In this document: piece by piece, positions 1 to 64,000 of the stretch
How the letters are laid out: every line of letters starts with the position of its first letter
Numbering within the stretch: position 1 is the stretch's first letter
Origin: Bacteroidota bacterium
GTDB taxonomy: Bacteria; Bacteroidota; Ignavibacteria; OLB7
DNA length: 64,000 bases
Direction: 5' to 3'
Assembly (NCBI GenBank): GCA_018266795.1
Contig: JAFDZV010000001.1
Span: forward strand, 62,234-126,233
The notes under the pieces: model-generated
What the model was told of the DNA's origin: nothing
What the model saw: only the letters and a program-made list of their open reading frames with translations
The model's database searches: none
Position numbers and translations under genes: made by a program

Positions 1-2
1 CG

Positions 3-2300
3 CCGCTGATCATCTCCGGTCCGGTTGGGCAGGCTGACGATCAGAACTTCGATCAGATGAAGCCGCGCGTCGAGCGCCTGGTGCAGTTGCAGACGCGCGA
101 GGTTGCCGCGATGCTTGCCGAGGCGGAGCGTCTGCTGGAGACCAACGACAAGAGCGGGCGCGCCAAGGCCGGCGTTGCGATGCTTCGTGCCCACCGCGGC
201 GTCCCTCGCAGCAAGCGCCTGGCAAAGTTTCTTCAGGAAGCCGGCAACAAGAAGCTGCTTCAGGATACGGAGCTCGAGTACCTGCGCGACAAGGGCTCAC
301 GCATGCAGGAGATCGACAACGAACTCTACTTCTCGATCGACGAGAAGAATCACTCCATCGACCTTACCGACAAGGGGCGCCAGGCAATCGCCGCCTCCGG
401 TGAGGATCCGGATATCTTCCTCATCCCGGATCTGGCCGCGGAGATGAGCCAGATCGAGGGCTCCGAGATGCCGCCGGATGAGAAGATCACACGTCGCGAC
501 GAGGCGATGCGCCGCTTCGCCGATCGCTCCGACCGCATTCATACCGTATCGCAGTTGCTGCGCGCCTACTCGCTCTACGAGAAGGATGTGGAGTACGTGG
601 TGGATGCCGGCAAGATCAAGATCGTGGATACCTTCACCGGCCGTATTCTGGAAGGGCGCCGCTACTCCGAGGGGCTTCACCAGGCCATCGAGGCGAAGGA
701 GGGCGTTGTGGTGCAGGAGGATACGCAGACGCTTGCAACGATCACGATCCAGAACTACTTCCGTCTCTACAAGAAGCTCGCCGGCATGACCGGCACTGCA
801 GAGACGGAGGAGGGAGAGTTCAATCAGATCTACAAGCTGGACGTGGTGGTGATCCCCACGAATCGTGATGTGGTTCGCGACGATATGAACGATCTGATCT
901 ATCGCACCAAGCGCGCGAAGTACAACGCCGTTGTGCAGGAGATCGAGAAGATGCGTACGGTTGGCCGCCCGGTGCTGGTTGGTACCACGAGCGTCGAAGT
1001 CTCCGAGACGATCAGCCGCATGCTGCAGCGCTCCAAGATCCCGCACTCCGTACTGAACGCGAAGCAGCACGCCCGCGAGGCCGAGATCGTGGCTGCCGCC
1101 GGGCAGAAGGGAGCCGTGACGATTGCCACGAACATGGCCGGCCGCGGCACCGACATCAAACTCGGACCCGGCGTGAAGGATATCGGCGGCCTTCACATCC
1201 TGGGGACGGAGCGTCACGAGGCACGGCGAATCGACCGCCAGTTGCGCGGCCGCGCCGGCCGCCAGGGCGATCCCGGCTCCTCGCAGTTCTTCATCTCGCT
1301 GGAGGACGATCTGATGCGTCTGTTCGGCGGCGAGCGTATCACTTCGCTGATGGAGAAGATTGGCGCTGCTGACGAGGTGCTGGAGCACCCGATGCTCAAC
1401 AAATCCGTGGAGCGCGCGCAGAAGAAGGTGGAGGAGAACAACTTCGCGATTCGCAAGCGCCTGCTGGAGTTCGACAACGTAATGAACCAGCAGCGCGAGG
1501 TGATCTACGACCGCCGCCGTCACGCGCTGCACGGCGAGCGCCTGAAGAGCGAGATCTTCGACTACGTGGACGAGTTCGTCGGCGGCTTGGTTACCGCGTG
1601 CTATCCGGAGGATATTCCTCTGCTGCAGAACGAGGTGCGCACGAAACTGCTGGTTGACATAGTCGTGGACCGGGAGCGCGCCGAGGAGCTTGGCGAGGTC
1701 GATCTGAAGGAGCGCATCATCGAGGCGGCGAAGGACTTCTACGCGCGCAAGGAGGCGCAGTTCGGCAGTGACTTCATGGGGAACCTGGAGCGCTATGCCG
1801 TTCTGAACGTGATCGACGAACGCTGGCGCCAGCACCTGCGCGATATGGACGACCTGCGGGAGGGCATCTACCTTCGCCAGTACGGCCAGCGCGATCCGAT
1901 TGTGGAATACAAGCGCGAGGCATTCGAGGTCTTCTCGCGGATGATCGGCGAGATCGATGTGGAGGTGATGTCGTTCACCTTCAAGTACTTCCCGGAGTCG
2001 CGTGCGCCCCGGCAGGGAGGCGAAGTTGCGCCCCGCAAGCAGGGTGGAGGAGCGTCGCGCGAGCGTTCGTCCTCGAACACTTCCAGCACGCGGAGACTCC
2101 GCTTCTCGCATGCAACCACGGCGGGCATGGGGATGACGGGGGATGCGGAGGCGGCTGCGTTGGCCGGTGCCAAGGACGCCGAAGCGGAGGCCGCGGCATC
2201 GCGCACGGTGGTTCGCGATAATCCGAAGATCGGGCGTAATGATCCCTGCTACTGCGGAAGCGGCAAGAAGTTCAAGCATTGCCATGGGCGCAACGGCTAG
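3..2300 (+). CDS. secA: SecA preprotein translocase ATPase, C-terminal part (5' end outside window)
   Basis: ATP-driven motor that pushes unfolded preproteins through SecYEG at the inner membrane. The reading frame is open from the left edge, and the segment before the first ATG still reads as SecA (PLIISGPVG), so the ATG at 57 is internal. Visible landmarks are the second nucleotide-binding fold (GTTSVEVSE near 990, TNMAGRGTDIKLG near 1135, RGRAGRQGDPGSS near 1245), the helical scaffold/wing region with an FDNVMNQQR motif near 1470, and the C-terminal SEC-C zinc motif CYC-x8-CH near 2250-2285, which binds SecB or ribosomes in other SecAs. A low-complexity linker at about 2000-2200 precedes the zinc tail. 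About 765 residues are present. The missing N-terminal ATPase part should lie upstream. Confidence 0.97.
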   Translation, partial: PLIISGPVGQADDQNFDQMKPRVERLVQLQTREVAAMLAEAERLLETNDKSGRAKAGVAMLRAHRGVPRSKRLAKFLQEAGNKKLLQDTELEYLRDKGSRMQEIDNELYFSIDEKNHSIDLTDKGRQAIAASGEDPDIFLIPDLAAEMSQIEGSEMPPDEKITRRDEAMRRFADRSDRIHTVSQLLRAYSLYEKDVEYVVDAGKIKIVDTFTGRILEGRRYSEGLHQAIEAKEGVVVQEDTQTLATITIQNYFRLYKKLAGMTGTAETEEGEFNQIYKLDVVVIPTNRDVVRDDMNDLIYRTKRAKYNAVVQEIEKMRTVGRPVLVGTTSVEVSETISRMLQRSKIPHSVLNAKQHAREAEIVAAAGQKGAVTIATNMAGRGTDIKLGPGVKDIGGLHILGTERHEARRIDRQLRGRAGRQGDPGSSQFFISLEDDLMRLFGGERITSLMEKIGAADEVLEHPMLNKSVERAQKKVEENNFAIRKRLLEFDNVMNQQREVIYDRRRHALHGERLKSEIFDYVDEFVGGLVTACYPEDIPLLQNEVRTKLLVDIVVDRERAEELGEVDLKERIIEAAKDFYARKEAQFGSDFMGNLERYAVLNVIDERWRQHLRDMDDLREGIYLRQYGQRDPIVEYKREAFEVFSRMIGEIDVEVMSFTFKYFPESRAPRQGGEVAPRKQGGGASRERSSSNTSSTRRLRFSHATTAGMGMTGDAEAAALAGAKDAEAEAAASRTVVRDNPKIGRNDPCYCGSGKKFKHCHGRNG

Positions 2301-2777
2301 GCCGTGGCAGTGTGCAACGGATGTGAACGGCCGGCAAGAGGCGTTGCAAGGAGGCCGCCGCGGAGCGGATGCCGACGCGGCAACCTGTACCGGTCGGCAT
2401 CGCGGCTCATTCGACGGAACGATGTGCCGCCGGCAAAGATCGCCACGGCCTCGCCTCGCGATGACCGCAGGCGGGTCAGTACGGAGGAAAGCCAGGACGC
2501 AGTAGGGGGGCGCGTGTTCTCGCAGTGACGATGAGCGGGAACCCGCGGCGCACCGGCAATCCGCAACGGAATTGTCGAACGGCGCCCGGCCGCCGCGGTT
2601 GCCGGCGTCATGATTTCACGGAAGGGTCCGGTTCCATAGGATGGAGTATTCGGGCCCTTCTTGCATATTTGCCGTGACAATCATTCGGATGACGTTCCAA
2701 CGAACCTGGCGCACGCGCGAGCTCCGCTGTGTGCACATGCGATCCCATCGATCCGGCCGACCCTTTCACTCTCCGCT
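2301..2777. other. Spacer between secA and the SLBB gene
   Basis: No convincing gene. The short open frames here have no family resemblance and no ribosome binding site. The only clear structure is the hairpin listed separately at 2621-2660. The promoter of the downstream gene probably lies just after it, around TTGCATATTTGCC, but I could not fit a clean consensus. Confidence 0.6.
2621..2660 (+). terminator. Hairpin, probable secA terminator
   Basis: Arms gaagggtccg and cgggcccttc form a 10-bp stem (one G-T pair) around a 20-nt loop, followed by TTGCATATTT. It lies about 320 bp after the secA stop. The long loop lowers confidence. Confidence 0.45.
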
Positions 2778-3362
2778 ATGGGCTATCAACCGAACCCTGC
2801 TCTTCGACGCACTGCAACGGGCATGCGGGCACGTGCCGGCGTCGGCACGCTCGTGGCTTCGATGCTGCTCTGCACGCTCTGTGCGGCCGTTCTTCACGCG
2901 CAACCAGTGGGCGGTGGGGGCATGCCCACAACCAGCGGCGGCACGGCATCGGGTGTGATGCGGGGCGTTACCACGAAGGATGGCGAGATGAACATCGAAG
3001 TGAATATCTGGGGGTTCGTTCGCAATCCGGGCAAGTACAGTGTTCCCGCCTCCACACGGCTGCTGGATCTGATATCGATGGCCGGCGGGCCAACCGAGCG
3101 CGCCGAACTGCAGAAGGTGAAGGTTGTACACGACAAGCTCGTGGACAGCACCATCACGCAACTGGTGCGCATGATCGATGTGGAGGAGTATCAACGCACC
3201 GGTGACCCCGCCGCGAATCCGCTCCTTGTTCCGGGCGATGTGATCGTGATTCCGGGCGATACGCTCAACGGCTTCAATCAGGTACTCTCCGTGATCAGCA
3301 ACATCGCCGTTGTCACCATCTCCGTTGTCGGCCTCGTGTTCGCATTCAAAAGCAATAAGTAG
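2778..3362 (+). CDS. SLBB-domain exported protein (polysaccharide-export type)
   Basis: The core reads VNIWGFVRNPGKYSVPAST, followed by a leucine-rich LLDLISMAGGPTE segment. This is the soluble ligand-binding beta-grasp (SLBB) signature seen in Wza-type polysaccharide export proteins. A hydrophobic N-terminal stretch ending near HAQ looks like a signal peptide, and a C-terminal hydrophobic segment (SVISNIAVVTISVVGLVFAF) looks like a membrane anchor, so the SLBB domain probably faces the periplasm. It is about 194 residues, much shorter than Wza, with one SLBB unit and no obvious PES domain. I start at the ATG giving MGYQPNP; a second ATG 45 bp on (MRARAG) would also leave the signal peptide intact. 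The stop lies 3 bp before the next start, so it is probably co-transcribed with the solute-binding lipoprotein. Confidence 0.75.
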   Translation: MGYQPNPALRRTATGMRARAGVGTLVASMLLCTLCAAVLHAQPVGGGGMPTTSGGTASGVMRGVTTKDGEMNIEVNIWGFVRNPGKYSVPASTRLLDLISMAGGPTERAELQKVKVVHDKLVDSTITQLVRMIDVEEYQRTGDPAANPLLVPGDVIVIPGDTLNGFNQVLSVISNIAVVTISVVGLVFAFKSNK

Positions 3363-3365
3363 CAC

Positions 3366-4661
3366 ATGCTTCGAACCATCATTCGCGTCGGGTTCCTCCC
3401 GGCGCTGCTCATCATCGCCGCCCTTCTTTTCCTTCTTCAGGGCTGCGGCGACAACGCTCCCAGTACGGAGGGGAAGACGGTGATCACGTTCTGGCACTTC
3501 CAGTCCGAACCCGGGCAGAAGAAGGCGCTGGAGGAACGGGTGAAGGCGTTCGAGGCCGAGAACCCCACCATCCATGTGGACATGCAGGATCTGAGTTGGA
3601 ACGACGGCAAGACCAAGCTGATGGCGGCCTTCAGCTCCAACACCGCTCCCGATGTGGTTGAGCTTGGAAGCGACTGGGTGGCACAGTTCAGCGCGGCCGA
3701 GGTGCTTGCCGATCAGAAGCCGATGGGAGGGGACAGCCTGGGGCGTTTCTCCGAGGAGATCGCCGCGCCCGGCAAGTGGCGCGACGGTGTGTACGCATGG
3801 CCATGGACCACCGATACCCGCGTTCTGTTCTACAACAAGGCGCTGCTTTCGGCGGCCGGGGTGGATACGAACGGCGTGGATTCCACCTGGGAGCAGATCG
3901 TTGTGAAGGGGGAGAAGGTGCGCGGCACGAGCCAGCAGAATTACGGCTTCGGCGCCAACGGCGCGGATCGCCATCGTCTCTACAAGAAGATCCTTCCGTT
4001 CTTCTGGTCGAACGGCGGCGAGGTGCTGAATGCGAACGGCGTGCCGGTCATCAACTCACCCGCCAACATCGCGGCACTGGAGAAGTATCTGGAACTGGCT
4101 CGCGCCGGGTTCATCGACTCGCAGCGGGGGCTGGACCAGCTCTTCATCAGCGGCAAGCTTGCGTACTGGATCTCCGGGCCCTGGCTTGTTGACAAGATTG
4201 CGAAGGACAATCCATCGCTGCGTTACGGCGTCGAGGTGCTTCCCGGCTTCCCGGGGCACAAGGCCGTTTCGTTTGCCGGCGGGGAGTATCTGGCGATCAA
4301 TGCCGGCTCGCAGCACAAGAGCGATGCGAAGAAACTGATCACCTTCCTCACCTCCGCCAAACAGGCGCTGGAGTTTGCGAAGGCGCTGCCGGGTGGAACC
4401 ACGCCGGCCGATCTCTCGCTCGCGAACGATCCGTTCCTGCAAAACGGCGCGCGCCAGGTGTTCACACGCCAGCTTGCCTCCGCGAGAATGACGCCGGTGA
4501 ATCCGAAGTGGCTGGATATCGAAGAGGTTGTGGAGGATGAAGTCTCCGCAGCGCTTCTCGCAAGCAAGAGCGCGGAGCAGGCATTGAACGATGCGCAGTA
4601 TCGTGTCAACCAGCTTATCCAGAACGGCGCTCCGGAAACCGGTGAGGATACAACGAAGTAG
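3366..4661 (+). CDS. ABC transporter sugar-type solute-binding lipoprotein
   Basis: A 431-residue extracellular solute-binding protein of family 1, the type that feeds carbohydrate ABC importers. A signal peptide ends in a lipobox (FLLQGC, Cys about residue 27), so it should be lipid-anchored. The mature part has the expected fold features: VITFWHFQSEPGQKKALEE at the start, a PDVVELGSDWVAQF segment, AWPWTTDTRVLFYNKALL, and late in the protein FAGGEYLAINAGSQHK. No permease or ATPase gene is adjacent in this window, so the partner transporter is elsewhere and the substrate is unknown. It is tightly linked to the upstream SLBB gene. Confidence 0.88.
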   Translation: MLRTIIRVGFLPALLIIAALLFLLQGCGDNAPSTEGKTVITFWHFQSEPGQKKALEERVKAFEAENPTIHVDMQDLSWNDGKTKLMAAFSSNTAPDVVELGSDWVAQFSAAEVLADQKPMGGDSLGRFSEEIAAPGKWRDGVYAWPWTTDTRVLFYNKALLSAAGVDTNGVDSTWEQIVVKGEKVRGTSQQNYGFGANGADRHRLYKKILPFFWSNGGEVLNANGVPVINSPANIAALEKYLELARAGFIDSQRGLDQLFISGKLAYWISGPWLVDKIAKDNPSLRYGVEVLPGFPGHKAVSFAGGEYLAINAGSQHKSDAKKLITFLTSAKQALEFAKALPGGTTPADLSLANDPFLQNGARQVFTRQLASARMTPVNPKWLDIEEVVEDEVSAALLASKSAEQALNDAQYRVNQLIQNGAPETGEDTTK

Positions 4662-4663
4662 TT

Positions 4664-4736
4664 GGTGGTCAGTAGATAGTAGTCAGTGGTTTGGTAGCTA
4701 TGCTTTCTCTCAACTGACCACTAACTACTGACCACC
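4664..4736. repeat. Imperfect inverted repeat of GTCAGTAG-type short repeats
   Basis: Two 24-nt arms (4664-4687 and 4713-4736) are complementary at 22 of 24 positions and are built from GGTCAGTAGNTAGT units. They occupy almost the whole spacer between the solute-binding gene and the cystathionine enzyme gene. The unit type resembles heptameric short tandemly repeated repetitive (STRR) sequences described in other bacteria. The transcript could fold as a long hairpin. Confidence 0.7.
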
Positions 4737-4769
4737 GACAACCAACCAACAACTCAAAACACCCCTCTC

Positions 4770-5912
4770 ATGTCAGCAGGGTTTTCGACACGAGCCATAC
4801 ATGCCGGGCAGGAACCGGAGCCGGTGACCGGCGCGGTGAACGTTCCGATATTCCAGACGTCCACCTATGCACAGAAGGGAATCGGTGAGCATACCGGTTT
4901 CGAGTATGCACGTACGCAGCACCCGACCCGCATGGCCCTGGAACGATGTATCGCCGATCTCGAGGGGGGGACGCACGGTTTCGCGTTCGCGAGCGGGCTT
5001 GCCGCAATCGACACGGTGATGCGATTGCTGGAGCCGGGCGATCATGTTGTTGCGGGCGACGACATGTACGGCGGAACGTTCCGTCTGTTCGACAAGGTGC
5101 TGAGCCGCTACGGCCTCACGTTCAGCTACGTTGATCTTCGCGATACCGGGAGCGTTCGCGCCGCCATCGGCGAGCGAACCAGGTTGATCTATGCGGAGAC
5201 GCCGACCAATCCGATGATGCGTCTCTGCGATCTCGGGGCCCTTGGCTCCATTGCCGCCGAGGCCGGCGTGCGGCTGGTTGTGGACAACACCTTCATGAGT
5301 CCATACCTGCAGAACCCGATCGCGTACGGCGCATCGATCGTTCTCCACTCCTCCACGAAGTACATCGGCGGGCACAGCGATCTGGTTGGCGGCCTTGTGG
5401 TGACCAACGATGCGGACGTTGCCGGCCGGCTTGCCTTCCTTCAGAACTCCTGCGGCCCGGTTCCCGGCCCGCAGGACTGCTACCTCACGCTCCGGTCGCT
5501 GAAGACGCTGAGCGTGCGCATGGATCGCCATTGCGCGAATGCAATGGAGGTTGCAACCTATCTGAACCAGCGCTCCGACATCGGCACGGTGAACTATCCG
5601 GGGCTAGCAACGTTTCCGCAGCGCGAGCTTGCCGGGCGGCAGATGCGCGGCTTCGGCGGCATGATATCGCTCGATCTCGGCTCGCTGGAGCGTGCCCGGA
5701 AGCTCTGCGCCGGCGTTCGCGTCTTCACGTTCGCCGAATCGCTCGGCGGGGTTGAATCGCTTCTCTGCCATCCCGTCTCCATGACGCATGGCTCCGTGCC
5801 GCCGGAGCGGCGCGCGGAGCTTGGCATTACCGACGGCCTTGTCCGCTTCTCGGTCGGGCTGGAGGATGTGGCGGACCTCATCGCGGACATCGAGCAGGCG
5901 CTGGGGCAGTAA
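4770..5912 (+). CDS. Cystathionine gamma-synthase / gamma-lyase family PLP enzyme
   Basis: A 380-residue member of the Cys/Met-metabolism PLP-dependent family. The N-terminus FSTRAIHAGQEPEPVTGAV and the QTSTYAQ segment are typical of MetB-type enzymes. The PLP lysine lies in SSTKYIGGHSDLVGG (about residue 195), and the C-terminus SHPVSMTHGSVPPERR followed by RFSVGLEDVADL is the family signature. The enzyme acts in the cytosol in methionine biosynthesis (gamma-synthase) or transsulfuration (gamma-lyase); sequence alone does not separate these. Length is normal. It stands between two short-repeat spacers, and no SAM riboswitch fits in the 107-bp leader. Confidence 0.9.
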   Translation: MSAGFSTRAIHAGQEPEPVTGAVNVPIFQTSTYAQKGIGEHTGFEYARTQHPTRMALERCIADLEGGTHGFAFASGLAAIDTVMRLLEPGDHVVAGDDMYGGTFRLFDKVLSRYGLTFSYVDLRDTGSVRAAIGERTRLIYAETPTNPMMRLCDLGALGSIAAEAGVRLVVDNTFMSPYLQNPIAYGASIVLHSSTKYIGGHSDLVGGLVVTNDADVAGRLAFLQNSCGPVPGPQDCYLTLRSLKTLSVRMDRHCANAMEVATYLNQRSDIGTVNYPGLATFPQRELAGRQMRGFGGMISLDLGSLERARKLCAGVRVFTFAESLGGVESLLCHPVSMTHGSVPPERRAELGITDGLVRFSVGLEDVADLIADIEQALGQ

Positions 5913-5933
5913 GTGATGAGTGATGAGCGATGG
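5913..5933 (+). repeat. Heptamer tandem repeat (GTGATGA, three copies)
   Basis: Directly after the stop codon come two exact GTGATGA units and one degenerate GCGATGG unit. Further on, at about 5986-6010, is CAACTCATGACTGACTACTA, which resembles the repeat spacer upstream of the same gene. Confidence 0.6.
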
Positions 5934-6019
5934 GTGCCGGTTGAACCAGGCCCACGCATTGATACGACGAAACGTTCCTGCCGACAACTCATGACTGACT
6001 ACTATCCAACTTCCTGCCT

Positions 6020-6772
6020 GTGAATCTACCCTGGAAGCATGCCATCGTTGTTGGTGCATCCTCGGGCATCGGGGAGGCGATAGCCCGGCGCCTTGTGCGG
6101 GCCGGCTGCCGGGTTGCGTTGATTGCACGCCGGGCCGACCGGCTGGAAGCGATCTGCGCGCAGCTCAATCGCGAGGCCGGCTCGGAGGTTGCCATTGCCG
6201 TTGGGCACGACGTTCACGTGCATGAGGAAATACCCTGGCTGTTCCAGAATTGTGCACTGCGTCTCGGCGGCCTGGATGCAATCTTCTATGCACCCGGCGT
6301 CCTTCCCCGCATCGCTCCCGATGAGTACGATACGGCAACCGATGTCGAAACGATCCAGGTGAATCTGTTGGGCGCAATCGCCTGGCTGAACCAGGCCGCG
6401 CTGCGTTTCGAGAAGACCGGACGTGGAACGATTGTAGGGATCGGTTCGATTGCCGGCGATCGCGGGCGGCGGGGCAATCCGGTGTACTGCACAAGCAAGG
6501 CAGCGCTTGCCACCTACCTGGAGTCGTTGCGAAACCGGCTGGGGCGCAGGGGAGTGAAGGTGGTAACGGCGAAGCCCGGCTTCATCGATACGGAGATGAC
6601 GCACGGCCTCACGGGGATGATCTGGCTGATCTCCGCCGATCGCGCAGCGGAGCTTATCCTCAGGGCCGCGCGGCGTGGGCGCACGACCGCATATATTCCG
6701 GAACGATGGCGGCTCGTGGGGCTGGTAGTGCGCATGATCCCATCGTTTCTCTTCCGGCGACTGAATGTTTGA
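6020..6772 (+). CDS. dprE2: Short-chain dehydrogenase resembling DprE2
   Basis: A 250-residue classical SDR. The GASSGIG cofactor motif is at residues 11-17, and the catalytic pair is Tyr156 and Lys160 in VYCTSK, preceded by a Ser in GIGSIAGD. Start is GTG; no in-frame ATG precedes the Rossmann strand. What singles it out is the C-terminus (RLVGLVVRMIPSFLFRRLNV), which closely matches my recollection of mycobacterial DprE2. The stop is 6 bp before a DprE1-like gene. In mycobacteria DprE2 reduces the keto intermediate of decaprenyl-phospho-ribose epimerisation to the arabinose form. Here the same chemistry on a polyprenyl-phospho-pentose is inferred from similarity plus pairing. Confidence 0.75.
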   Translation: MNLPWKHAIVVGASSGIGEAIARRLVRAGCRVALIARRADRLEAICAQLNREAGSEVAIAVGHDVHVHEEIPWLFQNCALRLGGLDAIFYAPGVLPRIAPDEYDTATDVETIQVNLLGAIAWLNQAALRFEKTGRGTIVGIGSIAGDRGRRGNPVYCTSKAALATYLESLRNRLGRRGVKVVTAKPGFIDTEMTHGLTGMIWLISADRAAELILRAARRGRTTAYIPERWRLVGLVVRMIPSFLFRRLNV

Positions 6773-6778
6773 GAAGGC

Positions 6779-8275
6779 ATGTCCCAACTGACGAGCGAAC
6801 AGATCGCGGCCGGCGAGGCCCGATTCATCCTTCCGGGTGAGAACCTGGAAGTGGTGGAGGGATGGGGGGGCGCATCGAACTCCGTTGCCTACGTTTTTCG
6901 CCCGTCCACGTTCGATGAAGTACGGAGCGTGTTCGAGCTTGCGCGGCAGTCCGGGCGCACCGTTGCGTTCCGCGGCGCGGGACGCAGCTATGGCGACGCG
7001 GCATTGAATGCCGAAAATGCCGTGCTGGACCTCACACGGCTCAACAGGATACTGGCGTGGGATCCTGCCGGCGGCACCATCACTCTCGAGCCGGGCGTCA
7101 CTATCCGGCAGCTCTGGGAATACGTTCTTCCGCATGGGTGGTGGCCGCCCGTTGTGCCGGGCACCATGTACCCGACGCTTGGCGGCTGCCTTGCCATGAA
7201 CATTCACGGCAAGAACAACTACCGGGAGGGGCCGATCGGCGATCACGTGACCGAGTTCGATCTGCTGCTGCCGAACGGTGATCTGAAGCGGTGCTCGCGT
7301 ACCGAGAACGTGGAGCTCTTCGATGCGGCCGTTGGCGGCTTCGGCATCCTGGGCTGCTTCACACGGATCACGCTCCGGATGAAGCGCATCTACTCCGGGC
7401 TTCTGAACGTGGAGGCAATCACCGCCCGATCGCTGGATCACATGGTGGAGATATTCGAGCAGCGCACCGCGGGAGCGGATTACCTCGTGGGCTGGATCGA
7501 TGCGCTCGCCGGCGGCTCGCATGTCGGACGCGGAGTGATCCATGCGGCGAACTACTTGGCCGAAGGGGCCGATCCTCATCCCGAACGGACATTGCGCGTC
7601 GAGAGCCAGCAGCTTCCCGACCGAATACTGGGCATCCTTCCGAAGTCCATGCTATGGCGACTCATGCGTCCGTTCATGAACAACACTGGCGTACGCGTCG
7701 TCAACGGCCTGAAGTATCACGCCAGCGCGCTCCTGGATCGCGGCAGAGTTGTGAGGCAATCGCACGTGGAGTTCGCATTCCTTCTGGATTACGTTCCCAA
7801 CTGGAAGCAGGCATACGGGACCGGCGGTCTGATTCAGTATCAGAGCTTCATCCCGCGCGAGCATGCGGCCGATGTGTTCAGGCGCCAGCTGGTGCTTGCG
7901 CAGGAGGCAGGGTTTCCACCCTACCTTGCAGTGTTCAAGCGCCATCGGGCAGACCGGTTTCTGATGACGCACGGTGTGGACGGCTATTCGCTGGCGCTGG
8001 ACTTCCGGATCACTCCCCGCAATCGGCGTGCGATCTGGGATCTGGCCGCGCAACTGGATGAGATTGTTCTCGCCTCGGGCGGCCGATTTTATTTCGCGAA
8101 GGACAGCACGCTGCAGGCCCAATCGGTTGAGCAGTATCTGGGAAGCGATGCGGTGGAGCGCTTCATGCGTCTGAAGCGCGAATGCGACCCGGAGGGAATC
8201 CTGGAGACGAACCTCTATCGCCGGCTGTTCGGCGCGCGGGCGGGCGACCAGATCTTGTTCAGAGGAGAGCGTTGA
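6779..8275 (+). CDS. dprE1: FAD-dependent oxidase resembling DprE1 (polyprenyl-phospho-ribose 2'-oxidase)
   Basis: A 498-residue VAO/PCMH-type flavoprotein. The FAD-binding part shows GAGRSYGDAALN, LTRLNRIL and NIHGKNNYREGPIGDHV, which match DprE1 motifs. The C-terminal domain keeps the catalytic lysine context FAKDST (Lys441). The position of mycobacterial DprE1 Cys387, the residue covalently trapped by benzothiazinones, appears as Ala406 in GYSLALDF. In mycobacteria DprE1 oxidises decaprenyl-phosphoryl-ribose to the 2'-keto form at the periplasmic face of the membrane. The gene sits 6 bp behind a DprE2-like gene, and the next start follows its stop codon directly, so the three are one transcription unit. 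The exact lipid and sugar substrate here is unknown. Confidence 0.75.
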   Translation: MSQLTSEQIAAGEARFILPGENLEVVEGWGGASNSVAYVFRPSTFDEVRSVFELARQSGRTVAFRGAGRSYGDAALNAENAVLDLTRLNRILAWDPAGGTITLEPGVTIRQLWEYVLPHGWWPPVVPGTMYPTLGGCLAMNIHGKNNYREGPIGDHVTEFDLLLPNGDLKRCSRTENVELFDAAVGGFGILGCFTRITLRMKRIYSGLLNVEAITARSLDHMVEIFEQRTAGADYLVGWIDALAGGSHVGRGVIHAANYLAEGADPHPERTLRVESQQLPDRILGILPKSMLWRLMRPFMNNTGVRVVNGLKYHASALLDRGRVVRQSHVEFAFLLDYVPNWKQAYGTGGLIQYQSFIPREHAADVFRRQLVLAQEAGFPPYLAVFKRHRADRFLMTHGVDGYSLALDFRITPRNRRAIWDLAAQLDEIVLASGGRFYFAKDSTLQAQSVEQYLGSDAVERFMRLKRECDPEGILETNLYRRLFGARAGDQILFRGER

Positions 8276-8833
8276 ATGCGGCGTACCGTGATCACCGTTG
8301 TCTGCACGCTCCTTGCCGTTGTGCTTCTGCAGCTCGCCCTCTACTCCGGATGGATGGTGTTCGGCGGCAGCCGGCCGTTGAAGCCTGCGGAACGTGCGCT
8401 CCTGATTCGCGAAGGGGATTCCGCCATCGCCCATCGTGAGGTTCCCGTGGCTGCCATCGTGTTCTACGGCGACTCGATGATCGGCGTTGGGCACAACACC
8501 GTGCAGCAGGACTCCAACATCGCGGGGCATGCGGAGATCAACGCGATCAACGACGCGATCCGCCATCTCGGGTACGAGCGCTTCATGCGGTTACGAAGGG
8601 ACTCGCTGCGTGTCATCACGACGTTCGAGCCATGCCTGATGTGTCGCGGTGCGCTGCTCGAATACGGGATCAGGCATGTCGAGTTCCTCAAGGGGAAGTC
8701 GCCGTGGTTCTGGCTGCGTGAGGACCTGCGCACCGCGGCATATCAGTGGAAGCGTACGCAGCGTGACAACGGCGGGCTGCAGGATTCGCTCTTCGACGGC
8801 TACCACCGGCGATGGCCAACAACCAATCCATAA
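8276..8833 (+). CDS. Membrane-anchored nucleoside/cytidine deaminase-fold protein
   Basis: A 185-residue protein with the zinc deaminase signature: HAEINAIN (His ligand and catalytic Glu) and PCLMC (two Cys ligands) about 40 residues apart, as in tRNA adenosine or guanine/cytosine deaminases. Unusually it begins with a hydrophobic segment of about 20 residues (VVCTLLAVVLLQLALYSGWMV), so the domain is probably tethered and may sit outside the cytosol. The ATG abuts the TGA of the DprE1-like gene, indicating translational coupling. Its substrate is unknown, and a deaminase is not part of the known arabinose-lipid pathway. Confidence 0.7.
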   Translation: MRRTVITVVCTLLAVVLLQLALYSGWMVFGGSRPLKPAERALLIREGDSAIAHREVPVAAIVFYGDSMIGVGHNTVQQDSNIAGHAEINAINDAIRHLGYERFMRLRRDSLRVITTFEPCLMCRGALLEYGIRHVEFLKGKSPWFWLREDLRTAAYQWKRTQRDNGGLQDSLFDGYHRRWPTTNP

Positions 8834-8839
8834 ACTCTC

Positions 8840-9316
8840 ATGGCCGCACGCATTTCGATTTTGGCTACGGTGTTCGTCCTGATGTTTGCTGCGGTAACCG
8901 GCTGTGCCGATCGCTGCGCCGGTGTGGTGTGTTCGCCCGCACCTACTCCGCTGCAGGTGGTTGTTGGTGATACCATCTCGGTGGATACGCAGATCGTGGT
9001 GCTGCGCGGCACGCCTCCGGCCGACACCACCGTAGATACCGTGCTCGTGTTCCAACGCCCCACGGCGCAGGCCGTTGTTACGCTCTGGCGCGTGCAGGGA
9101 GTTGATACCGTTGCGTTCGATACGCTGCGCCGCGACGGCTACTCGTACTCTCTCCAGGACATCGGCGGGCTCCCGACGCCATCCTTCATCGTGCGTGCGG
9201 ATCGCGGCGCCAGGCATGTGTCGCAATCGGGCCTCACGGTGCGGCATGTCGACGGCTGCTGCCCGTACGATGTGGTGGGCTACTACACGCTGGCTCTGCC
9301 GCTGACCGCACCGTAG
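8840..9316 (+). CDS. Small hypothetical lipoprotein
   Basis: A 158-residue protein with an N-terminal hydrophobic stretch and lipobox-like AVTGC near residue 22, followed by DRCAGVVC. The mature part is rich in Val, Thr and Asp and looks like a beta-sandwich domain; I do not recognise a family. It starts 6 bp after the deaminase stop and is the last gene before a strong terminator, so it belongs to the same operon. Confidence 0.6.
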   Translation: MAARISILATVFVLMFAAVTGCADRCAGVVCSPAPTPLQVVVGDTISVDTQIVVLRGTPPADTTVDTVLVFQRPTAQAVVTLWRVQGVDTVAFDTLRRDGYSYSLQDIGGLPTPSFIVRADRGARHVSQSGLTVRHVDGCCPYDVVGYYTLALPLTAP

Positions 9317-9353
9317 AGTTCTCCCGGCGGGTTGCGGCAGAGCACCGCTCACG

Positions 9354-9386
9354 AAAAAAGGCGCAGCGTTGCCGCTGCGCCTTTTC
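9354..9386. terminator. Bidirectional intrinsic terminator
   Basis: A perfect 13-bp stem (aaaaggcgcagcg / cgctgcgcctttt) with a TTGC loop, A-run before and T-run after. It lies between convergent genes and can terminate both strands. Confidence 0.92.
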
Positions 9387-9437
9387 GGTTTCCAATCTCC
9401 ACGCTGCGCGGGCGGGGCGTGCACACACACGGCCTAC

Positions 9438-10196
9438 CTACCTGCCGTTGAGTGTCCAGTCGTATTCCTGGAAGGCGATCTTCACTGCATCCGGTGCGGC
9501 CAGCGCCTTCTTCATAGCAGCCGTTCCGTACTTCTTCGCGAACTCCTTCAGTCCGTTGTCGCCGCCGAAGTCCCCCTTGTACCAATCGAAGATCTTCGAA
9601 AGCGAGAGCGTGTTCGTCTTCTCGTCGAACCGGTTCTGTGATGAGGCCAGGTAGGTGGAAGCATTGGCGGCAAGCTGCGCCCGGACGGTCTTGCCGGCGA
9701 ACGCATGCGTCTTGATGGGAGGGCAGCTGCGCGCTGCGCACACCAGTCCGAAATGAATCAGCGGCTCCTTGAACTTCGCACGGATCATCGTGTTCTCGAT
9801 CTCGTTCAAGGTCAGCATCCTGCCCGCCACCTTGAACTTCTTCGCATCGAAGAATCCCTTCACGTCGGTCGGCTTCTTCATGCCGGGATTGTCCAGCACG
9901 TTCCGGATCACGAGCGCATTGTAGGCATTGAGCCAGAAGGCAAGCTGTTCGTTCGACGGGAGGGAGGTGATCGATGCTGTCTCGAGCGATTTGAGATAAA
10001 CCGCGAAGTCATCGTTGTTCTTGAACTTGCTGTAATCCACGCGGCCGTTGGCCACGGCTGTGGAGAGGAGATGATCGAACTTCGAATGATCGAACGTGGC
10101 AGCAGCATCCTTTGCCGCCGCCGGGGCGATGAGTCCAACGGCGAGAGCAAGCATCACGATGATCGGACGCGCATGTGTCGAAAGTCTGTGTGTCAT
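9438..10196 (-). CDS. DUF547-domain secreted protein
   Basis: A 252-residue protein with a signal peptide (IIVMLALAVGLIAPAAA) and a DUF547 core: FDHLLSTAVANGRVDY, NEQLAFWLNAYNALVIRNVL, the Cys-containing FGLVCAARSCPPI, and a late KIFDWYKGDFGG. DUF547 proteins are widespread in the periplasm of Gram-negative bacteria. The conserved Cys/His/Trp pattern has suggested a hydrolase-like fold, but no function is established. Convergent with the preceding operon across a bidirectional terminator. Confidence 0.88.
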   Translation of the reverse strand: MTHRLSTHARPIIVMLALAVGLIAPAAAKDAAATFDHSKFDHLLSTAVANGRVDYSKFKNNDDFAVYLKSLETASITSLPSNEQLAFWLNAYNALVIRNVLDNPGMKKPTDVKGFFDAKKFKVAGRMLTLNEIENTMIRAKFKEPLIHFGLVCAARSCPPIKTHAFAGKTVRAQLAANASTYLASSQNRFDEKTNTLSLSKIFDWYKGDFGGDNGLKEFAKKYGTAAMKKALAAPDAVKIAFQEYDWTLNGR

Positions 10197-10268
10197 CGGT
10201 TGATTCCTTGAGTTTGTCGTCGATCGCGGCCGAGCGCGGGGTTGCCGGGCTTCGTGCGATGCGCGGCA

Positions 10269-10817
10269 TCATTGCCGCATCCATGGGGGGCTGGTGCGTT
10301 CGATCAGCGGGAACACCGGACAGTCGTGCTCGTGTGCGCCCGGCAGGTAGCCGGTGCTGACCAGAAACTCGTTCACGATTTCGCCACCAGTAAAAACAAA
10401 TGTGCGTTTGAACAGCCGGCGCCACTCTTCACGTGAGCGCGGATGGTGCCGCTCCAGCCATCCGGCGAACGAACCGAACTCCTCGCGCAGCGCAACGATG
10501 CGTCGCGCGTTCTCGATGACGGCGTTCACCTTCAGGCGATTCCGTACGATGCCGGCATCGGCAAGCAGGCGTTCCCTCTCGGGATCTCCGTATGCGGCAA
10601 CGCGATCGATTACAAACCCGTCGAACGCCCGATGGAAGTTCTCCTTCTTCTTCAGGATCGTAATCCAGGAGAGTCCCGCCTGGTTGATCTCGAGACAGAG
10701 ACGTTCAAAGAGCGCGTTCTCGTCTGTGAGCGGGAACCCGTACTCGGTATCGTGATACGATCGGTGCGGCTCGTCGGGAGCCATGCTGCGAACGGCGAGG
10801 CAGTAGCTTGAGGCCAT
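10269..10817 (-). CDS. tag: DNA-3-methyladenine glycosylase I
   Basis: A cytosolic base-excision repair enzyme that removes 3-methyladenine. Family marks are YHDTEYGFPLTDENALFERL, LEINQAGLSWITILKKKENF and IVRNRLKVNAVIENA. The C-terminal HEHDC supplies the His-x3-Cys zinc pair; the N-terminal Cys ligand would be Cys6, which is why I keep the longest start rather than Met12. The Cys-His spacing at the N-terminus is about three residues longer than in E. coli Tag, so zinc binding should be checked. 182 residues is normal. Confidence 0.9.
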   Translation of the reverse strand: MASSYCLAVRSMAPDEPHRSYHDTEYGFPLTDENALFERLCLEINQAGLSWITILKKKENFHRAFDGFVIDRVAAYGDPERERLLADAGIVRNRLKVNAVIENARRIVALREEFGSFAGWLERHHPRSREEWRRLFKRTFVFTGGEIVNEFLVSTGYLPGAHEHDCPVFPLIERTSPPWMRQ

Positions 10818-10948
10818 CTCTTCACTTCATCCGGAATTTCTTAGCTTGCCCGCCTTGAACCCGCTCCGTGCCATCAACCGCGAGGCTTGGAACACGAACG
10901 GCCGGCGAGGTTTGATCACGCTCATCGACTGACAGCAGAAAGAGAATC

Positions 10949-11419
10949 ATGCCGACGATAATCGAGAGTTCATTCGAGACAACCGGGCATCGGTATGCCA
11001 TCACCGTAAGCCGGTGGAACGAATTTATCACAAAACGATTGCTTGAAGGGGCGCTCGACTGCATGAGAATGCATGGGGTGGATGATTCCGGCATCACGGT
11101 GGTTCACTGTCCGGGCGCGTTCGAGCTGCCGCTGGTTGTCCACAAGCTTGCCGGCTCCGGGCTGTACGATGCCGTGCTGGCGCTCGGCGCGGTGATCCGC
11201 GGAGCAACGCCCCACTTCGAACACGTGGCCGGGCAGGCGGCGAACGGCGTTGCCTCCGCCGCCCTGGCAACCGGTGTGCCCTGCATGTTCGGTGTGCTGA
11301 CGGTGGACACGATCGAACAGGCGATTGAACGTGCCGGCTCCAAGGCCGGGAACAAGGGATGGGAGGCGGCGATGGCCGCCATCGAGATGGTGAACCTGCT
11401 CCGCGCCATCCCCGGTTAA
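10949..11419 (+). CDS. ribH: 6,7-dimethyl-8-ribityllumazine synthase
   Basis: Penultimate enzyme of riboflavin synthesis. It condenses 5-amino-6-ribitylamino-uracil with dihydroxybutanone phosphate in the cytosol and usually forms a 60-mer or pentamer. Clear motifs: [42 protein letters not shown] with the catalytic His, [23 protein letters not shown], and a typical C-terminal AAIEMVNLL. 156 residues is standard. No FMN riboswitch is recognisable in the 130-bp leader and no other rib gene is nearby. Confidence 0.96.
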
Positions 11420-11558
11420 CATGGCGTACTCATGCAGTGTGCGGAGCGCATGGGGGCGGATCTTGCCCTTGCACTGCGCGCATGGAAGCCGTTGATTTCT
11501 CGATCATGCACGCTCGCTTCGCTTGATCCGAGAATCGATTCATTAGCATCTGTCAGCA

Positions 11559-13901
11559 ATGATTTCCCAGCAGACGCTTGGGTTGCGACTTCTTCTTCCG
11601 ATCCTTCTTCTCGTAGCCGCCGCCCCGCTTGCACACGCGCAGGGCGAATACGAATGGACGCTCTACAGCGCGCTGAACGCCACCCAGGCGGTAGCGTTCG
11701 ATACGGCAGGCACCTTCTGGGTTGCTACCACCGGCGGCGTTGTCGCCTACCATTCGGGCGACCGGTCGTTCCAGGTGTTTCATACCACCGATCAGATCTA
11801 CCCGGAGAAGCAGGGACTGCTTGCACTCAACTCCACCGCGATCGCATTCGATCCCTCCAACAACGACATGTACGTGGGGAGCGATGAGGGGCTGGTAAGC
11901 ATCCGGAAGGGGGATGGACGTGCGTGGCGCTACTCGGCGGAGATCGCCTCGATGAGCGAACGGCCAAGCCGCCGCATCAATGGCTTCGGCTTTCACAACC
12001 GCCACGTCTACTTCCTGTGTGACTTCGGCATCGGCGTCTACAACCCGGACGGCAACAGCTTCATCGAATCCTATCTCCGTTTCGGAACGATCCCGCAGAA
12101 CACGCCCGTGCACGCCATCCTCTTCTGGAGTGATCGTATCTGGGTGGGCACCGACGGCGGACTTGTCTCCGCGCCGTTGTCGAGCCCGAACCTTGCTGCG
12201 CCGGATTCGTGGACCATGTATCCCGGCATGGCAACCGGTGCGGTCTACTCACTCGCGGTGCTGCGCGATTCGATGATCATCGGCACGGACAGCGGAGCAA
12301 CCATGATCGGCGCGGATGGGGGCTTCGCCAGGCGGGGCGATCTGCCGTTGGTGAAGACCTATGTCACGGCGAACGGTAATCAGGTATCGGCTGCGTCGGA
12401 GATCGCCATCTATCTTTACAACGGAAGCACATTCACACTGGCTTCCGGTGTTCCGGATATCATCACCTCAACCGTGATCGGCCGCGACGGCAGCATTGCC
12501 GTGGGGTTGCGCAACCTGGGGTTCGGTCTCTTCGCAAACCAGACACTGACCACACTGCAACCGAACGCGCCCGCACTGAATCAGTTTACCGATCTCATTC
12601 GCACGGACGACGGCTCCATCTGGGCCGCAAGCAGCAGCGGCGGCTCATCGGCCAGCGCCGGTCTGTCGCGGTTGAAGAGCGAATGGTGGCAGGATTACAG
12701 CAGCGCAAACCTTGCCGCGTTCAAGGGGGACAACGGCCAGCCGAACAACGCGGTCTGGAACGTCGGCAACGGTCCCAACGGTCAGGTCTGGGCCGGCACG
12801 TACGGCATCGGCATGATCGTACTGAACCCGACGCCTGACACGGTTGTGGATGCGACGCGTTACTTCGAGGGGAACTCGCCGCTGCGTGGGCTGCCGATCG
12901 ATCCCACGTATGTGGTGACCTGCAAGGCAGTCGCCGATGCGAACAGCCGCACGTGGTTCACGAACTTCGATCCGACGTCGGCCAACGGTCCGGTGCTCCT
13001 GGTGAAGCTGCGGAACGACGAACAGTCCGCAGACGGCACCGGCTTCGTGGGCTTCGTCTGTCCGTACAACATCCCCCGCGCATTCCGCTGGCTGGCGATC
13101 GACGACTACGGGACGAAGTGGATGGGGCCGGATGCGGTCAACAACGCCCCGGGGCTGTTGTACATGAACGACGGCGGCAATCCCTCCGATCCATCGAGCG
13201 CAAAGTGGGGCATCCTGACAACGAGCGATGGCCTGCTCAGCAACCAGCAGACGGCGCTTGTCTCGGACAAGCTTGGCGAACTCTGGATCGGGACGCCGAG
13301 CGGGCTGACGGTGCTGGTGAATCCGGGATCGGTGGTGGCCAGCCATGCCACGCCGGTGTTCCGCAGCATTCGGTTCTTCACGGACATCTATGTGTATGCG
13401 GTTGCCGTGGACGCGTTGAATCGGAAGTGGGTTGGGACCGATCAGGGGATCTTTCTGTTGAACGCCGAGGGCGATCAGGTGCTCACGAAGTTCACAACTG
13501 ATAATTCACCGCTGGTGAACAATCAAATTCGTTCGATTTTGGCCGTGGATGCCACCGGAGATATTTATATTGGCACCAAGAATGGCATGAACCGGGTGCG
13601 TACCATTGCGGTGGAGCCTTCCACCGGCGATGGGCAGCTGGCTCTCTCACCCCATCCGTTCAGAATTCCTTCGGCAGAGCCATTGCGTATCAAGGGGCTT
13701 CCCTCGGACGCAACGGTGAAGATTTTCGGACCGGGCATGACCCTGGTTCGCGAGTTCCCTGCGCCCGGTGGTGCAGTGGCATTGTGGGATGGCCGTGACG
13801 CATCCGGGAATGACGTTCCATCCGGTGTGTATATCATCGCGGCGGGGGCGGGCAGCGGCGATGTCGTTGCTGTAGGCAAAGTGGCAGTGATTCGGCAATA
13901 G
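11559..13901 (+). CDS. porZ: PorZ-like beta-propeller protein of the type IX secretion system
   Basis: A 780-residue exported protein with a signal peptide ending PLAHAQ. The body consists of repeated propeller blades with motifs such as AFDTAGTFWVATTGGVVAYH, DNMYVGSDEGLVSI, IWVGTDGGLV, LWIGTPSGLTVL and KWVGTDQGIFLL, the pattern of two-component-regulator propellers. The last 85 residues form a T9SS-like C-terminal domain (LSPHPFRIP, VKIFGPGMTLVREF, SGVYIIAAG). Two propellers plus an uncleaved CTD is the layout of PorZ, a surface component of the T9SS attachment complex in Porphyromonas. The start is the ATG giving MISQQTLG. A generic T9SS-secreted propeller protein is the alternative. Confidence 0.7.
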   Translation: MISQQTLGLRLLLPILLLVAAAPLAHAQGEYEWTLYSALNATQAVAFDTAGTFWVATTGGVVAYHSGDRSFQVFHTTDQIYPEKQGLLALNSTAIAFDPSNNDMYVGSDEGLVSIRKGDGRAWRYSAEIASMSERPSRRINGFGFHNRHVYFLCDFGIGVYNPDGNSFIESYLRFGTIPQNTPVHAILFWSDRIWVGTDGGLVSAPLSSPNLAAPDSWTMYPGMATGAVYSLAVLRDSMIIGTDSGATMIGADGGFARRGDLPLVKTYVTANGNQVSAASEIAIYLYNGSTFTLASGVPDIITSTVIGRDGSIAVGLRNLGFGLFANQTLTTLQPNAPALNQFTDLIRTDDGSIWAASSSGGSSASAGLSRLKSEWWQDYSSANLAAFKGDNGQPNNAVWNVGNGPNGQVWAGTYGIGMIVLNPTPDTVVDATRYFEGNSPLRGLPIDPTYVVTCKAVADANSRTWFTNFDPTSANGPVLLVKLRNDEQSADGTGFVGFVCPYNIPRAFRWLAIDDYGTKWMGPDAVNNAPGLLYMNDGGNPSDPSSAKWGILTTSDGLLSNQQTALVSDKLGELWIGTPSGLTVLVNPGSVVASHATPVFRSIRFFTDIYVYAVAVDALNRKWVGTDQGIFLLNAEGDQVLTKFTTDNSPLVNNQIRSILAVDATGDIYIGTKNGMNRVRTIAVEPSTGDGQLALSPHPFRIPSAEPLRIKGLPSDATVKIFGPGMTLVREFPAPGGAVALWDGRDASGNDVPSGVYIIAAGAGSGDVVAVGKVAVIRQ

Positions 13902-13916
13902 CCTTACCTATACCTG

Positions 13917-14240
13917 ATGTTCCACTCTTACAAGGGACCGCACGTGGAAAACAACCGTGATGAAGTATTCTCACGCCGAGTGAGAGCAGGGAAGAGAACC
14001 TACTACATCGACGTTCGTTCTACCCGCGCTGGCAACGACTACTACATGACGATCACCGAAAGTAAGCGCATGGGTGAGTCGGAACGCGAGAAGTTCAAGA
14101 TCTTTCTCTACAAGGAAGACTTCGAGAAGTTCCGCGAGGCGTTCAACGAAGCCCTCTCGTTCATCTACGTGGAACTGACGAAGATCAACGCCATGCCGCG
14201 CACGCGTGAGTACGACGAGCATGATATCGAGGAACAGTAG
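13917..14240 (+). CDS. PUR-family (DUF3276) nucleic-acid-binding protein
   Basis: A 107-residue cytosolic protein with the PUR-alpha-like repeat: VFSRRVRAGKRTYYIDVRST, then DYYMTITESKR, then KIFLYKEDFEKFREAF. This family (DUF3276/BpuR type) is conserved in Bacteroidota and spirochaetes and binds DNA and RNA; a regulatory role is known for Borrelia BpuR. One PUR repeat would form a dimer. The C-terminal acidic tail (EYDEHDIEEQ) is typical. It lies 15 bp after the PorZ-like gene. Confidence 0.9.
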   Translation: MFHSYKGPHVENNRDEVFSRRVRAGKRTYYIDVRSTRAGNDYYMTITESKRMGESEREKFKIFLYKEDFEKFREAFNEALSFIYVELTKINAMPRTREYDEHDIEEQ

Positions 14241-14300
14241 GCGCGTTCACGTATCCGGCTTCACGTGTGCCGGCCGGTCCCCCGCATCGACACTGTTGGC

Positions 14301-14332
14301 GAACTCCACACTCTAGGCGAGATGTGGAGTTC
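14301..14332 (+). terminator. Hairpin after the PUR gene
   Basis: A perfect 10-bp stem gaactccaca / tgtggagttc with a 12-nt loop, about 60 bp after the stop. There is no long T-run, so it may be a weak or factor-assisted terminator. Confidence 0.5.
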
Positions 14333-14461
14333 CGCATTTGAGAGCCAGACCCTGTACGAAGCGTAACAACTCACGGTTCCCCTCGAAGCCGGGCTCCGAT
14401 CCCGTCAGCCCCGGCCAGGCGGCCATCGTTGGGAACTACAACCCGCACGGCGTTTACAATC

Positions 14462-15205
14462 ATGCCATCGATTCTTCTCTTCGGACCCGGCAATCGCATC
14501 GTGCCGTTCGCTGCCGGCATTCCCGATACATGGACCGTGTACCTTGCCGCAGCCTCGGTGCCCGAAGGGCTTGCGCGCGCGGTGACGCTGGTTGATCCGG
14601 CGCACGAGTTCGGCGCGGCGCCGCCCGACGTGGTGGCCGATCTGTATGTGGATCGCGAATCGAAGGAGGATCTGCTTGGCCTGCTTGCAGCAGGCGGGTT
14701 CGCGGGGGCCACGCTCGTCAGCAACACGCTCACGATGACAGCCACCGAGGTTGCCTTGCGCATCGAGTGTGCGATGCCGGTGATCGGCATCAGCTACATC
14801 TCGTCGATCTTCGAGTCCAGCCCGATCGTGGAGGCAGCGCCCGCCTTGCAGAACGGCGAGGAGGCAGGCATGCAGACGCTGGCGCATCTGAGGGAACTCA
14901 CGGGAAAGGAAGTGGAGTGCGTGATCGATCGCGTTGCCCTGGTCTCCGCGCGCACGCTGGCGATGATCATCAACGAGGCGGCCTTTGCGCTGATGGAGGG
15001 GGTGGCCGGCGTTGACGATATCGATACCGCAATGAAGCTTGGAACGAACTACCCCGCGGGACCGCTCCACTGGGCCGATCGCATCGGGCTGGACGTTGTG
15101 CTGGCCGTTCTGGACGCGCTGCATGCAGAGTACGGCGAGGAGCGCTACCGCCCATGCGTTCTGCTGCGTCAGCTTGTTCGCGCCGGACAGCCAATCGGCG
15201 CCTGA
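14462..15205 (+). CDS. 3-hydroxyacyl-CoA dehydrogenase-like protein with a degenerate NAD domain
   Basis: About 247 residues. The C-terminal 100 residues are a clear 3HCDH C-terminal helical domain: CVIDRVALVSARTLAMIINEAAFALMEG, then DIDTAMKLGTNYPAGPLHWADRIG, then LDALHAEYGEERYRPCVLLRQ. The N-terminal half is short and lacks the GxGxxG dinucleotide motif; it opens LLFGPGNRIVPFAAG. It may therefore be a non-catalytic or divergent paralogue of the beta-oxidation enzyme. I start at MPSILLFG, because an upstream in-frame ATG adds only 11 unlikely residues. A thiolase gene follows two genes on, which suggests an acyl-CoA context. Confidence 0.75.
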   Translation: MPSILLFGPGNRIVPFAAGIPDTWTVYLAAASVPEGLARAVTLVDPAHEFGAAPPDVVADLYVDRESKEDLLGLLAAGGFAGATLVSNTLTMTATEVALRIECAMPVIGISYISSIFESSPIVEAAPALQNGEEAGMQTLAHLRELTGKEVECVIDRVALVSARTLAMIINEAAFALMEGVAGVDDIDTAMKLGTNYPAGPLHWADRIGLDVVLAVLDALHAEYGEERYRPCVLLRQLVRAGQPIGA

Positions 15206-15227
15206 CGTCGGTGCGGGCGGGAGTTCA

Positions 15228-15587
15228 ATGGATGGAATCCAATCGGCTTCAATGAACAACGGTCGTCTGCTGCTGGTTGCCATCATAACTGTTGCGCGCG
15301 ATGCCCTCGATGCGTTCCGCAGTTACGAGGAGAGCGCCGCGCGGATCATGGCCCGCTATGGCGGCGCGATCGAGCGCACGGTGGCATTGGATGACGATCC
15401 ATCGGCCGGCGGAATGAGAGAAGTGCATCTGGTTGCATTCCCCGATCGTCCGGCGTTCGACGCCTATCGGGCGGATCCGGAATTGAACGCGCTCGCCGGG
15501 CTGCGTGCCACGGCGATCGTCCGAACGGAGATCCTCGTTGGCACCGAGGGGCCGCTGTACCCGGCCGCTGGTGCACACTCCCCCTGA
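15228..15587 (+). CDS. Small dimeric alpha/beta-barrel-type protein
   Basis: A 119-residue protein whose core (LLLVAIITVARDALDAFRSYEESAARIMARYGG, read in parts, then VHLVAFPDRPAFDAYRADPEL) fits the ferredoxin-like dimeric alpha-beta barrel family that includes DUF1330 and antibiotic-biosynthesis-monooxygenase proteins. The ATG at 15228 has a GGGAG five bases upstream; an ATG 24 bp later (MNNGRL) is the alternative start. Function is not predictable. Confidence 0.6.
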   Translation: MDGIQSASMNNGRLLLVAIITVARDALDAFRSYEESAARIMARYGGAIERTVALDDDPSAGGMREVHLVAFPDRPAFDAYRADPELNALAGLRATAIVRTEILVGTEGPLYPAAGAHSP

Positions 15588-15704
15588 AACATCCGGCAGA
15601 ACGGAACCGCCGGCATGTTGTGCAGGCCGATGCGACAATCCGTTCGCGCCGAGTTCGTAATCAACGTCAACCCCATACCCCATCAACATCAGGTTCGATC
15701 TGCC

Positions 15705-16910
15705 ATGTCCGACGCCTTCATCATCTCCCCGATTCGCACTCCCATCGGTCGCTACGGCGGTGCGCTGTCCGCGGTTCGAGCGGACGATCTCGCGGCCATC
15801 GTTCTGAAGAACGTCATTGCGCGTACCGGCATTCCGGCCGATCGCGTGGACGACGTGATCATGGGCTGCGCCAATCAGGCCGGGGAGGACAACCGGAACG
15901 TAGCCCGCATGGCGGTGCTGCTCGCCGGCTTTCCGCAGGAGGTTCCGGCCACAACAATCAATCGGCTTTGCGGCTCCGCTCTGGATGCGCTTATCTATGC
16001 AGTCCGTTCGGTGAAGGCGGGCGAGGCCGATATCGTGATGGCCGGCGGCGTGGAAGTGATGTCGCGCGCCCCCTATGCCATTGCGAAGAACGTATCCGGT
16101 GCGGCGCAGTTCGGCAATCTCACGGCGTTCGATACCGCGCTCGGCTGGCGCTTTCCCAACGCGCGCCTGGAGGCGATGTTTCCGCTGGAGCAAATGGGGG
16201 AGACCGCGGAGAACGTTGCCGAGCAATGGAACATCGGGCGCGAGGAGCAGGATGCCTTTGCGTTCCGCTCGCATCAGCTTGCCGTTGCCGCATGGGAGGC
16301 CGGGCGCTACAATAACACGGTGGTTCCGGTTGAGATCCCGCAGCGCAAGGGCGATCCGATCGTGGTGCGGCGTGATGAGGGGCCCCGCGCGGATACTACG
16401 CTCGAGAAGCTTGCCGCCCTGAAGCCGGCGTTCCGCAAGGGGGGGACGGTTACGCCCGGGAATTCCTCCAGTCTCAACGACGGTGCTGCGGCGGTGATCG
16501 TCGCAAGCGAGCGTGCCGTGAAGGAGTTCAACCTTACACCGGTACTTCGTTACGTTGCCAGCGGCACGGTGGGGCTCGATCCCCGCATCATGGGTGTCGG
16601 GCCGGTGGCAGCAACGCGCAAGGCCCTGGCCGCCGCCGGGCTCGGCATCGGCAATTTGGATCTCATTGAATTGAACGAGGCGTTCGCCTCGCAGTCGCTG
16701 GCGGTCATGCGCGATCTGGAGCTGGACCCGGAGAAGGTGAACGTGAACGGTGGCGCCATTGCGCTCGGCCACCCGCTCGGCATGTCCGGTGTGCGCCTTG
16801 TTGCAACGCTTGGCGACGAGATGGCGCGTCGTGAGGGGAGCCGTTACGGACTTGCGTCCATGTGCATCGGTGTGGGGCAGGGGATCAGTGCAATCTTCGA
16901 GAAGGCTTGA
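15705..16910 (+). CDS. Acetyl-CoA C-acyltransferase (thiolase)
   Basis: A 401-residue thiolase, using the start MSDAFIISPIRTPIG rather than a longer upstream frame. The nucleophilic Cys is in INRLCGSALDAL (about residue 89), the catalytic His in NVNGGAIALGHPLGMSG and the second Cys in SMCIGVGQG near the C-terminus. LNEAFASQ is also present. It catalyses reversible thiolytic cleavage of 3-ketoacyl-CoA in the cytosol. The overall pattern is close to FadA/PcaF-type degradative thiolases, but chain-length preference cannot be read. It follows the 3HCDH-like gene. Confidence 0.93.
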   Translation: MSDAFIISPIRTPIGRYGGALSAVRADDLAAIVLKNVIARTGIPADRVDDVIMGCANQAGEDNRNVARMAVLLAGFPQEVPATTINRLCGSALDALIYAVRSVKAGEADIVMAGGVEVMSRAPYAIAKNVSGAAQFGNLTAFDTALGWRFPNARLEAMFPLEQMGETAENVAEQWNIGREEQDAFAFRSHQLAVAAWEAGRYNNTVVPVEIPQRKGDPIVVRRDEGPRADTTLEKLAALKPAFRKGGTVTPGNSSSLNDGAAAVIVASERAVKEFNLTPVLRYVASGTVGLDPRIMGVGPVAATRKALAAAGLGIGNLDLIELNEAFASQSLAVMRDLELDPEKVNVNGGAIALGHPLGMSGVRLVATLGDEMARREGSRYGLASMCIGVGQGISAIFEKA

Positions 16911-17056
16911 GCCCAACGTTGCAGTTGAGCGGTGAAGCGGCATAAGCAGTGTCGTCGATTGAGCGGAGGGAGAGTGGAGGATGTTGAACGGCGCGAAGTG
17001 CGGAGCCTGCTCCGCGCGTATCGGTGCGGACGTTCTCCAATGTATTCAAACAGGAA

Positions 17057-17097
17057 GCGGCCGGGTGCAGGCTCCCAGAGGAGCGACGCCCGGCCGC
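17057..17097. terminator. Strong hairpin between convergent genes
   Basis: Outer arms gcggccggg / cccggccgc (9 bp) with a second nested stem gctc/gagc. It lies between the thiolase and the minus-strand PorV/PorQ-type gene and is followed by GTTGTTATT. Confidence 0.75.
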
Positions 17098-17146
17098 GTT
17101 GTTATTCGTGATCATCCCGAGGATGCTGCAGGAGGAAGCGCGGCGT

Positions 17147-18172
17147 TCAACGCACGTACTTCGGCTCCTCCAGCGTCAGCGTCAGCGAGATGCGGTGCGT
17201 TGCGCCAAGGCTTGCCAGATCGCTGCTCTGCTTGGTGAACGCGTAGTCGATGTTCAGCTTCGGAAGCTTCACACCTGCGCCGATCGTGATCTGCTTCAGA
17301 TCGGTGTAGCCGCCGCGGAGGAAGATGCGATCCTTGTAGGAATACTCCAGGCCGCCCTGCACATCCAGGCTGGCGATTCCCAGATCGACCATCGTTGCGG
17401 ACTGGCGACCTTCGAACCGGAATGAGCCGTCGATGGCCGGCATGATGCTGTGATCGTTCGAGATGCGATAGCGATATGCCGCTCCCATGCGGAGCGTCGG
17501 GACGATGAACTCCTCGGTGCCGGTATCCCAAATCAGCAACGACTTGGTGGCATCTGTGAGCGAGGCGCCGAGTGAAAGATTCTCCACCGGGCGGTAGAGT
17601 GCGCTCACATCCACACCGACACCCCAAGCCGAGTGCTCGAGCACGGTCTTGTAGATCAGCTTGACGCTTCCTCCCAGCGAGAGCTGATCGTTTACCTTGC
17701 GGGAGTATGAGCCGAAGATCGCCCAGTCCGCGGCGCTGCCGATCCTGATCTTGGTGGGATCGATGCGATCCTCCTCGTCCAGGATCATGTTCCCGTTCTG
17801 ATCGATCAGCGCGTCGCGTGAATCCTTGATGCCGTCCACACCGAGTCTGATGGCGCTGAGCGAGACCGTCTGCAGCGAATCGAGTGGGAGTGCACCCGCC
17901 AGGTAATCGTAGTTGATCTCACCGGCGAAGCGCGACTCGTGCAGCAGAGCGATCTGCGGATAGGTGACCAGCGAGAGCGCCGCGGGATTGAAATAGCCCG
18001 CAGTGACGTCGTTGGTGAAGGCCGTGCCGGCACCACCGATGCCCGCAGAGCGGCCGCCAACTCCGCTGGAGAGGAACTCGCTGGCATACTTTGCATTGAC
18101 GAAGCCCTGTGCCCCGGCTACGATCGGCACAAGGAGAAGCGCGGCGAGTCCGCCGAGGATGGCTCTTGTCAT
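17147..18172 (-). CDS. PorV/PorQ-family outer-membrane protein
   Basis: A 341-residue protein starting MTRAILGG, with a signal peptide ending VAGAQG. The signature of the PorV/PorQ family follows directly: KYASEFLSSGVGGRSAGIGG, then GTAFTNDVTAGYFNPAAL. The rest alternates like a FadL-type beta barrel and ends in a strand (RISLTLTLEEPKYVR). PorV shuttles T9SS cargo from the translocon to the attachment complex; paralogues of unclear role are common in this phylum, so I do not assign V or Q. The very long upstream open frame runs back towards the divergent tRNA promoter and is not coding. Confidence 0.85.
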   Translation of the reverse strand: MTRAILGGLAALLLVPIVAGAQGFVNAKYASEFLSSGVGGRSAGIGGAGTAFTNDVTAGYFNPAALSLVTYPQIALLHESRFAGEINYDYLAGALPLDSLQTVSLSAIRLGVDGIKDSRDALIDQNGNMILDEEDRIDPTKIRIGSAADWAIFGSYSRKVNDQLSLGGSVKLIYKTVLEHSAWGVGVDVSALYRPVENLSLGASLTDATKSLLIWDTGTEEFIVPTLRMGAAYRYRISNDHSIMPAIDGSFRFEGRQSATMVDLGIASLDVQGGLEYSYKDRIFLRGGYTDLKQITIGAGVKLPKLNIDYAFTKQSSDLASLGATHRISLTLTLEEPKYVR

Positions 18173-18340
18173 GGAGATGGAGTTCAGGATCACGAGGGGC
18201 GCAATATACCGTTGCGTACAGTGACCACGCACGGCAAAATGTTTACGGGAGCACAGGGCGCGGCAACCTGCAGGATCGACAGTGAAAGGCTTTGCTGCAG
18301 CGCTCGTTACAATGCGATAATATTTGCTGGAAAGCCGAAG

Positions 18341-18371
18341 TTGCAATGCCAAACCCGATGCACTATCTTTG
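18341..18371 (+). promoter_or_regulatory. Bacteroidota-type promoter of tRNA-Gly
   Basis: TTG at 18341, a 20-nt gap and TATCTTTG at 18364-18371 match the -33/-7 consensus TTTG / TAnnTTTG of the Bacteroidota primary sigma factor. The tRNA begins about 50 nt downstream. Confidence 0.75.
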
Positions 18372-18424
18372 CCGCACTCCGAACGCAACGAGATGACCAA
18401 TGACCTGGTTGCTTGCGTTTCATC

Positions 18425-18497
<73 letters not shown>

Positions 18498-18545
18498 CAG
18501 TGCAAAGACAACGCAGCCGGTGATACACCGGCCAGCCTCTGAAAG

Positions 18546-18580
18546 TCCTGTCATCGCCAATGTTCGATGGCAGGATTTTT
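18546..18580 (+). terminator. Intrinsic terminator of tRNA-Gly
   Basis: An 11-bp stem tcctgtcatcg / cgatggcagga (one G-T pair), 8-nt loop and five Ts. Another small hairpin (gccggtg/caccggc) lies between it and the tRNA. Confidence 0.9.
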
Positions 18581-18705
18581 CGTTACACGCCCGGCGATCA
18601 CAACCGCACGCTGCGTGAGCGCACCGGGCTCACCTGCCGAGCATCTCCCATCCGTTTGCCCCGCACTGCGCGCGGGGGACGAGCATTCAACAACATGATA
18701 CTGCT

Positions 18706-19716
18706 ATGACACGCGTTGTCTACATCCCGGGTGACGGAATCGGTCCCAGCATCATGCAGGCCGCACGAAGCATCATCGATGCAAGCGGTGCAGAGATCGA
18801 ATGGGTGGAGGCATCGGCTGGGCTTGGCGCGTTCGAGGCGACGGGCAATCCGTTGCCTGAGCAGACGCTGGAGTTGCTGCGCGAGACAAGGCTCGCATTC
18901 AAGGGGCCGCTCACGACCCCGGTGGGCACGGGGTTCCGGAGTGTGAACGTGGCACTTCGTACGGAGTTCGATCTCTACATCAACCTTCGCCCGGTGCACA
19001 GCTTCGAGGGCGTACGTTCCCGCTACAGCGACATCGACATGGTAATCTTCCGCGAGAACACCGAGGGGTTGTACTCCGGTGTGGAACGATATGCCGATGC
19101 GGAAAAGACGATCGCGGAGTCCGTTGCCATCATCAGACGTCCGCACGCGGAGCGGATTGCGCGCGCCGCCTACGAGTACGCAGTAAGGCACAATCGCAGG
19201 AAGGTGACGATCGTCCATAAGGCGAACATTCTGAAGTTCACATCGGGCATGTTCCTCGAGGTATGTCGCGAGGTTGGAGCCCGATACCCGCAGATCGAGA
19301 CGGACGACAAGATCGTTGACAACATGGCGATGCAGATGGTGATGCGTCCCGAACAGTTCGATGTCATCGTCACGACAAACCTCTTCGGCGATATTCTGTC
19401 GGACCTCGCATGCGGTCTCGTTGGCGGACTGGGACTTGCACCCGGAGCGAACATCGGCGACCAGGTTGCCATCTTCGAGGCGGTGCACGGTTCCGCGCCG
19501 GACATTGCCGGCAAGAACCTCGCCAACCCTGCGGCCGTGCTTCTTGGCGGCACGATGCTCCTGCGCCATATCGGCGACGATGCCCGCGCGCAGCGTATCG
19601 AGGATGCGCTGGCGGATCTTATCCGCGAGGGGAAGTACGTTACGCGCGACCTGAATCCGGATAGTGGAGTCGGCACCACAGAGATGCGCGATGCTCTCGT
19701 CGCGCGACTCACCTGA
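18706..19716 (+). CDS. Isocitrate/isopropylmalate dehydrogenase family protein (probable NAD-type isocitrate dehydrogenase)
   Basis: A 336-residue beta-decarboxylating dehydrogenase. It begins with VVYIPGDGIGPSI and carries KGPLTTPVGTGFRSVNVALR, LYINLRPV, FRENTEGLYSGVE, the metal-binding DIVVTTNLFGDILSDL-like segment (FDVIVTTNLFGDILSDLA) and the cofactor region EAVHGSAPDIAGKNLANP. The S-x-N-x-x-LR substrate loop and the NLRPV motif favour isocitrate over isopropylmalate, making it a TCA-cycle enzyme. Homoisocitrate is a less likely substrate. It stands alone behind the tRNA-Gly terminator. Confidence 0.88.
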   Translation: MTRVVYIPGDGIGPSIMQAARSIIDASGAEIEWVEASAGLGAFEATGNPLPEQTLELLRETRLAFKGPLTTPVGTGFRSVNVALRTEFDLYINLRPVHSFEGVRSRYSDIDMVIFRENTEGLYSGVERYADAEKTIAESVAIIRRPHAERIARAAYEYAVRHNRRKVTIVHKANILKFTSGMFLEVCREVGARYPQIETDDKIVDNMAMQMVMRPEQFDVIVTTNLFGDILSDLACGLVGGLGLAPGANIGDQVAIFEAVHGSAPDIAGKNLANPAAVLLGGTMLLRHIGDDARAQRIEDALADLIREGKYVTRDLNPDSGVGTTEMRDALVARLT

Positions 19717-19810
19717 GGGCTGGGCTCCTTGCGAAGAACACAATGATCTCGTTGCGGGATGCGACGGGAACACGCCCGGCCACGTGATCGTTTCCGCAGG
19801 ATCTCACAGC

Positions 19811-20578
19811 ATGCTCAAGTACCTGCTCAATATCATCGTCTACCTCGCACTTGCCGTTTGGATCGGCAGCCTGGTCTTCTTCGGCGCAGGGGTTGCGTCC
19901 GTACTGTTCCAGCCGGGGATGCTTCCAGGGAAGACGATGGCCGGGGCCATCAACAGTGTGATCCTGGGCCGGCTTGGTACCATCGAGATCATTGCCGGCG
20001 TACTGCTGGTTGGCGGCACGCTCTACACGGCGGCTCGCTACAAGCATCTGCTCAACTGGTTCGTTCTGCTCCTTGCATCCGGCATGCTTGCCACGGCCGT
20101 CTACTACACCGGGACGCTCTACCCGCGTATGGACATGCTGCGCACGGAGATCGGAGACTTCGATCATGTTCCCGCCGAGAAGATGCTGTTGAAGGCGCAG
20201 TTCGATGATGGGCACAGGCTCTACTCGCTCCTTGTTCAATGCGTGCTTGGTGCCGGGGTGGTGGTGCTCGTGTTGCATACCGCCGCCATGGTGCGCTACA
20301 CGGAGCTGAGCGCCAATCGCTACAAGACGCTGGAGACGGAATGGCTGCGATTCAAGGAAACACTTTCGCATCCGGTGACGATGCTGGCTCAACCGGTGAC
20401 GATGCTGGCCAAGGCGGTTGGTGTGATGGATGACAAGACCGATGAGGGGGAAGCTGCTTCGGATACCGCGGGGACGAACGGCTCCTCGGCTCACGATGCT
20501 CACAACGGCTCCCATGCGAACGGTGAATTGCCCAATGGCCATCACGAGAAGAAAAAGGTTGCCTCCGGTCCCCGGTAG
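19811..20578 (+). CDS. DUF4149 (TMEM205-like) membrane protein
   Basis: A 255-residue inner-membrane protein, started at MLKYLLN, with about four hydrophobic segments: LLNIIVYLALAVWIGSLVFF, ILGRLGTIEIIAGVLLVGG, LLNWFVLLLASGMLATAVYY and YSLLVQCVLGAGVVVLVLHT. This matches the DUF4149 layout. After the last helix comes a soluble tail with an exact seven-residue duplication (PVTMLAQ / PVTMLAK) and a His/Asn/Gly-rich end (AHDAHNGSHANGE, NGHHEKKK). Function unknown. Its stop overlaps the promoter of the following tRNA. Confidence 0.8.
   Translation: MLKYLLNIIVYLALAVWIGSLVFFGAGVASVLFQPGMLPGKTMAGAINSVILGRLGTIEIIAGVLLVGGTLYTAARYKHLLNWFVLLLASGMLATAVYYTGTLYPRMDMLRTEIGDFDHVPAEKMLLKAQFDDGHRLYSLLVQCVLGAGVVVLVLHTAAMVRYTELSANRYKTLETEWLRFKETLSHPVTMLAQPVTMLAKAVGVMDDKTDEGEAASDTAGTNGSSAHDAHNGSHANGELPNGHHEKKKVASGPR
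20372..20413 (+). repeat. 21-bp tandem duplication inside the DUF4149 gene
   Basis: Two copies of ccggtgacgatgctggc plus four bases lie head to tail and encode PVTMLAQ and PVTMLAK. The identity over 17 bases suggests a recent slippage event. Confidence 0.8.
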
Positions 20579-20590
20579 ATGATAAATTTG
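20559..20590 (+). promoter_or_regulatory. Bacteroidota-type promoter of tRNA-Ser
   Basis: TTG at 20559, a 21-nt gap and TAAATTTG at 20583-20590, about 30 nt before the tRNA. The -33 element lies within the last codons of the DUF4149 gene. Confidence 0.75.
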
Positions 20591-20618
20591 CCCAGCCGGA
20601 AACACAGCCGGTTTCAAC

Positions 20619-20707
20619 GGAAAGATGCAGGAGTGGTTTAACTGGAACGCCTGGAAAGCGTTTGTACGGGTCAAACCGTACCGAGGGTTCGAATCCCTCT
20701 CTTTCCG
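20619..20707 (+). tRNA. tRNA-Ser (anticodon GGA)
   Basis: Class II tRNA of 89 nt: acceptor ggaaaga / tctttcc, discriminator G, anticodon stem aacgc/gcgtt around loop CTGGAAA (anticodon GGA), a long variable arm tgtacgggtcaaaccgtacc and T-arm gagggttcgaatccctc. CCA is not encoded. Confidence 0.96.
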
Positions 20708-20711
20708 CACC

Positions 20712-20751
20712 GAAGCGTGGTAGTCGCTGATTGCCACGCTTCTTCGTTTTT
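20712..20751 (+). terminator. Intrinsic terminator of tRNA-Ser
   Basis: A perfect 9-bp stem gaagcgtgg / ccacgcttc with a 13-nt loop, followed by TTCGTTTTT. Confidence 0.9.
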
Positions 20752-20786
20752 GAACGTCACACGACCTGCTTCGGCAAACTCTGCGC

Positions 20787-22010
20787 ATGCTCTGCCTGTT
20801 CGAGGATTCAACGGTTGCAAATTTTCTGCCGGTGGCGGCAACGCGCCACGTGGGGCATCTTCTTGCCGGCACGATGACGTTGCGCGCCCGCGCGCTTGTT
20901 GCATCCAACGAACGCCAGGTGACGCTGCATGGTCGCCGTCGGATCCGCGACTACTACGCTGCCAGCGGCGAACGTGTGGAACGGCCGGCAGGCGCGCTCT
21001 TCGTGAACGCGCGTTTTCCGCTGACGCGTGCGGTGATGGCAACGTTCCCCAGCGATCCGGAGTGGATTGTTGAGCATGGAGGGGAGGTGATGGCCGCGCG
21101 TCTGGGTGCGGCCTCCACGGAGACTCTGGATTGGGAGGCCGACGCTTTGGACTTCTCCATGCTCTCGCACGTCCCGCGACACGAGCTGCACGAGGGAAGC
21201 CCCTATGTCTATCTGTGGGACCTGCTGTTCGACAATGGACGCTGGATCGTGGATGATTTCGGACGGGACCGCCTTACCCGGCAGGGAGAGGTGATGAACG
21301 GCGCACATCTTGTGGAAGCATCCGCCGTGGCGATCGGCGCCGGCTCCGTGGTCAAGCCCGGCGCGGTGATTGATGCCAGTGCGGGGCCGGTGATCATCGG
21401 CGAGGAGGTGGAGATCATGCCCAATGCCGTGATCGAGGGGCCGTGCTATATCGGCGACCACTGCCGCGTGAAGATCGGTGCCAAGATCTACGGTCATACG
21501 TCGATCGGCCCCTGGTGCAAGGTGGGCGGGGAGGTGGAGAACTCCATCATCCTCGGCTATTCGAACAAACAGCATGACGGCTTCCTCGGCCACAGTTATC
21601 TTGGGCATTGGGTGAACCTTGGCGCCGATACGAATACGTCCGATCTGAAGAACAACTACGGCCACGTACGTGTCACGATCGAGGGGCGCGAGATCGACTC
21701 CGGCCGAATGTTCCTTGGAGCGTTGATCGGCGATCATGCCAAGACATCCATCAATACGATGCTCAACACCGGCACGGTGATCGGTGTTGGCGCGAACATC
21801 TTCGGGAGCGGTTTCCCTCCGAAGGAGATCCCTCCGTTCGCCTGGGGCGGTTCAACCGGCCAGCGCTACAGGATTGACGACGCCGTTGCCGTTGCAGGAC
21901 TGGTTATGCAGCGTCGCGCGATCACGATGACACCGGCCGACGAAGAACTGCTTCGCCGTATCCATGCGGCGGGCGAACCGGCCCAACCCTCCGGCTCCCT
22001 CCCCGCATGA
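20787..22010 (+). CDS. GlmU-like putative sugar nucleotidyltransferase (NTP_transf_4 type)
   Basis: A 407-residue protein of a family common in Bacteroidota/Chlorobiota. The short N-terminal half resembles a reduced nucleotidyltransferase domain (LCLFEDSTVANFLPVAATR, then LFVNARFPL) and lacks the usual glycine-rich pyrophosphorylase loop. From about residue 170 comes a left-handed beta-helix with hexapeptide repeats (AIGAGSVVKPGAVIDAS, VIIGEEVEIMPNAVIEGPC, VKIGAKIYGHTSIGPWCKVGGE), then a GlmU-like HDGFLGHSYLGHWVNLGADT segment. The family is often annotated as UDP-GlcNAc pyrophosphorylase-like; the actual reaction is not established. Confidence 0.85.
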   Translation: MLCLFEDSTVANFLPVAATRHVGHLLAGTMTLRARALVASNERQVTLHGRRRIRDYYAASGERVERPAGALFVNARFPLTRAVMATFPSDPEWIVEHGGEVMAARLGAASTETLDWEADALDFSMLSHVPRHELHEGSPYVYLWDLLFDNGRWIVDDFGRDRLTRQGEVMNGAHLVEASAVAIGAGSVVKPGAVIDASAGPVIIGEEVEIMPNAVIEGPCYIGDHCRVKIGAKIYGHTSIGPWCKVGGEVENSIILGYSNKQHDGFLGHSYLGHWVNLGADTNTSDLKNNYGHVRVTIEGREIDSGRMFLGALIGDHAKTSINTMLNTGTVIGVGANIFGSGFPPKEIPPFAWGGSTGQRYRIDDAVAVAGLVMQRRAITMTPADEELLRRIHAAGEPAQPSGSLPA

Positions 22011-22060
22011 TGCCACGAGATAAATCGCACTCAATACTCATCCACGTTATCAGGGACTTC

Positions 22061-22714
22061 ATGACAACCAGGAAGATCGCACTCAACGGTTTGCTGCTCG
22101 CGTTTCTGTGTGCTGTTGTGGCGGGGTGCGGCAGCTCGAAGCGAACCACTGTCAACGGATACTCCGATGCAATGCTCTCCGGCAAACGTCTGGCTGTTGT
22201 GCTTCCGCTGCCGGTCGATGTGGTGCTGACCGACCCGGCGGCGTACGCCGCGGTGCGCGGCACGGTCGCAGAATCGGCGCGCGATCTCATGCAGGACGAC
22301 TTCCGAAGCCAGCTCATCAGCGCACTTGCCTCGCGTCTGGATTCCAACCACGTGATGAGCTATCGCGACGAGACCGTTGGTGCGATGGTGCCGCTGAACG
22401 CTCGCAGCGACTTCAGCAGCGCTGCGCCGATTTCCTGGGATCCGATCAAGCGTGCCACGCAGGAGGGAAATCTGGACTACCTGCTCGTGATGCATTCGAT
22501 GACGATCTCCACCATCTCCGCTGCCACTACCCGCGGAGCGGAATCGATCTCGGGCGAGTACCTGCTTATCGATGCGCGGCGCGATACGGTGATGACCTCC
22601 GGACGCGTGGAGACGGGGCAGATCCCGCTCAGCGGTCCGGGCGATGCATACGGCGTACTGGCGCAGAAGCTCGCGGAGCACCTTCCGTTCATCGTGGGGA
22701 ACAAGGCGCACTGA
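22061..22714 (+). CDS. Hypothetical lipoprotein
   Basis: 217 residues. The start MTTRKIALNG gives a signal peptide with lipobox AVVAGC (Cys about residue 23), followed by a Ser/Lys linker. The mature part has alternating strands (LAVVLPLPVDVVL, YLLVMHSMTIST, EYLLIDARRDTVMTSGRV) reminiscent of the LpoB/CsgG-like fold of small envelope lipoproteins, but I cannot name a family. It lies 50 bp after the GlmU-like gene and before a strong terminator. Confidence 0.65.
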   Translation: MTTRKIALNGLLLAFLCAVVAGCGSSKRTTVNGYSDAMLSGKRLAVVLPLPVDVVLTDPAAYAAVRGTVAESARDLMQDDFRSQLISALASRLDSNHVMSYRDETVGAMVPLNARSDFSSAAPISWDPIKRATQEGNLDYLLVMHSMTISTISAATTRGAESISGEYLLIDARRDTVMTSGRVETGQIPLSGPGDAYGVLAQKLAEHLPFIVGNKAH

Positions 22715-22771
22715 GCGCGACGTCGGTCGTTCTACGACACGTCGGTAACAGCAACCGAACTCATTCGATGA

Positions 22772-22794
22772 CCCTGGCCTCGGCCGGGGTTTTT
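22772..22794 (+). terminator. Intrinsic terminator after the lipoprotein gene
   Basis: Stem ccctggcc / ggccgggg (8 bp with G-T), 2-nt apparent loop that would open further, then five Ts. Confidence 0.85.
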
Positions 22795-22831
22795 CGTTGT
22801 GTGGAAGCGATTCATCCGGCCATTCCGGCGG

Positions 22832-22862
22832 TTTGCAATGCATCGGTATTTCGATAGCTTTG
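22832..22862 (+). promoter_or_regulatory. Consensus Bacteroidota promoter of the E1 fusion gene
   Basis: TTTG at 22832-22835, exactly 19 nt, then TAGCTTTG at 22855-22862: a full match to the Bacteroidota primary-sigma consensus. The expected transcription start falls a few bases downstream, inside the palindrome listed next. This leaves a leader of about 115 nt. Confidence 0.85.
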
Positions 22863-22864
22863 TT

Positions 22865-22883
22865 ACCCTTTCATTGAAAGGGT
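22865..22883. promoter_or_regulatory. 19-bp perfect palindrome at the transcription start (probable operator)
   Basis: ACCCTTTCA-T-TGAAAGGGT: nine-base arms around a single central T, starting two bases after the -7 box. A regulator bound here would block initiation. If transcribed, it would be too tight to form a useful hairpin (1-nt spacer), so a protein operator is the better reading. The regulator is not identified. Confidence 0.7.
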
Positions 22884-22985
22884 GCGCCTATATTGTTCCC
22901 TCATCCCTGATTCAGTTCGCGTGCGGTCCTCTCGGGCCGGATAGATTCTCCCAAATCCAAGTAGCTCAGTCACTCATCGGAACCG

Positions 22986-25166
22986 ATGGCATCGAAGAAA
23001 CCCAAGGCCCCGGCAGCCACTCGCGTTGCCCCGACATCCTCGCCTGGCGCTCGTGCTGCAACGAGTGCAGCGATCGAGAAGACGATTCCAAAGCCGGCCG
23101 CCCCGAAGCAGGAGGCCAACGGCTCGGCGAACGGCTCTTCGACCCCCCTGCATCATGAGTCGCTCGGCCTTGCGCCGGAGGCGCTGCGCGATTCGCTGCG
23201 CATGATGATGCTCGCGCGTCGCACCGATGAGAAACACCTGATGCTCCTGAAGCAGAACAAGAGCTTCTTCCACATCGGCGTTTCGGGTCATGAGGCGATC
23301 CAGATCGGCATCGCGTATTCCCTCGAGACCGAGCGGGACTGGGCATGGACGTATTACCGCGACCTTGCGATGGCCTACATGTTCGGCCATACGCCGGGCG
23401 ATCACTTTCTTGGAGCCTTCGGCAAGGCGGATGACCCTGCCAGCGGCGGTCGCCAGATGCCCTGCCATCATGGCAATCGCCGCCTTCATCTTCCAACGCA
23501 GTCATCCCCCACCGGAACGCAGTTCCTGAACGCCGTGGGATGCGCGCTGGCCTCGAAGATGGATGGAACGGACGAGGTGACCTATGTGGCGTCTGGTGAG
23601 GGAACGTGCAGCCAGGGAGAGTTCTACGAGGCCGTGAACTGGGCCGCTCGCGAGAAGCTTCCGGTTGTCTTCTGCATTCAGGACAACGGATACGCGATCT
23701 CGGTGCCCGCTTCCCAGCAGGCGGCGGGAGGGCGCGTCGGTGACCTGTTCCGGAACCATCCGAACCTGGATGTTGTCCATGTGGACGGCACCGATCTGCT
23801 TGCAAGCTATCTGGTGGGGAAGCGCGCGGTGGAGCGCGCACGCCGCGGCGATGGGCCCACGCTGATCCACGCCAGCGTGATCCGCATTCTTGCCCACTCC
23901 AGCTCTGATGATCAGAAGAAGTATCGTCCGGCCGATGAACTGGAGCAGGATCTGAAGCGCGATCCGATTGCCCGGCTCACTTCGTACCTGGTCGAGCATG
24001 GCCTGATGACGGACGAGGCGATCGAGGAAATGCGCAAGGGTGTCTATCGCGAGATAGACGAGGCTGCGGACTGGGCGCTGACACAGGCAGATCCCGATCC
24101 TGCAACCAGCACGCTCTATAACTTTTCGCCGAAGGGATTCGGCGGCATGAACTACGAGGCCACCGCTCCCTCCGGAGAGAATGTGGTGTTGATCGATGCG
24201 ATCAACCACGCTCTGCATGAGGAGATGGAGCACAACCCGAAGATGGTGATCTTCGGCGAGGACGTTGCCGACAACAAGGGAGGAGTGTTCGGAGCAACGC
24301 GAGGGCTGTCCAACAAGTTCGGCAATGTGCGCGTGTTCAACTCTCCGCTTGCCGAGGCGTCCATCGTGGGCGTTGCGCTTGGCCTTGCAACGCGCGGCTA
24401 CAAGCCGTGTGTGGAGATTCAGTTCGGTGACTACATCTGGCCGGCCTTCATGCAGTTGCGCAATGAAGTGGCAACGCTTCGCTATCGTTCCAACAACGGC
24501 TTCAGCTGCCCCATGGTGGTGCGCGTTGCCGTTGGCGGCTACATCCACGGTGGGCTCTATCACTCGCAGAACATCGAGGGATTCTTCTCCCATGTTCCCG
24601 GTCTGCTGATCGCCTATCCCTCCACGGCTGCCGATGCCAAGGGGTTGCTGAAGAGCGCATGCCGTCTGGACGATCCGGTGATCTTCTGCGAACACAAGGG
24701 GATCATTCGCATGCCGTTCTCGGCTGGGCCCGAGCCCGATGCGGATTACCTGGTGGAGTTCGGCAAGGGGAAGATTGTGCGTGAGGGGAACGACCTTACC
24801 GTGGTGACCTGGGGAGCGATGGTGAAGGAATCGTTCAATGCAGCCAAGAAGATCGAGGCCGAGAGCGGCAGGACGGTGGAGGTGATCGACCTTCGTACGA
24901 TCGTCCCGTGGGATCGCCAGATGGTGATCGACTCGGTTCGCAAGACCAGCCGCGTTGCAGTGATCCACGAGGATACGATCTCAATGGGCTTCGGCGCAGA
25001 GATCGCGGCAACGATCGCAAAGGATGCGTTCACATGGCTCGATGCCCCTGTTGAGCGTGTTGCGGCGAAGGACTCGCATATTCCGTATCATCCGAACCTG
25101 GAGCTGGACGTGCTCCCCACCGAGCGGACTGTGTACGAGGGGATGATGCGCGTGCTCCAGTTCTGA
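22986..25166 (+). CDS. Fused E1 alpha/beta 2-oxoacid dehydrogenase (pyruvate or branched-chain type)
   Basis: A 726-residue thiamine-diphosphate enzyme that decarboxylates a 2-oxoacid and passes the acyl group to the lipoyl E2. Residues 1-55 are an Ala/Pro/Lys-rich, probably disordered extension. The alpha part (about 60-385) has FHIGVSGHEAIQIGIA, TYYRDLAMAYMFG, and the ThDP motif GEGTCSQGEFYEAVNWA through QDNGYAIS. The beta part (about 400-726) starts VLIDAINHALHEEMEHNP and shows FGEDVADNKGGVF, PLAEASIVGVALGLA and VIDLRTIVPWDRQMV. The fused form is common in Bacteroidota and tends to be branched-chain-like, but pyruvate cannot be excluded. No E2 or E3 gene is adjacent. Confidence 0.92.
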   Translation: MASKKPKAPAATRVAPTSSPGARAATSAAIEKTIPKPAAPKQEANGSANGSSTPLHHESLGLAPEALRDSLRMMMLARRTDEKHLMLLKQNKSFFHIGVSGHEAIQIGIAYSLETERDWAWTYYRDLAMAYMFGHTPGDHFLGAFGKADDPASGGRQMPCHHGNRRLHLPTQSSPTGTQFLNAVGCALASKMDGTDEVTYVASGEGTCSQGEFYEAVNWAAREKLPVVFCIQDNGYAISVPASQQAAGGRVGDLFRNHPNLDVVHVDGTDLLASYLVGKRAVERARRGDGPTLIHASVIRILAHSSSDDQKKYRPADELEQDLKRDPIARLTSYLVEHGLMTDEAIEEMRKGVYREIDEAADWALTQADPDPATSTLYNFSPKGFGGMNYEATAPSGENVVLIDAINHALHEEMEHNPKMVIFGEDVADNKGGVFGATRGLSNKFGNVRVFNSPLAEASIVGVALGLATRGYKPCVEIQFGDYIWPAFMQLRNEVATLRYRSNNGFSCPMVVRVAVGGYIHGGLYHSQNIEGFFSHVPGLLIAYPSTAADAKGLLKSACRLDDPVIFCEHKGIIRMPFSAGPEPDADYLVEFGKGKIVREGNDLTVVTWGAMVKESFNAAKKIEAESGRTVEVIDLRTIVPWDRQMVIDSVRKTSRVAVIHEDTISMGFGAEIAATIAKDAFTWLDAPVERVAAKDSHIPYHPNLELDVLPTERTVYEGMMRVLQF

Positions 25167-25389
25167 TCGTTCCCGGGTATCTGCGATCACGATGGCCGCT
25201 GCGCCCTGCGCGGACGTTGACCGGGAGCGAAGGCTCCGCGGCGCGTGGGATTCCATGATCCGACAGTCTACTTTCATTCGTTCATGGTGCGGCCCCTCAT
25301 CACTCATGATGAGCGGCCGCGCGTGCTATTGTACCGGCACTGGACGCGTCGTGCGCATCGGCTGTGCTCTCCCTACGGCGAGGTATGTC

Positions 25390-26712
25390 ATGAAGGCAAC
25401 GATCACATCGTTCGGAATTCTTGTCGCGCTTCTGCTCTGCTCGCCGCTGCGGGCGCAGCAGGAGCGCATCAACCTGGGCAAGGGGATCAACTCCGAGTAC
25501 AGCGAGCTGAATCCGATCGTCACCAGCGACGGACAGATCCTCTTCTTCACGAGGAAGGGACACCCGGAGAACCTTGGCTTCAAGATGCGGCCGGACGACG
25601 AAGACATCTGGTATGCAACCAGACAGGCGGATGGCTCGTGGTCAAGCGCCGTCCATCTCACCGGCGCGCTGAATACCACCGGTTACGATGGCGTTCGCGC
25701 CGTGAACAAGACGGTCACGCACCTCTACCTCCAGAATCAGTATCGGCCCGATGGCTCGCGTGGAAAAGGGTTCAGCGTGAGCGAGCGCGGCGACGACGGT
25801 CTGTGGAAGTATCCCACGCCGCTGGAGATCGCCAACTATTCCAACGATACCACGAACGCCACACTTGCAGTCTCCGCCGATGAAAACGTTCTGATCCTGT
25901 CGCTGAAGCGGCACGACTCCAAGGGGGCGCACGATCTCTATGTCTCCTTCAAGACCGGACCGAATTCCTTCTCGGAGCCTGCCCACATCGACGAACTGAG
26001 CACGGAGGGGGACGAGATTGCTCCGTTCATCGGCTTCGATGATCAGACGCTCTATGTTCCAAGCACCGGCTGGGGCGCGGCGAACGGGCTGCACGACGTC
26101 TTCATCGTGAAGCGGCTGGACAGCACCTGGATGCACTGGTCCAAACCCGTGCGGCTTCCGGAGCCGATCAATACTCCCTCCGCGGACTTCTACTTCTGCC
26201 TGACGGCCGATGCGGACACCGTCTATCTCGCCAGCTGGCATGAGAGCTCCACGCGCGGCTTCGGAAAGAGCGACCTCTGGAAGGTCGGCCTTCCGGAGCG
26301 ATACCGTCCCGGTACCTTCATCCCCGGAGGCGCTACGCCTGACCGTCCAGCCGAGGGGGCGCTGATCCGTCTGGACAATGTCTACTTCGACGTAGCCAAG
26401 GCCACGTTGAAAACCGAATCGTACCCGGTCCTCACAAACCTTCTCGAACTGCTCAACAAGTATCCATCGATGCGCATCGAGGTGCAGGGGCATACGGACA
26501 ACGATGGGGAAACGAACGCCAACCAGGTGCTTTCGGAAAACCGTGCGAACACGGTTATGCGCTATCTCATCGATCACGGGATCAATCCCGGTCGTCTGAA
26601 GGCGATCGGCTACGGCGAACTGCAGCCCATCGCATCGAATGCAACGGCCGATGGGAAGCGCCTGAACCGTCGCGTGATGGTGAGGATTCTGGACTACCTC
26701 TTCAAGGAATAA
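25390..26712 (+). CDS. OmpA-family protein with PD40-like propeller
   Basis: 440 residues from MKATITSFG, with a signal peptide ending PLRAQ. The middle has WD40-like/PD40 blades (ELNPIVTSDGQILFFTRKG, DIWYATRQADGSWS, DETLYVPSTGWG-like stretches). The C-terminal 110 residues are an OmpA peptidoglycan-binding domain: LDNVYFDVAKATLKTESYPVL, then VQGHTDNDGETNANQVLSENRA, then AIGYGELQPIASN and LNRRVMVRI. The layout resembles PorE-type and other T9SS-associated or Pal-like anchors of Bacteroidota that tether outer-membrane complexes to the wall. I place it in the periplasm or outer membrane but do not assign a symbol. Confidence 0.85.
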   Translation: MKATITSFGILVALLLCSPLRAQQERINLGKGINSEYSELNPIVTSDGQILFFTRKGHPENLGFKMRPDDEDIWYATRQADGSWSSAVHLTGALNTTGYDGVRAVNKTVTHLYLQNQYRPDGSRGKGFSVSERGDDGLWKYPTPLEIANYSNDTTNATLAVSADENVLILSLKRHDSKGAHDLYVSFKTGPNSFSEPAHIDELSTEGDEIAPFIGFDDQTLYVPSTGWGAANGLHDVFIVKRLDSTWMHWSKPVRLPEPINTPSADFYFCLTADADTVYLASWHESSTRGFGKSDLWKVGLPERYRPGTFIPGGATPDRPAEGALIRLDNVYFDVAKATLKTESYPVLTNLLELLNKYPSMRIEVQGHTDNDGETNANQVLSENRANTVMRYLIDHGINPGRLKAIGYGELQPIASNATADGKRLNRRVMVRILDYLFKE

Positions 26713-26798
26713 CGCAGCTCCCTCTCCCTGCGCGGACTCTGAATTGCATTGCCATTGGGCAGCACGGGGCGGTACTCTTTCAACGAGAAACCGCTCCG

Positions 26799-28457
26799 AT
26801 GCCGATCACTGTTGGGATTACACACTTGGCTGACGTTGACCTCGGAGATTCGACGCAACCGGGCGCGGCACTTACGCGTGCATGGCGCTGGCTGGCGTTG
26901 CTTGCATTCACCATTCACCTCCTGCTTCTCGTACGTCCCGACGCGAGCTTCTTCTCCCGTCCGTTTCAGGAGGACGCCTTCTACAGTCTGAGCGTTGCGC
27001 ATTCGCTTGCGGAGGGGAAGGGGATATCCATAGACGGCGTGCAGAAGACGAACGGGGTGCAGCCTCTGATCTGTTTTCTTGATGCGCCGCTCTTCGCAGT
27101 TGCCGGCAACGATGTTGCTCTGGCTCTGCGCCTGGTAATGTTGCTGCAGGTAGTAATCCTGTTCGGCGCTTCGATGGCGATCGCCTGGTTTACTACAACC
27201 CTTCTCCGCAACCGATCGGCGAGCGCGGAGATATTCTGGCTGGTGACCGCCGTGGTTGGATGGAGCTACATGCTCATCAACGGCATGCTGAATGGCCTCG
27301 AGACCGGGCTCTCCACGGGGCTCGTCTTCGCTGCCGCGGCCTACTATAACAGCCGCATCACGTCGGCCGCCGGGCACGCCCGGCTTGGACGTTTTGCGGC
27401 ACTGGGCATCCTGCTCGGGCTTGGGGTGCTTGCCCGCATCGACGAGGCATTCCTGGTAGCGTGCCTCATTGCATGGCACGCCTGGTGCTCGCATCGCAGA
27501 TATGGCACCCTGCCCGGGCCGGAGCGGTTTGCAGCGTTCCGCCGATTGATCCTGGAGTGTTTCGTCATGGGCGCTGTGAGTGTCGTGGTCAGCGCTCCGT
27601 GGTGGATCTACAACGTTGTGCAGTTCGGCAGCCTGGTTCCGATCAGCGGACAGGCGCAGCAGCTGCTCTTCCCGGACCGATGGAACAATCTGATGGCTGC
27701 TCTCAGAACCATCGCCGACTCGTTCCTCGTGCTGGTGAGCACACCGCATGGCGTGGCCCGAATCTCGTGGCTGCTCGGGGCCGGGATTGCAGCCCTTGCC
27801 GCCGTCGCCGCGCTCTGGTTCACCCGCAGCTTCGGGCTTCTGCGAAGGGTCGCGGCCGGCTGGCTTCGGCAGTGGAATGCGGCTCTGGCAATGCCGGTTC
27901 TCCTGTTCGGCATTGCGCTGCTCTGCTATTACACCATCTTCTTCGGCGCACCACATTTCATCGTTCGGTATCTGGTGCCTCTGCGCGTGCTGATCGTGCT
28001 TGGTGTGGTTACGCTTGTCTATCTCTTCTGGAAAAGCGCACCGCTCCGTTCGCCGGTGCGCCTTGCGGTGACGGGGCTTGTGCTGGTGGCGTTGGGGGGG
28101 AGCGCATTCGGTCTGAGCTGGAACTTCGCCGATCGCAACACGAACATCTATATGTTTCCGGCCCGCTGGATTACCGAGCACACACTTCCCACCGAACGGA
28201 TCGGCATGTTTCAATCCGGCACCACCGGCTTTCTGCATCGCAACGTGGTAAACCTGGACGGCAAGGTGAATGTGGGGGCGCTGCGTGCATTGCAGCAGCA
28301 TCGCATGCCCGCCTACATTGACTCGATGCGTTTCGATTACCTGATAGACTGGGCGCCTTACGTGGAGCCGGTCCTCGCCGATCCCATTCTGCGGGGGCGC
28401 TATCGCCCCGTCGACACCCTGGTCGCCGATTTCATCGTATGGCGCCGCGTTCGCTGA
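26799..28457 (+). CDS. GT-C-like multi-spanning membrane glycosyltransferase
   Basis: 552 residues with about ten hydrophobic segments (LLAFTIHLLLLV near 35, ALRLVMLLQVVILFGASMAIAW, IFWLVTAVVGWSYMLINGML, PVLLFGIALLCYYTIFFG, LIVLGVVTLVYLFW, LAVTGLVLVALGG). The first loop has EDAFYSLSVAHSLAEGKG, the acidic motif position of polyprenyl-phosphate-sugar-dependent GT-C enzymes, followed by TNGVQPL. A soluble C-terminal tail ends the protein. It probably transfers a sugar from a lipid carrier on the periplasmic side. Donor and acceptor are unknown. Confidence 0.75.
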   Translation: MPITVGITHLADVDLGDSTQPGAALTRAWRWLALLAFTIHLLLLVRPDASFFSRPFQEDAFYSLSVAHSLAEGKGISIDGVQKTNGVQPLICFLDAPLFAVAGNDVALALRLVMLLQVVILFGASMAIAWFTTTLLRNRSASAEIFWLVTAVVGWSYMLINGMLNGLETGLSTGLVFAAAAYYNSRITSAAGHARLGRFAALGILLGLGVLARIDEAFLVACLIAWHAWCSHRRYGTLPGPERFAAFRRLILECFVMGAVSVVVSAPWWIYNVVQFGSLVPISGQAQQLLFPDRWNNLMAALRTIADSFLVLVSTPHGVARISWLLGAGIAALAAVAALWFTRSFGLLRRVAAGWLRQWNAALAMPVLLFGIALLCYYTIFFGAPHFIVRYLVPLRVLIVLGVVTLVYLFWKSAPLRSPVRLAVTGLVLVALGGSAFGLSWNFADRNTNIYMFPARWITEHTLPTERIGMFQSGTTGFLHRNVVNLDGKVNVGALRALQQHRMPAYIDSMRFDYLIDWAPYVEPVLADPILRGRYRPVDTLVADFIVWRRVR

Positions 28458-28591
28458 TTCACCGGCTCCTGGATTGCCCTACCGGGATCTCTCCCCGAAG
28501 CCCGTATATTCACGGTCGTGAAACTTCCCGGCGGTTTCCGTCGTCGCTGAGAGCACGGCCCTTGGCCGGCAGATTCACGAGGGCAAATCCT

Positions 28592-29938
28592 ATGCGAAAC
28601 CGTAGTTCAATCGCTCGCATCCTGTGCGGCCTGCTGCTTACTCTGGCATCGCTATCGATGGCGTATGCGCAGAATGGTGCGATCTATGTGATCGAGATCA
28701 CCGGCGAGGTTGATCCGGCGATGCCTCCCTATGTTCAGCGTGTGATCGCGGAGGCAAACGAGCACGGGGCTTCGGCCGTGATGCTACATGTGAACACGCT
28801 TGGCGGGCGCGTGGACGTTGCGGCCGATGTAAAGGATGCCGTACTGAACTCCAAGGTGCCGGTGATTGCCTACGTGGACAAGCGGGCCATCTCCGCCGGC
28901 GCATTCATCACGCTTGCGGCCGGAAGAATTGCCATGTCACCCGGAAGCACTATGGGCGCGGCGACTCCGGTATACGGCAACGGCGAGAAGGCTTCGGAGA
29001 AAGTGGTCAGCTTCATGCGGAGCGAGATGCGCTCCACCGCGGAACGGAACAAGCGCGATCCCAGGATTGCCGAAGCGATGGTGGATGAGAGCGTGACGCT
29101 GAGCGATTCGCTGCTGAAGGGGAACGGCCAGCTGCTGACGTTGACCGCAGAGGAGGCCCGGCAACACGGCTATTGCGATGCCATCGCTCCTACCATCGAG
29201 GAGGCTGCCGCGGCTCTCGGCTACAGGGATGCGCGGATCGTACGCACCTCCTACATCTGGAGCGAATCCTTGGTGCGCCTTCTCACGAACTCCGTGATGA
29301 GCTCCATTCTCATCATGCTGGGGCTGGGCGGGCTGTTCTACAGCGTCAAGACGGGGCACGTCAACGCGCTGACGCTGATCGGTGTCGTCTCCATTGCGCT
29401 CTTCTTCGGTGCGCATTTCATGGCGGACATGGCAACGTTCGTTGAAGTGCTGATGTTCGTCACCGGCGTTGCGCTCATCATCATGGAAGTATTCGTGATA
29501 CCGGGATTCGGTATCGCAGGTGTTGCGGGCATACTCCTCGTGGTGGGCAGCCTCTTCCTGTCGCTCATCTACCGGTTCGACATGCTTACGTCGGACTCCA
29601 TCGCCGCGCCACTCTATACGCTTGCGGCGTCGTTCGTCGGGCTTGGTATATTGATTGCGCTGATGGTTCGCTATGTTCCACAATCCAGTACGTTCAACAG
29701 ACTGGTACACAGCACGGCGCAGAATGTCGCCGCCGGTTATGTCAGCGCACCAAACTATTCCGGCCTTGTCGGCTTCAGCGGGCGCGCACTTACCACGCTT
29801 CGTCCTGCAGGCCTTGCGCAGCTCGGTGACGGGCGTTACGACGTGATCACGAACGGAGAGTACATTCCTGCCGGCGAGGACGTGAAAGTGATTCGTGTGG
29901 AAGGGCGGAAGATCATCGTAGGGAAGACGCAAACGTAA
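28592..29938 (+). CDS. NfeD-family membrane-bound serine protease
   Basis: A 448-residue long-form NfeD. Signal peptide (RILCGLLLTLASLSMAYAQ), then a ClpP-like protease domain: VIEITGEVDPAMPPYV, VNTLGGRVDVAADV, and KRAISAGAF with the likely nucleophile Ser101, then MSPGSTMGAATPV. Hydrophobic segments follow (SSILIMLGLGGLFYSV, LIGVVSIALFFGAHFMADMA, EVLMFVTGVALIIMEVFVI, GVAGILLVVGSLFLSLIY) and a C-terminal OB-fold NfeD domain (GLVGFSGRALTTLRPAGLAQLGDGRYDV, read in parts). Such proteases process membrane proteins together with stomatin-like partners; none is adjacent. Confidence 0.9.
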   Translation: MRNRSSIARILCGLLLTLASLSMAYAQNGAIYVIEITGEVDPAMPPYVQRVIAEANEHGASAVMLHVNTLGGRVDVAADVKDAVLNSKVPVIAYVDKRAISAGAFITLAAGRIAMSPGSTMGAATPVYGNGEKASEKVVSFMRSEMRSTAERNKRDPRIAEAMVDESVTLSDSLLKGNGQLLTLTAEEARQHGYCDAIAPTIEEAAAALGYRDARIVRTSYIWSESLVRLLTNSVMSSILIMLGLGGLFYSVKTGHVNALTLIGVVSIALFFGAHFMADMATFVEVLMFVTGVALIIMEVFVIPGFGIAGVAGILLVVGSLFLSLIYRFDMLTSDSIAAPLYTLAASFVGLGILIALMVRYVPQSSTFNRLVHSTAQNVAAGYVSAPNYSGLVGFSGRALTTLRPAGLAQLGDGRYDVITNGEYIPAGEDVKVIRVEGRKIIVGKTQT

Positions 29939-29975
29939 CGCTGCGTGCTCCGCGCCAGCGGTTCATACATAGATC

Positions 29976-31652
29976 ATGAGAAGAGCCCGACGTTCGCTCG
30001 CAGTGTTCCTGTTCATTCTCAGTGCCGGTGGGTGCCTGAACGCGCGACCATCCGGCGACACGACGGTACCCGATCCGCGCGGCCTTACCCCGTTCATCGT
30101 CGACACCATCATCGTTTCCACTTCCGATCTCTATCAGGGAATACAGCGTACCTGGGTTGTCAGCGACGTATTGGAGTTCTTTCACGTGGTCACGAAGGAA
30201 CGTCCAATCCGCCACGAACTGCATGTCAGAACAGGGGACACTGTGTGGCGCGCGGACCTCGACGACATCGAACAGAATCTGCGCCAGTTGGGGATCTTCG
30301 CGGAGATCGATCTGCACGTGGAGCGAACGGACAGCGCAGATCTGGATGAGGGGGAGATCCCGCATGGGCGGCTGTACATTCGCACGCGCGATGCGATATC
30401 GCTTCGCGGCGGAGCCAGTTACACGCAGAGTTCCGATTCCCGCAACTACTTCCTGGGCCTGACGGAGTACAATCTCTTCGGCCTGGCCAAGCAGTTCGGC
30501 GCCAGCCTCTACTATACCACGCAGGACAATCTGGGCCTTACCTACTCCGCCGCGTACTACAATCCCAACATCGTGGGGACGCATGCCTACGTCAGCGCGG
30601 CAGTCGGGTTGTCGGACCGGCAGCATTCGTACGAGTTCGTTGCGGGCCGCCCGTACTTCTCCGATCGCACGCCGTACGCGGGAAGCCTCTTTGCGTATCG
30701 TTTCACCGGCGATGCGCTCTACTACTTCCACACTCCGACAGGAGCGATCACGCAGGTGGACGACATCCGGCAGACGCTGCTGAAGGGATGGTACAGCGGT
30801 GCGCGGAACACCAACGGAAGCGTCTTCACAATGTCGGCGGCGCTCTTCTACGACAGGACTCTGCACAACAACGTCCAGGGGATTCACCGGGCGTTCGAGA
30901 ACAGTGTTGGTGTATTCGTGGGGATAGGCTCGCGCAGGCGCACGTTCACGGAGATTCAGGACGCTGACTTTCAGGGCACCGAACAGGTGCCGCTGGGAGG
31001 AATGGGGAGCGTATCGATCGGCAAGATAAGTCCGCACGACGGCGGGCTGGATAACGTGTTCTACATCGGTGCCGATGCGCGGCAGGCGGTGAGCATCGGC
31101 GACTTCTATGGCTTCGCCTCAGTGGCAGCCGGCAGCGGCCTTGCCGGGCAGACCACGAGCTTCGTTACGCAGAATGCCTCCCTGGGCGCGGCGGTGATGA
31201 CGCATCCGGGCGCCTTCGCCATGCGCCTTGACGAGTCCGTTGTCTGGAACTGGCAGCACTATCTCTATCTGCCGCTGGACAATCTGAACGGGCTGCGCGG
31301 CTATCCGCGCCTGGAGAACTTCGGCGACAACCGTGCGGTGCTGAACATCGAGTACCGTCTGGTGCCGATCTTCCGATTCATCGTCTTCGACGTCGGCGCG
31401 GCAGCGTTCTACGACGTTGGCGGAACCTGGAGGCAGTCGCAGCAGTTGAGCCAGGTGCAATTCCACTCCGGTGCGGGAATCGGCATCCGTGTAGCAAATG
31501 CAGATGCGAAAATTGCAAAGGGATTGTTCCGCGTTGATCTCGCCTACAACTTCGAGCAGAAGAAGTTCGCACAGCTCATCATCGGTACGCAGGAAGCCTT
31601 CTCCTTCTTCGATACATTCGAGTTCCGCCCGCCGGGGCCGTACACGTATTGA
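29976..31652 (+). CDS. BamA/TamA-family outer-membrane beta barrel, possibly TamL-like
   Basis: 558 residues. The N-terminus (SLAVFLFILSAGGC) is a signal peptide ending in a possible lipobox with Cys20. There follows a POTRA-like segment (DTIIVSTSDLYQGIQRTW, VWRADLDDIEQNLRQLGIFAEIDLHV) and a long beta-barrel with alternating aromatic strands (GGASYTQSSDSRNYFLGLTE, FGASLYYTTQDNLGLTYSAAYY). The end matches the surface-antigen family: DNLNGLRGYPRLENFGDNRAVLNIEYR, read in parts. Bacteroidota carry a lipidated TamA relative, TamL, and one or few POTRA domains plus a lipobox would fit. BamA proper would have five. It follows nfeD by 37 bp. Confidence 0.75.
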   Translation: MRRARRSLAVFLFILSAGGCLNARPSGDTTVPDPRGLTPFIVDTIIVSTSDLYQGIQRTWVVSDVLEFFHVVTKERPIRHELHVRTGDTVWRADLDDIEQNLRQLGIFAEIDLHVERTDSADLDEGEIPHGRLYIRTRDAISLRGGASYTQSSDSRNYFLGLTEYNLFGLAKQFGASLYYTTQDNLGLTYSAAYYNPNIVGTHAYVSAAVGLSDRQHSYEFVAGRPYFSDRTPYAGSLFAYRFTGDALYYFHTPTGAITQVDDIRQTLLKGWYSGARNTNGSVFTMSAALFYDRTLHNNVQGIHRAFENSVGVFVGIGSRRRTFTEIQDADFQGTEQVPLGGMGSVSIGKISPHDGGLDNVFYIGADARQAVSIGDFYGFASVAAGSGLAGQTTSFVTQNASLGAAVMTHPGAFAMRLDESVVWNWQHYLYLPLDNLNGLRGYPRLENFGDNRAVLNIEYRLVPIFRFIVFDVGAAAFYDVGGTWRQSQQLSQVQFHSGAGIGIRVANADAKIAKGLFRVDLAYNFEQKKFAQLIIGTQEAFSFFDTFEFRPPGPYTY

Positions 31653-32092
31653 GCCGGCGGTACGTACGCGCCGAAGCAATCAGCCATGCGCGAACCGGTA
31701 GCTGCATTGCCGGGATGCTCTGCCGCACAGGGCCGCGATGCGTCTCCGCCGGAGAAGCTGTTCCGTGCCGGCTTCTCCCACTACACCCCCGCAGGCATTC
31801 TCCGGTTTCGGCACTGTTTTCCCTCCGGCTCGCGGTCACTCCATGCGGCCACACACCACTCTGCAAATCTTTCACACGAATATGAATCGATGGCGCAGGC
31901 GTCGAACCTTTTTTCAGGTGCGGAGGACAAAGTGGCAACCACATGGGCACTCCAACCCTTGAAAACAGCGGCATGGAGGGTTGGCACATCGATTGATCCC
32001 AAGTACTTCAACGCCGGCAGGCAGAGTGAAGCAGGCCGGAAACGGATTTCAAGAACAACGGATCAACTTTGGCTACGCAAGGAGGAAGAATC
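31653..32092. other. Spacer upstream of hsp20
   Basis: No supported gene. A long open frame that runs into hsp20 in another frame has no start signal or family resemblance. The hsp20 promoter must be here, but I found no CIRCE element and no clean -33/-7 pair. The last bases carry a strong AAGGAGG ribosome site. Confidence 0.55.
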
Positions 32093-32581
32093 ATGTCTAT
32101 CGTACGTTATCCCGGATTCAACGTTCACGGTTTTCAGCGCGACCTGCAGCGCGAAATGAATCGTCTGTTCGACGGTTTCTTTCCAACAAGCCGCAAGAAC
32201 AATGACGATGGGTTTGAATCGGCCGTATGGCGCCCGGTAGTGGACGTCCATGAGGATGATCACGCCTATCTGCTCGATGTGGAGTTGCCCGGCCTCAGCC
32301 GCGACGACATCAAGATCAATTTCCAGGAAGGGACGCTCTCGATTGCCGGCGAGCGGAGCTACGAGTACGAGAAGAAGGAGAACGGCGAGAACGGTGCAGT
32401 GCAGGGGAATCAGAAGAATGCACATCGCGTGGAGCGCTTCTACGGCAAGTTCCATCGCAGCTTCTCGTTCCCGGCATCGGTGAATGCCGAGGGGATCAAG
32501 GCGTCCTTCGAGAACGGCGTGCTGAGGATCACCGTCCCGAAGGCGGAGACCGTAAAGCCGCGCCAGATCTCCATCGTGTAA
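32093..32581 (+). CDS. Hsp20 / alpha-crystallin small heat shock protein
   Basis: A 162-residue ATP-independent holdase chaperone that captures unfolding proteins in the cytosol. The alpha-crystallin domain spans about 40-150: WRPVVDVHEDDHAYLLDVELPG, the family consensus LSRDDIKINFQEGTLSIAGER, RVERFYGKFHRSFSFP and FENGVLRITVPK. The C-terminus ISIV supplies the I-x-I/V oligomerisation motif. Start chosen at MSIVRYPGF because AAGGAGG lies 8 bp upstream; a longer in-frame start would bury that site. Expected to be stress-induced. Confidence 0.95.
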   Translation: MSIVRYPGFNVHGFQRDLQREMNRLFDGFFPTSRKNNDDGFESAVWRPVVDVHEDDHAYLLDVELPGLSRDDIKINFQEGTLSIAGERSYEYEKKENGENGAVQGNQKNAHRVERFYGKFHRSFSFPASVNAEGIKASFENGVLRITVPKAETVKPRQISIV

Positions 32582-32666
32582 CGCGCGGCATGTCCGCACG
32601 GCAGAGTGGTTGTGTTTGGTTTGATGTTGCAGGTGTCGAATCGTGTGGTTGATGGTGAACAGAGAT

Positions 32667-32704
32667 GGCCGGTCCGGATCGTTCCGGGCCGGCCTTCGCA
32701 TTTT
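32667..32704 (+). terminator. Intrinsic terminator of hsp20
   Basis: A 12-bp stem ggccggtccgga / tccgggccggcc with TCGT loop and tail TTCGCATTTT. Confidence 0.85.
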
Positions 32705-32834
32705 ATGTTCGTTGGGGCAGTGGTTGGTAGTACAGGGGGAAGAGGAACGCGCGGCTGTAAGCAACGCCAACCGGCTGTCGACGAATGGCCGCCGGCTCGA
32801 AAAATACAACGAATGGTGTCGAGGCGGCTCGGGC

Positions 32835-32866
32835 TTGGATCGTGGGGCCGTTTCCTCCTATCTTTG
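32835..32866 (+). promoter_or_regulatory. Bacteroidota-type promoter of the DUF177-rpmF operon
   Basis: TTG at 32835, 21 nt, TATCTTTG at 32859-32866, about 45 nt before the first start codon. It matches the -33/-7 form seen at both tRNAs and the E1 gene. Confidence 0.75.
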
Positions 32867-32910
32867 CGTGTTTTCCGTATAACTCAGGGTAAACAGCAGG
32901 CGACTTGATC

Positions 32911-33459
32911 ATGTCCAGGGAACGCCAACGACATCGTCCGGCAATGGAGATCGACATCGCCGGCGTCGGAGACGGCGAATATGCCTTCGCCTTCGATGTG
33001 CCTGCTTCTGCGATCAACCTCGACGAATCGTTCCTCGGGAATGTGAAGGTAGAGGGGACGCTGCGGAAAGTCTCGTCGCAGTTCTTTCTCACGAGCACGA
33101 TCACGCGAACATATGTGCGCGAATGCGATCGCTGCCTTGCGGAGATCCGTGTGGAAGGTTCGATTCCGTTGACGGTGTACTACCGCACGGAATTCGGCGA
33201 CCGGCGAGGGCTGGAGGACGAAGATAACGTTGTGACGCTGGAACCGGATCAGGAGTCGATCGTGCTGGATGATGAGGTGCGCGATGCGATTCTGCTGGAT
33301 CTGCCGGCGAAGATGCTCTGCCGCGAGGAGTGCAAGGGGCTGTGCCCCGGATGCGGTGCGGATCTGAACAACGATGCCTGCCGGTGCGAGACGCCGGCGA
33401 TCGATCCGCGCTGGGAGAAGCTTGCGGAGATGCTGAAGAAGAACGGCGATCAGGAATAG
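32911..33459 (+). CDS. DUF177 (YceD-like) protein
   Basis: 182 residues. YceD/DUF177 proteins almost always precede rpmF and are linked to 23S rRNA or 50S accumulation. Seen here: the central RECDRCLAEIRVEGSIPLTV, and the C-terminal Cys cluster LCREECKGLCPGCGADLN ending CRCE, followed by DPRWEKLAEMLKK. The ATG (MSRERQRH) was preferred over a TTG two codons upstream; MEIDIAG 11 codons on is possible. The rpmF gene follows by 43 bp. Confidence 0.93.
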   Translation: MSRERQRHRPAMEIDIAGVGDGEYAFAFDVPASAINLDESFLGNVKVEGTLRKVSSQFFLTSTITRTYVRECDRCLAEIRVEGSIPLTVYYRTEFGDRRGLEDEDNVVTLEPDQESIVLDDEVRDAILLDLPAKMLCREECKGLCPGCGADLNNDACRCETPAIDPRWEKLAEMLKKNGDQE

Positions 33460-33502
33460 AGAGTAGCGATACTATCAACATACATTCATTCAGGAGAGAA
33501 CG

Positions 33503-33688
33503 ATGCCAAATCCAAAGCGGAGGCATTCGAAGTCGCGCCGCGACAAGCGCCGCACGCATTACAAGGCAACGGCCGCCGGCTTCGGGAAGTGCCCGAACTG
33601 CGGCTCGATGAAGCTGCATCATGCAGCATGCAAGAGCTGCGGCTACTACAACGGCCGTGTGATCATCCGCACGAACGAGACCGTATAG
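33503..33688 (+). CDS. rpmF: 50S ribosomal protein L32
   Basis: 61 residues beginning MPNPKRRHSKSRRDKRRTH, with a zinc ribbon CPNC-x9-CKSC and the typical CGYYNGRVII end. The zinc-binding (C+) form is present. A good AGGAGA ribosome site lies 8 bp upstream. Fourth-smallest class of ribosomal proteins, co-transcribed with DUF177 as usual. No fabrication genes (plsX/fabH) follow, unlike in many other bacteria. Confidence 0.97.
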   Translation: MPNPKRRHSKSRRDKRRTHYKATAAGFGKCPNCGSMKLHHAACKSCGYYNGRVIIRTNETV

Positions 33689-33704
33689 CCCGGCGGCGGA
33701 TAAG

Positions 33705-33769
33705 AGTTCCTATCTATGGTCGCTAAAGGCCTGCAGGCAGGCCATTACCACCCGGTTGTGTTAGGAACT
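33705..33769 (+). other. Nested inverted repeats downstream of rpmF (structured RNA candidate)
   Basis: Outer arms agttccta / taggaact (33705-33712, 33762-33769) enclose tggt/acca and a perfect inner hairpin ggcctg-cagg-caggcc (33728-33743). The transcript of the DUF177-rpmF operon would fold into a multi-part stem. I know no family it belongs to. Confidence 0.45.
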
Positions 33770-33804
33770 CCAACGCAGCGCGCGCTGTGCGTCGAGAATT
33801 CGAG

Positions 33805-33851
33805 AGCGCCTGTCCACACCGCATGTGTCGCGGATCCGGGACAGGCGCTTT
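33805..33851 (+). terminator. Terminator-like hairpin after rpmF
   Basis: A perfect 11-bp stem agcgcctgtcc / ggacaggcgct around a 23-nt loop, followed by TTCC. The loop is long and the T-run poor. Confidence 0.55.
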
Positions 33852-33891
33852 CCGTTGATGCAGACCAGATTCACTTCGCCAAGGAACATCG

Positions 33892-34116
33892 ATGCCATCC
33901 GGATCACCGTTTACGCGCCATCTGTTTCTGCATCTGCGGACCTCCGCAATCATCGTCTCCGTTGTGGCCCTCGGCCTCTGGATGTATGCCATGATGCATG
34001 GGGAGGAGGTGAACTGGACGGTGGTGCTCCTGGTTGCGGCTGCCATGCTTGGAAGCACCCTCCTCAACACCCTGTACGATGTCTGGAAGGAGAGGAAGGC
34101 CGCGCGCCGACCGTGA
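33892..34116 (+). CDS. Small two-helix membrane protein
   Basis: 74 residues with two hydrophobic segments, SAIIVSVVALGLWMYAMM and WTVVLLVAAAMLGSTLLN, joined by a short polar loop (HGEEVN), and a basic C-terminus (KERKAARRP). AAGGA lies upstream of the ATG at a good distance. No family recognised; hairpins both sides isolate it as a single gene. Confidence 0.6.
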   Translation: MPSGSPFTRHLFLHLRTSAIIVSVVALGLWMYAMMHGEEVNWTVVLLVAAAMLGSTLLNTLYDVWKERKAARRP

Positions 34117-34287
34117 ACGTTCACATGCGGTTATCGCAGGCGGGCCGGCGTTCCATTGTCCGGGTTCCATCGCCAACAATTCATCGCTCGCGATCCGTCG
34201 CCTGCCGATCGTGCTGCCGGCTGCGAAGCAGTCCCCTGCCGCCTCCGGCCGAATGGACAATGCGGCAGGCTCATCAATCGTACAACA

Positions 34288-34605
34288 ATGCCAGCCATCG
34301 TTCTCTTCGTGAACTGTGCAAATGCCCACGAGGCACATACCATCGCCCGGAAGCTGGTGGAGGAACGGAATGCAGCATGCTGTACGATTGTTGGCGGCGT
34401 TGAATCGTACTATATCTGGGAGGAGCGAGTGGAGCGTGGGGAGGAGGTGATGATGATGATCAAGACAACCGACGAGCGCTTCGCCGATGTGGAGCGATGC
34501 ATCGAGGAGCTGCACAGCTATGACGTACCGGAGATTATTGCGCTTCCGGTAACGCGGGGTTCCCAACGGTATCTGGCCTGGCTGGAAGGCACCGTGAGCC
34601 GGTAA
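34288..34605 (+). CDS. cutA: CutA1 divalent-cation tolerance protein
   Basis: 105 residues from MPAIVLFVNC. Family motifs: NAHEAHTIARKLVEERNAACCTI, VESYYIWEERVERGEEVMM (in parts), IKTTDERFADVERCIEELH and YDVPEIIALPV, then YLAWL. CutA1 forms a very stable trimer related to PII proteins; a role in copper tolerance was proposed in E. coli but the general function is uncertain. The longer in-frame extension upstream has no family match and was rejected. Confidence 0.95.
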   Translation: MPAIVLFVNCANAHEAHTIARKLVEERNAACCTIVGGVESYYIWEERVERGEEVMMMIKTTDERFADVERCIEELHSYDVPEIIALPVTRGSQRYLAWLEGTVSR

Positions 34606-34727
34606 TCCATGCTGGCGCCGTAACGAGCGCAGAGAACGGCTCGGCGCTCCATCACACGATCATCGCTTGCCGTGTGCACGGCGGGGACATCCATCACAGC
34701 CCATAACGCAAACCACTTCTGCCTCGG

Positions 34728-35768
34728 CTACTGCCCTCCGTACAGCGCCTTCATCTCCTCATCGCGCAGCTTGATTGCGTCGGCGTACTCCTCGAGTGCC
34801 CGCTGCATGAACTCGTTGAACTGTTCGTGCGTGGCGATGGCGCCGCTGGTATAGAATCGCGCCGCTTCGCCGTGGCAGCCGTGGTCGGCGTAGAGCGCGC
34901 CGAGCACAAGCGGCAACGCCGGGTTGTCGTCGCCCAGTTCGCGCTGAACCGACGTGGTTGCCTTGGAGAGTTCCGCGCTCTCGGCAGCGCTCAGGCGATT
35001 GAAGGAGGCCTCGACGCGGCTCTGGTCGTCGCGGGCGTTGCTGAGGGTCCACGAATAAATCGCTTCCGGGATCAGGTCCTTCCCATCCCACGTTGCCGTG
35101 GTATCGGAGGTCTCGGTGTGGAAGAGCTCATTGCCCACGTAGTCCTTCACGGAGACTACGTAGCGTTCGACACCTGCGGTGCGAAGCCAGCGGAACCGCA
35201 CCGCACCATTGGATATCGCAGTGGCGCGAGGCTCCAGTATCACCAGCAACTCGTTCCTGTTGCCGAACGCGCTCCCGAGCCGTTCCGCCGTCTCCAGGCC
35301 GCCGTTGAGCCCCGTGTGTTCGCGGATCTTGCTGTCGGCCTCGTCGCGTGCGCTTTCCTTTGCAGAGTTCTCCGCCTTGTCCAACGCTTCCGAGCCCCCT
35401 TCCACGCGGGTGGCACCTGCCTGGCTGGTGTGGTCGTGATTGCTGGAACTTGCCGCAGCAAGCGTGCGCACGGTGGTGGCCACGGCCGCGTTCTCCCCCT
35501 TGCCCGCGCGCTTCACCGCGTCCGCCACGCGTACCGTGGTCGGCTGTGCGTATTTGATCACCTTGCCGTTCACGGAAAGCTGCAGCGTGGCTCCCGATGC
35601 AACCGTCAGTTCATCCTTCGGCCCCAGCTGTTGGCCGATCGAGGGCTTGCCGCCGCCGTTCACGTTGACAACGCCTGTATAGAAGAGCACGCGAACCGTA
35701 GAGTTCTGTGCCGCTGCCGGGATGGTCAGGACAAGCAGAAGCGTCAGTGTAGAAAGATAAGTGCGCAT
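34728..35768 (-). CDS. Secreted FecR-like domain protein
   Basis: 346 residues, start MRTYLSTLTLLL, signal peptide ending PAAAQ. Residues 20-85 read as a FecR-type domain (VRVLFYTGVVNVNG, LGPKDELTVASGATLQLSVNG). A low-complexity Ala/Glu/Lys helix region follows, then a beta domain (AVRFRWLRTAGVERYVVSVKDY, then IPEAIYSWTLSNA) like the Fn3-type add-ons of FecR-containing envelope proteins, and a C-terminal helical segment (HGCHGEAARFYTSGA, HEQFNEFMQRALEEY) resembling a TPR. No sigma/anti-sigma pair is adjacent. Function unknown. Confidence 0.65.
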   Translation of the reverse strand: MRTYLSTLTLLLVLTIPAAAQNSTVRVLFYTGVVNVNGGGKPSIGQQLGPKDELTVASGATLQLSVNGKVIKYAQPTTVRVADAVKRAGKGENAAVATTVRTLAAASSSNHDHTSQAGATRVEGGSEALDKAENSAKESARDEADSKIREHTGLNGGLETAERLGSAFGNRNELLVILEPRATAISNGAVRFRWLRTAGVERYVVSVKDYVGNELFHTETSDTTATWDGKDLIPEAIYSWTLSNARDDQSRVEASFNRLSAAESAELSKATTSVQRELGDDNPALPLVLGALYADHGCHGEAARFYTSGAIATHEQFNEFMQRALEEYADAIKLRDEEMKALYGGQ

Positions 35769-36029
35769 AGCATTGATCTTCGGGATTGTGCGTCGCCAAA
35801 TTAGTGAATGCCGTTGCCAGATGCCACCGGTCGAGCGGGTGCGGTACAACCTACAACGGGGCGATCTACGATCGGTTAGGCGGAAGGATGCGGCCAACGT
35901 CCTGCAAATCGGTATCCAAATGTTCCCGGCAAGGAGTTAGTTCGTTCGGTTCGTGTATATTCATTCCCCCTTGCACCGGCCGCTGCCGGGAGCATACCAA
36001 TTGATTCCCCGATCCGTGCCGTAATTGAC

Positions 36030-36701
36030 GTGCTGAACGATAAGAGTTCAATCCGTGGAACAACCTTTCGATCGCTTCTCTCGCATGCGGAGGAGCTGAT
36101 TGATGCCGGCCGCATCCGAGAAGCGCGGAGGCTGATTGCGCAGTTCATCGAGCGCAAGAAACTCGATGCATGCGAGCTTCCGTCATTGGCGGCGTTGTAC
36201 CTGCGCGTTGGCAAGCCGGACAGTGCAGTGCTTACCATGCGGCAGGCCGTTACGCAGCTTGGCGAACAGCCGGAGTTGCTGAACTCCTTCGGTTTGCTCC
36301 TCGCCTCGCTCGGGCGCGAACGCGAAAGCCGCGAGCAGTTTGAAGGGGCGTTGCGCATCGATCCCACCAACGCGGAGGCTCTTCGTAATCTCGCGTTCAC
36401 GCTGCACCGCACCGGCCATCGCGACCAGGCCTACAGGATGCTCGTGCGCTGCTATCGCTCGGCGCCGCTCTCAACGGAACTCCGTCTGGTTTGTGGGGCG
36501 CTTCTCGAGATGGACGGACTCCTGGACGAAGCGGCCTGTTGCTATCGCGATGCGATGGAAATGAGTCAGGTTAGCGATCAGGTTACGCTTGCCTCGCAAC
36601 GACTGTTTGCAATCGGCGCCAATCGTGCCGAGTTGAACTTCGAGGATCTGATGAACTCCCTCGGCGGCGGCATCCGGGCTGCGGACCTCGGAGAGTTGTG
36701 A
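36030..36701 (+). CDS. TPR-repeat protein
   Basis: 223 residues, GTG start with no better ATG nearby. At least four tetratricopeptide-like helical pairs: SLLSHAEELIDAGRIREARRLI, PSLAALYLRVGKPDSAVLTM, ELLNSFGLLLASLGRERESREQFEGALRIDP (in parts) and EALRNLAFTLHRTGHRDQAYRML. No signal peptide, so probably a cytosolic scaffold. Partner unknown. The frame is open for some distance upstream of the GTG, so the true start could be earlier. Confidence 0.75.
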   Translation: MLNDKSSIRGTTFRSLLSHAEELIDAGRIREARRLIAQFIERKKLDACELPSLAALYLRVGKPDSAVLTMRQAVTQLGEQPELLNSFGLLLASLGRERESREQFEGALRIDPTNAEALRNLAFTLHRTGHRDQAYRMLVRCYRSAPLSTELRLVCGALLEMDGLLDEAACCYRDAMEMSQVSDQVTLASQRLFAIGANRAELNFEDLMNSLGGGIRAADLGEL

Positions 36702-36744
36702 GCCCCGGCGGGTATGCCGGGCGAGCCGGAGCAGCCGGCCGCAA

Positions 36745-37500
36745 CTACCGTTGATTGTCTAGCCGTACGCCGCGGCGCACGATGACCGGGGAACCCTCGG
36801 CAACGAATGCCGATACCGGCTCGGCGGCAAGTGCGGTCGCGAACTGTTGACCATACAGCGCCGCGGCATCGCAGGTCAGAGATGACGACGCAACACGCCA
36901 CACCCTCCACGACGGATGCTCCACCTGGTACTCCACGCACGAGCCATCGCGCTGCGCGGCATATCCCCAGTAGTGCTCCGTGATGAACTCCTCCTCGGAG
37001 CCGGCCACGAGCGGCTGCGGTCCGCCGATCGTATCCGCACGAATGCCGTTCCATATGCCATCGAAACGCCAGCCGTATTCAACCACTCCATTCGCTCCCA
37101 CGCCCGGGGTCAGCTCAACACGGTGCCGCATCGGCATCGCAACGTACCGTTCGTTGTAAACCAGGCGTGCAACGGCGGCAATGGCATGGCGCGGCACGAT
37201 CTCTTTCACGAACACTACGCCGCGGCGCCAGCCCTCAGGCCCCTTGCGCCGAACGTAGAACCGAAGATTCACCTCCTCGAAGTTGCGATGGAACGGAATG
37301 GGAATCCCGATCACCTTCGTCTTCAGAAACAGAAAGCCGACCATGCTCACGTAGTGGCGGTTGCCCCAGGTATCCAGTTCCGTTCCGCGCGGGACAAGGG
37401 GGAGCAGGATGTCTGGGGCGATGCTGTAGTTCAGCATCGCAAGGCTGCGCCACTCGGCGCTGAGGAACAGAGAAAGGGATGTTGGCTGCTGGTCTGCCAT
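36745..37500 (-). CDS. DUF2071 (YqjF-like) protein
   Basis: 251 residues from MADQQPTSLSLF. Matches the DUF2071 pattern: LSAEWRSLAMLNYSIAP, LPRGTELDTWGNRHYVSMVGFLFLKTKVIGIPIPFHRNFEEVNLRFYVRR (quoted here only for its order: hydrophobic entry, VSMVGF, PFHRNFEEVNLRFYV), FVKEIVPRHAIAAVARLVYNE and the closing EHPSWRVW. The family is structurally acetoacetate-decarboxylase-like but its role is unknown. It lies 16 bp after the secreted protein gene on the same strand. Confidence 0.85.
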   Translation of the reverse strand: MADQQPTSLSLFLSAEWRSLAMLNYSIAPDILLPLVPRGTELDTWGNRHYVSMVGFLFLKTKVIGIPIPFHRNFEEVNLRFYVRRKGPEGWRRGVVFVKEIVPRHAIAAVARLVYNERYVAMPMRHRVELTPGVGANGVVEYGWRFDGIWNGIRADTIGGPQPLVAGSEEEFITEHYWGYAAQRDGSCVEYQVEHPSWRVWRVASSSLTCDAAALYGQQFATALAAEPVSAFVAEGSPVIVRRGVRLDNQR

Positions 37501-37516
37501 GGCATTTCCGTTATCC

Positions 37517-38155
37517 TTACCTGCGGGCGCGCCTGCGCGGAGCCGGTCGCGAGTTGGCCGCCATGAGCTTGAACGAGGCGAAGAACGATGCAACAGGCTG
37601 GCTCTCCACGCTCGCAGCGGAGCCTCCGATGAACCCGACCTGGTAGAGCCGCGTTCCCACCATGTAGTAATCGAATCTCCCGTACATCACCTGGTCGTTC
37701 TTCCGCGTAGTGAAGCGGATGGAGCGGCCGGGATGCCCTTCGAGTGAAAGAGTACGCTCGCCCTCCAATGTGGCCTGCATGTTCTCCAACGCGCCTTCGC
37801 GCGCGCCGTCCAGAATGCGAAGCTCCAGCATGCTGTCGATCGTAGCCCCCTTGAAGTCGTTGTAGCCTATCAGGCAGAGACCTTCATTGGCGTTGATCGC
37901 CGAGTACATGTGAACGCGAATGGTGCCGTTGTCGCTCTCGACGGAGTTGGTTTGAAGCTGTGGCTTGCTGTAGCCCGCGGGAAGGGTGATGCTGAACCGG
38001 CCGTCGGAGGAGACCAGTTGCTCACCCGCGACGCCGGAGTCCGCCCGCACGGATCCATACGAGTGCTGCCGTGCGTGCAGGTAGATAGTGGCCGGCGAGA
38101 CCCGCGACATGGCACTGGCGGCGATGATGAACGAGGCCAGGGCAACGACGATCAT
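37517..38155 (-). CDS. Secreted hypothetical protein
   Basis: 212 residues, start MIVVALASFIIAASAM with an AGGAG ribosome site just upstream on the minus strand. After the signal peptide the mature part looks like a single alpha/beta domain (SSDGRFSITLPAGYSKPQ, LCLIGYNDFKG, GRSIRFTTRKNDQVMYGRFDYYMVGTRLYQVGFIGG, in parts), reminiscent of PsbP/Mog1-fold or DUF1795-type periplasmic proteins. The tail is strongly basic. First gene of a likely two-gene operon with the DUF2071 gene. Confidence 0.65.
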   Translation of the reverse strand: MIVVALASFIIAASAMSRVSPATIYLHARQHSYGSVRADSGVAGEQLVSSDGRFSITLPAGYSKPQLQTNSVESDNGTIRVHMYSAINANEGLCLIGYNDFKGATIDSMLELRILDGAREGALENMQATLEGERTLSLEGHPGRSIRFTTRKNDQVMYGRFDYYMVGTRLYQVGFIGGSAASVESQPVASFFASFKLMAANSRPAPRRRARR

Positions 38156-38424
38156 GCGATACTCCTCTTCTGAAGCTACCGTTGGCGTGGGGGCGTCGCG
38201 AAACGGTTGGGTGTTCCACCGATGACGGACTGCGACAACCATGACGAAGATAGCGGTTTTGGTTCGCCCTATCCGCATGATCATGGCCGGATGATGAAGA
38301 AGATGGCGAGAGAGAGGAAGGTGGAAGGATATGACCTGAAGCCGAGTGGAGGTCCCGCAATGTAGGTAGGCAGCCGATGCAGGCTGTGCGCCGACCTCGC
38401 TGCGTCGACCTCGCTACGCCGGGC

Positions 38425-38859
38425 TCATGCCGGGGGCGCAGGCTGCCTGGTTGCGCGCGGCACGGCGCAGGCCGTGAGCCCAAGCCAGCGCGAGATTCGT
38501 TGGCGGTTGTGCGCCACCGCCGCGTACAGAACAATTTCGGCCGCGAGGAGCGGAGGGAGAAGGTAGATGATAACCGGGAGTACGGACCACGGGAAGTGCC
38601 GCCAGCAGAAGTGGTTCAGCGAGAAGGCCCCGCCGTAGACCCGGCCGCGGTGCGTGATGGTGTGAATGCGCCGAGCGCAGAGTTCGTAGTCGATGCCGAA
38701 TGCCTGCAGTTCCTCCTCCGTGAACATCTGGTACGGATGCACGGCGTATATGCCGTTGCGTGCGATACGCCGCGCCAGCTCGGCCGACTTCGTGCAGATC
38801 CCGCAGTCACCGTCGAAGAGGAGAACGTCCTGCGAGCCCAGTTGGAAGGATGTGTTCAT
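38425..38859 (-). CDS. DCC-family (DUF393) thiol-disulfide oxidoreductase
   Basis: 144 residues with the DCC motif FDGDCGICT (residues about 15-23) and the family's later YQMFTEEELQAFGI, GRVYGGAFSLNHFCWR and hydrophobic PVIIYLLPPLLAAEIVLY. A thioredoxin-like redox role has been proposed for the family from the D-x2-C-x2-C motif. Membrane association through the late hydrophobic segment is likely. Confidence 0.88.
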   Translation of the reverse strand: MNTSFQLGSQDVLLFDGDCGICTKSAELARRIARNGIYAVHPYQMFTEEELQAFGIDYELCARRIHTITHRGRVYGGAFSLNHFCWRHFPWSVLPVIIYLLPPLLAAEIVLYAAVAHNRQRISRWLGLTACAVPRATRQPAPPA

Positions 38860-38923
38860 ACGTCACCTGAATTTCCCGGCGTTCAACGTGCGGGCGCCGT
38901 TCGCTGTGAGGGGCGGACGGGAC

Positions 38924-39604
38924 TCAATCCTCGCCATTCGCGTGAGCGCATTCGGCGGCAAGCGGGCAGGAGCCGCATGCGGGCCGCGTCCGTCTGCAAA
39001 GCGTTCGTCCGTGTTCGCGGAGCAGCATGTGAGCGCCGATCAGCCAGTCGTAGTTGGCCGCGGGGATCTGCGGAGCAACGGCGTCGCGAACCGAACGATA
39101 GGAGGCGGAGTAGTTCTTCTGCTCGGCGCCATACCCAACCCGCAGCAGCACGCGGAGACCGTTGGATTCCGGCGCGAGATATGGATGTGTGCGGGTCATC
39201 ATCAGAATCTTTTCGGCGCCCGGTTCTCCGATCATCGGAAACGTTGCAAGCTCCTTTCTGGCCGTCGCCAGCGGCAGTGCCAGCAGGGCGCGCATGTCGC
39301 CGCCATAAGAGTCCAGCACGATGCGTGCCGATGTCTGCATCCGCTCCGCACGTTCCTCGGCGTAGATGCCGCCGCCGCGGAGCACTTCGGCCAACAGGTG
39401 CGGAGATACATGCGCGATGGCTTCCGGGGTGATGCCGATCTCCGAACGAAGACGCACGAGTGTTGCCGTGCGTGCCGTATCATCGCTCAGGTAGGCGGCC
39501 TGTTCCCAAAGCACGAATTCGAACGCTGTTTCCGCCGGAGGCGGTGACGGCGTTCCATACTGCGCGTGCAGCCGGTCGATCATCGCGGCAAGTGCAATGG
39601 GCAT
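38924..39604 (-). CDS. Endonuclease III-like HhH-GPD Fe-S protein with altered active site
   Basis: 226 residues, start MPIALAAMI. The C-terminus CRRTRPACGSCPLAAEC fits exactly the C-x6-C-x2-C-x5-C 4Fe-4S loop of endonuclease III/MutY. Upstream, LRGGGIYAEERAERMQTSA and the helix-hairpin-helix region FPMIGEPGAEKIL align with the family. The position of the EndoIII catalytic lysine (GVGRKTA) is Pro/Glu here, and the catalytic Asp in the VDTHV motif is Glu (APESNGLRV). Such changes occur in non-lyase or DNA-binding-only relatives. Probably binds DNA; glycosylase activity is uncertain. Confidence 0.75.
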   Translation of the reverse strand: MPIALAAMIDRLHAQYGTPSPPPAETAFEFVLWEQAAYLSDDTARTATLVRLRSEIGITPEAIAHVSPHLLAEVLRGGGIYAEERAERMQTSARIVLDSYGGDMRALLALPLATARKELATFPMIGEPGAEKILMMTRTHPYLAPESNGLRVLLRVGYGAEQKNYSASYRSVRDAVAPQIPAANYDWLIGAHMLLREHGRTLCRRTRPACGSCPLAAECAHANGED

Positions 39605-39842
39605 GCGGCAACTTAGCGATCCCCGGGATATCGTTGATGGGATTGCTGCTCCGTGTGGAGATCGCCCGGCTTCAGCCGGCGCAGCGGTATGATGAAGCCT
39701 GCGGTGCGATTGCAGGAGCGTCGGGAACCGGAGACGACGCATGACGCCGGTCCCCGGCCCAGGCCGGTTGCTTCACAACGAAACGGCTCCCATACCGCGA
39801 GTGCATGCGGGCCGTTGAGACTGGTCAGGAGCGGGGGCGTGC

Positions 39843-40616
39843 TCAGGCTGCGCGCCGGTAGACTTTGAATGCCTGGGATGCGAAGAACGACGTAAGGAGC
39901 ACGAAGCCCGCAAGGAGCGCCATGTTCACTCCCACACCTCCCCAGTTGGTGCCGGCCATGGCGTCTCGCGCGGCGTTCACTCCCCAGTTCACCGGATTCA
40001 CCTTTGCGATCACGCCGATCCAGCTCGGCATCAACGTGGCCGCCATGAATGCGGTGGAGAGAAACGTCAGCGGCATGCCGAAGAAATTGATCACCGCTAT
40101 CAGTGTCTCCTCGCGCCGCGTGAGAAGTGCCACGCCGTTGGAAAAGGCGGAGAAGCCGGCCCCCAGCAGTGCGGCGATGCCGAGAATGGCGAGGAACGCA
40201 CCGATGCCGCCGGGAAGCGATGCGCCGAGCACCAGCCCGAAGAGGAGGATGATCAGCGATTGCACCAGCACCGTCACCGCCGCGTGAAGTACCCGCGCCG
40301 CGATCAGCGCGCCGCGATGCGCCGGCGTTGCAAGCATCCGATCCATCACCCCCTCGTTCAGATCCTCGATCAATCCCATTCCGGACCATGCCGAACCGAA
40401 CAGCGCCGTCATGATCACCACACCCGGCGTCAGGAACTCGATGTACGTGGTGTCGCCGAATCCAGGCAGCTCCACCACACGGCGGAACAACTGACCGTAG
40501 AGCGTAAGCCAGATCACCGGCTGCACCAGTGTCACGACAATCCAGATGGGAATGCGGAGTGTCGTTCGCAGATGGCGGACCAGAAGGTGAAGCGTATCCG
40601 ATATGAACGTTCTCAT
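39843..40616 (-). CDS. ABC-2 type exporter permease (DrrB-like)
   Basis: 257 residues with six hydrophobic segments, e.g. IWIVVTLVQPVIWLTLYG, FLTPGVVIMTALFGSAWSG, VLVQSLIILLFGLVLGA, AFLAILGIAALLGAGFSAF, INFFGMPLTFLSTAFM and ALLAGFVLLTSFFA. DRMLATPAHRGALI is the cytosolic coupling-helix motif typical of DrrB/NodJ-type permeases. The start ATG overlaps the stop of the ATPase gene by 4 bp (ATGA), so translation is coupled. Substrate probably a drug, lipid or polyketide-like molecule, not determinable. Confidence 0.93.
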   Translation of the reverse strand: MRTFISDTLHLLVRHLRTTLRIPIWIVVTLVQPVIWLTLYGQLFRRVVELPGFGDTTYIEFLTPGVVIMTALFGSAWSGMGLIEDLNEGVMDRMLATPAHRGALIAARVLHAAVTVLVQSLIILLFGLVLGASLPGGIGAFLAILGIAALLGAGFSAFSNGVALLTRREETLIAVINFFGMPLTFLSTAFMAATLMPSWIGVIAKVNPVNWGVNAARDAMAGTNWGGVGVNMALLAGFVLLTSFFASQAFKVYRRAA

Positions 40617-41611
40617 CGCTGATCTCCTCCGCGTCTGTTTGCCGGCGCCTGATGATTCTGTTCGGCCATGCCGTTGCTCGTGAAACGATGGCCGGTGTAG
40701 TGGAGGTACACGTCGTCGAGTGACGGGCGGCTGAGCGTAACCGCGTTCACACCGATGCCGGCGCGCTCGAGTGCCGTGATAAGAGCCGGAACGGCAGTGG
40801 CGCCGTGGGCGACGCGTGCGACGATCGAGTCGCCATCTTCGATTACCTCCAGCACTTCCTCCATCGTCCGAAGCACGGATGCTCCTTCGGATGTCCTTCC
40901 CTCGACGTTCAACGTCACGGAGTCTCCCTCGATCTTGGCCTTCAGATCGCTCGGCACCCCCTCGATCACCACGCGTCCGCGATCGATGATGGCCACGCGA
41001 TCGCACAGCTGATCTGCCTCCTCCAGGTAGTGCGTCGTGAGGAGCACCGTGAGTTTCCGTTCCTGGCGTATCCTCTTCAGATCTGCCCAGAGTGCGGATC
41101 GTGTCTCGGGATCGAGGCCTGTCGTGGGCTCATCCAGATAGAGAACCTCCGGTTCGTGAACCAGGCCCATCGCGATATCCAGGCGGCGTTTCATGCCGCC
41201 GGAGTAGGTGTTCACCAGGCGGTCCGCGGCTTCGGTCAGCCCGATCCATTCCAGCAGCGAGCCGACGCGTCCGGCGATATCACGCTTCGGAACGCGCTCC
41301 AGATGCGCCTGCAGTGTAAGGTTCTCGCGGCCGGTTCCGTGGCGGTCCACACCGGATGCCTGCGCAACGTAGCCGATGCGCCTGCGCACGCCGGCAGCAT
41401 CGCTCTCCACATCACGCCCTGCAACCTGGGCGCTGCCGCCGCTCGGTACGCTGAGTGTGGCGAGCATGCGCACGGTGGTGCTCTTGCCAGCGCCGTTCGG
41501 TCCAAGCAGACCGAATATCTCGCCGGCGCTCACGGTGAAGGAGACGTCCGTGACGGCGTCAACTCCGTTTCTGTAGGTCTTGCAGAGATGATCCACAACG
41601 ATTGCGTTCAT
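40613..41611 (-). CDS. ABC transporter ATP-binding protein (DrrA-like)
   Basis: 332 residues. Walker A GPNGAGKST (about 37-45), signature YSGGMKRRLDIAMGL, Walker B VLYLDEPTTGLDPETRS and switch HYLEEADQLCDRV. The extended C-terminal domain (residues about 225-310) is the DrrA-type regulatory tail found in daunorubicin-resistance exporters. Coupled to the permease by a 4-bp overlap. Together with the downstream permease it should form an exporter. The gene lies in the operon that faces the MarR operators. Confidence 0.95.
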   Translation of the reverse strand: MNAIVVDHLCKTYRNGVDAVTDVSFTVSAGEIFGLLGPNGAGKSTTVRMLATLSVPSGGSAQVAGRDVESDAAGVRRRIGYVAQASGVDRHGTGRENLTLQAHLERVPKRDIAGRVGSLLEWIGLTEAADRLVNTYSGGMKRRLDIAMGLVHEPEVLYLDEPTTGLDPETRSALWADLKRIRQERKLTVLLTTHYLEEADQLCDRVAIIDRGRVVIEGVPSDLKAKIEGDSVTLNVEGRTSEGASVLRTMEEVLEVIEDGDSIVARVAHGATAVPALITALERAGIGVNAVTLSRPSLDDVYLHYTGHRFTSNGMAEQNHQAPANRRGGDQR

Positions 41612-41659
41612 GTGTTTCTCGATACATGTTATCGTGCGAAGCTCGACGTGGCAACGGCG

Positions 41660-42337
41660 TCAGTGTGAAGCGATGACAACCTTGCTTGCGCCTCCCCGGA
41701 TGCGAATATCGTATCCGTTCCCCTCATCGCTGAATCCGGAGGACTCCCATCGGGTCCGGCTGCCGATTGCACCGAAGTGGCTGGCATCCAGCGTAAGCCG
41801 GTAGGCGCCGCCGACGATGTCGACGCGGGCCTGCGTTCCCGCGGGCCGGTACAGCGTAACCTGGCTTACACCTCCGGTGAGATGAATCGGTACGATGCCG
41901 ACCGGCTTCGGAAGCATCACTACAACGTTGCTCAGGCCGCCGTTGTGAGCGAGCGACAGAAGCTGCAGTTCCTCCAGATTCATCGTAACCCACGCCGCTC
42001 CGCCGTTCGACTCGATGCTCCAGGGGATTGCCGTGTTGAGGAGTATCGTCCCGGGGCGCTCTCCGCGAAAGGGGAAGCTTCGGAAGAACGAATGATACTG
42101 GATCTCCACCGTATCCTCGGTGATGTGCATGCCGGGAACGGGGTGCTCGAAGCGTGCGCGGAAGAACTCGTCGCTCAGAGGCATTCCCTGAATCGTGACA
42201 TAGCGGGCGATGCTGTTGGTGAATCGGAGATGGCCTGTCCCGGCCTCGCCGAGCGGAGTGGCCACTTCGATTCCGTCGTCGTCATCACCCAGATCCACCC
42301 AGTGTTCGTACGATTCTGATTGCCGGATCTCGTTCAT
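41660..42337 (-). CDS. Hypothetical beta-helix-like protein of the exporter operon
   Basis: 225 residues, no signal peptide or membrane segment. Residues 75-225 have the regular strand pattern of LiaF/DUF4097-type adhesin-like (toastrack) domains: VTMNLEELQLLSLAHNGGL, VPIHLTGGVSQVTLYRPAG, ARVDIVGGAYRLTLDAS and IRIRGGASKVVIASH. The first half is different (FFRSFPFRGERPGTILLN). It is first in the ABC operon, 48 bp before the ATPase gene, so it may sense or assist the exporter; that is inference. Confidence 0.6.
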   Translation of the reverse strand: MNEIRQSESYEHWVDLGDDDDGIEVATPLGEAGTGHLRFTNSIARYVTIQGMPLSDEFFRARFEHPVPGMHITEDTVEIQYHSFFRSFPFRGERPGTILLNTAIPWSIESNGGAAWVTMNLEELQLLSLAHNGGLSNVVVMLPKPVGIVPIHLTGGVSQVTLYRPAGTQARVDIVGGAYRLTLDASHFGAIGSRTRWESSGFSDEGNGYDIRIRGGASKVVIASH

Positions 42338-42528
42338 GGTTGTTCAGGTGAGGTGTTGAGCTGCCATCGATGCCCGGCAGCGGGGAGGCGTGTCGCGAAC
42401 CGCGGCCGGCGCATTGCAGCGGGATGAAGCCGAGGCGGGTCGCGGCGCGGATCGTAGATTGCAGACGCTTCACCCCGGACGCCGCGCCCTTTGTACGATA
42501 ACATGGACGAACGCGGCGTATGTTTTTG

Positions 42529-42557
42529 CTTAGCTGCTAATTATCTTAGCGGCTAAG
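42529..42557. promoter_or_regulatory. Two TTAGCNGCTAA palindromes, probable MarR operators
   Basis: Two perfect 11-bp palindromes, TTAGCTGCTAA (42530-42540) and TTAGCGGCTAA (42546-42556; extended by one further base pair on each side), with centres 16 bp apart. They lie in the divergent spacer between marR and the exporter operon, 31 bp before the marR ATG. MarR dimers bind such dyads. A weak -7-like TATCTTAG overlaps the second copy. Confidence 0.8.
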
Positions 42558-42586
42558 ACGATGTCAACTTAGGTTTGTTTCGCTTG

Positions 42587-43072
42587 ATGGCAAAAAAGAA
42601 TCGCACGCGCGAACAACTGGTGCTCGGGCTTCAGGAGATGGGGCGGATGCTGAGCACTGCAACGGTACTCTATCACCAGGTGATCGCGGAGCGTCTGGGG
42701 CTGAGCGCATCCGATCACAAGTATGCCGACGTTCTTCTGCGAACGGGTCCCGTTACCGCCGGCGAGTTCGCCGATCTCACCGGCCTCACCACCGGTGCGA
42801 TTACCGGCGTCGTGGACCGCCTGGAGCAGATCGGCCTTGTGCGTCGCGTGAAGGATCCGAACGACCGGAGACGCGTGATCATCGAGATTGTGCATAACCC
42901 TGCGATCGAGCGAACGTTCTCGGATCTTTTCGCCTCGCTCGTCGAGGCAACCGAACGGCTTGCCCGCCACTACACGCTCAGCCAGTTGGAACTGATTTAC
43001 GATTACATGCTGCGTTGCAAGACCATGATGGAAGAGGAGCAGAGGAAGCTTCGCAGCCGCCAGCCGTCCTGA
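42587..43072 (+). CDS. MarR-family transcriptional regulator
   Basis: 161 residues from the ATG MAKKNRTREQ; a TTG four codons upstream is the alternative. The winged-helix core is clear: GPVTAGEFADLTGLTTGAITGVVDRLEQIGLV, then RVKDPNDRRRVIIEI as the wing, with dimerisation helices at both ends. It probably represses itself and the divergent ABC exporter operon through the two palindromes immediately upstream, with a small-molecule inducer exported by the pump; this is the usual MarR circuit and is inferred from position. Confidence 0.92.
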   Translation: MAKKNRTREQLVLGLQEMGRMLSTATVLYHQVIAERLGLSASDHKYADVLLRTGPVTAGEFADLTGLTTGAITGVVDRLEQIGLVRRVKDPNDRRRVIIEIVHNPAIERTFSDLFASLVEATERLARHYTLSQLELIYDYMLRCKTMMEEEQRKLRSRQPS

Positions 43073-43263
43073 CCGGCCGGGGCCTGCGAACGTTCATGCT
43101 TCGTCGCGTGCGCAGCCGGTGCAGCGGGGAATAACGATTGATGACGTCGCGGGCCGCCAATATCGATTGTGATTGCACGTCGCCAAGGCTCAACCGTTCG
43201 CAATGATGCGCGGCACCTGAATGGTTCGCGCATGTTTCCAACACGATACCCGGAGTTTGAGTT

Positions 43264-43761
43264 ATGGCAATTGCCGCTGCGCTTGTATCTGAGTTCGATC
43301 ACGAGATGGCCGTTACGCGGACCGTGCTCGAGCGTGTTCCGTTCGATAATCCCGCATGGGCGCCGCATGAGAAGTCGATGACCCTGAAGCGCTTGGCCAC
43401 TCACGTCGCCACGCTGCCCAGATGGGCGATGCATACCATGGGTGTTTCGGAATTCGATCTTGGTGCGAATGGCTACAACCCTCCGGACCTGAAGTCTGCC
43501 GATGAACTTGTGGAGGAGTTCGACAAGATCGTTGCCGATGCTCGCGCGGTGCTGGCGAATGCATCCGATGCCGATTTCATGGCTCCCTGGACATTCAGGA
43601 ACGGGGACCAGGTGTTCTTCACCATGCCGAAGGCCAGCGCCGTGCGGTCGTTCATGATGAACCATTCGATTCATCATCGCGGCCAGTTGACGGTGTATCT
43701 CCGTCTGCTCGACGTTCCGCTGCCGAGCATCTACGGTCCAACGGCGGACACGCCGGTCTGA
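43264..43761 (+). CDS. DinB-family protein
   Basis: 165-residue four-helix-bundle protein. Helix 1 FDHEMAVTRTVLERVP, then the metal-site His in LKRLATHVATLPRWAMH, and the C-terminal pair in NHSIHHRGQLTVYLRLL; the three His ligands of the DinB/YfiT metal site are all present. GPTADTPV at the end is typical of the family. DinB proteins are metal-dependent thiol-transferase-like enzymes; the substrate here is unknown. Confidence 0.9.
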   Translation: MAIAAALVSEFDHEMAVTRTVLERVPFDNPAWAPHEKSMTLKRLATHVATLPRWAMHTMGVSEFDLGANGYNPPDLKSADELVEEFDKIVADARAVLANASDADFMAPWTFRNGDQVFFTMPKASAVRSFMMNHSIHHRGQLTVYLRLLDVPLPSIYGPTADTPV

Positions 43762-43792
43762 GGGACGCGATAACGCAGGCTGGAAGGCGGAG

Positions 43793-43826
43793 CTGGCGGG
43801 GAGGCCGATGGCGGTGTCCCCGCCAG
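43793..43826 (+). terminator. Hairpin after the DinB gene
   Basis: A perfect 9-bp stem ctggcgggg / ccccgccag with a 16-nt loop and TTGTGC tail, about 30 bp after the stop. The rest of the 316-bp spacer up to the next gene holds no gene; a -7-like TATCTTTT lies at 43983. Confidence 0.6.
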
Positions 43827-44077
43827 TTGTGCAGATGGAGCATAGTGCGATAGAAAGCAGCCGGGATCCGTGTTGCGGTCGCAGAGCGGCAACCTGCAAA
43901 CTGTTGAGATCGGATAGTATTCTGCTGATCAGCCGCCGGCATATCCGGGCACGGCCGGGCGCACGAATCTTCCTTCACGGTGTATCTTTTCGAGACGTAG
44001 CGTGTCATGCTCCTGTCCGTTGCATCACCCCATCCGGACGAGGTCCCTTCTCGGAATTCAAACAAGAACATTCGCGC

Positions 44078-47000
44078 ATGAGCAGTTTACCTCGTACCCT
44101 CTCGCTTGTCGCAGCGGTGCTGGGCCTTGCAGCGCCTGCATTGCGGGCGCAGGCACTGCAGAACCCGATCCTGTTCGTAACGCAGGTGCCGTCACCAAAC
44201 GATTCGGCCAATGTCGCATCACTCTTCGCAAATCATGTCGCCGACATGCCGGGCGCTCCCCGCGGCGGCGACCTGTGGATACGGTATCCGGATGGCACGC
44301 TCAAGAACCTGACGCAGACAGCCGGCTACGGCGTATCCGGTCTGCAGGCCCAGGGGGCAATCGCCGTTCGCGAGCCTTCCGTGCATTGGAGCGGCACGAA
44401 GGCGATCTTCAGCATGGTGGTCGGCGGAGCCTCGAGCCAGGGAGATGCCACGCCGTTCTACTGGCAGTTGTACGAGATAACGGGCCTCGGGAAAAACGAG
44501 ACTCCGGTGATCACGAAAGTCCCGAACCAGCCATCGAATTTCAACAACGTCAGCCCGATCTACGGGACGGACGATCGAATCATCTTCACATCGGACCGTA
44601 CGATCAGCGGCGACCGGAGTCTGTATCCGGCGATGGATGAGTACAAGGGAGCCCCCACGAACACCGGCGCGTGGAGCCTCGATCCCGTCACCGGCGATCT
44701 GTTCCAGCTCGATCACTCGCCATCCGGAGACTTCTCTCCCACGATCGACAGCTACGGCCGTCTGCTGCTGATGCGCTGGGATCGCCTGCAGCGCGATCGC
44801 AATGCGGACATCGATGCGCTCGGCACCGGTGTGAAGGGAACGTTCAACTACACGGACGAATCGCTGCAGGGCGTGCCGCAATACAATGTGCGGCCGGAGA
44901 CCTTTCCGGAGCCGCAGGGCTCGCGCACCGATCTGCTCAACGGCACCAACATGGTGGGGATGGAGTTCAACCAGTTCTTCCCGTGGCAGATCAACGAGGA
45001 CGGCACATCGCCGGAGATCATCAACCATCTCGGACGACACGAGATGCGCCAGGTGTTCAACCGTTCCATCACGGACGATCCGAACGTCATCAACTTCAAC
45101 TTCGCCAACACGCCTCGGAGCAATCGCAATCCGATCAACAACTTCATGCAGGTGAAGGAGGACCCGACGACGCCGGGACTCTACTACGGTGTGGATGGCT
45201 TCCAGAGCGGCACGCACGGCGGCGGACAGATCGTTTCGCTCACAATCGCGCCCACGCTCGATCCCGATCAGACCGCGGTGACCTACATCACCGATCGCTC
45301 CACGGCCGGCATCACCTTCGAGGGGAACACACCGAACCCGAACCATTCCGGATTCTATCGTACTCCGATAGTTGTTGCCGGCGCCGGCGTGATCGCATCG
45401 CACTCTCCAGATTCTCACGCCGATCTGAACCAGGGAACGCGGAGCAATCCGGTATCACGATACAGCTACCGCCTCAAGACCCTGAAGCGTTCCGGCAATG
45501 TCTGGGTCTCCGATCAGACCCTTACAACGGGGCTTTCGAAGACGCTGACCTACTGGGATCCCGACACGCTTGTTCACTTCTCCGGTGCGCTCTGGGAACT
45601 CGACCCGGTGGAGGTGCGCGTTCGCCAGCGCCCCACACGGCGGGCCTGGTCGCTCCCGACGCAGGAGCAGACGGTGTTCACGGAGGAGGGGATCAGCGAG
45701 ACGGCGTTCCGGGGATATCTGATGGAGAAGAATCTGGCCGTGGCCGTGTCGCGAGATGTGACCCACCGCGACGGCGCGGACAGGCAGCAGCCGTTCTATC
45801 TCCGCATTGCGGGGACAACGAAGCAGTCTGCAAACGCTAGCGGGAAGATCTACGATGTGTCGGATCTGCAGTTCTACCAGGGAGATTACATCCGCGGTCA
45901 CGGACTTACCGCGCCGAACGGCACGCCGGCGCCTGGGCGCCGCATTCTCGCGGTGCCGATGCATCTGCCGGCGGGAACCAACACCTCCGGCAACGGAGCG
46001 CCGGCCGGAAGCGTGAAGCTTGGGAACGACGGATCGATGGCGGCCTTCGTTCCGGCACGCCGCGCGATGAGCTGGCAGCTTACCTCACCTACGGGCACGC
46101 CAATTGTGCGCGAGCGCTACTGGGTGACCTTTCAGCCGGGCGAGATACGCGTCTGCGCCTCGTGTCACGGCACCAACGATGCCGCGATCGCGCCGCTCAA
46201 TCCCGTTCCCCAGAACAAGCCGCAGGCATTCCGCGATCTTCTTCGCACGTGGAAGGCGGCGGTTTTCCCTCTGCACGTTTCGCTCTCCTCACCGGCGAAC
46301 GATACCGCCGGTATGGACCTGGCCGGCATGGTCAACTGGCTGGCCGATGCACGCTCCACGTCGTACCACGTCCAGGTATCCACAACCAGTGACTTCGCCG
46401 CGGTGCTTCTGGACCGCGATAGCGTGAACGTGGTTTCGCAGGCCTTCTCCGGACTCGACCACAACGCCACGTATTACTGGCGCGTGCAGGGAATCAACAA
46501 GTACGGCCGCGGCGACTGGTCCGACATCTGGCGCTTCACCACGTCCGTGGCAGCGCCTCTGCTGAAGCTGCCGGACAACGGCGCCGCATCGCAGCCGTTG
46601 AGCAACCTGCTTACCTGGAGGTTGGTACCGGGCGCCGATCTCTATCGCGTGCAGGTTGCAACCACGCAGGACTTCTCCACAACGTTCGTGGACCAGACCG
46701 GCCTTACGGACACGGTCACGAACGTCGCCGGGTTGCTTCCGAAACAGACATACTACTGGCGCGTTGCCGCAACCGGCCATGGTGCACCCGGAGCGTGGTC
46801 CGACGTATGGAGCTTCACAACCGGCGAGGCACCCGGCATGCTGGCGCCTCTGCTTGCCAGCCCGCCAACGGGAGCCACATCGCTTCCGGTAATCGCGCGT
46901 CTGGTCTGGAAACCTGTTGCCGGTGCGGACTCCTTCCATCTGCGCGTTGCGCTCGGGCAGGACTTCGCCGCACCCGTTCTGGATCGGAACGGGATCAGGG

Positions 47001-47719
47001 ACACGGCGTTCGACATCGCCGGGCTGGAGAAGGGGAAGAAGTACTACTGGCACGTGAGCGCTACCGGTGCGGTTGGCACCAGCCCGTGGTCCGAGACGTG
47101 GAACTTCAGCACGGAGAGCGCGCCGGTGATTCTCGCTCCGGTGCTCGCGCTTCCCGGCAATGGCGCCACCGCCGTTCCAGCCGCTGCCACGCTCCACTGG
47201 CTTGCCGTGAACGGTGCGGACTCGTACCATGTCCAGTTGTCCGATTCCGATGGCTTCACTACAACCATCGTGGATCGGACGGGAGTTCTGGATACGATGC
47301 TGCACGTTACGGGGCTGGCGTATTCCCGGCGGTATTTCTGGCGCGTGAACGCGAGCGGCGCGGCCGGCCTCAGCCCATGGTCGCAGATCTGGAACTTCAC
47401 GACGGAACAGACGCCGCTCTCGGTTGATGCCGAAACCGGAGCGTCGTTCACGCTGGAGCAGAACCGTCCTGATCCGTTCAACGAGGCAACCACGCTTACC
47501 TTCGGTACGCCGCGTGCAGGCATGGTGGCGTTGAAGCTCTACGACATGAGGGGAGTGGAGGTGGCGACGCTGGCCGATGAACGGGCGGAGGCGGGGACCC
47601 ACGCGCTCGAGATCGATTCGCATGCGCCGGGCCTCGCCGGCCTGCCGAGCGGCGTCTATCTGGTTCGTCTGGTGACGGAGTACGGCACGCGTGCCGTGCT
47701 GGTGCATCTGATGCGATAG
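44078..47719 (+). CDS. HzsA-like monoheme protein with four Fn3 repeats and a T9SS sorting domain
   Basis: 1213 residues from MSSLPRTLSL, signal peptide ending ALRAQ. Residues about 25-700 resemble proteins annotated as HzsA-related (hydrazine synthase alpha-type propeller): PILFVTQVPSPNDSANVASL, GAPRGGDLWIRYPDGTLKNL, AIAVREPSVHWSGTKAIFSM. A c-type heme motif CASCH is at 693-697. Four Fn3-like repeats of about 92 residues follow (735-1110), each ending YYWRV or YFWRV then W-x-F-x-T. The last 85 residues are a T9SS domain (LEQNRPDPFNEATTLTFG, LKLYDMRGVEVATL, LPSGVYLVRLV). It should be a cell-surface or released haem protein. The enzymatic activity is unknown; hydrazine chemistry is not implied. 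Confidence 0.75.
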   Translation: MSSLPRTLSLVAAVLGLAAPALRAQALQNPILFVTQVPSPNDSANVASLFANHVADMPGAPRGGDLWIRYPDGTLKNLTQTAGYGVSGLQAQGAIAVREPSVHWSGTKAIFSMVVGGASSQGDATPFYWQLYEITGLGKNETPVITKVPNQPSNFNNVSPIYGTDDRIIFTSDRTISGDRSLYPAMDEYKGAPTNTGAWSLDPVTGDLFQLDHSPSGDFSPTIDSYGRLLLMRWDRLQRDRNADIDALGTGVKGTFNYTDESLQGVPQYNVRPETFPEPQGSRTDLLNGTNMVGMEFNQFFPWQINEDGTSPEIINHLGRHEMRQVFNRSITDDPNVINFNFANTPRSNRNPINNFMQVKEDPTTPGLYYGVDGFQSGTHGGGQIVSLTIAPTLDPDQTAVTYITDRSTAGITFEGNTPNPNHSGFYRTPIVVAGAGVIASHSPDSHADLNQGTRSNPVSRYSYRLKTLKRSGNVWVSDQTLTTGLSKTLTYWDPDTLVHFSGALWELDPVEVRVRQRPTRRAWSLPTQEQTVFTEEGISETAFRGYLMEKNLAVAVSRDVTHRDGADRQQPFYLRIAGTTKQSANASGKIYDVSDLQFYQGDYIRGHGLTAPNGTPAPGRRILAVPMHLPAGTNTSGNGAPAGSVKLGNDGSMAAFVPARRAMSWQLTSPTGTPIVRERYWVTFQPGEIRVCASCHGTNDAAIAPLNPVPQNKPQAFRDLLRTWKAAVFPLHVSLSSPANDTAGMDLAGMVNWLADARSTSYHVQVSTTSDFAAVLLDRDSVNVVSQAFSGLDHNATYYWRVQGINKYGRGDWSDIWRFTTSVAAPLLKLPDNGAASQPLSNLLTWRLVPGADLYRVQVATTQDFSTTFVDQTGLTDTVTNVAGLLPKQTYYWRVAATGHGAPGAWSDVWSFTTGEAPGMLAPLLASPPTGATSLPVIARLVWKPVAGADSFHLRVALGQDFAAPVLDRNGIRDTAFDIAGLEKGKKYYWHVSATGAVGTSPWSETWNFSTESAPVILAPVLALPGNGATAVPAAATLHWLAVNGADSYHVQLSDSDGFTTTIVDRTGVLDTMLHVTGLAYSRRYFWRVNASGAAGLSPWSQIWNFTTEQTPLSVDAETGASFTLEQNRPDPFNEATTLTFGTPRAGMVALKLYDMRGVEVATLADERAEAGTHALEIDSHAPGLAGLPSGVYLVRLVTEYGTRAVLVHLMR

Positions 47720-47952
47720 GGCGGAGCGCACGGCCTCGAGCGCAGGTGCGTTCCTGCTTCGGAGGCGCATTCGTGCTTCAGGGAGCGGCTGCGCGAGGCA
47801 TGCAGGTTGGGTACAGGCGGGGCATCGTTCGCGATGTTCCGCCTGCTTCGTTCTGTTGCCGGCCTTCACGGCGTTGCGTGAAGCGGAGGCTGCTTCCGGC
47901 AAGGTCCGGAGGGTGGTATCGCTGCGCGGTGTGGTGCATCACCCGGGAGGGC

Positions 47953-48417
47953 TCAATGGAGCGAGGGAGCGATCGTGCGGAGCCACTCGAGCGCGGCCTC
48001 GCGCGTGCAGAAGAAACGTTCGTTCTCCGTGGCCAGTTCCCGCTCGAACGATTCCATCTTGTTGCAGTCGTGATGAACGTGGGCAACGGCGCCGCAGATC
48101 GCATCACGTCGCGGCGCTGCGATCTCTCCTACATCGTCGAACAGCTTCAGATAGGCAGCGCGGTGATCGTAGGCGGCGAGAAACGTCGGTATCACTGCCC
48201 GTTGGAAGGCGTGCGTTGCGCGGTCAACGGCAAGAGCGTTGTAGCCGGTCATGTCGATCAGCATTGCGAACGTGCATCCGAACGGAATCGCATCGCTCGT
48301 GCGATAGAGTCCATCCTCCCACGCCTCCACCTCATCCAGCGTCAACGGGCCTGCAAGCCTTGTCGTAAGGGTGCGATCCGCCTCGTGCCACTCGCTTTCG
48401 ATAATACGTTCCAGCAT
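47953..48417 (-). CDS. Hypothetical cytosolic protein, paralogue A (STAS/SpoIIAA-like fold possible)
   Basis: 154 residues, no signal peptide. MLERIIESEW starts the domain; strands and helices alternate (LTTRLAGPLTLDEVEAWEDGL, CTFAMLIDMTGYNAL, FLAAYDHRAAYLKLFDDVG, AVAHVHHDCNKMESFERELA, NERFFCTREAALEWL). The pattern LxIDxTGY before a helix recalls STAS/SpoIIAA-like domains, without a clear phosphorylatable Ser. A paralogue of nearly equal length lies 1.8 kb away on the same strand at the other side of the kelch gene. A GGGAG-like ribosome site precedes the ATG. Confidence 0.7.
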   Translation of the reverse strand: MLERIIESEWHEADRTLTTRLAGPLTLDEVEAWEDGLYRTSDAIPFGCTFAMLIDMTGYNALAVDRATHAFQRAVIPTFLAAYDHRAAYLKLFDDVGEIAAPRRDAICGAVAHVHHDCNKMESFERELATENERFFCTREAALEWLRTIAPSLH

Positions 48418-48774
48418 GCTTCTCCCGGATGCCTGATCGATCTGTAGCCATGGTGGTTGTGCCGCTTCGCTGCCGGCGGCGCCACTGCTCCCTGTTCACA
48501 GTATCACCGGGTTCCGAACTCCCGGGCGCCGAACAGAGCGGCCGACAAGATAACACGCATTGCCGACGCGGAGGCGAAGCATCTGCCATGGGTGGCATGC
48601 GGGTGGGCGGCACGTACGAGCGCGCGTATCCGCCGGTTCGGCGCATGGCGCGGATCGTACCAGTCCTGCCCCGGCCGTTCTGTTGGAGCGGATGAGCGAA
48701 CGGGTCAGGGCCCGCCACTTCCGGCGGGCCCCGAACTCCGGTGAGATGGGCGCACGCAGGGCGTGCCGGCCTCG
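48418..48774. other. Spacer between paralogue A and the kelch gene
   Basis: No gene supported. It contains the hairpin listed separately at 48708-48731; the rest shows no repeats or family resemblance. Both neighbours are on the minus strand, so it holds the kelch gene's 3' end and the promoter of paralogue A. Confidence 0.6.
48708..48731 (-). terminator. Hairpin after the kelch gene
   Basis: A perfect 9-bp stem gggcccgcc / ggcgggccc with a 6-nt loop, 44 bp beyond the stop of the minus-strand kelch gene. No T-run. Confidence 0.6.
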
Positions 48775-49977
48775 CTACTGTTTGATGATCTTCTGGAATG
48801 TAGAGCCTGCATCCGCATCGATTCGGAGCAGATACATGCCCGCCGGAACAGGGGAGAGATCCAGCGTATGCCCCTGTTCGCCGGCGGTGATTTCCGTTGT
48901 GATCATCTCGCGGCCCAGCTCATCGATCAGCGTCGCGCGCGCCATCCCATGCGTGCGCGGCGCCCTGATTGCGAGTGCGGCCCCGGCCGGATTCGGCGCC
49001 GCGCTCCAATCGCCGTTCCGGATCGAAGCTTCCCGGATGCCGGCGGGCGAACCGTTCAGCTCCCACCAGTCGTTGTAGAAATTGCTTCCAAGGTCCCAAC
49101 CCGACCCGACGTACGCCCTTCCGTTCGCAACGCAGGCCGTTGCCCACGCGCGGCTCTTTGTTGCCGGCAGCCCGGAGGCCGGGCTCCACGTATCGGTTGC
49201 CGGATCGTAGCTGTAGAAGTCGGAGAAGGAGGTCGTGTACGCTGTCTGCCCAAGGCCGACGTACCCTTTGCCGTTGAGTGCGAAGGCAACCGCACACTGG
49301 CGCGCCGCACCCGGGAACTCAGAGAGGTAGTCCCAGGAATCCTTGGAGGCATCGTAGCGATAGAGGTCCGTGGTCTCCAGATTTCCGATGCTTCCGGTTG
49401 TCACGTATGCGTACGGGCCAATCACGAACGATGCCTGGAAGATCGCCGGCCCCGATTGCAGGTCGTGCTTCGTAGCCCACGTGTCGGTTGCGGGATCGTA
49501 TTCGTAGAAATCGGCCAGGAGCACCTTGTTGTCGCTTCCGCCTCCCACGTACGCCTTGCCGTTCACCACGAAGCAGGTAACGCCGTCGCGTGCGATACCC
49601 GGGAAGTCCGCCTTACGCGCCCAGGTGTTGGCAGCCGGGTCGTATTCCCACAGATCCTTCTTCAGGTTCGTATTGCCGTCGTATCCAAGGCAGACGTAGC
49701 CCTTGGCTCCGATGCTGAAGCCCGCGCCAAATGCGCGCTCGTTGCTGACGCCCGGTATGTTCGCCAGTCGCGTCCACGTGCCGGACTCCACGTCATAGCC
49801 GTAGAAGTCCTTGCTGCCCGCACCTGCGCCTGTGTAGACCCTGGAGCCGATGGCGAAGGAGATCGCTGCATCCCGTGCTCCTCCGGGCAGGTTGGTCCGT
49901 TGCGACCACGTCTGTGCGCTGGCTGCCGGACCGGTGAGGAGGAGCGCGATGGCAATGGTGTATGCAAGCTGTCTCAT
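48775..49977 (-). CDS. Kelch-repeat secreted protein with T9SS sorting domain
   Basis: About 400 residues; start taken at MRQLAYTIAIAL, signal peptide ending PAASAQ. Six kelch-type blades with the motif YDPATDTW and a preceding G-x-Y-V: YVCLGYDGN, AYVGGGSDNKVLLADFYEYD, KGYVGLGQTAYTTSFSDFYSYD, AYVGSGWDLG. The C-terminal 80 residues (WSAAPNPAGAALAIRAP, ATLIDELGREMITTEI, LSPVPAGMYLLRIDADAGST) form a type A T9SS sorting domain. A one-propeller surface or secreted protein; ligand unknown. It sits between two paralogous cytosolic genes. Confidence 0.85.
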   Translation of the reverse strand: MRQLAYTIAIALLLTGPAASAQTWSQRTNLPGGARDAAISFAIGSRVYTGAGAGSKDFYGYDVESGTWTRLANIPGVSNERAFGAGFSIGAKGYVCLGYDGNTNLKKDLWEYDPAANTWARKADFPGIARDGVTCFVVNGKAYVGGGSDNKVLLADFYEYDPATDTWATKHDLQSGPAIFQASFVIGPYAYVTTGSIGNLETTDLYRYDASKDSWDYLSEFPGAARQCAVAFALNGKGYVGLGQTAYTTSFSDFYSYDPATDTWSPASGLPATKSRAWATACVANGRAYVGSGWDLGSNFYNDWWELNGSPAGIREASIRNGDWSAAPNPAGAALAIRAPRTHGMARATLIDELGREMITTEITAGEQGHTLDLSPVPAGMYLLRIDADAGSTFQKIIKQ

Positions 49978-50201
49978 GATGCATTTCACACAGTTAGTGA
50001 GTTGATACGTGCGTGCACGGCCGTGCCGTTTCCGGCCGGCGACGCATAACCCGGTCGCATCCGGATTGTTAGCCGCCTGCCTGTCCGGTTATTGCTATTT
50101 GAGGAGATCTCGGGTGGATGGTGCGAAGTTGGCAACAACAGAGAAACGGAGCACGGTACGAGACCGGCATCGTGCCGGTGATGCGATGCAGTTGGCGCGC
50201 C

Positions 50202-50663
50202 CTATGCCAGCTGCTTCAGGTATGTGCAGAGCCAGGCCTCCGCTTCCGTCGTGCTGCAGAAGAAGCGCTCGTTGGTGGTGCCGAGGCTGCGTTCCAGCTC
50301 GGACACCTGCCAGCAGTCCGCATGAACGTGGGCAACTGCCGTACACGTGCCTCGCCGGAGAACTCCTGCCGCGGCCCCGCCGGAGCGATAGATCTTGAGG
50401 TAGGAGACTCGATGGTCGTACGCCTCGAGAAATGTCGGAATCACACCGCGCATCAGCGCGTGTACGTCCTGACTGATCGTGCGTGGATCGTAACCGGAGA
50501 AATCGATCAGCAGTGCGAACTGGCGCCCCTCCGGAATTGCATCGCTTGCGTCGTACAGCCCCGTTCTCCATGTTTCCACCTCGGACAGCGTGACCTTGCC
50601 GCCGAGACACGTTATCAGCATGCTCTCGGCATCTCGCCATTCGCTGGTCATGATAGGCTCCAT
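50202..50663 (-). CDS. Hypothetical cytosolic protein, paralogue B
   Basis: 153 residues, start MEPIMTSEWRDAES chosen by alignment to paralogue A; a longer frame upstream has no counterpart. Shared with A: SEW, TLSEVETWRTGLYDASDAIP, FALLIDFSGYD, VIPTFLEAYDHRVSYLKIY, TAVAHVHADCWQVSELERSL and NERFFCSTTEAEAWL. About half the residues look identical. Same family, no signal peptide. Function unknown. Confidence 0.7.
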   Translation of the reverse strand: MEPIMTSEWRDAESMLITCLGGKVTLSEVETWRTGLYDASDAIPEGRQFALLIDFSGYDPRTISQDVHALMRGVIPTFLEAYDHRVSYLKIYRSGGAAAGVLRRGTCTAVAHVHADCWQVSELERSLGTTNERFFCSTTEAEAWLCTYLKQLA

Positions 50664-51005
50664 CGTCTCGACCGCAGTAATTGATAGGACATGACGCACA
50701 GATCGCTCCATAGAATGCGCATGCGCACACTGGAAGTTCGCGGCGGGCCGTTCCCGAAGCGTGGGTACTGGGGGTGCGTTGCGGAGTTGGTGCTCCATCC
50801 ACAACATTCAAAGGTACAAACGTTGGAGGCGAACTTTCCTGATCTCTGTCATGTTTTTTGTGGATGGACGATTTATCGCGGCCGGGTTCTGTGGTAATCC
50901 GCTACCCGGTCACCGTTGATATTGGTTGCGTGGAGCCATGGACCGATTCGCTGCGCAGCGGACCGCGGGAACCTGGCGCGATTCGAACCACAATCGGGAG
51001 AACAC
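50664..51005. other. Divergent spacer upstream of the TMEM175 gene
   Basis: No gene supported. On the minus strand a TACCTTTG box (50809-50816) fits the -7 consensus, but no TTG lies at the right distance. Otherwise nothing seen. Confidence 0.5.
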
Positions 51006-51647
51006 ATGCAGGATGAGATCGGGCGCACCGCCGCGGCAGGCAGCGAGACCGGAAGGGTGGAGGCGTTCAGCGACGGAGTGTTTGCCATTGCAATCACTCT
51101 GCTGGTGCTGGATCTGAAGGTGCCACGGGAAATTGCCGACGGACACCTGACGGAGGAGCTTCTGCATCTCTGGCCCTCCTACCTGGCATTCCTTGCGAGC
51201 TTTCTGACGATCGGTGTGATGTGGATCAACCATCACCGGCTCTTCACGCTCATCAAGCGGTGTGACCATACGCTGCTCATACTGAACGGACTCCTTCTGT
51301 TCGGCGTAACCGTTGTGCCGTTTCCCACCGGGCTCGTGGCCGGGTTCCTGGGGCGTCCGGATGCCAGGGTTGCCGCCGTGGTCTACAACGGCACGTTCGT
51401 TCTGCTGGCCGTCTTCTTCAACGTCCTCTGGCGCCATGCCTCGCACAACAACCGCCTGTTTGCTCCCGATGCCGATCGTGACGTGATCCGCGGCATCACG
51501 CGGCAGTACATGTTCGGGCCGCTCTACTATCTGGTTGCCTGCGCGCTTGCCCTGGTAAGCGTTCCAGCCAGCCTCGGATTCAACATCCTGCTTGCCTTCT
51601 TCTTCGCCCTGCCGGGCGTGCGCCTGCCGGAGCGTCGCCCCGGCTAG
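51006..51647 (+). CDS. TMEM175-family (DUF1211) potassium-channel-like membrane protein
   Basis: 213 residues from MQDEIGRTAAAG. The signature RVEAFSDGVFAIAITLLVLDL contains the FSD motif of TM1 that lines the pore in TMEM175. Further hydrophobic segments: YLAFLASFLTIGVMWINHH, LLILNGLLLFGVTVVPFPTG, VVYNGTFVLLAVFFNVLW, YLVACALALVSVPAS and FNILLAFFFALPG, so about six helices and one repeat, as in bacterial homologues that assemble as tetramers. Likely a K+ leak channel in the inner membrane. Confidence 0.92.
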   Translation: MQDEIGRTAAAGSETGRVEAFSDGVFAIAITLLVLDLKVPREIADGHLTEELLHLWPSYLAFLASFLTIGVMWINHHRLFTLIKRCDHTLLILNGLLLFGVTVVPFPTGLVAGFLGRPDARVAAVVYNGTFVLLAVFFNVLWRHASHNNRLFAPDADRDVIRGITRQYMFGPLYYLVACALALVSVPASLGFNILLAFFFALPGVRLPERRPG

Positions 51648-51916
51648 GCCGCCGCCGTACCGGCAATCGGGCGTCGCGACTCCCCTGCCGTGCGACCACC
51701 CAGACCCGCACTGCGGTCGCACGGATCGCGGTGCCGTGCATGGCAGGCCCGGGGAACTGGGACGACTCCCGTGCAGTATCCGCCGTAGCCGGGGCTCGAT
51801 GTCCAATCGCTGCCATCCGGATCCTCTTTCAGCATCACCGGCCGCGCCATCGCTCCACCAGGAAGCGATGCCGTGCGGCCGCACCCATTCACTGAAACCA
51901 TTGCAGAGGAATTCCC

Positions 51917-52306
51917 ATGGTATCACGATCGAATCGATGTCTCATGTTGGCGATGGCCGTTGTTGCGATAGTGGCCGCGACGCTGTGCAGCACGCCGGCG
52001 GCGCGCGCCCAGTGCTGCGGCTTCGGCATCGGCAACGGCACCGGCTGCACCTTCAGAGTGAAGCTCACCACGCCCGGTGGAGACACCGTCTTCGCCGTTC
52101 CGCCCCCCGGCGGTTCCTGGACCATCCCGAACTGTGATCCGTTCCGTCTCTCCGTTGTGGATGCCTGCGGCAATTTGCACGGTCTGCCGACCGTTGTCGG
52201 CACCTGCATCGATGTCTACTTCGGCCCCGGCTGCTGCGTGCAGTTCTGCAAGGTGGACGACTGCCGATGGGTTGCCAGCCCGGCGCACTGCGTTTCCTGC
52301 GTGTAG
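51917..52306 (+). CDS. Cysteine-rich secreted hypothetical protein
   Basis: 129 residues, AGAGG ribosome site upstream, signal peptide ending PAARAQ. The mature protein of about 97 residues contains 12 cysteines (starting QCCGFG and including GPGCCVQFCKVDDC and the C-terminal CVSCV), compatible with six disulfides and a small beta-rich fold with Gly/Pro turns. No family recognised. It is isolated by a perfect 14-bp hairpin downstream. Confidence 0.7.
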   Translation: MVSRSNRCLMLAMAVVAIVAATLCSTPAARAQCCGFGIGNGTGCTFRVKLTTPGGDTVFAVPPPGGSWTIPNCDPFRLSVVDACGNLHGLPTVVGTCIDVYFGPGCCVQFCKVDDCRWVASPAHCVSCV

Positions 52307-52372
52307 GCAACCTGTTGCGCTGTGCGGAATGTACTCCGGCGTGCCGCACAACCGCGACTATTGCGACGCGAT

Positions 52373-52407
52373 CTCCGGCCGGCTCGTACTCTTCGAGCCG
52401 GCCGGAG
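52373..52407 (+). terminator. Strong hairpin after the Cys-rich gene
   Basis: A perfect 14-bp stem ctccggccggctcg / cgagccggccggag with a 7-nt loop and TGGTTT after it. Confidence 0.8.
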
Positions 52408-52478
52408 TGGTTTCAGCCGGTTGCCGCCTTCGATTCCGGATTGCACTCCTCCTGCGGTTCGATGTCGATCTCATCGGT

Positions 52479-52754
52479 CTACACAGTAACGCTTCCCAAT
52501 CGTACGGTGGCAACGGGGAACAGGGGGTGGCGGGCAACGATATCGTCCGGTGGCGCGACCTCATTCAACAACGTGTACGTCAACGGATATCCGGGCTCGC
52601 ACGCGATCACCAGGAGTCCACCATGCGTAAGCTGCGCTTCGAAGAGCAAGGAACCGGGGAGGACGGTTGCACACTGCATGCCGGCTTCTCGCATATGCGC
52701 ATGTGCACGTATCTTGCCGCCTGCGTTCGTGAGCACGGGATGCAGTCCTGTCAA
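52479..52754 (-). CDS. Possible small hypothetical protein
   Basis: A 91-residue open frame with a TTG start and a protein-like late part (GSLLFEAQLTHGGLLVIACE, YPLTYTLLNEVAPPDDIVA, HPLFPVATVRLGSV). Third-position bias looks coding, but there is no recognised family and no clear ribosome site. An ATG at codon 21 or 26 may be the real start. The rest of the 471-bp spacer holds only the hairpin listed above. Confidence 0.3.
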   Translation of the reverse strand: MTGLHPVLTNAGGKIRAHAHMREAGMQCATVLPGSLLFEAQLTHGGLLVIACEPGYPLTYTLLNEVAPPDDIVARHPLFPVATVRLGSVTV

Positions 52755-52777
52755 TCGTAAAAAACGTCCCCCTCCCT

Positions 52778-53767
52778 ATGTATCGAGCAGTCGTTCTCCT
52801 TGTTCTTCTCAGCCTGGCAACGGCCTCCGCACATGCACAGAAGCGGCAACCGGGGAGCGACTGGCTTGCTCGTCTCGCCCCACTGCGATCGGGCGACGCG
52901 CAGCCCTTCCAGTTTCAGGAGGAGATCGTTGCCGGCCCGGAACACCTTGTGGCATACGTCTCCTGGGCGCCACCGGACAGCCGCTGCGTGATCCTCTGCG
53001 ATCGCTTCGATGGTCTGCCGCTCCTTGTGGCAGTGGATGGGAAGGCGTGGCTGTATGATCTCATCGGCGGTCAGATCGTCCTGGTCCGGGCCGAACCGCA
53101 GTTGGTGACGCGGATGGTGGAGGAGGGAGTCAGAAGCAAGTGGGGGATCTGCTCGGACCCTAACGACCCTGATTCGCAGATCACGATCAATGTGGACCTG
53201 GCTGGGGTGATGAAGCACGTTGCCGAGGGTACGGGCGTGCGGTGCACATTCGATGCCGCATCGCGTACCGTGCGCTGCAGCGGGAAGGAGCGCCGGGCCG
53301 TGCTCACGGGATCGGCCGCCGATGCTGCGCGTCCCGCCTCGTTCGTCTTCGTGGATACCTCCAACGGGCCCAACCGCTTTGTGGGAATGCGATTCGGTTC
53401 GTTCGTCTTCGGCGGGCCGGTCCCTTCGTGGCACCATGCGGTGAACAGGGATTCCCTTGCGGGCCGTCTTCCGGTTGTTGCCTCCGCCGATGCCGCCCGC
53501 CTGCCCGAAGAGGTGCGGAAGCGTCTGGATACCATGCGCGCGGTGTTCGTGAACAACGGCCTCTTCATTCTCCGGCCGGCGCTTCGTGATTCCGCATTGC
53601 GTCACACGATCGAGGAGCATACGCCGATCCACCTGGACTTCAACGCCATCGCCGCGAACGACGCCAGGATGCGCGATGCGTGGCGTGCCGTACTGCACGA
53701 TCAGGGATTCGATCTTCCAACACCCACGGAGCCGGAACTGCTGCCGGCCCGGCCGTGGAGACGATGA
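52778..53767 (+). CDS. Secreted hypothetical protein
   Basis: 329 residues with a signal peptide (VVLLVLLSLATASAHAQ). The mature part has two compact regions: 40-115 (EEIVAGPEHLVAYVSWAPP, VILCDRFDGLPLLVAVDGKAWLYDLIGGQIVLV in parts) and 215-300 (GVGMRFGSFVFGG-like segment, LPVVASADAARLPEEVRK). No family recognised and no T9SS domain. The C-terminus is Pro/Arg-rich. Monocistronic, since the next gene is convergent. Confidence 0.6.
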   Translation: MYRAVVLLVLLSLATASAHAQKRQPGSDWLARLAPLRSGDAQPFQFQEEIVAGPEHLVAYVSWAPPDSRCVILCDRFDGLPLLVAVDGKAWLYDLIGGQIVLVRAEPQLVTRMVEEGVRSKWGICSDPNDPDSQITINVDLAGVMKHVAEGTGVRCTFDAASRTVRCSGKERRAVLTGSAADAARPASFVFVDTSNGPNRFVGMRFGSFVFGGPVPSWHHAVNRDSLAGRLPVVASADAARLPEEVRKRLDTMRAVFVNNGLFILRPALRDSALRHTIEEHTPIHLDFNAIAANDARMRDAWRAVLHDQGFDLPTPTEPELLPARPWRR

Positions 53768-53801
53768 GCCGTTGCCGGCGGCGCGCTCCCGTCACCGATG
53801 G

Positions 53802-54671
53802 TTATGGCCGCGCAGTGCTCCTTCGCGTCGAGGGCGGCGGCACCCCGTGCGGAGCAGGGTAGACGAGAATCCTGGCCTGCTGATCGCGCGTCGCGATGGT
53901 TATCACATCAACCATGTATTCACTCATCCGCCGTGCCGCCACCGGCTCCACGTGCAGATGCAGCCGGAGCGACTCCCCCGGATGCAGGTGATGGGTGAGC
54001 GTGTCCATGCGTCCAAGCGTAGTGCGGAACGGCGGCCCATCTTGCGAATGAGGTTCGAGGCTCGCGCGTGCGTCCACGGCGGAGTCCGCGGCAACCGTCA
54101 CGTTTACTACGGTGTCGAGGCTTCTGGTTTCATCCACCGCGATCCATGCAGGCTGTGGGCGCAGGTCTGGGATCCTCTCCCCTCGTGATCGGAATTCCAG
54201 TTGCTCGGCCGTCCGCCACGGTTCCAACGGTGCGGAGTGCCGCATCACCATCATCGAAACGATCTTCTCCAGATGTCCGTTCAGCGATGCCACGTCGTAG
54301 CCGATCGTGAGACGGGCCGTGTCGTTCGGTGCCAGGCGGTTCCTGTCGATCGGATAGTAGTCGCAGCCGCAGCAGCCGTGCAGCTCCAGCAGGAGGGAGT
54401 CGCTGCTTCGGTTGATCACTAGCAGGTGCCGCTCCACCTGCGCTGCCCGGATGCGCCCGTGGCTGATGATGCCGGGCTCGTCCACCCCCACGATCTCCAG
54501 ATACTGCGTCCGCCACGGCCTCGCCTGCGCCGGCCTGGTAACCAGTATCGGGTGCTGGGCAGATGCCGGCATTGCAAGTCCGCATGCCGCTGTAACAAGC
54601 ATCGCAATGCGACCAATGGCACACGCAGTCGCACTTCTCGCGGTTCTGTTGATTCGAAGTGATTCCATCAT
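53802..54671 (-). CDS. Secreted DUF1573-like protein
   Basis: 289 residues, signal peptide ending PASAQ. Residues about 75-125 resemble DUF1573: a beta-sandwich with LLVINRSSDSLLLELHGCCGCDYYP, then LAPNDTARLTIGYDVASLNG, where the CCGC cluster takes the place of the usual CGCT. In Bacteroidota this domain often precedes other secreted modules. The second half (TVVNVTVAADSAVDARASLE, SEYMVDVITIATRDQQARILV) looks like a second Ig-like domain. Function unknown. Confidence 0.6.
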   Translation of the reverse strand: MMESLRINRTARSATACAIGRIAMLVTAACGLAMPASAQHPILVTRPAQARPWRTQYLEIVGVDEPGIISHGRIRAAQVERHLLVINRSSDSLLLELHGCCGCDYYPIDRNRLAPNDTARLTIGYDVASLNGHLEKIVSMMVMRHSAPLEPWRTAEQLEFRSRGERIPDLRPQPAWIAVDETRSLDTVVNVTVAADSAVDARASLEPHSQDGPPFRTTLGRMDTLTHHLHPGESLRLHLHVEPVAARRMSEYMVDVITIATRDQQARILVYPAPHGVPPPSTRRSTARP

Positions 54672-54999
54672 GCGGAGTAGGTGGGACCGAGCAGGGACGG
54701 TGTTACCGGGCGGCCTCAGGGCGGCTCGGTTACTGCGGACGCAAATCCGTGCGAAGCGGCTTCCGCTCCCGTTGCGTTGTCAGGTTAGGACACGTGAGGC
54801 GTTATCGAACGATCGGCGCGAGCGCAGCGATCACGCCTGACGCACGCGGCCGCTGCCCGATGTTTGGAACCGGCGCGGCGCCGGTGAACGTTTCGCGCAT
54901 CCGATCTTTCGATCCGAAGCACGCACATCGATATATTCAGCGTCATGGCGGCCATGCGCCGCGAATGCCTTCCGCAAACAGAACTCCATTGGAATTCGC
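54672..54999. other. Spacer between the DUF1573-like gene and the small membrane protein gene
   Basis: No gene supported. A short GC-rich dyad around ggcgcggcgccgg (about 54870) and a TATATTCAG at about 54930 are the only features; the latter may be a promoter -7 element but has no matching -33. Confidence 0.45.
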
Positions 55000-55281
55000 A
55001 TGGAACCACGCAATGTCTTCAAGGTGATTGTTGCAACGATCGGACTTCTCGGTGTGGGGTACGGTCTGCTCTACTTCGTCGACGGCATACTGGAGGCGGC
55101 GGATCTCGGCTCCAAGGCCGGCCTGGCACGCTACTATCTGGGGCGGGGCATCGTAGAGGTTGCGCTCGGACTGGCCTTCATCCGAGGCGCCTCCGCGATT
55201 GCCGGCCTCGCGTTCCCCGGGCGCGAAACGCCTGTGTTCGAGGATCCGCTGGGGGGCGGGATGGGGGATGGGGATGCCTGA
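55000..55281 (+). CDS. Small membrane protein
   Basis: 93 residues with two or three hydrophobic segments (VFKVIVATIGLLGVGYGLLYFV and GRGIVEVALGLAFIRGASAIAGLAF) separated by a polar loop containing GLARYYLGRG. The acidic Gly-rich tail (DPLGGGMGDGDA) is soluble. No family recognised. It ends before a strong hairpin and faces a convergent gene. Confidence 0.55.
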   Translation: MEPRNVFKVIVATIGLLGVGYGLLYFVDGILEAADLGSKAGLARYYLGRGIVEVALGLAFIRGASAIAGLAFPGRETPVFEDPLGGGMGDGDA

Positions 55282-55313
55282 GCAGGCGAGGTGATGCATG
55301 GTGAAACGTCGGA

Positions 55314-55343
55314 GCCCGCCGCGATATCCGCATCGCGGCGGGC
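55314..55343. terminator. Bidirectional hairpin between convergent genes
   Basis: A perfect 12-bp stem gcccgccgcgat / atcgcggcgggc with ATCCGC loop. Only weak T-content after the stem. Confidence 0.7.
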
Positions 55344-55405
55344 CCCGATTCTTCCGTGCGCTTCGTTCACACTGCCGTCCCGTTGGCCGGCGCCCGCCGC
55401 CGGCG

Positions 55406-55684
55406 TTACGGCTTCAACTGAAACGCATGCACGTCCAGCGTTGTGACATGCGGCTGCCCGACACCGCTCTGGTCCAGCGCGTTCTTCAGATGCTGATCGA
55501 AGAACTGCTGGAACGCCTCCTGCGACTCCCACAGGTCTACGATCTTCAATCCGGTTGCAGTCTTCGCCGCGAAATGCGAAAGCGCGCCCGGCGGGGTGTT
55601 GCCGCCGGCGTTCAGGGATGCGCCTACGGCGTCGTACTGCTCGAGCGTTGCGCCGGGAAAGTCCAGAATGAATGCGACTGCCAT
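55406..55684 (-). CDS. Antibiotic-biosynthesis-monooxygenase-like small protein
   Basis: 92 residues, start MAVAFILDFPGATLEQYDA with GAGGT six bases upstream. Pattern of a dimeric alpha-beta barrel: first strand, helix, FAAKTATGLKIVDLWESQEAF (in two parts) and a last strand VHAFQLKP. Similar small cytosolic proteins are annotated as hypothetical or ABM-like. Substrate unknown. Confidence 0.65.
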   Translation of the reverse strand: MAVAFILDFPGATLEQYDAVGASLNAGGNTPPGALSHFAAKTATGLKIVDLWESQEAFQQFFDQHLKNALDQSGVGQPHVTTLDVHAFQLKP

Positions 55685-56022
55685 GGATCTACCTCGTTTG
55701 GTTAGGTCTTGATGCCGCACAAGTGTGCCGCTGCGGCGTCTCGTGGATGCAGTGATTACGCAGCAACCGGCCGGATGGATTTCATGGCGGGAATTTCGGC
55801 CCGCCGGGATGCCAACCCCGCCAACCGGTATGCCGGCGCAATATCCGGTTTCGCTGCCTGCCGTCCCGGTTACGATCGCATATTGGAGGCTTCGCAGCCA
55901 ATCCGTTGCGTTCCCTTGCGGCCATAGCGAACGGCGCCTCCCGTCCTCGTCGGGCGGAAGGCGCCGCGGCGCACGTCAATGCGGACCTGACCGTGATCGC
56001 TTCTCTCGATTCGTCTTCGTTC
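55685..56022. other. Spacer between the ABM-like gene and the T9SS protein gene
   Basis: No gene supported. It contains the hairpin listed separately and, upstream of the ABM-like gene on the minus strand, nothing I could fit as a promoter. Confidence 0.5.
55933..55965 (-). terminator. Hairpin after the T9SS protein gene
   Basis: Arms ggcgcctcccg / gggcggaaggcgcc pair imperfectly; it lies about 60 bp beyond the minus-strand stop. The tail GTTCGCTA has few Ts. Confidence 0.5.
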
Positions 56023-57018
56023 CTACTTCGTCAGGATCAGTTTCCCGCCATTGAAGGTTCGACCTCCCTGCGTAAGTGCCACATAGTACACTCCTGCCGG
56101 AAGCGCGCCGCATTCGATACGATCGCCGGTGGCCACGTTCTCCATGCGGATCACTTCGTGCCCGAGCATGTCGTGAACCGAGAGCGCGGGCCGCGTTCCG
56201 TTCAGGGCTTCCGGAAGTTCCACCACGGTGCGGTCCGTACATGGATTCGGATGAAAGGCAACAGTCTCCGGGCTCTTATCGGCCGGCTCCACCGATGCGG
56301 GAGCCTGATAGGCGAAGTGATACACCGTTCCGCTGCCGGGCGTGCCGGACATCGGATAATAAGCCTGCGTCAACTCCAGACTCGGCCGTGTGGGATTGCC
56401 GATCAAGTGCACGGTAGCATCAACGACGCTGAAGTCATAGTTGGATAGGAATCCGCCGATGGCCGGTCCGTTGTTGTTGTAGTAGGCGGCGGTGCCTGAG
56501 ACGTGATTGGGGCCAACATGCACCTCGTAGCTGTTGTCCTTCCCGTTGAGCCAGATCTGAAGGTTCACGTAGTCGCCGGAGGAATTTCCGGTCATTCCCA
56601 TGTTCTTCCACTGCACCTTGAGCACCCGTTCTCCCTCCGGTCCCTGAAGCTGATAGGAGATGGAGGAGGTGCTGTCGCGCCAGGCGAGTTTCGAGATGAA
56701 CCCGTCGAAAATGCACAACCGTTGGATGGACTGGATATTGACGCCGATAAACCCGCCAACGAAGAAGAAGGCGGAGGGTGGGGTCTGGTCGAAGTCCAGA
56801 TGCTGCCCGAACGCGTCCATGGCGAACGGTATCGTGAGCCCGTAGCCGGACATTTCACTCGCCATCTGGTCCGGCGAATTGACGATCACCGTTGGATTGT
56901 CCAGTTCCGCATAGGCGGCGCTCCTGGTGGTTACCGTATAGAACCTGCTCTGCGAGAAGGCGCGGCTGCCGCCACACAGTAACAAAACAATTGGTAGGGC
57001 ATAGATTAGCCGTTTCAT
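56023..57018 (-). CDS. Secreted protein with T9SS sorting domain
   Basis: 331 residues from MKRLIYALPIVLLLCGGSRA, with CCAGGA just upstream. Mature N-terminus near QSRFYTV. The body is beta-rich with FFFVGGFIGVNIQSIQRL, YQLQGPEGERVLKVQWKN and VNLQIWLNGKDNSYEVHVG, suggesting a lectin or jelly-roll fold. The C-terminal 80 residues are a T9SS type A domain: VAFHPNPCTDRTVVELPE, LSVHDMLGHEVIRME, LPAGVYYVALTQGG and KLILTK. Ligand unknown. Confidence 0.85.
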   Translation of the reverse strand: MKRLIYALPIVLLLCGGSRAFSQSRFYTVTTRSAAYAELDNPTVIVNSPDQMASEMSGYGLTIPFAMDAFGQHLDFDQTPPSAFFFVGGFIGVNIQSIQRLCIFDGFISKLAWRDSTSSISYQLQGPEGERVLKVQWKNMGMTGNSSGDYVNLQIWLNGKDNSYEVHVGPNHVSGTAAYYNNNGPAIGGFLSNYDFSVVDATVHLIGNPTRPSLELTQAYYPMSGTPGSGTVYHFAYQAPASVEPADKSPETVAFHPNPCTDRTVVELPEALNGTRPALSVHDMLGHEVIRMENVATGDRIECGALPAGVYYVALTQGGRTFNGGKLILTK

Positions 57019-57242
57019 GTTCCTGGATGATTGAGTTTGAGAGATCGTTGACACCAAGCCCAACCGCTGCCGGCAGGAGACCGTCTGCGGAAAGACGTAT
57101 CGGCGCGCCTCACGGAAGGACATCGGGCGGCCACGTGATGCAGCCGAGGCCAATTTGCATTGGCCTCGAGACGGGGATCAATCCGATCGCACTGCCGATA
57201 TGATGTTTCTACGGCATCCGTCCGGCATAATCCAGCATATCC

Positions 57243-58841
57243 ATGGCAGCCAGCAGCGATCTATTCGAGCTGATTAAATCTCTCTCGAAATCGGAGAAAC
57301 GATATTTCAGAATATTCGCGTCGCTCTACGCCCGCGAGGGATCGAGCAGGTATCTGCAGCTGTTCGATCTGATCGATGCGCAGAGCGTGTACGATGAGGA
57401 GGAGGTCCGCGCACGATTCCAACGCAAACTTGCGGCACGGCATTTTGCGGAGGCGAAATACTATCTCTACAACGCTATTCTCCGCGCTCTGCATCTGTAC
57501 GGCGCCGACCAGTCCGTTGACGTGCAGATCACCACGACGCTGCATCAGGCGATGATACTGTACGATCGCAACCTGTACCGGCAGAGCGAGAAGCTGGTTG
57601 CGCGCGCGCGCGACCAGGCAATCGCGAACGAGCGCTGGCATCTTGCGATCGATGCGGACATGCTGGAGCACCGCTTTGCAGAACGCGACGGCGCACCGCC
57701 GGAGCGCATCGGCGAGTTACTGAAACGCATCTACCATCACGATGATCTTTCCAGGGATCGGCTGGAGCAGTGGGGTGCGTATGTGCAGACGCTGGCCCGG
57801 ATTCGCGCGCTGGGACGGCCGAGAAACAGCCGGCAGCTGGAGGAATTTGCCGCGCTGTTGAACGGAGGGCCGGAGCCGGGTCGTCTTTGCGCCGCCTCGC
57901 TCTCGGCGGCGATCTATCATCTCTACAGCCGCGCGGTTCTTCAGCAGGTGGCCGGCGACTATCGCGGCGCCGCCGACTCCTTCCGCCGGATGCTTCCCAT
58001 GTTTCGCGACAGCACCTATTGGGAAGGCTGCGAACAGAACAGCATCCTTCCCGTCATCGCCAACATCTGCATGCTCAGTATCAAGGCGCGCGACCTGAGC
58101 GCCTTCAACGAGTACTATCCGCAGTTGCTGGCCGGCACCGAACGCTCGCCGCGTAGTGCGTACTACGAGATGTATGTCAACGCTCTCATCTTCAAGCCGG
58201 AGCTGCATCTGGCGATGGGGGAGTATCAAGATGCGCTGGCAGCCGGCGAGGAGCTGGAACGCGCCATGGCGGCGGCGGAGGTCCCGCTCGGGGTTGCGAG
58301 GCGCGCGCATGCAGCGATGGTGCTTGCGGCCATTCATTTCGGTCTCGGGAACTATTCCAGATGCATCGAGCTTCTGAACGCGATCTTCGCCATGAAACTG
58401 GAGGGGCTCCCGGTTCATCGGTACGACATGGCGCGCATCTATCAGCTCATGGTTCATTTCGAGCGGGGGGATGTGGACCTTCTGGAGCATCTGCTCCGTT
58501 CCGCACATCGGCACTTCGTTGCCGGCAATACGGGCTACCGCTCGGAGGCGATCGTCATCGCCTTCATAAAGCGAACGCTCCGCTGCGAAAGCCGGAGCCA
58601 GTGGGCCGGCCTGTTCCGCGATCTGCTCGATCAGGTACTTCTCATACTCGACGATCCGTTCGAGAGCGCATTCCTGAACTGGCTGGATATTGCAACGTGG
58701 CTCAGGAGCAAGGTTGCCGGCATCCCCTATGCACAGGCGAGGCTGGAGCAGGTCCGCGCCGCTGCAGGCACCGGCGATCAAGCCGCGACCGGCGTGGTCG
58801 TTTCCGACGAATCGGGCGGCAGCGTACGTGCCGGCAACTGA
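57243..58841 (+). CDS. Large TPR-like cytosolic protein conserved in Bacteroidota
   Basis: 532 residues, all helical, no signal peptide. The start MAASSDLFELIKSLSKSEKRYFRIFA is a pattern I recognise from Bacteroidota hypothetical proteins. TPR-like pairs follow: AEAKYYLYNAILRALHLYG, LHQAMILYDRNLYRQSEKLV, IYHLYSRAVLQQVAGDYRGAADSFRRMLP (in parts) and LHLAMGEYQDALAAGEELERAM. Function unknown; probably a scaffold. No paralogue in this window. Confidence 0.75.
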   Translation: MAASSDLFELIKSLSKSEKRYFRIFASLYAREGSSRYLQLFDLIDAQSVYDEEEVRARFQRKLAARHFAEAKYYLYNAILRALHLYGADQSVDVQITTTLHQAMILYDRNLYRQSEKLVARARDQAIANERWHLAIDADMLEHRFAERDGAPPERIGELLKRIYHHDDLSRDRLEQWGAYVQTLARIRALGRPRNSRQLEEFAALLNGGPEPGRLCAASLSAAIYHLYSRAVLQQVAGDYRGAADSFRRMLPMFRDSTYWEGCEQNSILPVIANICMLSIKARDLSAFNEYYPQLLAGTERSPRSAYYEMYVNALIFKPELHLAMGEYQDALAAGEELERAMAAAEVPLGVARRAHAAMVLAAIHFGLGNYSRCIELLNAIFAMKLEGLPVHRYDMARIYQLMVHFERGDVDLLEHLLRSAHRHFVAGNTGYRSEAIVIAFIKRTLRCESRSQWAGLFRDLLDQVLLILDDPFESAFLNWLDIATWLRSKVAGIPYAQARLEQVRAAAGTGDQAATGVVVSDESGGSVRAGN

Positions 58842-59977
58842 TCGGAGGCTGCATCGCCTGCCGCTCCGTTCGGAGACCCGTTTCGCACGGTATTTCAGAG
58901 CTCTACAGCGGTGCGTGTTTCTCGGTTAAATAACGTTCCGAAATTTCCGGAATATGTCGGCCTGCCCGGCGTATTCCCGGCGATTGCACGCTCGCAGGGC
59001 GGCACCGGCTCCGCGCCGCCGTCGCAACGCCAGGGAGGCGGATGCGTCGGCCCGAAAAATATTAGCCGATGTGTGCCGCGGAACACGCATTCACCGGGCG
59101 GTGTGCACCCGGATGCCGAAATGATCGCTTTACCGCGCGCGTTTTTCGGAAATGTGAACTCCGAACATTTTGTTATCGATATACACCATTCCGCCATTCA
59201 TCCGCACTTGCATTCGCGCGGGCGATGTCGTATTATTGTAAACCATTTCAACGCCACACACGGCATAAACCGGAGATAACGACCCCCTCAACCATGAGCG
59301 ATTCGATGTCAATACTGTTGTCATCGTGTGCGTACTCTCTCCCTTTCTACGCGCGATAGCATGTGGCACGGCAGCGAAACCCGAACCGGGTCTGGAGCTC
59401 TCCGTGTAACCACACCACACTCGTTCAACGAACAATATCGACCCCTGGCAGACTGTTGAACAACGTCATCTGCATCGTTGGCCTTTGCGTCCGCGTATTG
59501 CGTCGTCCGAAGGGACGCCTCGTTCGCGGCCGTCCGGCGGCTCCGCATCTGACTGTTGCCGAACAGTCCGTGGCCGCGCAGTAATTCGACGGGCGGTTGG
59601 CCGGCTCCGAATATCGAAATCGGGCCCGGTGCAATGTGCTGCCGTAAAATACCGCGGCGTGTATCCGGAAATCCGTATCCCCGGCGGGCCGCGCCGTAGC
59701 CGGACATCTCGTTCGGAGCGGAGCGAGCCTGAAGCCGGGGCATCGTCCGGCTTTTGCGGCATGTCGTCGTGATATGCATGAATCCGGCGTCGCCGCGCGT
59801 TTGCCGAATTTCGACGGATGAGCTGACGTAATCATCGCCACAATCTTCAACAACGATGTGCCGGCTGCTGCCGGCGTAAAATCAATCATCGGTTCCCATG
59901 AATACCGGCAGTGCCGCTGCACGTGGTGCTGAACGTTGGGAACCTCAACTCAATTATTTCGATAAGGAGTCGCAACC
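58842..59977. other. 1.1-kb stretch without a recognisable gene
   Basis: The longest gene-free stretch in the window. Open frames are short, with no ribosome site or family match. Composition shifts: 59140-59290 is visibly AT-richer than its surroundings (e.g. ATTTTGTTATCGATATACACC, TATTATTGTAAACC). Near-palindromic bits such as TTCCGAAATTTCCGGAA occur at about 58934. A ribosome site AAGGAG just before 59978 belongs to the next gene. It may be a long 5' leader, a decayed gene or an acquired segment. Confidence 0.6.
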
Positions 59978-62716
59978 ATGCGATATGAATCCTTTCCAAC
60001 GATGGACGTTATTCGGGATGACGACGGCACCGTGCGCCAGCTCGATCACCTGCGTGCGCCATTTGTCACCCCGGAAGGAAACGAGGGGCTGGCGCCGCTC
60101 GATTTATCCCGGGTATATCTGCAGCAGTTCGGTGCGATGTACGAAGTCGCTCCCTCCATGCTGGAGGGTGTATTTCTCGAACCTACCGACGCTCCGGATG
60201 AAACCGGCTCGCAACTGCGCCTGAGCACCACGCAGGAGGCGTTCGAGATGACGATCGTTCAATATGCACAGACATATTTCGGCCTGCCGGTCTGGAGTTC
60301 CGGCATCACCATCGCCATCGCCGATAATTCGATGAGCGTGTTCGGTTCCACGAGCTCGCTCCGTTTCGATGTTGCGCTCGACCGCCCGGGCGACGAGGTG
60401 ATCAAGGCGGCGAACGCGATCGATTCCGCCGCGCTCGTCAAGATTCTCCAGCTGGATCCGGCGAAGATCACCGGGAAGGACGAGCCGCGCATCAATCGCA
60501 AGCGCCTGCTGATCTACGCCTACGACCCCGAGCAGCGGTTCGATCCGGAACTGACGCATCGCCACGGCGATGAGTTCGAGCCGCGCCCGGTCACGCTGCA
60601 GCTCCCGCCGGTTCCGAAGTCGATCTCCGCGGGAAGCTACTACGTGGTGCAGGAGGTGTTCTTCACCCTCTCCTGGGATGGCACCAACGGCCTGAACTGG
60701 GTAGTGTTCATCGAAGTGAACACTGGCGCAGTGCTGATGATCCGCGCACTCATCGCGAGCGCAACGGCCAGCGTCTACAGGCAGGACCCTCCGGAGCAGG
60801 GCGCTCCCGGAACGGTGACCGCGCTCTCCAGCGACGCAACCCTGAATCCGTACCGCAGCTCGGTTACGCTTCAGGGGCTTCCCGCACCGAGCGGCTCGCC
60901 GCTTACGCAGACGCTGACGAGCAACAGCAACGAGTTCGTGAAGCTGCAGGACTTCCAGACGCCGACCGATGCTCCGCCAACGGCCCTCTCGCCGTTCGAC
61001 TTCACCGCCAATGTCTCCAGCGGTGCGTTCGCGGCGGCAACCACGTACTACAGCGCTGACCGGGTGTTCCGCTACGTGCGCGATCTGATCGGCGCCGCGT
61101 CGTTCAGTTCGCTCTTCGACGGCACAACCTTCCCGGTGCACGTGGACCATCGCGCCGAAGGGGGCGCGGTGAATGCACATGGGCTCGGAAACGGCACCAG
61201 CACCGGCTCCGACGGCTTCACGTTCGGCGTCTGCGACACAGGCTCCTCCGTCGGCATCGCGGCGGAGAACGGTGTGGTATGGCACGAGTTCGGCCATGCG
61301 ATTCTGTGGGACGCGCTCCACTCGCCGAACTTCGGCTTCTCGCATAGCTGCGGCGACAGCTTCGCCGCCATCATGAACGATCCCGATTCGCTTGCAAGCG
61401 ATCGCTTCCTCACCTTCCCGTTCATCCCGGCCGTGCCGCGCAGGCACGACCGCCCGGTGAGCACGTGGGCGTGGGGCGGAGGCTTCCCGAACGACGACGG
61501 CGGCTACGGCAGCGAGCAGATCCTGAGCACCACGCTCTTCCGCATCTACCGTTCGATGGGTGGAGACGATGGTGATTATTCGCGGAAGATCCTTGCCCGC
61601 GACTTCCTGATGTACCTGATCGTGCGGGCGATCGCGGCGTTCGGTGTCGGCGGCGGCGCCACCCCCACGGCCTTCTCCAGCGGCGTACAGACCGCGGACA
61701 CCACTACCACCATCTGGAACGGCCATGTGGGCGGAGCCTACAACAAGGTGGTGCGCTGGGGCTTCGAGAAGCAGGGGCTGTACCAGCTGCCGGGCACGCC
61801 AACGCCGTACACGGCGGCCGGCGCGCCGCCTGCCATCGACGTCTACATCGATGACGGCCGCGGCGGCGAGTATCCGTTCCAGCCGAACTGGTGGAGCAAC
61901 ACCAACATCTGGAACCGCCACGCGGCGGACGGCCTCACCGGCAACCAGGATCCGAACCTTCACGTCACCAACTATGTCTACGTGCGCGTGCAGAACCGCG
62001 GCCAGAACACCGCAACCAACGTGGTGGTGAAGTCCTTCTTCACACACTCCAACACCGGACTCGTCTGGCCCACCGCATGGATTCCGATGAGCCCGGCCTT
62101 CATCAATGCGCCGAACGTTCCGCCGCTCGGCTCCATCGTTGTGGGCCCGTTTGCCTGGACGCCAACCGCTGCCAGCCCCACGCACGAGTGCCTGCTGGCG
62201 TACGTGAAGTCCGACGGCGACCCGACGAACGCGGAGACGATTTTTGGCGGCGGCCCGATTCCGGAGTGGCGCCTGGTTCCGCACGACAACAACATCGGCC
62301 AGCGGAACCTGAACGCCGTTGCCGGCCTGCACGGCGGGCTCAGCCTGTTCGATCACTTCTCCCGCGCGGTGCTGCTGGTGAACAATCCGTTCGATCGCGC
62401 CGCGAGTGTGAAGCTGGTTGCACAGATGCCGCAGTTCCTGGTGGACCGCCAGTGGGATGTGGATTATACCGATCCCCCCGGCGGGATCTTCACACTCGAG
62501 TCCGGACAGGAGATCACCGTCTCCATGACGCTGCGCCAGGGTGCGCAGTTCACGGTTGATGAGATTCCGCAGGAGCCGGAAAACCGCCAGATCATCATCA
62601 GCGTTATCGCCGATCCGCTCAACGAGGTGGAGGGGCAGCCGCTCGGCGGCGGCGTGATCGGCGGCGTGACGTACGAGATCGATCCCACGATGGACGTTCC
62701 TGGTCCTCAGGGATAA
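59978..62716 (+). CDS. Large HEFGH metalloprotease-like protein
   Basis: 912 residues behind an AAGGAG site. No signal peptide: it starts MRYESFPTMDVIRDDDG. Residues about 75-260 form an N-terminal domain that ends in beta-rich TLSWDGTNGLNWVVFIEVN. The zinc site is VVWHEFGHAILWDALHSP (HExxH near residue 433), followed after about 15 residues by FGFSHSCGDSFAAIMND; this GD resembles the place of the third ligand (an Asp or Glu). From about 620, EYPFQPNWWSNTNIWNR and YVYVRVQNRGQNTATNVVV suggest a CARDB-type Ig-like domain. Substrate unknown. Confidence 0.7.
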   Translation: MRYESFPTMDVIRDDDGTVRQLDHLRAPFVTPEGNEGLAPLDLSRVYLQQFGAMYEVAPSMLEGVFLEPTDAPDETGSQLRLSTTQEAFEMTIVQYAQTYFGLPVWSSGITIAIADNSMSVFGSTSSLRFDVALDRPGDEVIKAANAIDSAALVKILQLDPAKITGKDEPRINRKRLLIYAYDPEQRFDPELTHRHGDEFEPRPVTLQLPPVPKSISAGSYYVVQEVFFTLSWDGTNGLNWVVFIEVNTGAVLMIRALIASATASVYRQDPPEQGAPGTVTALSSDATLNPYRSSVTLQGLPAPSGSPLTQTLTSNSNEFVKLQDFQTPTDAPPTALSPFDFTANVSSGAFAAATTYYSADRVFRYVRDLIGAASFSSLFDGTTFPVHVDHRAEGGAVNAHGLGNGTSTGSDGFTFGVCDTGSSVGIAAENGVVWHEFGHAILWDALHSPNFGFSHSCGDSFAAIMNDPDSLASDRFLTFPFIPAVPRRHDRPVSTWAWGGGFPNDDGGYGSEQILSTTLFRIYRSMGGDDGDYSRKILARDFLMYLIVRAIAAFGVGGGATPTAFSSGVQTADTTTTIWNGHVGGAYNKVVRWGFEKQGLYQLPGTPTPYTAAGAPPAIDVYIDDGRGGEYPFQPNWWSNTNIWNRHAADGLTGNQDPNLHVTNYVYVRVQNRGQNTATNVVVKSFFTHSNTGLVWPTAWIPMSPAFINAPNVPPLGSIVVGPFAWTPTAASPTHECLLAYVKSDGDPTNAETIFGGGPIPEWRLVPHDNNIGQRNLNAVAGLHGGLSLFDHFSRAVLLVNNPFDRAASVKLVAQMPQFLVDRQWDVDYTDPPGGIFTLESGQEITVSMTLRQGAQFTVDEIPQEPENRQIIISVIADPLNEVEGQPLGGGVIGGVTYEIDPTMDVPGPQG

Positions 62717-63061
62717 TACGGCCCGCATGATCTGCCGGGCCGGGTGACGCCCGGGCGGAGCCGCCGGCCGGGTACCGACGGGCATGCCCGCCCGCATGAT
62801 GCGTACGCGCACGTGATGTGCGCCCGCGCACGGGCGTGCACGCCCTCGGGGCGGCTGCCGCGTCCCGTGCAGTTCGATGCAGGAACGATGCAGGATGGGA
62901 AACAGCGCCCGGTGCCGGCAAGGCACCGGGCGCTGCATGTTCCGGCCGCGCCGTATTATTGCCGCGACCGTTTGGAGTTCCCGACATTTGGCGCTGCAAG
63001 GCCTGCAGGCTCTGAAGCGCACATCGGTTTTTACAGGAACCGTTATTCCGAAGGGAGGCCG
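62717..63061. other. Spacer before the right-edge gene
   Basis: Very GC-rich, with no gene supported; contains the hairpin at 62904-62934. A TATTATTG at 62955-62962 is a one-mismatch -7 candidate with no -33 partner. Confidence 0.5.
62904..62934 (+). terminator. 13-bp perfect hairpin after the metalloprotease-like gene
   Basis: Arms agcgcccggtgcc / ggcaccgggcgct with a 5-nt loop. No T-run follows (GCATGTTCC), so it may instead protect the transcript 3' end. Confidence 0.6.
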
Positions 63062-64000
63062 ATGCAGCGAGCCGTTGCGGCATATTGTCTGGTGATGATC
63101 GCGCTGAAGTATTCCGTGTGCAGCGCGCAGTGCGATTTCACCTGGGGGCGGCAGGTTGGCGCCGGATCGAACACGGAGTGCACCTCCGTTGCGTCAGGCG
63201 ATGCCGGCTCCATCTACACCGCCGGCTCATTTTCCGGGACGGCCCTCTTCGATTCCGTTGCGCTTACCACCGCAGATAATTTCTACAACCCGTTCATCGC
63301 GAAATACGATGCAGCCGGCGCGCTTCTCTGGGCTGCGGGCGTGCCTGGAGCGCGTACCGCCTACGGCATGGCGGCCGATCGCGACGGCAATGTCTGCATC
63401 ACCGGATATTTCGGCGACCGCGCTATTGCCGGAACCGATACCGCGATATCGAACGGCGACCAGGATCTCTACATCGCCCGCTTCGATGCGCGCGGCCGCC
63501 CGCTCTGGCTGCGCGCGCTCGGGGGGGACTCGCTGGATGTAGGGCGTGCGGTGGCTCTGGATCCGGATGGGAACATCTACGTTGCCGGCCACTTCTCGCA
63601 CGGCATCACGAGCGGCGCGGAGCACGTCACCTCGCGCGGCGGGAACGACGTGCTGATTGCGAAGTACGCTCCCGGTGGAACGCTCCTCTGGCTCCGCTCC
63701 GCCGGCGGGGCGGGGGATGACCGCGCGTACGCCGTTGCCGTCTCCGCGCAGGGAGGGATCTACGTCTGCGGGATGTTCGAGGGTGAGGCGATATTCGGCG
63801 GCGACACGCTTCGTGTGCCGGGCGCGGCCTACGCTCCGTTCGTCGCTCGGCTGGATGCCGGCGGGCGCTTCATCGACGCGCGGGCGCCGTGGGTTTCCAC
63901 GGCCGGCATTGCGAGAAGCATGGCGGCGGCGAAGGGGGGCGGGCTCTATGTGGCGGGGGAGTTCGAGGGGATGGCGGCGTTCGGCACGGACACGCTTCGC
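63062..64000 (+). CDS. Secreted SBBP-type beta-propeller protein, 5' part (3' end outside window)
   Basis: An open frame of 313 codons that runs off the right edge; its stop codon is not in the window. GGAGG lies 6 bp before the ATG. Signal peptide AAYCLVMIALKYSVCSAQ. The mature part has repeated blades of about 50 residues: TSVASGDAGSIYTAGSFSG, then MAADRDGNVCITGYFGD, VALDPDGNIYVAGHFSHG, VAVSAQGGIYVCGMFEG and MAAAKGGGLYVAGEFEG, each followed by an F/L-I-A-K/R-(Y/F)-D line. This is the SBBP or NHL-like propeller seen in T9SS-secreted proteins. A sorting domain is expected further right but not visible. Confidence 0.85.
   Translation, partial: MQRAVAAYCLVMIALKYSVCSAQCDFTWGRQVGAGSNTECTSVASGDAGSIYTAGSFSGTALFDSVALTTADNFYNPFIAKYDAAGALLWAAGVPGARTAYGMAADRDGNVCITGYFGDRAIAGTDTAISNGDQDLYIARFDARGRPLWLRALGGDSLDVGRAVALDPDGNIYVAGHFSHGITSGAEHVTSRGGNDVLIAKYAPGGTLLWLRSAGGAGDDRAYAVAVSAQGGIYVCGMFEGEAIFGGDTLRVPGAAYAPFVARLDAGGRFIDARAPWVSTAGIARSMAAAKGGGLYVAGEFEGMAAFGTDTLR

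Follow-up and report, generated by a model that had tools for sequence, protein, structure and literature searches.

Most of what is known about lipid-linked D-arabinofuranose comes from the mycobacterial wall. There the polyprenyl-phosphoribose synthase (PPPRS) provides the precursor for the substrate of DprE1, whose reaction is the target of tuberculosis drugs. Outside Actinobacteria, orthologues of DprE1 and DprE2 occur in Pseudomonas aeruginosa, and a pathway made of PPPRS and these orthologues has been proposed to provide the D-arabinofuranose donor for type IV pilin glycosylation (PMC11127046, PMC9993113), in agreement with the mention of pilin glycosylation systems in the preliminary description of the locus studied here. 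In Citrobacter, polyprenyl-phospho-pentofuranose pathways with different epimerases have been established (PMC11127046). The pathway that we propose below resembles the three-component side-chain systems of Citrobacter youngae (GT136) in that PPPRS makes polyprenyl-phospho-pentofuranose, an epimerase can set the sugar and a GT-C enzyme transfers it, but those systems have a single SDR epimerase or none, a PPPRS-phosphatase fusion, a compact cluster and a MATE flippase (PMC11127046).

Here we analysed a window of 64,000 nucleotides (the whole stretch of DNA under study), which is part of contig C11 in the 5.97 Mb genome, reported as 100% complete, of a Kapabacteria-type (Chlorobiota) bacterium. 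The three ORFs of interest lie exactly where the preliminary description placed them (Table 1), the oxidase ORF beginning 6 bp past the SDR stop and the deaminase ORF at the base right after the oxidase stop. The short junction between SDR and oxidase is consistent with a single transcript, and the neighbours upstream are genes for an extracellular solute-binding protein and a cystathionine gamma-synthase-type enzyme. Pfam assigned the SDR to adh_short (140 bits), the oxidase to FAD_binding_4 (113 bits) and the deaminase to dCMP_cyt_deam_1 (54 bits). Very probably, SDR and oxidase together act as a 2'-epimerase that converts polyprenyl-phospho-ribose to polyprenyl-phospho-arabinofuranose, with the deaminase as an unrelated neighbour. 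The order of SDR first and oxidase second is the signature of the clade that we call type A, whereas in type B, to which most DprE1-like genes in the phylum of the window belong, the oxidase comes first and the SDR second.

Table 1. Features of the locus and their positions in the window
Feature	Position	Strand	Remarks
SDR reductase, DprE2-like (type A), predicted polyprenyl-phospho-2-keto-pentofuranose 2-reductase	6020..6772	+	GTG start, 250 aa
Stop codon of the SDR (6770-6772) with the 6-bp gap before the oxidase ATG	6770..6778	+	
FAD oxidase, DprE1-like (type A), predicted polyprenyl-phospho-ribofuranose 2'-oxidase	6779..8275	+	498 aa
CDA-fold (TadA/MafB19-like) zinc deaminase, membrane-anchored	8276..8833	+	185 aa

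The pair shares with mycobacterial DprE1/DprE2 the combination of an FAD oxidase with an SDR, the fold, the invariant catalytic positions and the presence of a PPPRS (Rv3806c-type) in the genome. It differs in that type A oxidases are only about 30% identical to the mycobacterial enzyme, the SDR precedes the oxidase, alanine replaces Cys387, both proteins score below the equivalog cut-offs and the pair in the window is unlinked to PPPRS. The likeness to the pilin system of P. aeruginosa, taken from its published description, lies in a lipid-linked arabinofuranose donor outside Actinobacteria, the acceptor there being pilin. Since such donors have already been proposed, the novelty here lies in the existence of the type A clade, in the reversed order of its genes, in its distribution and in PPPRS being usually unlinked to it. 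No paper describing this clade was found in a literature search of incomplete coverage, and searches combining DprE1 with Chloroflexi and arabinofuranosyl with Ignavibacter gave nothing relevant, most subscription papers lying outside the coverage.

The oxidase is DprE1-like by family model, by sequence match to PDB entries, by fold and by the core catalytic positions that it keeps. Its best match among NCBI families was the DprE1 model NF053785 (308.6 bits, model positions 4-447 of 449), some 240 bits above the second-best family, sugar 1,4-lactone oxidase (70 bits). Because this score is below the cut-off of 500 bits, the protein is not filed as an NCBI DprE1 equivalog, and the type B oxidases (399-470 bits) likewise fall under that value. 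Among the sequences of solved structures, the best DprE1 entry scored 207 bits as against 59 for the next protein, and when the AlphaFold2 model (pLDDT 91) was searched against the PDB with Foldseek the first 49 matches were all DprE1 (E down to 1.7e-40), followed by galactonolactone dehydrogenase (2.6e-24). In Mtb DprE1 numbering, Y60, H132, G133, K134, N135, W230, Q334, Q336, K367, Y415 and K418 are invariant in 84/84 type A oxidases, and Y60, H132, K134, W230, Q334, Q336, K367, Y415 and K418 in 26/26 of type B. The active site of type A nevertheless carries four substitutions relative to Mtb DprE1 (F369 to H, N385 to S, C387 to A and S228 to V), and therefore another pentose or lipid is possible. 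Cys387 of the mycobacterial enzyme is the site at which benzothiazinones bind covalently and marks drug sensitivity, and it is not known to be required for the reaction. With alanine at this position in all 84 type A sequences (alanine or threonine in type B), type A oxidases are predicted to escape covalent inhibition by benzothiazinones. Assignment as a generic alditol oxidase was rejected, PF04030 (ALO) giving no match to the window oxidase; the PF04030 match of this genome is a different gene on another contig.

For the SDR the best NCBI model was PRK07102 (201 bits), followed by PRK07024, PRK08251 and the DprE2 model NF053786 (136 bits, against an equivalog cut-off of 250 that the type B SDRs, at 188-206 bits, also miss). 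PRK07102 is the same model that SDRs adjoining type B DprE1 genes in this phylum pass above its cut-off (321-358 bits, three tested). Among the matches listed, DprE2 (21gq_C) was the sole PDB match aligned through the C-terminus, and the likeness of the C-terminus to DprE2, noted beforehand, is thus real, but it is not diagnostic by itself because other SDRs have similar tails. The tree of 77 SDRs, whose outgroup was 22 other SDRs of related genomes (a limited sample, and a quick search), joined type A, type B and mycobacterial DprE2 in one group apart from the generic SDRs (SH-aLRT 99), with a support of 100 for type B plus Mtb DprE2. The motif AGDRGR was present in 58/79 type A and 16/23 type B SDRs and in 0/23 other SDRs.

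A scan of genomes recovered 80 loci with oxidases 50-71% identical to that of the window, whose record titles name Chlorobiota/Ignavibacteria, Armatimonadota (Chthonomonas calidirosea included, with the pair in the MAG record L033), Sumerlaeota, Chloroflexota, Planctomycetota and a few other labels. Of the 83 type A loci, 78 also yielded an SDR belonging to the type A clade; in four of the other five the oxidase sits on the edge of a contig or very close to it, and the fifth (L044) lacks an adjacent copy. The adjacency of SDR and oxidase is far beyond chance, and all four family relatives of the host (L006-L009) possess the pair. Neither of the outcomes named beforehand as refuting the proposal, matches to generic alditol oxidases or loss of the pair from related genomes, was thus seen. 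Apparent SDR-oxidase fusions at some loci were discarded, being out-of-frame extensions of ORF calls. Distances among oxidases and among SDRs correlate over 78 type A loci (Mantel r 0.74, p 0.001), which shows co-inheritance of the two genes, although shared species history could also give such a correlation. Type B pairs belong to the same two protein families (a DprE1-like oxidase and a PRK07102 SDR), with the same predicted reaction, but place the oxidase first, often have PPPRS adjacent and are 34-40% identical to Mtb DprE1, compared with 27-30% for type A; their oxidases are 30-36% identical to that of the window. The oxidase tree, left unrooted because the FAD proteins of the host's own genome did not serve as an outgroup (a branch of length 10 and one or more rows read in the wrong frame), separated type A from type B plus Mtb DprE1 by a branch with support of 100. 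Judged by these sequences, type A is a deep sister clade of canonical DprE1/DprE2 present in at least five bacterial phyla. The proposal of a DprE1/DprE2-like pair is hence upheld by profiles, fold, trees, catalytic residues and the co-occurrence and linkage with PPPRS described below, but has to be amended to a sister clade with reversed gene order that misses the equivalog cut-offs. Many genomes of the phylum of the window also carry DprE1-DprE2 pairs in the canonical order (L106-L131), many of these pairs adjoining PPPRS, and lipid-linked arabinose synthesis is therefore predicted to be common there. In the Chloroflexota sample, two genomes encode more than one DprE1-like oxidase (G372, 49% and 36% identity to that of the window; G468, 45%, 44% and 34%), possibly with different substrates.

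The genome of the window encodes a PPPRS (266.5 bits, cut-off 234) on a different contig (C1) from the SDR-oxidase pair. PPPRS was found in 47 of the 50 type A genomes searched (40 above the cut-off), with no match in the other three, and many genomes with PPPRS are devoid of the pair. DprE1-like genes and PPPRS were associated both in the phylum of the window (37/51 vs 38/196, P = 2e-12) and in Chloroflexota (37/40 vs 86/161, P = 1e-6), these figures mixing types A and B and being uncorrected for phylogeny. Direct linkage is better evidence than these associations. Of the 37 genomes of the window's phylum that encode both, 24 have the PPPRS gene no more than 1.5 kb away from the oxidase gene, every one of type B. 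Linkage to type A was seen in five Armatimonadota-type loci, where PPPRS is directly 3' of the oxidase and the ends of the two genes overlap. It was also seen in two Ignavibacteria loci, where PPPRS adjoins the pair on the opposite strand together with two GT-C proteins; four more Ignavibacteria-type regions show the same order of PPPRS and two GT-C genes. In Chloroflexota type A genomes (L192, L195, L196, L197, L199, L201, L206, L212, L215 and L221) the phosphoribosyltransferase gene adjoins a gene for a GHMP (mevalonate-type) kinase, which suggests coupling to the supply of the isoprenoid carrier. PPPRS is also close to a methylmalonyl-CoA mutase gene both in the genome of the window and in Ignavibacteria (L098:9583-13439; L189, L190, L208, L209, L017 and L059), a common neighbour that suggests orthologous PPPRS loci.

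Candidates for the final transfer came from the GT-C proteins. For one of the two GT-C families in the Ignavibacteria loci (profile A1), AftB was the only meaningful sequence match in the PDB (E 1.7e-9). Its predicted structure (pLDDT 74) has the GT-C fold, which alone does not settle the donor because ArnT and oligosaccharyltransferases came first and AftB only at rank 11; this protein is a possible arabinosyltransferase candidate on sequence grounds. In a locus of the same genus as the host (L006), an ArnT-like GT-C (PMT_2, 585 aa, 9468-11225) lies directly 3' of the oxidase and is a candidate transferase for the product sugar; it was not found in the genome of the window by a search run without a positive control. 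No clear arabinosyltransferase was identified in that genome, which does encode a distant GT-C (L241, E 1.4e-11 to profile A1) with no AftB match of its own and no match to a specific arabinosyltransferase.

The basis for the pair was computed, namely its family, fold, catalytic residues and conserved pairing and the PPPRS in the genome. From it we infer the substrate, stereochemistry, flipping, final sugar, lipid carrier and acceptor of the following scheme. The PPPRS pathway would supply polyprenyl-phospho-ribofuranose to the pair, the FAD oxidase would take the C2' hydroxyl of this lipid-linked pentofuranose to a ketone, and the SDR would reduce the 2'-ketone with NAD(P)H from the opposite face to give polyprenyl-phospho-D-arabinofuranose, which a GT-C transferase may use outside the membrane. 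Epimerisation at C2' outside Actinobacteria, as put forward in the preliminary description, is well supported by inference because PPPRS is present or linked, the proteins are of the DprE1/DprE2-type family and an AftB-like GT-C lies beside the pair in the Ignavibacteria operon; the pair itself is not the canonical DprE1-DprE2. More tentatively, at chances that we would place slightly below even, type A pairs may represent a widespread and hitherto undescribed arabinofuranose-glycan pathway, composed of PPPRS, a reversed DprE2-DprE1 pair and an AftB-like or ArnT-like GT-C, that would build envelope glycans with arabinofuranose in Chlorobiota/Ignavibacteria, Armatimonadota, Sumerlaeota, Chloroflexota and Planctomycetota, would have split early from the actinobacterial pathway and would likely be insensitive to covalent benzothiazinones. 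Were this true, the sister clade in five other phyla would make the lipid-linked D-arabinofuranose donor far commoner than thought, arabinose-containing surface glycans would be predicted in phyla with little-studied envelopes, and type A would offer natural DprE1 variants without the benzothiazinone-reactive cysteine.

The pair could also act on a polyprenyl-phospho-pentofuranose with a substrate or product unlike the mycobacterial one (another pentose, another lipid, or a 2-keto intermediate only). The deep separate clade (branch support 100), the low identity to Mtb DprE1 (about 30%) with the replacements F369H, N385S and C387A, and the fact that different epimerases diversify polyprenyl-phospho-ribofuranose (PMC11127046) all fit such a change, but H132, K134, K418, Q334 and Q336 are kept in all type A sequences, the region of N385 and C387 is changed in type B too and the transferase in the Ignavibacteria operon is AftB-like, so that we consider it unlikely. 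A generic alditol or aldonolactone oxidase working with a generic SDR in a catabolic or redox operon, with no lipid-linked sugar involved, appears very improbable: FAD_binding_4 and adh_short are indeed broad families, and the solute-binding protein and cystathionine gamma-synthase-type genes upstream would suit such an operon, but this reading is opposed by the lead of 240 bits that DprE1 has over every other oxidase family, the lack of a PF04030 match in the window oxidase, the results of fold and tree analyses and the co-occurrence with PPPRS.

The 2'-epimerase reading has two members, whereas the preliminary description added the anchored zinc deaminase as a third, which might act, for example, on a nucleoside-like or amino-sugar lipid intermediate. 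The protein has intact HAE and PCxxC motifs in a CDA fold. Its N-terminus holds one segment of strong hydrophobicity (KD19 = 2.57 at residue 4), of which SDR and oxidase have none, in line with the anchoring described beforehand. This anchoring or export, and a start codon that abuts the oxidase stop, speak for membership. Functional membership, however, is scarcely credible, as no homologue was found in the 80 related loci (0/80). In the window the deaminase fills the slot that separates the oxidase from the gene of a small, conserved lipoprotein. This slot is occupied in the same-genus L006 by the GT-C, is empty in L007 and L008 and contains an unidentified stretch in L009; the deaminase is thus missing from it in all four relatives, whose flanking genes are those of the window. 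Its closest family relative, moreover, is a lipoprotein-like protein from another genome of the family, in an unrelated context (L101:6640-7221, minus strand). The deaminase was rejected as a component of the system and is best regarded as a lineage-specific neighbour outside the conserved pair. This CDA-fold family is apparently exported, being membrane-anchored in the window and lipoprotein-like in L101, and such a location beyond the cytoplasm is unusual for a deaminase.

Follow-up and report, generated by a model that had tools for sequence, protein, structure and literature searches.

Is the perfect palindrome that lies ahead of a 2-oxoacid dehydrogenase E1 gene a repressor operator, and does it lie at a functional promoter? 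The locus is part of a 64-kb stretch of DNA (the window, 64,000 nucleotides). The gene encodes a fused alpha-beta E1 component. Its substrate is not fixed by the profiles, as the NCBIfam matches all fall under their curated cut-offs. The orthologue in the same-genus genome is 80% identical and opens with the identical residues MASKK. The gene located 5' of E1 ends at 22714 and is followed by an intrinsic terminator that splits it from the E1 transcription unit; E1 therefore requires a promoter of its own.

The features of the E1 spacer are listed in Table 1. The promoter-like elements and the palindrome follow one another in the order TTTG, 19 bases, TAGCTTTG, TT and ACCCTTTCATTGAAAGGGT. The last of these is a perfect dyad (9+1+9), with 9/9 arm bases complementary about a single central base, and 102 bases separate its end from the E1 start codon. 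A sequence-only reading had described a perfect 19-bp palindrome starting two bases after the -7 box of a TTTG-N19-box promoter. On re-reading, the letters and coordinates of this palindrome proved exact, and the promoter elements and their placement were upheld.

Table 1. Features at the E1 locus (window positions)
Feature	Position	Strand	Evidence
Intrinsic terminator of upstream gene, hairpin then T run	22770..22791	+	9 pairs, 6 GC; 1 found vs 0.4 in shuffles; -17.8 kcal/mol, z -3.45
-33-type element TTTG	22832..22835	+	TTTG-N17-21-TANNTTTG enriched genome-wide
-7 box TAGCTTTG (consensus TAnnTTTG), 19 bases after TTTG	22855..22862	+	motif enriched upstream of genes
Candidate operator, the perfect dyad ACCCTTTCA-T-TGAAAGGGT; would span -2 to +17; able to pair as an 8-9-bp hairpin in RNA	22865..22883	.	
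TATATTGT, fits TAnnTTGY (second flavobacterial box); weak candidate for a further promoter	22889..22896	+	motif from PMC9723704
Fused alpha-beta E1 component of 2-oxoacid dehydrogenase, 726 aa	22986..25166	+	PF00676, PF02779, PF02780

The primary sigma factor of the Bacteroidota (sigma-ABfr type) has a consensus made up of a -7 box, TAnnTTTG, and a TTTG near -33 (PMC7366714; PMC9723704), and the TAnnTTTG box of mapped Flavobacterium psychrophilum start sites occupies positions -12 to -5 (PMC9723704). The E1 site resembles promoters of this type in having a TAnnTTTG box and a TTTG with a 19-base spacer. It departs from them in that the box at the same place in the same-genus orthologue is TAGTTTG, one base shorter. 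TAnnTTTG is approximately twofold enriched in the 1154 upstream regions taken from 2.44 Mb of the genome, with 64 forward occurrences versus 33 for the reverse complement and 36 for the reversed motif. A TTG located 19-20 bases ahead of this box was found 15 times forward, 9 times as the reverse complement and 0 times reversed in the same regions; the reverse complement control takes in divergent spacers and may therefore contain opposite-strand promoters. Genome-wide, TTTG-N17-21-TANNTTTG occurs 33 times (22 forward, 11 reverse) versus 10 times (4 and 6, respectively) for the pattern read backward. A scan for sigma-70 type promoters gave no match at the dyad site. The promoter reading of TTTG-N19-TAnnTTTG is reasonable and the dyad probably sits at a real promoter. 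Transferred to E1, the box position known from F. psychrophilum (-12 to -5; PMC9723704) predicts a transcription start at approximately 22867, which would put the dyad across it, a position common for repressor operators. What the E1 site mainly illustrates is that promoter signals of the Bacteroidota type can be recognised in a genome of high GC content.

The leading reading of the dyad, which is put forward tentatively and at rather less than even confidence, is that it is a candidate operator, specific to this lineage and present as a single site, through which a dimeric repressor would act at the start of transcription. A dimeric helix-turn-helix repressor would dock on the dyad over the predicted E1 start, and the bound dimer would block RNA polymerase. 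Directly observed are a dyad, promoter-like elements with their spacing, an upstream terminator and the gene identity; the start site is placed by flavobacterial analogy, and a protein that would bind, repress and answer to a signal is inferred. The dyad is a two-fold symmetric site that overlaps the promoter, and its overlap with the start is predicted. Its symmetry is unbroken up to the central base, something that a protein with two-fold symmetry could read but that is of no use to an RNA hairpin. The consensus -7 box (a motif enriched upstream of genes) two bases ahead of the dyad and the excess of dyads in start-bearing spacers described below also count for an operator. Counted against it are the single occurrence of the site, its absence from the same-genus genome and from 30/30 orthologue regions, the lack of a nearby regulator and the 17/18 comparable promoters that carry no such dyad.

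Two other identities for the dyad were considered and rejected. An intrinsic terminator is contradicted by the absence of a T run from both flanks, and the sole terminator found in 22600-23100 is the one at 22770-22791. As a dispersed palindromic repeat (REP/MITE type) it is contradicted by the spacer, which matches only itself in 2.44 Mb, and by the 19-mer, which is unique genome-wide within 3 mismatches. A repeat of approximately 130-150 bp does occur elsewhere in the window (59449-59570), with the near-inverted ends GACTGTTGAACAAC ... TTGTTGAACAGTC and nine blastn matches, itself included, in 2.44 Mb. In the same-genus genome a copy directly follows tRNA-Gly, and none lies behind tRNA-Gly in the window's own genome. 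This repeat is REP- or MITE-like.

How often such a dyad would arise by chance was estimated with a crude gene caller of our own (ORFs of at least 80 aa ranked by length and GC3) and first-order Markov sequence, using 2.44 of the 5.97 Mb. At the window's composition, 0.98 dyads with an arm of at least 9 and a loop of at most 1 are expected in every 64 kb; of 40 simulated 64-kb windows, 62% held at least one. The start-bearing (tandem and divergent) spacers of the 2.44 Mb contain 14 dyads (arm at least 9, loop 0-1), where 10 simulations predict 2.1. Dyads are also in excess in convergent spacers (5 versus 0.5 expected in 2.44 Mb), which are without a promoter-distal gene start, and part of the dyad excess is therefore terminator-like. 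For start-bearing dyads with a GC content below 0.5, the class to which the E1 dyad belongs, the count is 2 versus 0.6 expected in 2.44 Mb; a first, smaller sample (1.26 Mb) had contained 10 dyads versus 1.9, and 3 versus 0.1 with GC below 0.5. TTG-N18-21-TAnnTTTG promoters upstream of genes number 18 in 2.44 Mb (four with the downstream region incomplete). An arm of at least 7 near the predicted start is present in E1 alone (1/18), the other 17 having arms of at most 6. As 1.45% of 2000 randomly drawn 55-base upstream windows have an arm of at least 9 with a loop of at most 6, approximately 0.26 such coincidences are expected among 18 promoters. The coincidence of the dyad with the promoter is no more than marginal. 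The dyad class in start-bearing spacers is real, and it is only moderately likely that its E1 member is non-random. A perfect AT-leaning palindrome of 24 bp, GTGAAAATCGAATTCGATTTTCAC, was seen in the same genome at G000:C10:91364-91387, 162 bases 5' of a called gene start, and is an operator candidate less easily put down to chance than the E1 dyad.

These figures bear directly on the possibility that the promoter is real and the palindrome functionless, having been noticed in 64 kb since it is easy to see. A dyad of such size is expected about once in a stretch of this length, the AT-leaning members in start-bearing spacers number only 2 versus 0.6 expected, a quarter of a promoter coincidence is expected anyway, and the dyad shows neither conservation nor a second site. 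The general excess in start-bearing spacers points the other way, as do the perfection of the dyad and the exactness with which it adjoins the -7 box, and a chance palindrome is considered a substantial possibility but a doubtful one. The same letters could instead act in the RNA, with transcription starting at the first bases of the dyad and a 5'-terminal hairpin protecting the mRNA from decay or sequestering the leader. 5' hairpins can stabilise bacterial mRNA. The dyad RNA folds at -10.9 kcal/mol (z -3.5), with 0/200 shuffles as good, and the start predicted from the flavobacterial box position (PMC9723704) lies within 2 bases of the dyad edge. Set against this, the symmetry spans the loop, which is superfluous for an RNA, the leader as a whole is ordinary (z -1.24, with 27/200 shuffles folding equally well), the same-genus orthologue has no such hairpin, and Rfam at the gathering threshold gives two tRNAs only in the window. 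A transcript beginning at 22868 is predicted to lose the hairpin. An RNA role is unlikely on this evidence. Least probable of all is that the dyad belongs to a second promoter, whose box would be TATATTGT; the dyad would then lie just 5' of this box and could bind an activator or a repressor there. This box fits TAnnTTGY, the second box reported for F. psychrophilum (PMC9723704), but TTG-N18-21-TAnnTTG is unenriched upstream of genes (4 forward, 4 reverse complement, 6 reversed) and a -33 element was not seen at the usual distance from TATATTGT.

An operator for a pathway regulator might be expected to recur, and the sequence-only reading had invoked an unidentified regulator of 2-oxoacid oxidation. 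A second copy of the 19-mer with at most 3 mismatches is absent from the whole 5.97-Mb genome. Its 15-base core has 0 further sites at 1 mismatch and 6 at 2 mismatches, each within an open frame of at least 224 codons; at 3 mismatches there are 119 sites versus 84 for the backward control. The gapped half-site CCTTTCN{1,5}GAAAGG has one other place (C23:2999-3012), in a stretch that lacks a long ORF and some 270 bases 5' of a repetitive ORF rich in alanine and serine; as this is not a catabolic gene, the place was rejected as a second operator. No comparable dyad was found upstream of two E1 paralogues (C66, C44) or an E2 gene (C4, one of two PF00198 matches), a comparison that left out the C26 E1 paralogue, a partial E1-like match on C5 and the C18 E2-type match. 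The window contains 58 delimited ORFs (at least 80 aa). Pfam profiles run on 48 of them recognised a single DNA-binding regulator, a MarR-type gene (42575-43072) that adjoins a DinB-type gene at 20 kb from the dyad; none was recognised near E1. Type IX secretion sorting domains (PF18962) are present at the C termini of two proteins in the window (48775-49989 and 56023-57153), the second scoring just under the curated cut-off. The proposed pathway regulator is not supported, given the lack of a second site within 3 mismatches and of a dyad at the paralogues examined. The literature searched on the motif letters gave no published operator with the letters of the dyad.

Positions 1-31.6 kb of the window are syntenic with contig C3 of G001, the only same-genus genome found. 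The E1 spacer of the G001 orthologue retains TTTTCGGTAGTTTG at a near-equal distance from the gene (TAG 119 bases before the ATG versus 131 here), and the dyad is absent from it. Spacers were aligned for 9 of 14 genes (five were dropped as their spacers are short, and 3/9 are anchored only roughly), with identities of 0.41-0.65 and 0.45 for the E1 spacer. A clear hairpin is kept in 2/9 of these, around 14301-14332 and directly behind tRNA-Ser. Conservation is a weak test here, since same-genus promoter spacers are mostly diverged; the loss of the dyad at the G001 E1 gene nevertheless counts for something, because these two spacers indicate that a structured element can survive. The spacer behind a DUF3276 gene holds the first of the two, a perfect hairpin (GAACTCCACA ... 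TGTGGAGTTC). Its G001 counterpart has the same stem, an altered loop and a T run after it, and the hairpin is therefore probably a terminator. The second is a terminator-like hairpin (20710-20760) behind tRNA-Ser (20619-20708) that is kept in G001 with its inner stem bases altered.

The wider orthologue set consisted of 29 of 37 close orthologues (52-81% identity, the last partial; own gene apart) plus 1 further locus. Four loci were added, of which three were counted as repeats because their contigs have the same lengths as those of loci already in the set (L032 = L003, L033 = L023, L034 = L026). Each upstream region comprised 260 bases (223 for L016), counted from the farthest in-frame ATG, so that an operator farther off would be missed. 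A dyad with an arm of at least 9 and a loop of at most 4 was found in 0/30 distinct upstream regions by a scan that recovered the E1 locus itself; other dyads with arms of 7-8 occur in 5/30 (L005, L015, L018, L023 and L024). At up to 2 mismatches, the dyad pattern is present in 5/61 related genomes (own included) versus 3 for the backward control. At up to 1 mismatch it is present in 2/245 genomes of the class, own included, and the other match falls within a 299-aa open frame. No match in a promoter setting was found in either set of relatives (61 and 245 genomes), the non-own matches being in open frames and on a par with the backward control. The sequence-only reading held that a dyad not conserved upstream of orthologues would refute its interpretation. 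To the letter this is what was found, in G001 and in the 30 regions, although the divergence of the spacers takes much of the force from it. Neither conservation nor a set of further sites defines an operator; both serve as supporting evidence.

If the operator is genuine, it appears to be both gene-specific and lineage-specific, because there is no close second site and none in the same-genus orthologue. A more elaborate proposal is that a gene-specific regulator, gained or evolved in one uncultured Chlorobiota-type lineage, gates 2-oxoacid oxidation through a single operator that doubles as a 5' hairpin. This proposal is speculative and quite improbable; if true, one element would be read in both DNA and RNA. 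A real operator would in any case offer an experimentally easy handle on the control of 2-oxoacid oxidation in an uncultured Chlorobiota-type bacterium, a subject on which one narrow literature search returned no papers. At present the E1 dyad stands as one candidate operator at one gene and is a modest lead.

Dimeric helix-turn-helix repressors of the TetR, GntR, MarR and LacI types have operators at start sites. The E1 dyad is like these operators in being a palindrome of approximately 15-20 bp over the predicted start, but it differs from them in that neither a cognate regulator nor a second site was found. The PdhR operator is a repressor site at the pdh promoter of E. coli. Although its letters are unlike those of the PdhR box and it is not a member of that group, the E1 dyad resembles the PdhR operator in being a candidate site for a repressor at an E1 promoter.
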